From Deltaproteobacteria bacterium (GTDB lineage Bacteria > Myxococcota_A > UBA9160 > SZUA-336), in contig JAUXJB010000012.1 in NCBI GenBank assembly GCA_030624945.1, positions 1 through 15,772 on the forward strand: 15,772 nucleotides of DNA. The letters are read 5' to 3'. How positions within the stretch are numbered: the first letter of the stretch is position 1; each line of letters starts with the position of its first letter. This document shows positions 1 to 15,772 of the stretch, piece by piece. The notes below the pieces were generated by a model. The model searched no databases, had not been told where the DNA came from, and was given only the letters and a program-made list of their open reading frames with translations. Both the position numbers and the translations under genes were made by a program.

Positions 1-56
1 CGATCCGCAGCGCGACGGCGAGTAGCCAGTCGGATCGAATCGGTTAGCTTCCGCGC

Positions 57-344
57 ATGAGAATCGCGGCCGAGACCATTCTGCACATCGCTCGACTCGC
101 TCAGCTCGAGCTGACGCCCGACGAGCTGGAACGGGTGCGGCGGGACCTGGATTCCATCCTGACGTATGTCGAGCAGCTCGCAGAGCTCGACACGTCGAAC
201 GTGACGCCTACCACTCACGTCCTCGACCTGGCGACACCGCTCCGCGACGACGAGGTACGCGACGTGCTGCGGGTCGACGAGGTCGTCCGCAACGCGCCGG
301 AGCACACCGACTCCTCCATGGTTGTTCCCAAGGTTCTCGAGTGA
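57..344 (+). CDS. gatC: Asp/Glu-tRNA(Asn/Gln) amidotransferase subunit C
   Basis: GatC is the small subunit of the GatCAB amidotransferase, which converts Asp-tRNA(Asn) or Glu-tRNA(Gln) to the amidated form in the cytoplasm. It wraps around GatA and stabilises the GatA-GatB complex. The 95-aa length is normal for the family. The N-terminus (ETILHIARLAQLELTPDE) and the central segment ending in the NVTPTTHV and TPLRDDEV stretches match the usual GatC layout of a helical hairpin followed by an extended linker. The ATG at 57 starts exactly where the family begins, although no strong ribosome binding site is visible before it. Its TGA overlaps the GTG of gatA (GTGA, 4 bp), so the two are probably translationally coupled. 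Only 56 bases lie upstream, so the promoter and any earlier operon gene cannot be judged. Confidence 0.95.
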   Translation: MRIAAETILHIARLAQLELTPDELERVRRDLDSILTYVEQLAELDTSNVTPTTHVLDLATPLRDDEVRDVLRVDEVVRNAPEHTDSSMVVPKVLE

Positions 345-1798
345 GTGGGGAGGGCACACTCGGAGATCTCGCCCGGCGCGTAGCCGCAGGCGAGACGAGC
401 TGCAGAGAGGTCATCGCGAGCTGCATCGACCGCATCGAGGCGGTGGACGGCGAGGTGGGGGCGTTCCTTCAAGTCCGTCCCGAGGAAGCACTTCGCGAGG
501 CCGAAGAGGCGGATACGGATCGGGCCAGGGGCAGGGCCCGTTCGCCCTTGCACGGACTTCCCATCGGAGTGAAGGACAACATGGTCAGCCGGGACTTCGA
601 GACGCGCTGCGCGTCGCGGATCCTGGCAGGCTACCGCTCGCCCTACGAGGCCACGGTTCTCGGGAAGCTGCGCGAGGCCGGGATGGTGGTTGTGGGCTCG
701 CTCAACATGGACGAGTTCGCGATGGGATCCTCGTGCGAGAACTCGGCGCTTCAGGTCACGCGCAATCCCTGGGATCTCGGCCGCGTGCCCGGCGGATCGA
801 GTGGCGGCAGCGCCGCCGCGGTGGCCGCGCGCGAGATCCCGGTCGCGCTCGGCTCGGATACGGGCGGCTCCATCCGCCAGCCCGCCGCACTCTGCGGGGT
901 CGTGGGGCTCAAGCCCACCTATGGTCGCGTCTCCCGCTACGGCCTGGTCGCGTTCGCGAGCTCGCTCGATCAGATCGGGCCCCTCGCGCGCAGCGTCTCC
1001 GACGCCGCGTTGCTGCTCGGGGCGATCGCCGGGCACGATCCCAAGGACGCCACCTCGATCTCCCGCCCGGTCCCCGACTACGGCGCCGTGCTCACCGGCT
1101 CGCTCGAGGGTGTGCGGCTCGGGCTTCCCAAGGAGATGCTGGGAGACGACGGGACGGATCCGGAAACGCTCGAGCGGGTGCGCGATGCCGTGGCCCTGCT
1201 CGAATCTCTGGGCGCGCAGACGGTCGAGGTCACGCTCCCGTACAGCGCCTACGGGATCTCGGCATACTACCTGGTCTGTACCGCGGAGGCCTCGTCGAAC
1301 CTCTCGCGTTACGACGGGGTCAAGTACGGGTTTCGCGCCCCGTCGGACTCGCTCGACGACATGTACAGCAAGACCCGCTCTCAGGGCTTCGGCCCCGAGG
1401 TCAAGCGCCGCATCCTGCTCGGCACCTACGTGCTCTCGGCCGGCTATTACGATGCGTACTACCGAAAGGCCCAGCAGGTGCGCAGCTTGATTCGCGGCGA
1501 CTTCGAGCGCGCTTTCGAGTCCTGCGACCTGCTGGTGGGTCCGACGGCGCCGGGTCCCGCCTGGCCCCTGGGTGAGCGGATCGATGATCCCCTTCAGATG
1601 TATCTCTCCGACGTCTTCACGGTCACCGTGAACCTCGCCGGACTTCCCGCCCTCTCGTTGCCCTGTGGCTTCGTCGGCTCGGGTCTGCCCGTGGGGTTGC
1701 AGCTGATCGGACGGCCCCTCGATGAGGAGACGGTCTTGCGGGTGGGTGATGCTTATCAGCGTCACACGAATTGGCACGAGGCGGCGCCGGAGCTCTAG
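341..1798 (+). CDS. gatA: Asp/Glu-tRNA(Asn/Gln) amidotransferase subunit A
   Basis: GatA is the glutaminase subunit of GatCAB. It belongs to the amidase-signature family and releases ammonia from glutamine or asparagine for transfer to the misacylated tRNA held by GatB. The Ser-cisSer-Lys triad is intact: Lys78 (in GVKDN), Ser153 in the Gly/Ser-rich GGSSGGS loop, and Ser177 in [11 protein letters not shown]. These positions agree closely with the numbering of characterised GatA enzymes. The 485-aa length is typical. The start is a GTG at 341 overlapping the gatC stop. The downstream neighbour is not gatB, which is absent from this window and must lie elsewhere if the complex is functional. 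An amidase of another specificity is unlikely because gatC is directly upstream. Confidence 0.97.
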
Positions 1799-1800
1799 TA

Positions 1801-3687
1801 ATGAAACGCCTCGCGGCGATATTCGGGATTCTGCTCGTTGCGCTGGTTCTGCTCACGGTGGTGTTCGCCCTGCTGGTCGACCCCGAGGAGCTCCGGGCGC
1901 CCATCCTGGAGCGCGCGAGTCTCGCCATCGGGCGCGAGGTCGAGCTCGGCGAGCTCGACCTCGCGTTCCTGCCGCCCGCACTGCGCGCCCAGCAGATCCG
2001 CGTGGCGGGAGCGACCGCAGAGGATCCGCCCTTCGCGGAGATCGGAGAGCTGCGGCTGCGCGTCTCGCCCCTGCCCCTCTTCGCGGGTCGCGTGGTGCTG
2101 CGAGCGGTCGCGCTCGAGCATCTGCACCTGCGGATTCCCCTGGATGCCCAGGGGCGTCCGCAGCTACCCAGCCCGGCTCCGGCCCCGGCAGCGCCGGCGC
2201 CCGAGCCCGAGGACGGCATGATCCTGGCCGTGCAGCAGATAGCCATCAGCGACGCCGTGCTGGAGCTCGGTCCCTGGCGGGCAGAGCGGGTGAACGCACG
2301 AGGTTCGCTGGCGCTCGACGGCAGTGGCGAGATCGAGTTCTCCGCGGATCTCCCGGAGCTGGGTACGGTCCGGAACGGGCGGGTCTCGCTCTCGGGCCTG
2401 GGATCGGATGCGATCGCGGCCGATGCTCGGGCGGAGGTCGAGGTCGAGCTGGCGACACTCGCCAGGCTGCTCGAGCTCGAGCAGGAGCTCGAAGGTCGGG
2501 CCACTGGACCCGTCTCGGCCCGGGTGGTGACGGGCGCCCTCGCCGAAGCTCGGGCGAACCTGCAAGTGAAGGGCTTTCACGCTCGGGCCGGAGAGGTGGG
2601 CCTCGCGGGTGATCTTCAGGTCGAGGCGGTGCTCGACGAGTCGCAGCTGCTGGATGGGCGGGTCCAGCTCGACGGGAACGAGCTCCGGGTCGGCATCGCG
2701 CTCGGCGCGGCAAACCCCTCGATCGAGATCCGGCCGGGTCGGCTCGAGCTCGCCGAGCTCGTCCCGTTCCTGGAGGGAGTCCCGGCGCTCACGGGGAGTC
2801 TCGAATTCCAGAGTCTGGAGGTTCGCACCGAGCCCTTGCAGCTCCGGGGAGCTATCGCGCTCGAGCAGGTCGCGCTCCCCGTGGAGCAGGGCCAGGCGCG
2901 GATCACCGGCTCGCTCGTCGGTCGCGGGAGTGAGCTCAAACTCGAGGCGGAGACGTTCGAGGTCGCTGGGCAGCCGGCGACTCTCGAGGCGAGCGTTGAG
3001 CTTACGAGCGGCGACGTCTCGGTCGCCCTGGCTACCGACGCGCTGGATCTCGCCGCCCTCCTGCAGGAGCTGCGAGGGCGCGCGGAGCTCAGCGGGAGCC
3101 TCACCTTCCGCGCCCGCTTGAGCGGTCCCCCCGAGCTGGAAGCCATCGCCGGAACGGGGAGCTTCCGGCTCTCCGACGGTCGCATCCAGGGGTTCTCGCT
3201 GCTGCGCGAGCTGTTCGGGGACTTCGCGACGCTGCCCGTGCTCGTGGCAAGCCTCGAGGGCAAGGACCTGTCTCGCTACGAGGAGGAGGAGTTCGAGAGC
3301 CTGTCCGCGGACTTCGAGATTGCGGACGGGCGCCTCACCACGCAGAACCTGACCCTCAGCTACCGCAATGCCGTGGCCGAGCTGCGCGGTGCCGTGGGCC
3401 TGGCCGACGGCGCGCTCGACCTGGCGGGTCGCGTCACGCTCTCTCGCGAGGTGGATGAGGAGCTCGGCAAGAGCTCCGGTCGCGAGACGGTGATCCCCAT
3501 CGCGGGGGTCACCGGTACCGTCGATAGCCCGAGGCTCCGCCTGGATCGTCAGGTCCTGGCGGATCTGGCACTGGAGTACGCGGTTGGCTCGCAGAAGGTG
3601 CAGGAAGAGCTCGAGGAGGCGATCGGTGAGGAGGCCGCTGGCGCCGTGAAGGACCTACTCGAGGGTCTGTTCCGTCGGGGTCGATGA
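1801..3687 (+). CDS. AsmA-like inner-membrane-anchored envelope protein
   Basis: This 628-aa protein has one N-terminal membrane segment (about residues 4-26, AAIFGILLVALVLLTVVFAL) and a long, cysteine-poor, beta-rich periplasmic part. The section right after the membrane anchor (residues 28-60, with GREVELGELDLAF) is the typical AsmA opening. The C-terminal part (roughly residues 445-600, with SDGRIQGFSLL, LTTQNLTLSYRN and GTVDSPRLRLD) resembles the AsmA C-terminal repeats. AsmA/TamB-type proteins are known or proposed to bridge the periplasm and move phospholipids or support outer-membrane assembly; the role of this one is inferred from family only. I chose the ATG at 1801 (2 bases after the gatA stop, with GGAG at 1789-1792) over an in-frame ATG at 1771 inside gatA, because the membrane segment starts directly after it. 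The stop overlaps the mtnA ATG (ATGA). Confidence 0.85.
   Translation: MKRLAAIFGILLVALVLLTVVFALLVDPEELRAPILERASLAIGREVELGELDLAFLPPALRAQQIRVAGATAEDPPFAEIGELRLRVSPLPLFAGRVVLRAVALEHLHLRIPLDAQGRPQLPSPAPAPAAPAPEPEDGMILAVQQIAISDAVLELGPWRAERVNARGSLALDGSGEIEFSADLPELGTVRNGRVSLSGLGSDAIAADARAEVEVELATLARLLELEQELEGRATGPVSARVVTGALAEARANLQVKGFHARAGEVGLAGDLQVEAVLDESQLLDGRVQLDGNELRVGIALGAANPSIEIRPGRLELAELVPFLEGVPALTGSLEFQSLEVRTEPLQLRGAIALEQVALPVEQGQARITGSLVGRGSELKLEAETFEVAGQPATLEASVELTSGDVSVALATDALDLAALLQELRGRAELSGSLTFRARLSGPPELEAIAGTGSFRLSDGRIQGFSLLRELFGDFATLPVLVASLEGKDLSRYEEEEFESLSADFEIADGRLTTQNLTLSYRNAVAELRGAVGLADGALDLAGRVTLSREVDEELGKSSGRETVIPIAGVTGTVDSPRLRLDRQVLADLALEYAVGSQKVQEELEEAIGEEAAGAVKDLLEGLFRRGR
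1933..1965. repeat. 33-bp near-perfect palindrome inside the asmA-like gene
   Basis: Two 16-base arms (1933-1948 and 1950-1965) are exact reverse complements around a single central base at 1949. The segment encodes residues 45-55 of the AsmA-like protein. GAG/CTC and GTC/GAC codons are reverse complements, so a Glu/Leu/Val/Asp-rich stretch can create such a symmetry by chance. A regulatory role is not shown. Confidence 0.6.
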
Positions 3688-4718
3688 GCTTCTTCACGCT
3701 GCGGCTCGTGGATCAAGGTGTCGAGATGCTCGACCAGCGCGCCCTCCCGGGCGAGGAGAAGTACGTCCTGCTGCGCGATGGCGAGGAGGTCGCACGCGCC
3801 ATCGAGGACATGGTGGTGCGGGGTGCGCCCGCCATCGGTGTGGCGGCCGCGATGGGTGTGGCCGCGGAGCTCTCCCGGAGCCCGGACGAGGAGCTCGAGG
3901 CCGCGCTCGACCGGGTGGTCGCCCGGCTTCGCCGGACGCGGCCCACTGCAGTGAACCTGTCCTGGGCACTCGAGCGGATCGGTACGCATCTGCGCACGCT
4001 GTTGCGAGAAGGCGCCTCGCCGGAGCGCTTGCGCCGAGAGGCCAGAGCGATGGCGCAGCGCATACACGACGAGGATGTCGCCGCCTGCCGCGCCATCGGC
4101 GACGCGGGCGCGGAGCTGGTGCGGTCCGAGGCGAGCGTTCTCACACACTGCAATGCGGGCGCACTCGCGACTGCCGGTTACGGCACGGCACTCGGGGTGA
4201 TTCGTTCCGCCGCCCGCGAGGGACATGTTGCCCGAGTGCTCGCCTGCGAGACCCGTCCCTATCTTCAAGGGGCCCGACTCACCGCCTGGGAGCTCAGCCA
4301 GGATTCCATCCCCGTCACCCTCATCACGGACTCCATGGGCGGAGCCCTCATGTCGCAGGGCGAGGTGGACCTGGTGGTGGTAGGGGCCGACCGCATCGCG
4401 CGCAATGGCGACGTCGCCAACAAGATCGGCACCTATAGCCTGGCGGTGCTGGCCCGCGCCCACGACATCCCTTTCTACGTGGCCGCGCCGCTCTCCACCG
4501 TCGACCGCAAGGCCGCCAGCGGGGCGGACATCCCCATCGAGCAGCGCAGCTCCGAGGAGGTGGTCGTGTTCGCCAACACCCGGATCGCGCCCGAAGGCGT
4601 TCGCGCGCTTCACCCCGCGTTCGACGTTACGCCAGCGGAGTACATCAGCGCCATCATCACAGAGCTCGGGATTGCCCGCCCCCCCTACGAGCGATCCCTC
4701 GCGTCCCAGACCCGCTGA
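3684..4718 (+). CDS. mtnA: S-methyl-5-thioribose-1-phosphate isomerase
   Basis: MtnA converts 5-methylthioribose-1-phosphate to 5-methylthioribulose-1-phosphate in the methionine salvage pathway. It shares the fold of the eIF2B alpha/beta/delta subunits. The 344-aa protein has the family landmarks: VVRGAPAIGVAAA near residues 44-56, the catalytic Cys156 in THCNAGALATAGYGTALG, and the catalytic Asp236 in VVVGADRIARNGDVANKIGTY. The C-terminus has the TPAEYISAIITE stretch usual for the family. The ATG overlaps the stop of the AsmA-like gene by 4 bp and is preceded by GGGG, so it is probably the last gene of the gatC transcription unit. No other methionine-salvage gene is visible here. A ribose-1,5-bisphosphate isomerase is a related alternative, but the length and the motif set favour MtnA. 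Confidence 0.95.
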   Translation: MSFFTLRLVDQGVEMLDQRALPGEEKYVLLRDGEEVARAIEDMVVRGAPAIGVAAAMGVAAELSRSPDEELEAALDRVVARLRRTRPTAVNLSWALERIGTHLRTLLREGASPERLRREARAMAQRIHDEDVAACRAIGDAGAELVRSEASVLTHCNAGALATAGYGTALGVIRSAAREGHVARVLACETRPYLQGARLTAWELSQDSIPVTLITDSMGGALMSQGEVDLVVVGADRIARNGDVANKIGTYSLAVLARAHDIPFYVAAPLSTVDRKAASGADIPIEQRSSEEVVVFANTRIAPEGVRALHPAFDVTPAEYISAIITELGIARPPYERSLASQTR

Positions 4719-4770
4719 AGCACCGCACCGCGCTTCGCCGCCCGAGAAGACTCCAAGAGCGGGCGCCCCC

Positions 4771-4798
4771 GGCCGATAGACAATGGGGTCTCTCGGCC
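4771..4798. other. Hairpin in the mtnA/response-regulator gap
   Basis: An inverted repeat of 10-base arms with one mismatch (4771-4780 and 4789-4798, loop CAATGGGG) lies in the 93-bp gap between mtnA and the response regulator. It has no T-tract, so it is a poor intrinsic terminator. It may be the 3' hairpin of the mtnA transcript or part of the leader of the next gene. It could also be chance in high-GC DNA. Confidence 0.35.
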
Positions 4799-4811
4799 TC
4801 GCGGGGGTAGT

Positions 4812-6674
4812 GTGCCCAGGAGCATTCTCATAGCGGAAGACGATCGCGCGCTGTGCCGCTCGCTCGTCCGGACCATCGAGAAGCTCGGCTACAGCGTTCG
4901 CGGGGTGCACGACGGCAGCACGGCGCTGGAGGCCGTGGAGGAGAGCAGACCTGACCTGCTGATCCTGGACCTCCTGCTGCCCAAGGTCGATGGCCTGGGC
5001 GTCGTCCGGAAGCTGCGCATGAGAGAGAGGACCCAGGAAATTCCCGTCGTCGCCATCAGCGGCGTGTATCGCGGACCGAGTGTCGCGCGGGATCTCGAGG
5101 GAGCCGGGGTATCGGTGTTCCTCGAGAAACCGTTCTCCGCGCGCGATCTCGCGAGCCATCTGGAGACATTGCTCGGCCCTGCCGAGACGGAGGCGCCGCA
5201 GACGCAAGAGTCCGAGCGCTGCGACCTCTCTCGCAATCCCGCGCCGAAGATTCTGTGGGCGCCGATGCGCGACGGTCTCACCGGCGTGCTCCACTTCAAG
5301 CGTGGAAAGCGCCAGAAGGAGCTCCTGCTGCGGGACGGCACGCCGACCGCCGTGCGCTCGAATCTGGTCAAGGAGACGTTGAGCCGTCGGCTGTTCGACG
5401 CGGGTCACATCGATGAGCGAGCCTATCAAGAGGCACAGCGGCGGGGCCGGGCAACGGGCCAGCCGCAAGGTGCGCTGCTGGTCAAGCTGGGGGCGATCAG
5501 CCAGGCACAGATGGAGCGCGCTCTCGTCGACCAGGCGCGCGAAAAGCTGCTGGATCTCCTGTGCTGGACGGAAGGCGAGTCCGGGTTCGTGCAAAGTGCG
5601 CGGGAGGTCGATCGCGGCACCGAGCTCGAGGGCTGGAGTCCCAGACGGATGATGATCGAGGGTGCGGGCCGGATCAATCCATCGGTCCTCGAGAGCGAGC
5701 TCGCGCCCTACCGCGCATGCGAGGTGACGGTCGCTGCGGACGCCCTGGAGGGCGAGAATCTCTGCGGGGCCACCAAGGCACTGCTCGGGGCCCTGAAGCG
5801 GGAGAAGCGCGTGGAAGCACTGCTCCGGGATCACTCGGCGAGCCTCTACGCGCTGTGGCTCGTGGGCGCCCTGAGTTTCGAAGGTGCGGGATCAGAGGAC
5901 GCCAGGCCGACCCCCGCGGCGCCGACCCCCGCGGAGCCGTGCTCCGGTCCCGAGCAGCTCGAAGAGCGGAAACGGAAGCAGGCCAAGCAGAATCACTTCG
6001 AGGTGTTGGGCCTGGACCCCAAGGCCAGCGAGGCGGATGCGCGTAACGCCTTCGTCGGGCTGGCGAAGCGCTACCACCCCGACAAGGTCGGGACGTCGAG
6101 CCCCGAGATGCAGGTGCTCGCCGCGGAGGTGTTCTCTCGCATCTCCCAGGCACACGAGGTCTTGAGCAATCCCGAGCGGAGGCGTAACTACCTGAAGGAG
6201 CTCAAGAAAGGCAGCTCCGCGCGGGCGGACAAGGACAAGGTCACGCGCATCGTCTCGGCCGAGCAGCAGTTTCGGAAGGCCGAGGAGCTCGTCAAGCGGC
6301 GGCAGTATCCCGAAGCCATCGAGGCGCTCCGCTGGGCCCTCAAGCTCGACCCGGACGAGGGCGAGTTCCATGCCCTGCTCGGTTGGGCCAGCTTCCTGGC
6401 GGCACCCACGGACCTCACCATCAAGAAAGAGGCGATCGAGCACATGCAGAAGGCGACCGCCCTCGCCCCAAACTCGCCCAGTGGCTACTACTACACGGGC
6501 AAGCTCTACAAGGCTTGCGAAGACCCCGACTTGGCAGAGAAGATGTTCCGCAAGGTCCTGGAGCTCCGCCCCGAGCACACGGAGGCCAATCAGGAGCTCC
6601 GCTTGTTCCAGATGCGGCGCTCGAAGGGCGATCGAGGCGGCAAGAGCCGCTTTGGCCGAGGAACGAAGAAGTAA
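4812..6674 (+). CDS. Response regulator with DUF4388 (PATAN), DnaJ and TPR modules
   Basis: This 620-aa protein has four modules. Residues 1-120 are a CheY-like receiver with acidic pocket Glu9/Asp10/Asp11, phospho-acceptor Asp53 (LLILDLLLPK), Ser83 and Lys106 (EKPFS). Residues about 135-355 match DUF4388/PATAN (ILWAPMRDGLTGVLHF and KELLLRDGTPTAVRS, then LLVKLGAIS). After a Pro/Ala linker, residues about 392-463 form a J-domain with an intact HPD motif (RYHPDKV), which predicts stimulation of a DnaK-type chaperone. Residues about 483-600 hold TPR-like helices, followed by a basic Gly/Lys-rich tail. There is no DNA-binding domain, so it probably acts by protein-protein contact. The start is GTG at 4812, with the receiver beginning at once. 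The partner kinase is not in the window. The target of the J-domain is unknown; a role in motility or polarity is possible but unproven. Confidence 0.9.
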   Translation: MPRSILIAEDDRALCRSLVRTIEKLGYSVRGVHDGSTALEAVEESRPDLLILDLLLPKVDGLGVVRKLRMRERTQEIPVVAISGVYRGPSVARDLEGAGVSVFLEKPFSARDLASHLETLLGPAETEAPQTQESERCDLSRNPAPKILWAPMRDGLTGVLHFKRGKRQKELLLRDGTPTAVRSNLVKETLSRRLFDAGHIDERAYQEAQRRGRATGQPQGALLVKLGAISQAQMERALVDQAREKLLDLLCWTEGESGFVQSAREVDRGTELEGWSPRRMMIEGAGRINPSVLESELAPYRACEVTVAADALEGENLCGATKALLGALKREKRVEALLRDHSASLYALWLVGALSFEGAGSEDARPTPAAPTPAEPCSGPEQLEERKRKQAKQNHFEVLGLDPKASEADARNAFVGLAKRYHPDKVGTSSPEMQVLAAEVFSRISQAHEVLSNPERRRNYLKELKKGSSARADKDKVTRIVSAEQQFRKAEELVKRRQYPEAIEALRWALKLDPDEGEFHALLGWASFLAAPTDLTIKKEAIEHMQKATALAPNSPSGYYYTGKLYKACEDPDLAEKMFRKVLELRPEHTEANQELRLFQMRRSKGDRGGKSRFGRGTKK

Positions 6675-6679
6675 GCCCG

Positions 6680-7597
6680 GTGATCGAGAAGACAGACCAG
6701 GTGTGGCTGGACGGGGAGTTCGTCCCCTGGGACGAGGCCAGGGTCCCGATCCTCACACACACCCTGCACTACGGGCTGGGTGTCTTCGAGGGCATCCGTT
6801 GCTACGAGTGCGATGACGGCGCGAGCGCCGTGTTCCGGCTCGCCGAGCACCTCGAACGCCTGTACAACTCCGCCAAGATCGTCGAGCTGGAGATTCCCTT
6901 CCCCAGGGAGCGTATCTCGGCGGCCATTCTCGAGACCCTGCGCGTCAATCGCCTGGCCGAGGGCTACATCCGTCCGCTGGTCTATCTCGGCGAGGGTGCG
7001 ATGGGGCTCCTGCCCACGGACAATCCGGTGCGCGTCGCGTTGATCGTCTGGCCCTGGGGAGCCTACCTCGGTGCGGATGGGCTGGAGAACGGCATTCGCG
7101 CGAAGGTCTCGTCGTACTCGCGGCACCACCCGAACGTGACGATGACCAAGTCCAAGACATGTGGCGACTACGTCAACTCGATCCTGGCCAAGCGCGAGGT
7201 GACGCGTCTCGGCTACGACGAGGCCATCATGCTGGATACGAACGGGATGGTGTGCGAGGCCTCCGGCGAGAACATCTTCATCGTCCGAAGGGGAACGCTG
7301 AAGACGCCACCGCTGGGCGCGGTTCTCGAGGGCATCACGCGCGATGCGGTGATCCGGATCGCGCGCGACAAGGGCATCGATGTGCTGGAGCAGAACTTCA
7401 CACGCGACGAGCTCTACAGCGCCGACGAGTGCTTCCTGACCGGAACGGCGGCCGAGGTGACGCCGATCCGAGAGGTCGACGACCGCGTGGTCGGCTGCGG
7501 ATCGCGCGGGTCGATCACCAAGACCATCCAGTCGACCTATTTCGACGCCGTGCGCGGCCGAGAGAGCAAGTACGACTTCTGGCTGACCCGCGTCTAG
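6680..7597 (+). CDS. ilvE: Branched-chain amino acid aminotransferase
   Basis: IlvE is a fold-type IV PLP enzyme that transfers the amino group between glutamate and the keto acids of leucine, isoleucine and valine. The frame from GTG 6680 gives 305 aa, close to the usual length. The N-terminus has the THTLHYGLGVFEGIRCY signature (about residues 27-42). The PLP lysine is Lys159 in KSKTCGDYVNSILAK, followed by the cofactor-phosphate region GYDEAIMLDTNG and the C-terminal CFLTGTAAEVTPI motif. The frame stays open further upstream, but that part overlaps the response-regulator gene and does not match the family, so GTG 6680 is chosen; the ribosome binding site is weak. It lies 5 bp after the regulator gene and may be co-transcribed with it. 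A D-amino-acid aminotransferase or aminodeoxychorismate lyase is less likely given the full IlvE motif set. Confidence 0.93.
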   Translation: MIEKTDQVWLDGEFVPWDEARVPILTHTLHYGLGVFEGIRCYECDDGASAVFRLAEHLERLYNSAKIVELEIPFPRERISAAILETLRVNRLAEGYIRPLVYLGEGAMGLLPTDNPVRVALIVWPWGAYLGADGLENGIRAKVSSYSRHHPNVTMTKSKTCGDYVNSILAKREVTRLGYDEAIMLDTNGMVCEASGENIFIVRRGTLKTPPLGAVLEGITRDAVIRIARDKGIDVLEQNFTRDELYSADECFLTGTAAEVTPIREVDDRVVGCGSRGSITKTIQSTYFDAVRGRESKYDFWLTRV

Positions 7598-7612
7598 GCC
7601 GGCGACCTTCCT

Positions 7613-9145
7613 CTATCCGATGGCGTAGCCGAAGATCGCATCGAGCAGCTGCTCGCGCCGCGCTTCGCTCAGCGGGGGTTCGATCGGCAGGAGAAGTCCC
7701 GTCGCCAACGCGCTGTCGCTGCAGGGCAGGGCGGCCAGGTCTCGATCCGCTACTGGCAGGTGGAGTCTGCGCGTCTCGATCCCGCTGTCCAGGAGCAGCT
7801 TGTGCAGATCGTCTGCGCTGGTCCGGGCGAAGCGCGTGAGCCGGAGCAGGTAGGCGGAGTAGACCGACAGGGCCTGCTCCGGGGTCGACGGCACCCGAAA
7901 GGCGTCGTAGCGCACGAGCTCCGACGAGTAGGAGCTGGCCTCGGCGCGCCGCGCCGAGATCCGGTCCTCCAAGCCCGCAAGCTCTCGGAGCGCGAGCGCC
8001 GCCGCACCGTCGCCGAGTCGGAGATCCTTCACCAGCGGCCGAAAGCGCTCTGCGAGATTCTCCGGCAGCATGACGAGCCCGGCCTGGAGTCCCGTGGTCC
8101 CGCGACCGAGCGGCAGGCGGAACACGCATGTGCAGGGACCGCGTCCCAGTCTCGAGCCCGCAAAACGCGCCCCCAGGCTCTCGCCGCCGTCTTCGATCAC
8201 CTCGAGATCGTGCTCTTGGGCCAGGCCGTAGAGCCGGTCGAGCTCGGCGGGTTGGCCCAGCGCGTGCGAGATCACGAGAGCGCGGGTCTGCTTGCAGAGA
8301 GACTCGCGAGCGCGGTCCGGATCGAGCGTCAGGCGCTGGGGATCGACATCCGCGTAGACGGCTCTCGCCCCTGCCGCGGTCAGTCCTTCGACGGCGGCGG
8401 CCGACGCGAGCCCGGGAAAGATCAGCTCGTCGTCCTCGCCGAGCCCGAGGATCTCGGCGATGACGCGGAAGGCGTCAGCAGTGGAACGCAGTGCGAATAC
8501 GTGGTCAGCGCCGACATAGCTGGCAACCTCCTGCTCCAGGAGGTTCGTATCACGGCCGGGTTCGCTGCGCGTCACCACGTCTTGAAGCTCCTCTGCGGGA
8601 GTGGATCCGACCTCGAAGGGGACCCCGACGTCTTGTCCGCTGCCAGAGGGTGTCAGGCGGTCCAGATACTCCTCGACGCAGCGTACGAGCTCGTCGATCA
8701 TCTGAAGGTACACTTCGCCGACGTCGTCGTCATCATCCGGCGGGCTGATCTCGCGCGCGTGAACGTCGCGTCCGCATTGGCGTAGGGCCACGCCCGAACA
8801 GCTTTCGGAGTGGAAGAAGTCCACGGCCTCGAGCAGACCGAGTCGGCAGTTGCCCCCGATCGACAGCGGGATCTCGGTGTGGACGCCGACGGCGATTGCG
8901 AGGTCTGGACGAATCCTGTCCTCGAGCCAGCGCACGAGCTCCTCCCCGAGCTTATGTCCGCTGCGCGCGGGGATCGATGCGCGGTCGCAGATCTCCAGGA
9001 TCTCGGGGCAGAAGTCGCGCTCCTTCGCGCCTTCGATCCCGATGAAGGCCGCGATGCGGTCGCCGCGTTCGAGCAGTCGCTCCAGCATGCAGAGTGCGCG
9101 GTAGGTTCCGCCAATCAACAGAATTCTGGGTCTGGTCTGGTTCAC
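7613..9145 (-). CDS. Formyltransferase-like / DegT aminotransferase-like fusion lacking the PLP lysine
   Basis: This 510-aa protein is the last of five coupled genes; its GTG overlaps the PilZ-gene stop by 4 bp. Residues about 5-165 resemble the formyltransferase fold of ArnA/Fmt-type enzymes: a Rossmann-like start (RILLIGGTYRALCMLERLL), LAIAVGVHTEIP, and a divergent VDFFHSESCSG where the family has its Asn-His-Ser catalytic segment. Residues about 198-508 align with DegT/DnrJ/EryC1 sugar aminotransferases (YVGADHVFALRSTADA, DELIFPGLASAAAVEGL, HALGQPAELDRL, VIEDGGESLGARF with conserved Asp319). In the segment that should carry the PLP Schiff-base lysine (about residues 341-356, VFRLPLGRGTTGLQAG) there is no lysine and no histidine. 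The DegT half is therefore probably not an aminotransferase, and sugar binding or scaffolding is more likely. A role in making or attaching a flagellar glycan is inferred from neighbours. Confidence 0.75.
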   Translation of the reverse strand: MNQTRPRILLIGGTYRALCMLERLLERGDRIAAFIGIEGAKERDFCPEILEICDRASIPARSGHKLGEELVRWLEDRIRPDLAIAVGVHTEIPLSIGGNCRLGLLEAVDFFHSESCSGVALRQCGRDVHAREISPPDDDDDVGEVYLQMIDELVRCVEEYLDRLTPSGSGQDVGVPFEVGSTPAEELQDVVTRSEPGRDTNLLEQEVASYVGADHVFALRSTADAFRVIAEILGLGEDDELIFPGLASAAAVEGLTAAGARAVYADVDPQRLTLDPDRARESLCKQTRALVISHALGQPAELDRLYGLAQEHDLEVIEDGGESLGARFAGSRLGRGPCTCVFRLPLGRGTTGLQAGLVMLPENLAERFRPLVKDLRLGDGAAALALRELAGLEDRISARRAEASSYSSELVRYDAFRVPSTPEQALSVYSAYLLRLTRFARTSADDLHKLLLDSGIETRRLHLPVADRDLAALPCSDSALATGLLLPIEPPLSEARREQLLDAIFGYAIG

Positions 9146-9711
9146 GCTCGCTCTCCGCTGCGCTCCTTCCGGAGCGCTTGGGTCTGAGTTCTCAGCGCGA
9201 GCTGCACGAGGCGCTCGCGGTCGTCATCCAGTAGCTCTTCGAATGCGAAGGCCGTGTCGTCGGAGGGCCCCATGTCCTCTGGGCTTACGATCCTCGCTAC
9301 CGCTTGTATCAGCGGCAATCCCGCGTCGCCCAGGTCGAGCTGAACCTCGACGAGCGCCCTGTCCGGCAGGTCGAGGCCGAATGGCCCCCCAAAGCCCGCC
9401 GCCGACAGACAGATCTCGACGGGCGCGTTGCTCGCCAGCAGGTCGCTCTTCACGCCGTCGGCCCGGCGTATCACGTCGTCGATGCGTCGCTCGATCCGGT
9501 CGAGGCTGAGGGCGATGTGCTTCCAGAGACCCAGCGCCATGCGATGCTCGCTGGGCAGCCCGGAGCCCTCGAGCGCGCCGGGTGCGAACGCGCGAGGAAG
9601 GCAGCGCGATTGCACGCGCGCGCGCGCTGCGGGCTCATCGTCGGGATCGAGGCGGCGAAGCCCGACGCGGGCGAAGCAGCGAATCCGGAAGTACTCGCGA
9701 CGTTCGTTCAC
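9142..9711 (-). CDS. PilZ-domain protein (candidate c-di-GMP receptor)
   Basis: This 189-aa protein begins NERREYFRIRC, where Arg5 and Arg9 form the RxxxR motif that binds c-di-GMP in PilZ domains. The second motif, (D/N)xSxxG, appears at residues 101-106 as CLSAAG, so the acidic/amide position is replaced by Cys. Between the two motifs lies a helical insertion (about residues 55-90, with LSLDRIERRIDDVIRR), as seen in some two-part PilZ proteins. The start is GTG 9711, overlapping the stop of the upstream gene (GTGA); the frame is open further upstream, but that part is not PilZ-like. The stop overlaps the GTG of the next gene in the same way. In the flagellar setting it could link c-di-GMP to filament modification or motility. 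Binding is not certain because of the altered second motif. Confidence 0.75.
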   Translation of the reverse strand: MNERREYFRIRCFARVGLRRLDPDDEPAARARVQSRCLPRAFAPGALEGSGLPSEHRMALGLWKHIALSLDRIERRIDDVIRRADGVKSDLLASNAPVEICLSAAGFGGPFGLDLPDRALVEVQLDLGDAGLPLIQAVARIVSPEDMGPSDDTAFAFEELLDDDRERLVQLALRTQTQALRKERSGERA

Positions 9712-10292
9712 TGGCTTGTCCAGACGAGGAGCTCGCGAAACTGCGTGAGGGCGCGCGGGAGCGAGTAGCCCGTGCGGTCCGCCAGGCGGATCGGGTCGCC
9801 GGACTCGAGCTCCGAGAAGAGGCCCCGGACGTCCTCGAGCAGTGCGTCCTCCGCTTCCTTCCAACGACTCTCGAACTCGCTCTTCCGCTCGGGGTAGACG
9901 TCGAGAAAGCGATGGATCCCCTGCAAGAGGTTGACGAGCACCTGGAGCGCCTCGATCGTGTCCCCGAGTCGCGATCTCCCGCTCTGCTCATTCCCGGTGC
10001 GAAAATCCTGAGAGATGGAGTTGAGGACGCCTACGATTCTCGCGATCCAGTCGGCTGTCTCTGCCAGACTGTCGCCCGCGATGGTCTGCGGCGTCGCGCT
10101 CCTCACGCTTACGTTGCGCAAGCTGCCGACTTCGAAATCCTCGAGCTGCTCCTCGTCGATCGCGTGCCCGTTGACGTTCAAGGTGCGGATCTGATGCCCG
10201 GGTGCGAGCAACCTGTGAAGCAGGTCGAGCAGCTCCTTGGTCGAGAGAGGTTCGACGACTTGTCGGTTTCCGTTTATCTCGAGGTCGATCAT
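9708..10292 (-). CDS. Unrecognised 194-aa protein of the flagellar glycosylation operon
   Basis: I do not recognise this family. The first 65 residues alternate short strands and a helix (IDLEINGNR, then STKELLDLLHRLLA, IRTLNVNG, and VGSLRNVSVRS), a pattern that could be a small beta-grasp or ubiquitin-like fold. Residues about 75-194 look all-helical and acidic, with no cysteines, signal peptide or membrane segment. The ATG at 10292 overlaps the stop of the GT9 gene (ATGA) and its own stop overlaps the GTG of the PilZ gene, so it is an integral part of the operon. The context suggests a cytoplasmic accessory protein, such as an adaptor or chaperone that presents a flagellar protein to the glycosyltransferases, but the sequence alone does not show this. 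Confidence 0.75.
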   Translation of the reverse strand: MIDLEINGNRQVVEPLSTKELLDLLHRLLAPGHQIRTLNVNGHAIDEEQLEDFEVGSLRNVSVRSATPQTIAGDSLAETADWIARIVGVLNSISQDFRTGNEQSGRSRLGDTIEALQVLVNLLQGIHRFLDVYPERKSEFESRWKEAEDALLEDVRGLFSELESGDPIRLADRTGYSLPRALTQFRELLVWTSQ

Positions 10293-11935
10293 GTGGCGAG
10301 TCCTTTGCGTGTGGGATGGGGGGCGATGATGTCGCGCAGCAGAGCGGCGCGCCGACGTAGGGCGGCGTACTCGTCCGCGCTTCTCTGCGCGATCACGGGC
10401 AGGCTGGCTTCCGGAAGGCTTTCGAGGGCGGCCTCGAGGGATAGGCCGAGGGGAGCGAGCAGAGGCTCGCTGCGCGCGATGTCGTAGGTTCGCTCGTCGC
10501 ATTGCCTGAGGAGATCCCCCGCGCGCCGGGCCTCGGCCGGATCCGGCCGACCGCGAGCCAGGCGGCGAGCGGCCTCCTCGCCGCTTCGTGCCGTCTCCTC
10601 GAGGCGGTGCAATCGCTCGACGATTCCGCCGGGCAGCAGCTCGGCCCAGTGTTGTGGCGACACCCCGTAGCGTCTCTCGCCCTCGCGCCAGATTTGCTCC
10701 AGAGACAGAGGACGGCCGGCGAGGCTCTCGAGGAACACCGCCCGGTAGGCGACGGCCATCAGATCGTGGGGGCGGGGCGCGCGCCTGTGCGCGGGGAGCA
10801 GATCGAGAAGTCCGTGCTCGTCGAAGCTCGTGCGCAGCAGGTCCGCGCGCGGAAGTGCGGGCAGGGTTCCCGGGTCCTCTCCGCGCAAGATGCGAGCGAT
10901 CAGCTCGGCGAGCCAGTCCGCGGGCACGTCCTCGTGACACGCCGGAAAGCCACACTTCGCAAAATGGTGACACGGTGCGCAGCCGATGCGGGAGGAGAGG
11001 GCCCAGTGCCCCTCCGCGTAGACGGCGGTCTCCCACGGGTTCCCCAGCCCTACGAATATCGAGCAGGTGGTCGTCCCGACGGCGCCCGCGAGGTGCATCG
11101 TGCCGGTGTCGGCCGTGAGCAGCACATCGCACCGTTCGATCACTCCGGCGAGCTCCGCGATGCTGGTCTCCCCGACGAGCTCTTCGAAAGCGACCTCCGG
11201 GCAGGCGTTGCGCAGCTCGTGCGCCAGCTGCTTCTCGGCCGGCACACCGACGAGGACGGCTCGCATTTCGGGAACGAGGCGCGCGAGAGCATTCAGGCTC
11301 TCGGCGTAGCGAGAGACCGCCCACGCCTTCGTGTCGGTGCTGGCACCGAGCTGCACCGCCACGAGGGGAACGTTCGCTGGCAAGCGCTCCAGCGCGAAGG
11401 CGCGAGCGCGGGGCGGAACCTGTACGTACAGCGGTTCCCCGCACCCGATCAGACCGGCGGCGCCCAGATAGATGTCGACCAGGTTGTAGCGTGTCACCCG
11501 GCGTGCGCGAACCAGCGAGCTCATGTGCTGGAGCCAGGGATTCTCGACGCGGCGAGACCCCCGCCGGTCGAGGTCGTAGCCGACCGTGTGGTCCGCGTCG
11601 AGCAGAGAGAGCAGAACCGCCGACGTGCGTGAGTGGGTGAAGTTGAAGAGCACGTCGAAGTGGACGCGCGAGAGCTCATCGACCAGGTAGCGAACGGTTC
11701 GAAAGGCGTCGAGAAAGTTCGAATCGGGATCCACGAGCAGGCGGGCGAGCGCATCTCCGTCGATCTCGTGAATCTCGTCGACGCCCGGCAGCATCTCGGC
11801 CGCTTCGCGAAAACGCGTCTTCACGATCAGATGAATCTCCGCGTCGGGGTGTCGCTTTCGCAGACCGGCGAGCACAGGCGTGGTCTGAATCAAATCTCCA
11901 AAGCGGGTGAGGTTCAGTATCCCTATGCGCTTCAC
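10289..11935 (-). CDS. GT9-family (heptosyltransferase-like) glycosyltransferase with C-terminal extension
   Basis: This is a GT-B glycosyltransferase of family 9 (ADP-heptose:LPS heptosyltransferase-like), 548 aa. The N-terminal domain has the GDLIQTTPVLAGLRKRHP motif (residues 13-30). The C-terminal nucleotide-sugar domain has QLGASTDTKAW (195-205), LLTADTGTMHLAGAVG (272-287), and a Cys-rich tail segment with Cys319, Cys322, Cys328 and Cys333 often seen in this family. About 190 residues beyond the usual end form a helical, Arg/Glu/Leu-rich extension without a recognised domain. The start is GTG 11935, overlapping the stop of the CgeB-like gene by 4 bp, and the stop overlaps the next ATG. 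In this setting it more likely modifies a flagellar protein than LPS core, although the acceptor and sugar donor cannot be read from the sequence. Confidence 0.88.
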   Translation of the reverse strand: MKRIGILNLTRFGDLIQTTPVLAGLRKRHPDAEIHLIVKTRFREAAEMLPGVDEIHEIDGDALARLLVDPDSNFLDAFRTVRYLVDELSRVHFDVLFNFTHSRTSAVLLSLLDADHTVGYDLDRRGSRRVENPWLQHMSSLVRARRVTRYNLVDIYLGAAGLIGCGEPLYVQVPPRARAFALERLPANVPLVAVQLGASTDTKAWAVSRYAESLNALARLVPEMRAVLVGVPAEKQLAHELRNACPEVAFEELVGETSIAELAGVIERCDVLLTADTGTMHLAGAVGTTTCSIFVGLGNPWETAVYAEGHWALSSRIGCAPCHHFAKCGFPACHEDVPADWLAELIARILRGEDPGTLPALPRADLLRTSFDEHGLLDLLPAHRRAPRPHDLMAVAYRAVFLESLAGRPLSLEQIWREGERRYGVSPQHWAELLPGGIVERLHRLEETARSGEEAARRLARGRPDPAEARRAGDLLRQCDERTYDIARSEPLLAPLGLSLEAALESLPEASLPVIAQRSADEYAALRRRAALLRDIIAPHPTRKGLAT

Positions 11936-13761
11936 GCCGGGTCCCCTGCCTCGTTCAGGACGGTGATCTCACTGCGCGCTTCGCGCATGAGCAGGAGCAG
12001 CTTCTCGTCGCGTGTGAGCGGCCCGTCTCCCGAGCCGACCGCCAGCGAGATCGCATCGCCGTCGAGTACGCGATCGGCGTCGACGCGCGTGAGTATCTCT
12101 CGCAGTCCGGGCTCGTCCTCGCTGGCTTCCAGTACCGATCCCACGCTCGGGAGAACGTTTCGCCGCGGGATCAGCGGGACCGGGCCCGCGGACAGGGCCT
12201 CTATCGCGCTCTCCATGCGGTGGCGGTACGTGTGCTCCGAGAGAGCGCGGCGATGCGCCGCTGCTGCGATCTCGCTCCGTTCGTCGGGATGGTCGAGGTA
12301 GTAGCGAAGCTTCTCGCGGCACTCGTCGATGTCGGCGAACGTCTCGAGCTCGGTTCCGATCTCGAAGAAGCGCGACAGATCGCGACGCTCGTCCACGAGC
12401 TGGAAGCAGCGCGCTCCGGCCAGCTCGAAGGTGCGCGGGTTGACGAAGTCGCCCACCGGGTTGATCCCGTCGCACCACGGTGAGGAGTGGAGGTTCAGGT
12501 TGATGCGGCTGGCGTTGAAGATCCGATTCGCATCCGCGCTGGATTGTCTGATGTTGGGCTCGGGCATTGCGGTGGAGAAGGGCGCTGTGAGTGGCCACTC
12601 CGTTCCGTACACGCGCAGGCCCATGGAGAAGAGAGCCGGTAGAAACTGGCTGCGATTGTGGTAGCCGGCGCCGAGGAAAGATACGTCGCACTCGTATCTG
12701 CGGCGCTCTTCCGATGAGAGCTCGATCGGGCGGTGCAGATCGGGATCGAAGCCCATCGGAAGCGGGACGCCGTAGGCTCCTGCCTCGCGCAGAGGCCCCG
12801 CGAAGTCGTCCGGCTGGATGTGGAAGATCGTGTCGTACGACCGCGCCAGATCCGACCAGTAGCGCATCACGCGGAAGTCCTCGCAGAACCACAGTGCGCG
12901 CGTGACCCCGAGCTGTCCCAGGCGATCGAGCGTCTGCGGATCGAGAGGCGCGCCGGCGACCGCGAAGATCAGATCGGGCGGGTCGAGCTCGAAGCGACCG
13001 AGCAGCATCTCCCCGATCACGCGACCCAGCCCATCTCGCAGCGATTCGGAGAGCGGCGCGAGTCGCCCGTCCTGCGCCGTCCGGAAGATCTCCTGGAACG
13101 CGGGCCAGAATGCCGAGAGGTCGATCTCGCGCACGCGATGTCCCAGTGCGGTGAGCGCGCGCGCGCTGGCCTCCGCGACCGGGACCGCGCCTCCGTAGAG
13201 CGGTGGGATCACGGCCACGTCGAGCGGCGAGGGCGTTCCGCCGGGATGGAAGCGTTCCGCCAGTGCATCGTGGAGCGCGCGGGCCCGATGCCGCGCGGAG
13301 GGATGCGCCAGCAGGAGTCCGCGCTCGCGGGCCGTGAAGATCGGGTGACGAAGCGCCTCGGCGAGGTCCTCTCCCACGACGAGCTGGATCCGCGCAAGTG
13401 CCTGCGAGAGGTCCACGCGTTCCAACACGGCCCGAGCCAATCCGATCGATGGTTCGATCACGAGCAGTTGGCCGTCGAAATCGCTCAGGAAGCGCAGGGT
13501 GTGTACACCCATGCCGAAGAGGACCAGGCGCCTCGCCGCCGCCTCGTGTGCGCGCTCCGCGAAGTACTGCGCGAGCTCTCGGGCTTCCTGCTCAGGATCC
13601 TCCGCACTCGTTTCTTGCACGCCGCCTACCCGGATCGATAGCGCTCCGCTCCGCGCGGTAAGGGTCTCGATGTCGGAGTCGGTCGAAGCTCGACGGATGC
13701 GCTCCACGAGCGCGGGATGGGTACGACCAAGCGCTTCGAGGTTTGCTGCTAGTGGCTCCAT
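11932..13761 (-). CDS. Maf-like N-terminal region fused to a CgeB-type glycosyltransferase
   Basis: This 609-aa protein is the first gene of the operon. Residues about 5-175 resemble the N-terminal part of motility-associated-factor (Maf) flagellin glycosyltransferases: a Leu-rich opening (NLEALGRTHPALVERI), a VLFGMGVHTLRFL turn, LLVIEPSIGLARAVLERVDLS and LVVGEDLAEAL. Residues about 183-540 match the CgeB/DUF3880-type GT-B transferase: VAVIPPLYGG, RALWFCEDFRVMRYW, YDTIFHIQPDD, PMGFDPDLHRP, DVSFLGAGYHNR, and the donor-site region NPRTFELAGARCFQLVDERRDL with LSEHTYRHRMESAIE. A 70-residue tail follows. Two adjacent start codons exist, GTG 13764 and ATG 13761; I chose the ATG. GGAAGGTG lies immediately before it, close for a ribosome binding site. 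A sigma-54-type promoter is centred about 40 bp upstream. It probably glycosylates flagellin or another filament protein; this is inference from the Maf-like part and the neighbours. Confidence 0.82.
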   Translation of the reverse strand: MEPLAANLEALGRTHPALVERIRRASTDSDIETLTARSGALSIRVGGVQETSAEDPEQEARELAQYFAERAHEAAARRLVLFGMGVHTLRFLSDFDGQLLVIEPSIGLARAVLERVDLSQALARIQLVVGEDLAEALRHPIFTARERGLLLAHPSARHRARALHDALAERFHPGGTPSPLDVAVIPPLYGGAVPVAEASARALTALGHRVREIDLSAFWPAFQEIFRTAQDGRLAPLSESLRDGLGRVIGEMLLGRFELDPPDLIFAVAGAPLDPQTLDRLGQLGVTRALWFCEDFRVMRYWSDLARSYDTIFHIQPDDFAGPLREAGAYGVPLPMGFDPDLHRPIELSSEERRRYECDVSFLGAGYHNRSQFLPALFSMGLRVYGTEWPLTAPFSTAMPEPNIRQSSADANRIFNASRINLNLHSSPWCDGINPVGDFVNPRTFELAGARCFQLVDERRDLSRFFEIGTELETFADIDECREKLRYYLDHPDERSEIAAAAHRRALSEHTYRHRMESAIEALSAGPVPLIPRRNVLPSVGSVLEASEDEPGLREILTRVDADRVLDGDAISLAVGSGDGPLTRDEKLLLLMREARSEITVLNEAGDPA

Positions 13762-13790
13762 CACCTTCCGGTGGGGGCGCCACGAGATGG

Positions 13791-13807
13791 AGCAAGCCGC
13801 GTGCCCA
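13791..13807 (-). promoter_or_regulatory. Sigma-54 (RpoN) promoter of the five-gene operon
   Basis: On the minus strand the sequence reads GGGCACG-CGGC-TTGCT, against the consensus TGGCACG-N4-TTGCT: only the first base differs. The invariant -24 GG (13805-13804) and -12 GC (13793-13792) are separated by exactly 10 bases. The predicted transcription start is near 13780, giving a short leader of about 20 bases before the ATG at 13761. Sigma-54 control of mid and late flagellar genes is known in several proteobacteria, so the site fits the context. No activator-binding site could be recognised with confidence. Confidence 0.75.
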
Positions 13808-13870
13808 CGCTATCCGAAGTCGAGCACCGACGCTGCAGCGCATCCGCGCCGCGGGATAGGCAAGAATTGC

Positions 13871-13912
13871 CCGGGGGGGAAAGCGGAGAGCGACCCTTGA
13901 GTTGCTCTCCGC
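13871..13912 (-). terminator. Terminator-like hairpin after the fliT-like gene
   Basis: An inverted repeat with perfect 9-base arms (13883-13891 and 13904-13912) and a 12-base loop lies in the gap. On the minus strand it is followed by TTTCCCCCCC, a T/C-rich run rather than a clean U-tract. It could end the fliD-fliS-fliT transcript before the sigma-54 promoter of the next unit. Termination may be partial. Confidence 0.5.
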
Positions 13913-13919
13913 GCGGAAA

Positions 13920-13936
13920 GGCGCGCTCTGCGCGCC
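13920..13936. other. Short GC-only hairpin downstream of the fliT-like gene
   Basis: GGCGCGC (13920-13926) and GCGCGCC (13930-13936) form a 7-bp perfect stem with a TCT loop. It lies between the stop of the fliT-like gene and the larger hairpin, and together they may stabilise the 3' end of the transcript. Confidence 0.4.
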
Positions 13937-13942
13937 GGTAGG

Positions 13943-13966
13943 CCGCTAGGACTGCCCGCTAGGACT
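13943..13966. repeat. 11-bp tandem direct repeat at the fliT-like stop codon
   Basis: CCGCTAGGACT occurs at 13943-13953 and again at 13956-13966, separated by GC (period 13). The second copy overlaps the TAG stop of the fliT-like gene. It looks like a small local duplication with no obvious function. Confidence 0.6.
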
Positions 13967-14297
13967 AGACAGACTTCGAGATGAAGGCCGGACGGTTTGG
14001 GAGTGTCGGCTTGTAGCCGTCGACAGCCGTACGCGACTTCCGGAGCTCCTCGATGTGGATGCGTAGCTCTTCGCGCAGGTTCTGGATCATCTCCGCCAGA
14101 GACTCTTCCGCTCGGGCGAGCCGCTCGGAGAGCTCCTGAGAGATCGGTTCGCTGGGCGGATCCTCCTCGAGCGAACGCATGAGCTCGGTTCGGGTAGCCC
14201 GGGCGCGATCGAGTGCCTCCAGCCGCTCGTTCTTCGTTTCGCGAAGCGCAGCTTCGGTGGCCTCCAACCAGCTGGCGAGGCGCGGATCGTCACTCAC
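13965..14297 (-). CDS. FliT-like flagellar chaperone (probable)
   Basis: This 110-aa protein is entirely helical and charged, with a probable coiled-coil region at about residues 50-90 (QELSERLARAEESLAEMIQ). It ends in a segment (LRKSRTAVDGYKP... RPAFISKSV) that resembles the C-terminal tail of FliT-type proteins, where a helix is followed by a Gly-Tyr turn and a short hydrophobic end. FliT proteins bind the cap protein FliD and keep it unassembled in the cytoplasm before export. The main support is position: it directly follows fliD and fliS, as in the common fliD-fliS-fliT order. The GTG start at 14297 overlaps the fliS stop by 8 bp and is preceded by GGGGAGT. FliT sequences diverge strongly, so a different small flagellar chaperone (for example FlgN-like) cannot be excluded. 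Confidence 0.65.
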   Translation of the reverse strand: MSDDPRLASWLEATEAALRETKNERLEALDRARATRTELMRSLEEDPPSEPISQELSERLARAEESLAEMIQNLREELRIHIEELRKSRTAVDGYKPTLPNRPAFISKSV

Positions 14298-14685
14298 TCC
14301 CCGACTCCGGCCGGTGCGAATCCGCCAGCTCGCGCCAGGCAGACTCGAGGGTCTCCATCACGGGAATCACGGCATCGAGAGAGCTGCGGTCCCCGTCGAC
14401 GTTTGCCCGGATCACGCCCTCCAGCACGAACTGGTAGAGGCTCTCGAGATTGGTGGCGATGGGGCCCCCTCGCGCGTGATCCAGCGCCGAGAGAAGCTCC
14501 GACACGATGGCATGCGTGCGTCCCAGTGCATGCCCTCGGACCGCGGGCTCGTCGAAGCTCGCCTGCGCCTGTCTGCCGAAGCGAACGGCTCCTTCGTACA
14601 GGAGCAGGACGATGCGTACCGGATTGGCAGAGCCTACCTGGCCCTGCTGGTACGCGAGGTGAGCGTGATGTGCGCCGAACTGCAT
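14290..14685 (-). CDS. fliS: Flagellar export chaperone FliS
   Basis: FliS is the cytoplasmic chaperone that binds the C-terminal helix of flagellin, prevents early polymerisation and delivers it to the flagellar export gate. The 131-aa length is normal. Family landmarks are AYQQGQV near residue 11, NPVRIVLLLYEGAVRF (21-36), a central helix with AIVSELLSALD, the IATNLESLYQFV segment (about 76-87), and VIPVMETLESAWREL near the C-terminus. The ATG at 14685 has a strong ribosome binding site, AGGAGAGG at 14700-14693, with a 7-base spacer. It lies 28 bp after fliD and overlaps the fliT-like gene by 8 bp. Flagellin itself is not in the window. Confidence 0.94.
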   Translation of the reverse strand: MQFGAHHAHLAYQQGQVGSANPVRIVLLLYEGAVRFGRQAQASFDEPAVRGHALGRTHAIVSELLSALDHARGGPIATNLESLYQFVLEGVIRANVDGDRSSLDAVIPVMETLESAWRELADSHRPESGSE

Positions 14686-14692
14686 TCTCCAT

Positions 14693-14700
14693 CCTCTCCT
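14693..14700 (-). promoter_or_regulatory. Ribosome binding site of fliS
   Basis: AGGAGAGG on the minus strand lies 7 bases before the ATG at 14685. It decides the start against an overlapping ATG in another frame at 14692. Confidence 0.8.
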
Positions 14701-14713
14701 GGGGGCGTGCGTC

Positions 14714-15772
14714 CTAGCGTAGTGACTGCAGCAGGAACTGGGACAGGAACTCGCCCTGTTGCTGGATTCCCGCGATCGTTCGCTCCAGCGCTGCGAACTG
14801 CAGCACCAGGTTCTCCTCGATGGTCACGAGTCGATCTTCCGCGTCGCTGATGCTCTGCGAAAGATTGGAAATCGTCTCGGTCGTGCCGTTGATCCGAGCC
14901 ACCAGCGCGCCGTCGACGGTGTCGGTGTAGGTATCGGCGATATCGCGCAGCTGATCGGCGAAGGATCCCGCACCGGCGAAGAAGCTCGCAACACCCTCGA
15001 AGTCCGAAGCCAGCGCGGCGTCCAGCTCGTCCTCGTCGAGCTGCAGCTTTCCGTCGCGGTCGAGCTCGAGTCCAATCTGTATGGCCGAGGTGATGCTGCC
15101 GGAGCCGATCGCACTGGCGACCACCATCGCGAGCCGCTGCTGGAGCCCCACAAGCGTTCTGTCCCCGATCAGCGGTCCGCCTCGGCTCGTCGTCGGGTCC
15201 ACCACTGCCTGCTGCGCGATGACATCAACCACGTCGTTGTAGAGCGAGACCAGCTCCACTATCGCATCTGCAACCTCATCGGGCGCCGGCTCGACCTCGA
15301 TCGTGATCGGGGTCGCGCTCACCTTCTCGACCTGCAGGGTGAGACCTCGCAGGAACTCGCTGAATGTGTTGGTGGAGCTCTCGATGGTGAGTGGGGCAGC
15401 GGAGCCCGGATCGAGGATGATCTCCGCATTGACGGCGGTCTGAGTCTCGGTGAATGCGAGTGCGGACTCCCCTCCAGCGAGGCCAGTCGCGTCGAGATCC
15501 AGGATGAAGTCCTTACCGGTGGTGTTTCCGACGATGACGATCTTGAACGGGTTGCCCGCTCCTCCATCATCGACGACAAAGGCGGTGACTCCCGCGTTGG
15601 CGCTGTTGACGGCCTCGACGAAGCCATCCACTGTTTCGTTGGAGCTGTCGATCGTGATGTCTGTGGGAGGGTCGGTGCCGACCGTGATCGAGAATGTGCC
15701 CGTGCCGACACTCGCGGTCCTCGCGGAGTAGCCGTTCGAGATCTCCCGCTCCTGAGCGGCGAGCTGCTGGAC
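14714..15772 (-). CDS. fliD: Flagellar filament cap protein FliD (C-terminal part; 5' end outside window)
   Basis: FliD (HAP2) forms the cap at the filament tip and drives flagellin polymerisation outside the cell. The visible 352 residues run open to the window edge, so the N-terminus is missing; the first in-frame Met inside the window is not the true start. At the edge the frame shows VQQLAAQERE, then VGTGTFSITVG, part of the cap-protein N-terminal region. A flagellin-hook-IN-like motif follows (TVDGFVEAVNSANAGVTAFVV, through NPFKIVIVG). The C-terminal region has LRGLTLQVEKVS, IVELVSLYNDVVDVI, LIGDRTLVGLQQRL, ELDRDGKLQLDEDEL and a coiled-coil end (ISNLSQSISDAEDRL to LSQFLLQSLR), as usual for FliD. 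It is followed after 28 bp by fliS. Confidence 0.93.
   Translation of the reverse strand, partial: VQQLAAQEREISNGYSARTASVGTGTFSITVGTDPPTDITIDSSNETVDGFVEAVNSANAGVTAFVVDDGGAGNPFKIVIVGNTTGKDFILDLDATGLAGGESALAFTETQTAVNAEIILDPGSAAPLTIESSTNTFSEFLRGLTLQVEKVSATPITIEVEPAPDEVADAIVELVSLYNDVVDVIAQQAVVDPTTSRGGPLIGDRTLVGLQQRLAMVVASAIGSGSITSAIQIGLELDRDGKLQLDEDELDAALASDFEGVASFFAGAGSFADQLRDIADTYTDTVDGALVARINGTTETISNLSQSISDAEDRLVTIEENLVLQFAALERTIAGIQQQGEFLSQFLLQSLR

Follow-up and report, generated by a model that had tools for sequence, protein, structure and literature searches.

A conserved gene run behind fliD-fliS-fliT in a deltaproteobacterium: a candidate flagellar glycosylation operon with a Maf-CgeB hybrid transferase

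What do five tightly coupled genes, two of them encoding predicted glycosyltransferases, do next to fliD, fliS, and fliT? This question is raised by the window analyzed here, a stretch of 15,772 nucleotides from a Deltaproteobacteria bacterium (contig JAUXJB010000012.1), for which the original prediction was a single c-di-GMP-linked system of flagellar glycosylation. From the computations described below, we consider it probable on balance that the run is a late flagellar operon under sigma54 control that glycosylates a filament protein by way of a Maf-CgeB hybrid, with the last gene standing apart as a conserved pseudoenzyme.

Gene order and distribution

The five ORFs, here called A to E, were confirmed as a minus-strand run at 7613-13761 in a check of the window's ORFs, and each of the four junctions is a 4-bp overlap (GTGA, ATGA, GTGA, GTGA), as had been described. 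The accompanying claim that these overlaps imply fixed stoichiometry was dropped, because two of the window's five junctions between plus-strand neighbors, gatC/gatA and asmA/mtnA, show a 4-bp overlap too, and spacing varies among relatives (D/E, +25 bp in G008 and -1 in G003; A/B, -1 in G010). Upstream on the same strand lie a fliT-like gene (13965-14297), named by position with a PF05400 score of 18.3 bits, under the cut-off of 29.5; fliS (14290-14685; PF02561 and TIGR00208, both over cut-off); and fliD (14714-15772; PF07195 over cut-off), which is truncated by the window end. The adjacency to fliDST was correctly called, with a gap of 203 bp separating fliT from A.

The order fliD-fliS-fliT-A-B-C-D-E was found in 5 of the 11 genomes of family f1, the window's own uncultured family, precisely those with a FliS match (in G003, E is truncated by the contig end), so that the arrangement seen in the window recurs in four further genera of the family. 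No full-length match to A, B, C, or D was found in the remaining six f1 genomes; A-D follow the flagellum. The original prediction had staked itself on the five genes occurring together near flagellar loci in related genomes, and this held for A-D, which co-occur beside fliDST. In G002, G003, and G008, the contig with fliS also carries flagellin, upstream of fliS. Completeness is only 73-75% for G000, G002, and G003, and the absence of A-D matches from G001, which has a flagellin match, says little since that genome is 58% complete.

Promoter-like sites upstream of the run

The gap between fliT and A holds a sigma54-type promoter core, GGCAC-N5-TTGC, at 13792-13805 on the minus strand; it is the sole match in the window, and at least one match arose in 18 of 200 window shuffles. 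Sites of this type are present between fliT and A in all five f1 gaps, the weakest being that of G010, with two mismatches (47 of 3000 shuffles), and the nine f1 loci together contain nine occurrences of the core against 1.1 expected. Also on the minus strand of this gap are the palindrome GGCAATTCTTGCC (13859-13871; 0 of 200 shuffles), a candidate activator site, and a 9-bp inverted repeat followed by TTT (13883-13912), which was spotted by eye and may be a terminator for fliD-fliS-fliT. GGCA-N5-TGCC is exact in four of the five fliT-A gaps. A sigma28 promoter was considered and rejected, as TAAA-N15-GCCGATAA with up to four mismatches matched none of the five gaps.

A Maf-CgeB hybrid

Gene A (11932-13761, minus strand; 609 aa) encodes a Maf-type N-terminal domain, at about residues 3-162, followed by a CgeB-type glycosyltransferase. 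In the latter, DUF3880 (residues 291-367; 39.7 bits) and PF13524 (residues 373-519; 118.2 bits) are both over their Pfam cut-offs, and we take this pair to mark CgeB. The N-terminus aligns with the Maf N-termini of class relatives (hhalign probability 98.6, E = 5.5e-16; BLAST, 32% over 171 residues, E = 1.4e-10 in a small set), and Pfam PF20157 was reached neither by A nor by the N-termini of three orthologues. The catalytic domain of Maf, the MptE-like/MAF_flag10 domain PF01973, by contrast, is missing from A in the Pfam search and matched in 0 of 11 f1 genomes, compared with 27 of the 147 genomes searched. Because of these absences we do not class A as a Maf and reject its reading as an ordinary one; the Maf-type N-terminus and the CgeB domain agree with the "Maf-like/CgeB transferase" first proposed.

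Among f1, full-length orthologues of A are confined to the five genomes with FliS. Family f17 has hybrids of the same make-up in two genomes, G219 (seen with Pfam and BLAST) and G185 (with BLAST only), where they adjoin an ORF named epimerase-like by eye; fliS, fliD, and fliT queries gave no match in the 20 and 15.5 kb searched around them. The hybrid alone is therefore no proof of a flagellar substrate.

A recurring pair of small genes

Pfam and PDB sequence searches with C (9708-10292, minus strand; 194 aa) and D (9142-9711, minus strand; 189 aa) returned nothing useful. The predicted model of C combines a beta-grasp with a four-helix bundle (pLDDT 93.7); its best PDB match is ThiS (3cwi) at E = 7e-3, with none at E<=0.001, and PF26154 is listed on relatives of C. 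D alone had no Pfam match, none being listed at E<10, so that its original assignment to PilZ is carried by an orthologue and by fold: one of the three f1 orthologues scanned (L019) passed the PilZ cut-off, and the seven best PDB matches in Foldseek are all chains of 3ph1/3rqa (XC6012), albeit weak ones (TM 0.42-0.49; rmsd 7.9-9.5 Å; for the four best, E = 3e-4 to 1e-3, TM 0.43-0.49, and rmsd about 8 Å). PF16823 had no match in the window's D and sub-cut-off matches in 2 of 10 relatives scanned. In the model of D (mean pLDDT 81), helices at residues 26-34 and 54-84 come after a strand at 10-20, and on this fold match D appears to share the tPilZ trait, a PilZ barrel interrupted by two helices; we describe it as an atypical PilZ protein with a helical insertion, tPilZ- or XC6012-like. 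The alignments omitted P0008 and P0018 of 18 relatives for C and P0038 of 21 for D. Of the two motifs of canonical c-di-GMP-binding PilZ proteins, RxxxR is kept, as R5 and R9, in 20 of 21 aligned D sequences (the remaining one lacks that region), but the D/N of D/NxSxxG is absent from all 21, with position 101 being C in 11, T in 5, S in 4, and R in 1. Control of the operon by c-di-GMP through D, an element of the original prediction, is on this account unproven.

Across the phylum, C and D recur as a pair, often adjoining fliS/fliD, and relatives of C are often near fliS/fliD and a PilZ gene; a scan of genome contigs with C gave two loci only. For this phylum context we used only the counts of fliS/fliD and D, since in f1, G185, and G273 the labels Maf and pse cannot be trusted: the queries there hit A and E themselves or a single weak stretch. 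Four of the 30 C matches may be false, as those in G219 and G185 fall inside an epimerase-like ORF and no fliS, fliD, or D was found around those in G326 and G273.

These distributions bear on the alternative that survives best, and which we regard as possible: C and D could be a c-di-GMP-independent export or chaperone module unrelated to glycosylation, with A and B just sitting between fliT and C. C and D do lie beside fliS with no Maf or pse match in the stretch examined in G288, G292, G274, and G313, and the Xanthomonas gene flgZ, which encodes an atypical PilZ protein, shares a transcript with fliS and fliTX, none of the five genes named there being a sugar gene (PMC5550985). Against this alternative, C shares one stretch with Maf or pse genes in G011, G014, G015, G022, G053, and G061, and it lies between Maf and fliD in the class relatives G046 and G048, where fliS, pseB, pseC, a GH57-like gene, Maf, the C homologue, and fliD form a single stretch.

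A GT9 glycosyltransferase and the polysaccharide alternative

Gene B (10289-11935, minus strand; 548 aa) encodes a GT9 (heptosyltransferase-family) glycosyltransferase, as first called, with PF01075 at 82.1 bits against a cut-off of 22 (residues 84-324) and a C-terminal extension of about 220 residues. We consider it unlikely that A and B instead build or decorate a surface polysaccharide or LPS, sharing the flagellar locus through regulation or chance only. It would fit such a role that GT9 is the family of the LPS heptosyltransferases, which supply B's best NCBIfam matches, and that Maf_N-CgeB hybrids at loci L154 and L157 have no fliS, fliD, or fliT match nearby. However, B is below the cut-off of every heptosyltransferase model listed from NCBIfam, and far under that of the LPS equivalog (81 vs 185 bits). 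All five f1 genomes that have FliS carry full-length A and near full-length B, neither was found in the other six, with one weak match to B (residues 3-355) elsewhere, and the A-E unit lies behind fliT in 5 of 5 genomes.

A probable conserved pseudoenzyme at the end of the run

Gene E (7613-9145, minus strand; 510 aa) fuses a formyltransferase-like domain to a DegT domain (PF01041 in Pfam) that lacks the catalytic lysine. An alignment with WbpE covers residues 198-496 (E about 1e-25). At residue 344, which phmmer places opposite the WbpE lysine, none of 121 aligned E sequences has K; each has L, M, V, F, T, A, or I. Homology of the N-terminal part to formyltransferases is moderate (hhalign 85.6%, comparing four motif-bearing ORFs from 11 loci with the first 40 of the 121 E sequences). 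The catalytic motif of formyltransferases is N-x-H-P-S, which is present in the relatives' enzymes used for this comparison; positions 95-125 of E contain no conserved His (H in at most 8 of 121 sequences at any position), and hhalign sets the formyltransferase N and H opposite E106 and V108. Judged by eye, the invariant N99-C-R101 of E could correspond to N-x-H, retaining the Asn and having Arg in place of the His. The DegT call of the original prediction holds.

Membership of E in the flagellar system is not supported: E adjoins ilvE, its usual place, in G004, G005, G006, and G009, with no FliS or flagellin match there, and for this reason we reject it as a flagellar gene. A sigma54-type site lies upstream of E in all four of these relatives; shuffles reach two of the sites rarely (1 and 9 of 2000), and those in G009 (149 of 2000) and G004 (1486 of 2000) are not significant. 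The best reading of these sequences is that E is a conserved pseudoenzyme of wider role. That A-E are all one glycosylation machine, as first proposed, with E providing or sensing the sugar donor that A and B use, seems improbable. Genes D and E do overlap in the window and in G010, G002, and G003, and the domains of E derive from or look like enzymes that act on sugar nucleotides or transfer formyl groups, but E persists in four relatives where neither FliS nor flagellin gave a match, has its own sigma54-type site there (rare in shuffles for two of the four), and is without the catalytic Lys and His.

Proposed mechanism

Under our preferred explanation, a flagellar operon with a separate E, A-B-C-D would be transcribed as a late flagellar unit from its own sigma54-type promoter. 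A would add the first sugar to a protein of the filament (flagellin and FliD are the likeliest candidates), perhaps at a stage when the FliS/FliT chaperones hold this substrate, and B would then extend the glycan. C and D, probably an older flagellar pair, may act on the same complex of chaperone, substrate, and transferase, and A and B would occupy the place of the pse genes and Maf in related families. E, at the operon's end yet separate, likely serves a sugar pathway, needed without flagella as well, as a binding or scaffold protein. Gene order, presence patterns, domain make-up, the promoter-like sites, and the loss of the lysine and histidine come directly from the computations; the substrate, the sugar, the sequence of transfer steps, the ages of the parts, and any effect of c-di-GMP are inferred. 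Against this explanation counts the operon's content, which includes no dedicated sugar-synthesis gene.

A bolder version, which we hold to be doubtful, is that exchange of the Maf catalytic half for a CgeB GT-B domain created flagellin O-glycosyltransferases of a new class, with C and D as their gate and the half-motif PilZ protein reading c-di-GMP or a partner. E would then be a two-headed, sigma54-controlled pseudoenzyme that binds a sugar nucleotide, sets glycan supply, and is kept for a second surface structure in non-flagellated lineages.

If true, our preferred explanation would mean that the Maf N-terminal domain can recombine with an unrelated transferase; it would tell which part of Maf recognizes the flagellar substrate and add a second natural catalyst for flagellin glycosylation. 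The distribution of C and D ties the uncharacterized flagellar protein C to atypical PilZ proteins, with which it recurs at fliS/fliD across the phylum, and E, kept with and without flagella, offers a testable case of sugar enzymes turned binding proteins.

Comparison with known systems

In the literature covered, with most subscription papers outside its scope, we found no description of this gene combination, and among papers on CgeB with flagellin none was, by title, on flagellar glycosylation. Individual parts do have relatives. E aligns over residues 198-496 with the DegT/DnrJ/EryC1/StrS sugar aminotransferases (WbpE, perosamine synthetase), unlike which it has no Schiff-base lysine in any of the 121 sequences. 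B resembles GT9 heptosyltransferases in its PF01075 domain and differs in falling below the NCBIfam cut-offs and in its additional C-terminal residues. For Maf-type flagellin glycosylation loci, Aeromonas maf-1 with its pse genes is an example (PMC7874193). The window's locus is similar in the N-terminal domain of A and in sitting with fliS/fliD, as Maf and pse genes do in class relatives; it differs in the CgeB-type domain that A has instead of PF01973, and its operon is without pse genes.

The closest parallel for D is in Xanthomonas, where we take flgZ and XC6012 to be orthologues. XC6012, D's best though weak fold match, is described as a tetrameric PilZ protein with an incomplete RxxxR, for which binding of c-di-GMP could not be established reliably (PMC3131395); D, unlike this protein as so described, keeps RxxxR. 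The Xanthomonas gene run, given as fliD, fliS, fliTX, flgZ (PMC5550985), likewise places an atypical PilZ gene downstream of fliD-fliS-fliT, whereas in the window two transferase genes and C have their place between fliT and D.

Distribution of the flagellar block and of E

The minus strand of the window carries fliD-fliS-fliT-A-B-C-D-E, in which A–E (7613–13761) are a Maf-CgeB protein, a GT9 glycosyltransferase, a beta-grasp protein, an atypical PilZ protein and a formyltransferase-like/DegT fusion. Searches with A, B, C and D across 147 genomes, that of the window (G000) among them, recovered near full-length matches to A in five members of f1, the family to which the window belongs, and partial matches, chiefly to the CgeB half, in five further genomes. 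The same five f1 genomes contained B near full length (with a weak partial match in G042), strong matches to C (eight class relatives gave weak ones, at E 2e-5 to 8e-4) and matches to D (weaker in 14 others). The gene order of the window is repeated in G008, G010, G002 and G003; in G003 a contig end cuts E, and its last 101 positions lie on another contig. FliS was matched in 5 of the 11 f1 genomes, exactly those with A–D (G000, G008, G010, G002, and G003), and flagellin in the same five plus G001 (completeness 58%). The source of the window, G000:C288, is a draft of 1.78 Mb with a completeness of 73%.

E was distributed more widely: a 121-sequence profile found it in 9 of 11 f1 genomes, with no match in G001 and matches to the DegT part only in G007 and G083. 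In G004, G005, G006, and G009, E adjoins ilvE-RR-mtnA-asmA, as it does in the window, where the plus strand reads gatC-gatA-asmA-mtnA-RR/DnaJ-ilvE (gatC, gatA, asmA, and mtnA named by eye). These four genomes (completeness 91–97%) gave no match to FliS or flagellin, and none to fliD, fliS, fliT, or A–D in the 12–20 kb searched around E. The original prediction of a five-gene flagellar system is supported for A–D, which share their five genomes with FliS, but not for E, which is kept in four genomes without a FliS or flagellin match. The G008 locus reads Gfo/Idh - ispG - acetyltransferase - flagellin - fliD-fliS-fliT-A-B-C-D-E - ilvE; that of G009 reads Gfo/Idh - ispG - E - ilvE. We infer that the flagellar block separating ispG from E came or went as a single piece, and that E is independent of it.

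In G008, ispG and flagellin are separated by a GNAT-type acetyltransferase gene (L016, 1839–2756, minus strand), which has relatives in L018 and L019 and none in the four f1 loci without flagellar genes; it could be a modifier of a flagellar sugar. A 620-aa protein in the window (4812–6674, plus strand) combines response-regulator receiver, DUF4388, DnaJ, and TPR domains, and adjoins ilvE in other f1 genomes also.

Gene junctions and sigma54-type sites

All four A–E junctions are 4-bp stop/start overlaps. Such overlaps are the local style: the plus-strand gatC/gatA and asmA/mtnA pairs overlap likewise, and D/E spacing varies among the five genomes (−4 bp in the window, G010, and G002, −1 bp in G003, +25 bp in G008).

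All five fliT-A gaps contain a sigma54-type site 29–40 bp upstream of A, with one mismatch to the sigma54 consensus TGGCAC-N5-TTGCW in four and two in G010; its score was reached by 3 (window), 10 (G008), 7 (G003), 47 (G010), and 11 (G002) of 3000 shuffles. The window has a single copy of the core, GGCAC-N5-TTGC; nine f1 loci totalling 147 kb have nine, where 1.1 would be expected. Of these nine, five are the gap sites, two lie directly upstream of E (G005 and G006), one is inside D (G008), and one, in G004 with its lack of FliS and flagellin matches, falls about 90 bp upstream of a Gfo/Idh-like gene near E (L055, 2179, plus strand). For the best site upstream of E, 1 (G006), 9 (G005), 149 (G009), and 1486 (G004) of 2000 shuffles scored as high. 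A GGCA-N5-TGCC palindrome (13859–13871 in the window) precedes the sigma54-type site in four of the five gaps and is absent in G010; we take it to resemble the ftr sites of Caulobacter FlbD.

E as a probable double pseudoenzyme

E looks like a double pseudoenzyme. Residues 198–496 aligned to WbpE (phmmer, E about 1e-25), with L-P-L-G in E against S-K-P-L-G in the intact-motif row. Across alignment A3 (121 sequences: window E and the 120 listed among 164 proteins found when only the 8000 best candidates were scored), residue 344, the position of the WbpE lysine, is L in 74, M in 19, V in 16, F in 8, T in 2, A in 1, I in 1, and K in none; lysine occurs elsewhere within residues 338–362 in 5 of 121. 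Residues 5–116 resemble formyltransferases (hhalign 85.6%, 5.6e-6, comparing 40 of the 121 E sequences with four formyltransferases; the C and D controls gave 0.3% and 0.1%). The catalytic His of formyltransferases is lacking: at none of positions 95–125 does His appear in more than 8 sequences out of 121. The formyltransferase Asn is harder to place: hhalign sets it opposite E106, but on inspection by eye N99-C-R101, which is invariant, could represent N-x-H with Arg in place of His. Strong selection on this half is shown by its numerous invariant residues, including R27, G36, C53, R61, K65, G67, E68, E69, R72, W73, D76, R79, P80, G98, N99, and R101.

A as a Maf-CgeB hybrid

Judged from its sequence, A is a hybrid of a Maf-type N-terminal domain and a CgeB-type half. 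The C-terminal half corresponds to DUF3880 and PF13524 (Pfam), and residues 3–162 match the Maf N-terminal domain of class relatives, in a comparison whose seven input rows were six Maf proteins (two identical) and a mispicked frame, L107. All three class-relative Mafs scanned carry PF01973, with PF20157 below cut-off in two; PF01973 was matched in 27 of 147 genomes (26 above cut-off) and in none of the 11 f1 genomes. Hybrids of A-like make-up occur in another family of the phylum, in G219 (L154, 9879–11678, minus strand; the one scanned with Pfam) and G185 (L157, 6726–8561, plus strand), each adjoining an epimerase-like ORF identified by eye. Queries with fliS, fliD, and fliT found no match near either in the stretches searched, and the architecture is therefore not confined to flagellar loci.

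The C-D pair and comparison with known systems

C was modelled (pLDDT 93.7) as a beta-grasp with four long helices after it; the top PDB match was ThiS 3cwi (E 7e-3), and no match reached E<=0.001. A widened C profile matched 30 of 377 phylum genomes. Around C, fliS or fliD was found in 16 of 30 stretches and a D-like PilZ match in 20, 18 of these within 1.5 kb (11, 15, and 13 of 25 once the five f1 genomes are removed), six of the 30 stretches spanning just 3.4–9.9 kb. G288 has the genes arranged as fliD, fliS, C, D; its D carries the full motif pair (RREYLR and DISGAG) and a longer N-terminus. In L080 (G034), a NeuB/PseI-type synthase-like frame, identified by eye, adjoins C and D. A stretch of G090 (L161) combines matches to fliD and fliS, ORFs that by eye resemble flagellin and csrA, a PilZ protein of 288 aa, and an ORF of 1585 aa that is CgeB-like in part; it is possibly another PilZ-plus-CgeB flagellar locus.

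D of the window keeps RxxxR and has a second motif without D/N, and the predicted c-di-GMP link of the operon would rest on this half motif. Its fold is nearest to PilZ XC6012 (3ph1, 3rqa; best four E 3e-4 to 1e-3, TM 0.43–0.49, rmsd about 8 Å), which is reported to carry SxxG only and not to have given c-di-GMP binding reliably (PMC3131395). In Xanthomonas oryzae, a non-canonical PilZ gene, flgZ, lies downstream of fliD, fliS, and fliTX (PMC5550985).

The simplest account is that sigma54 would drive a late flagellar operon whose products A and B may glycosylate a filament protein; the C-D pair would act together with them, and E would have a role of its own. A and B would then stand in for the flagellin glycosylation set of related families, the pse genes and Maf.
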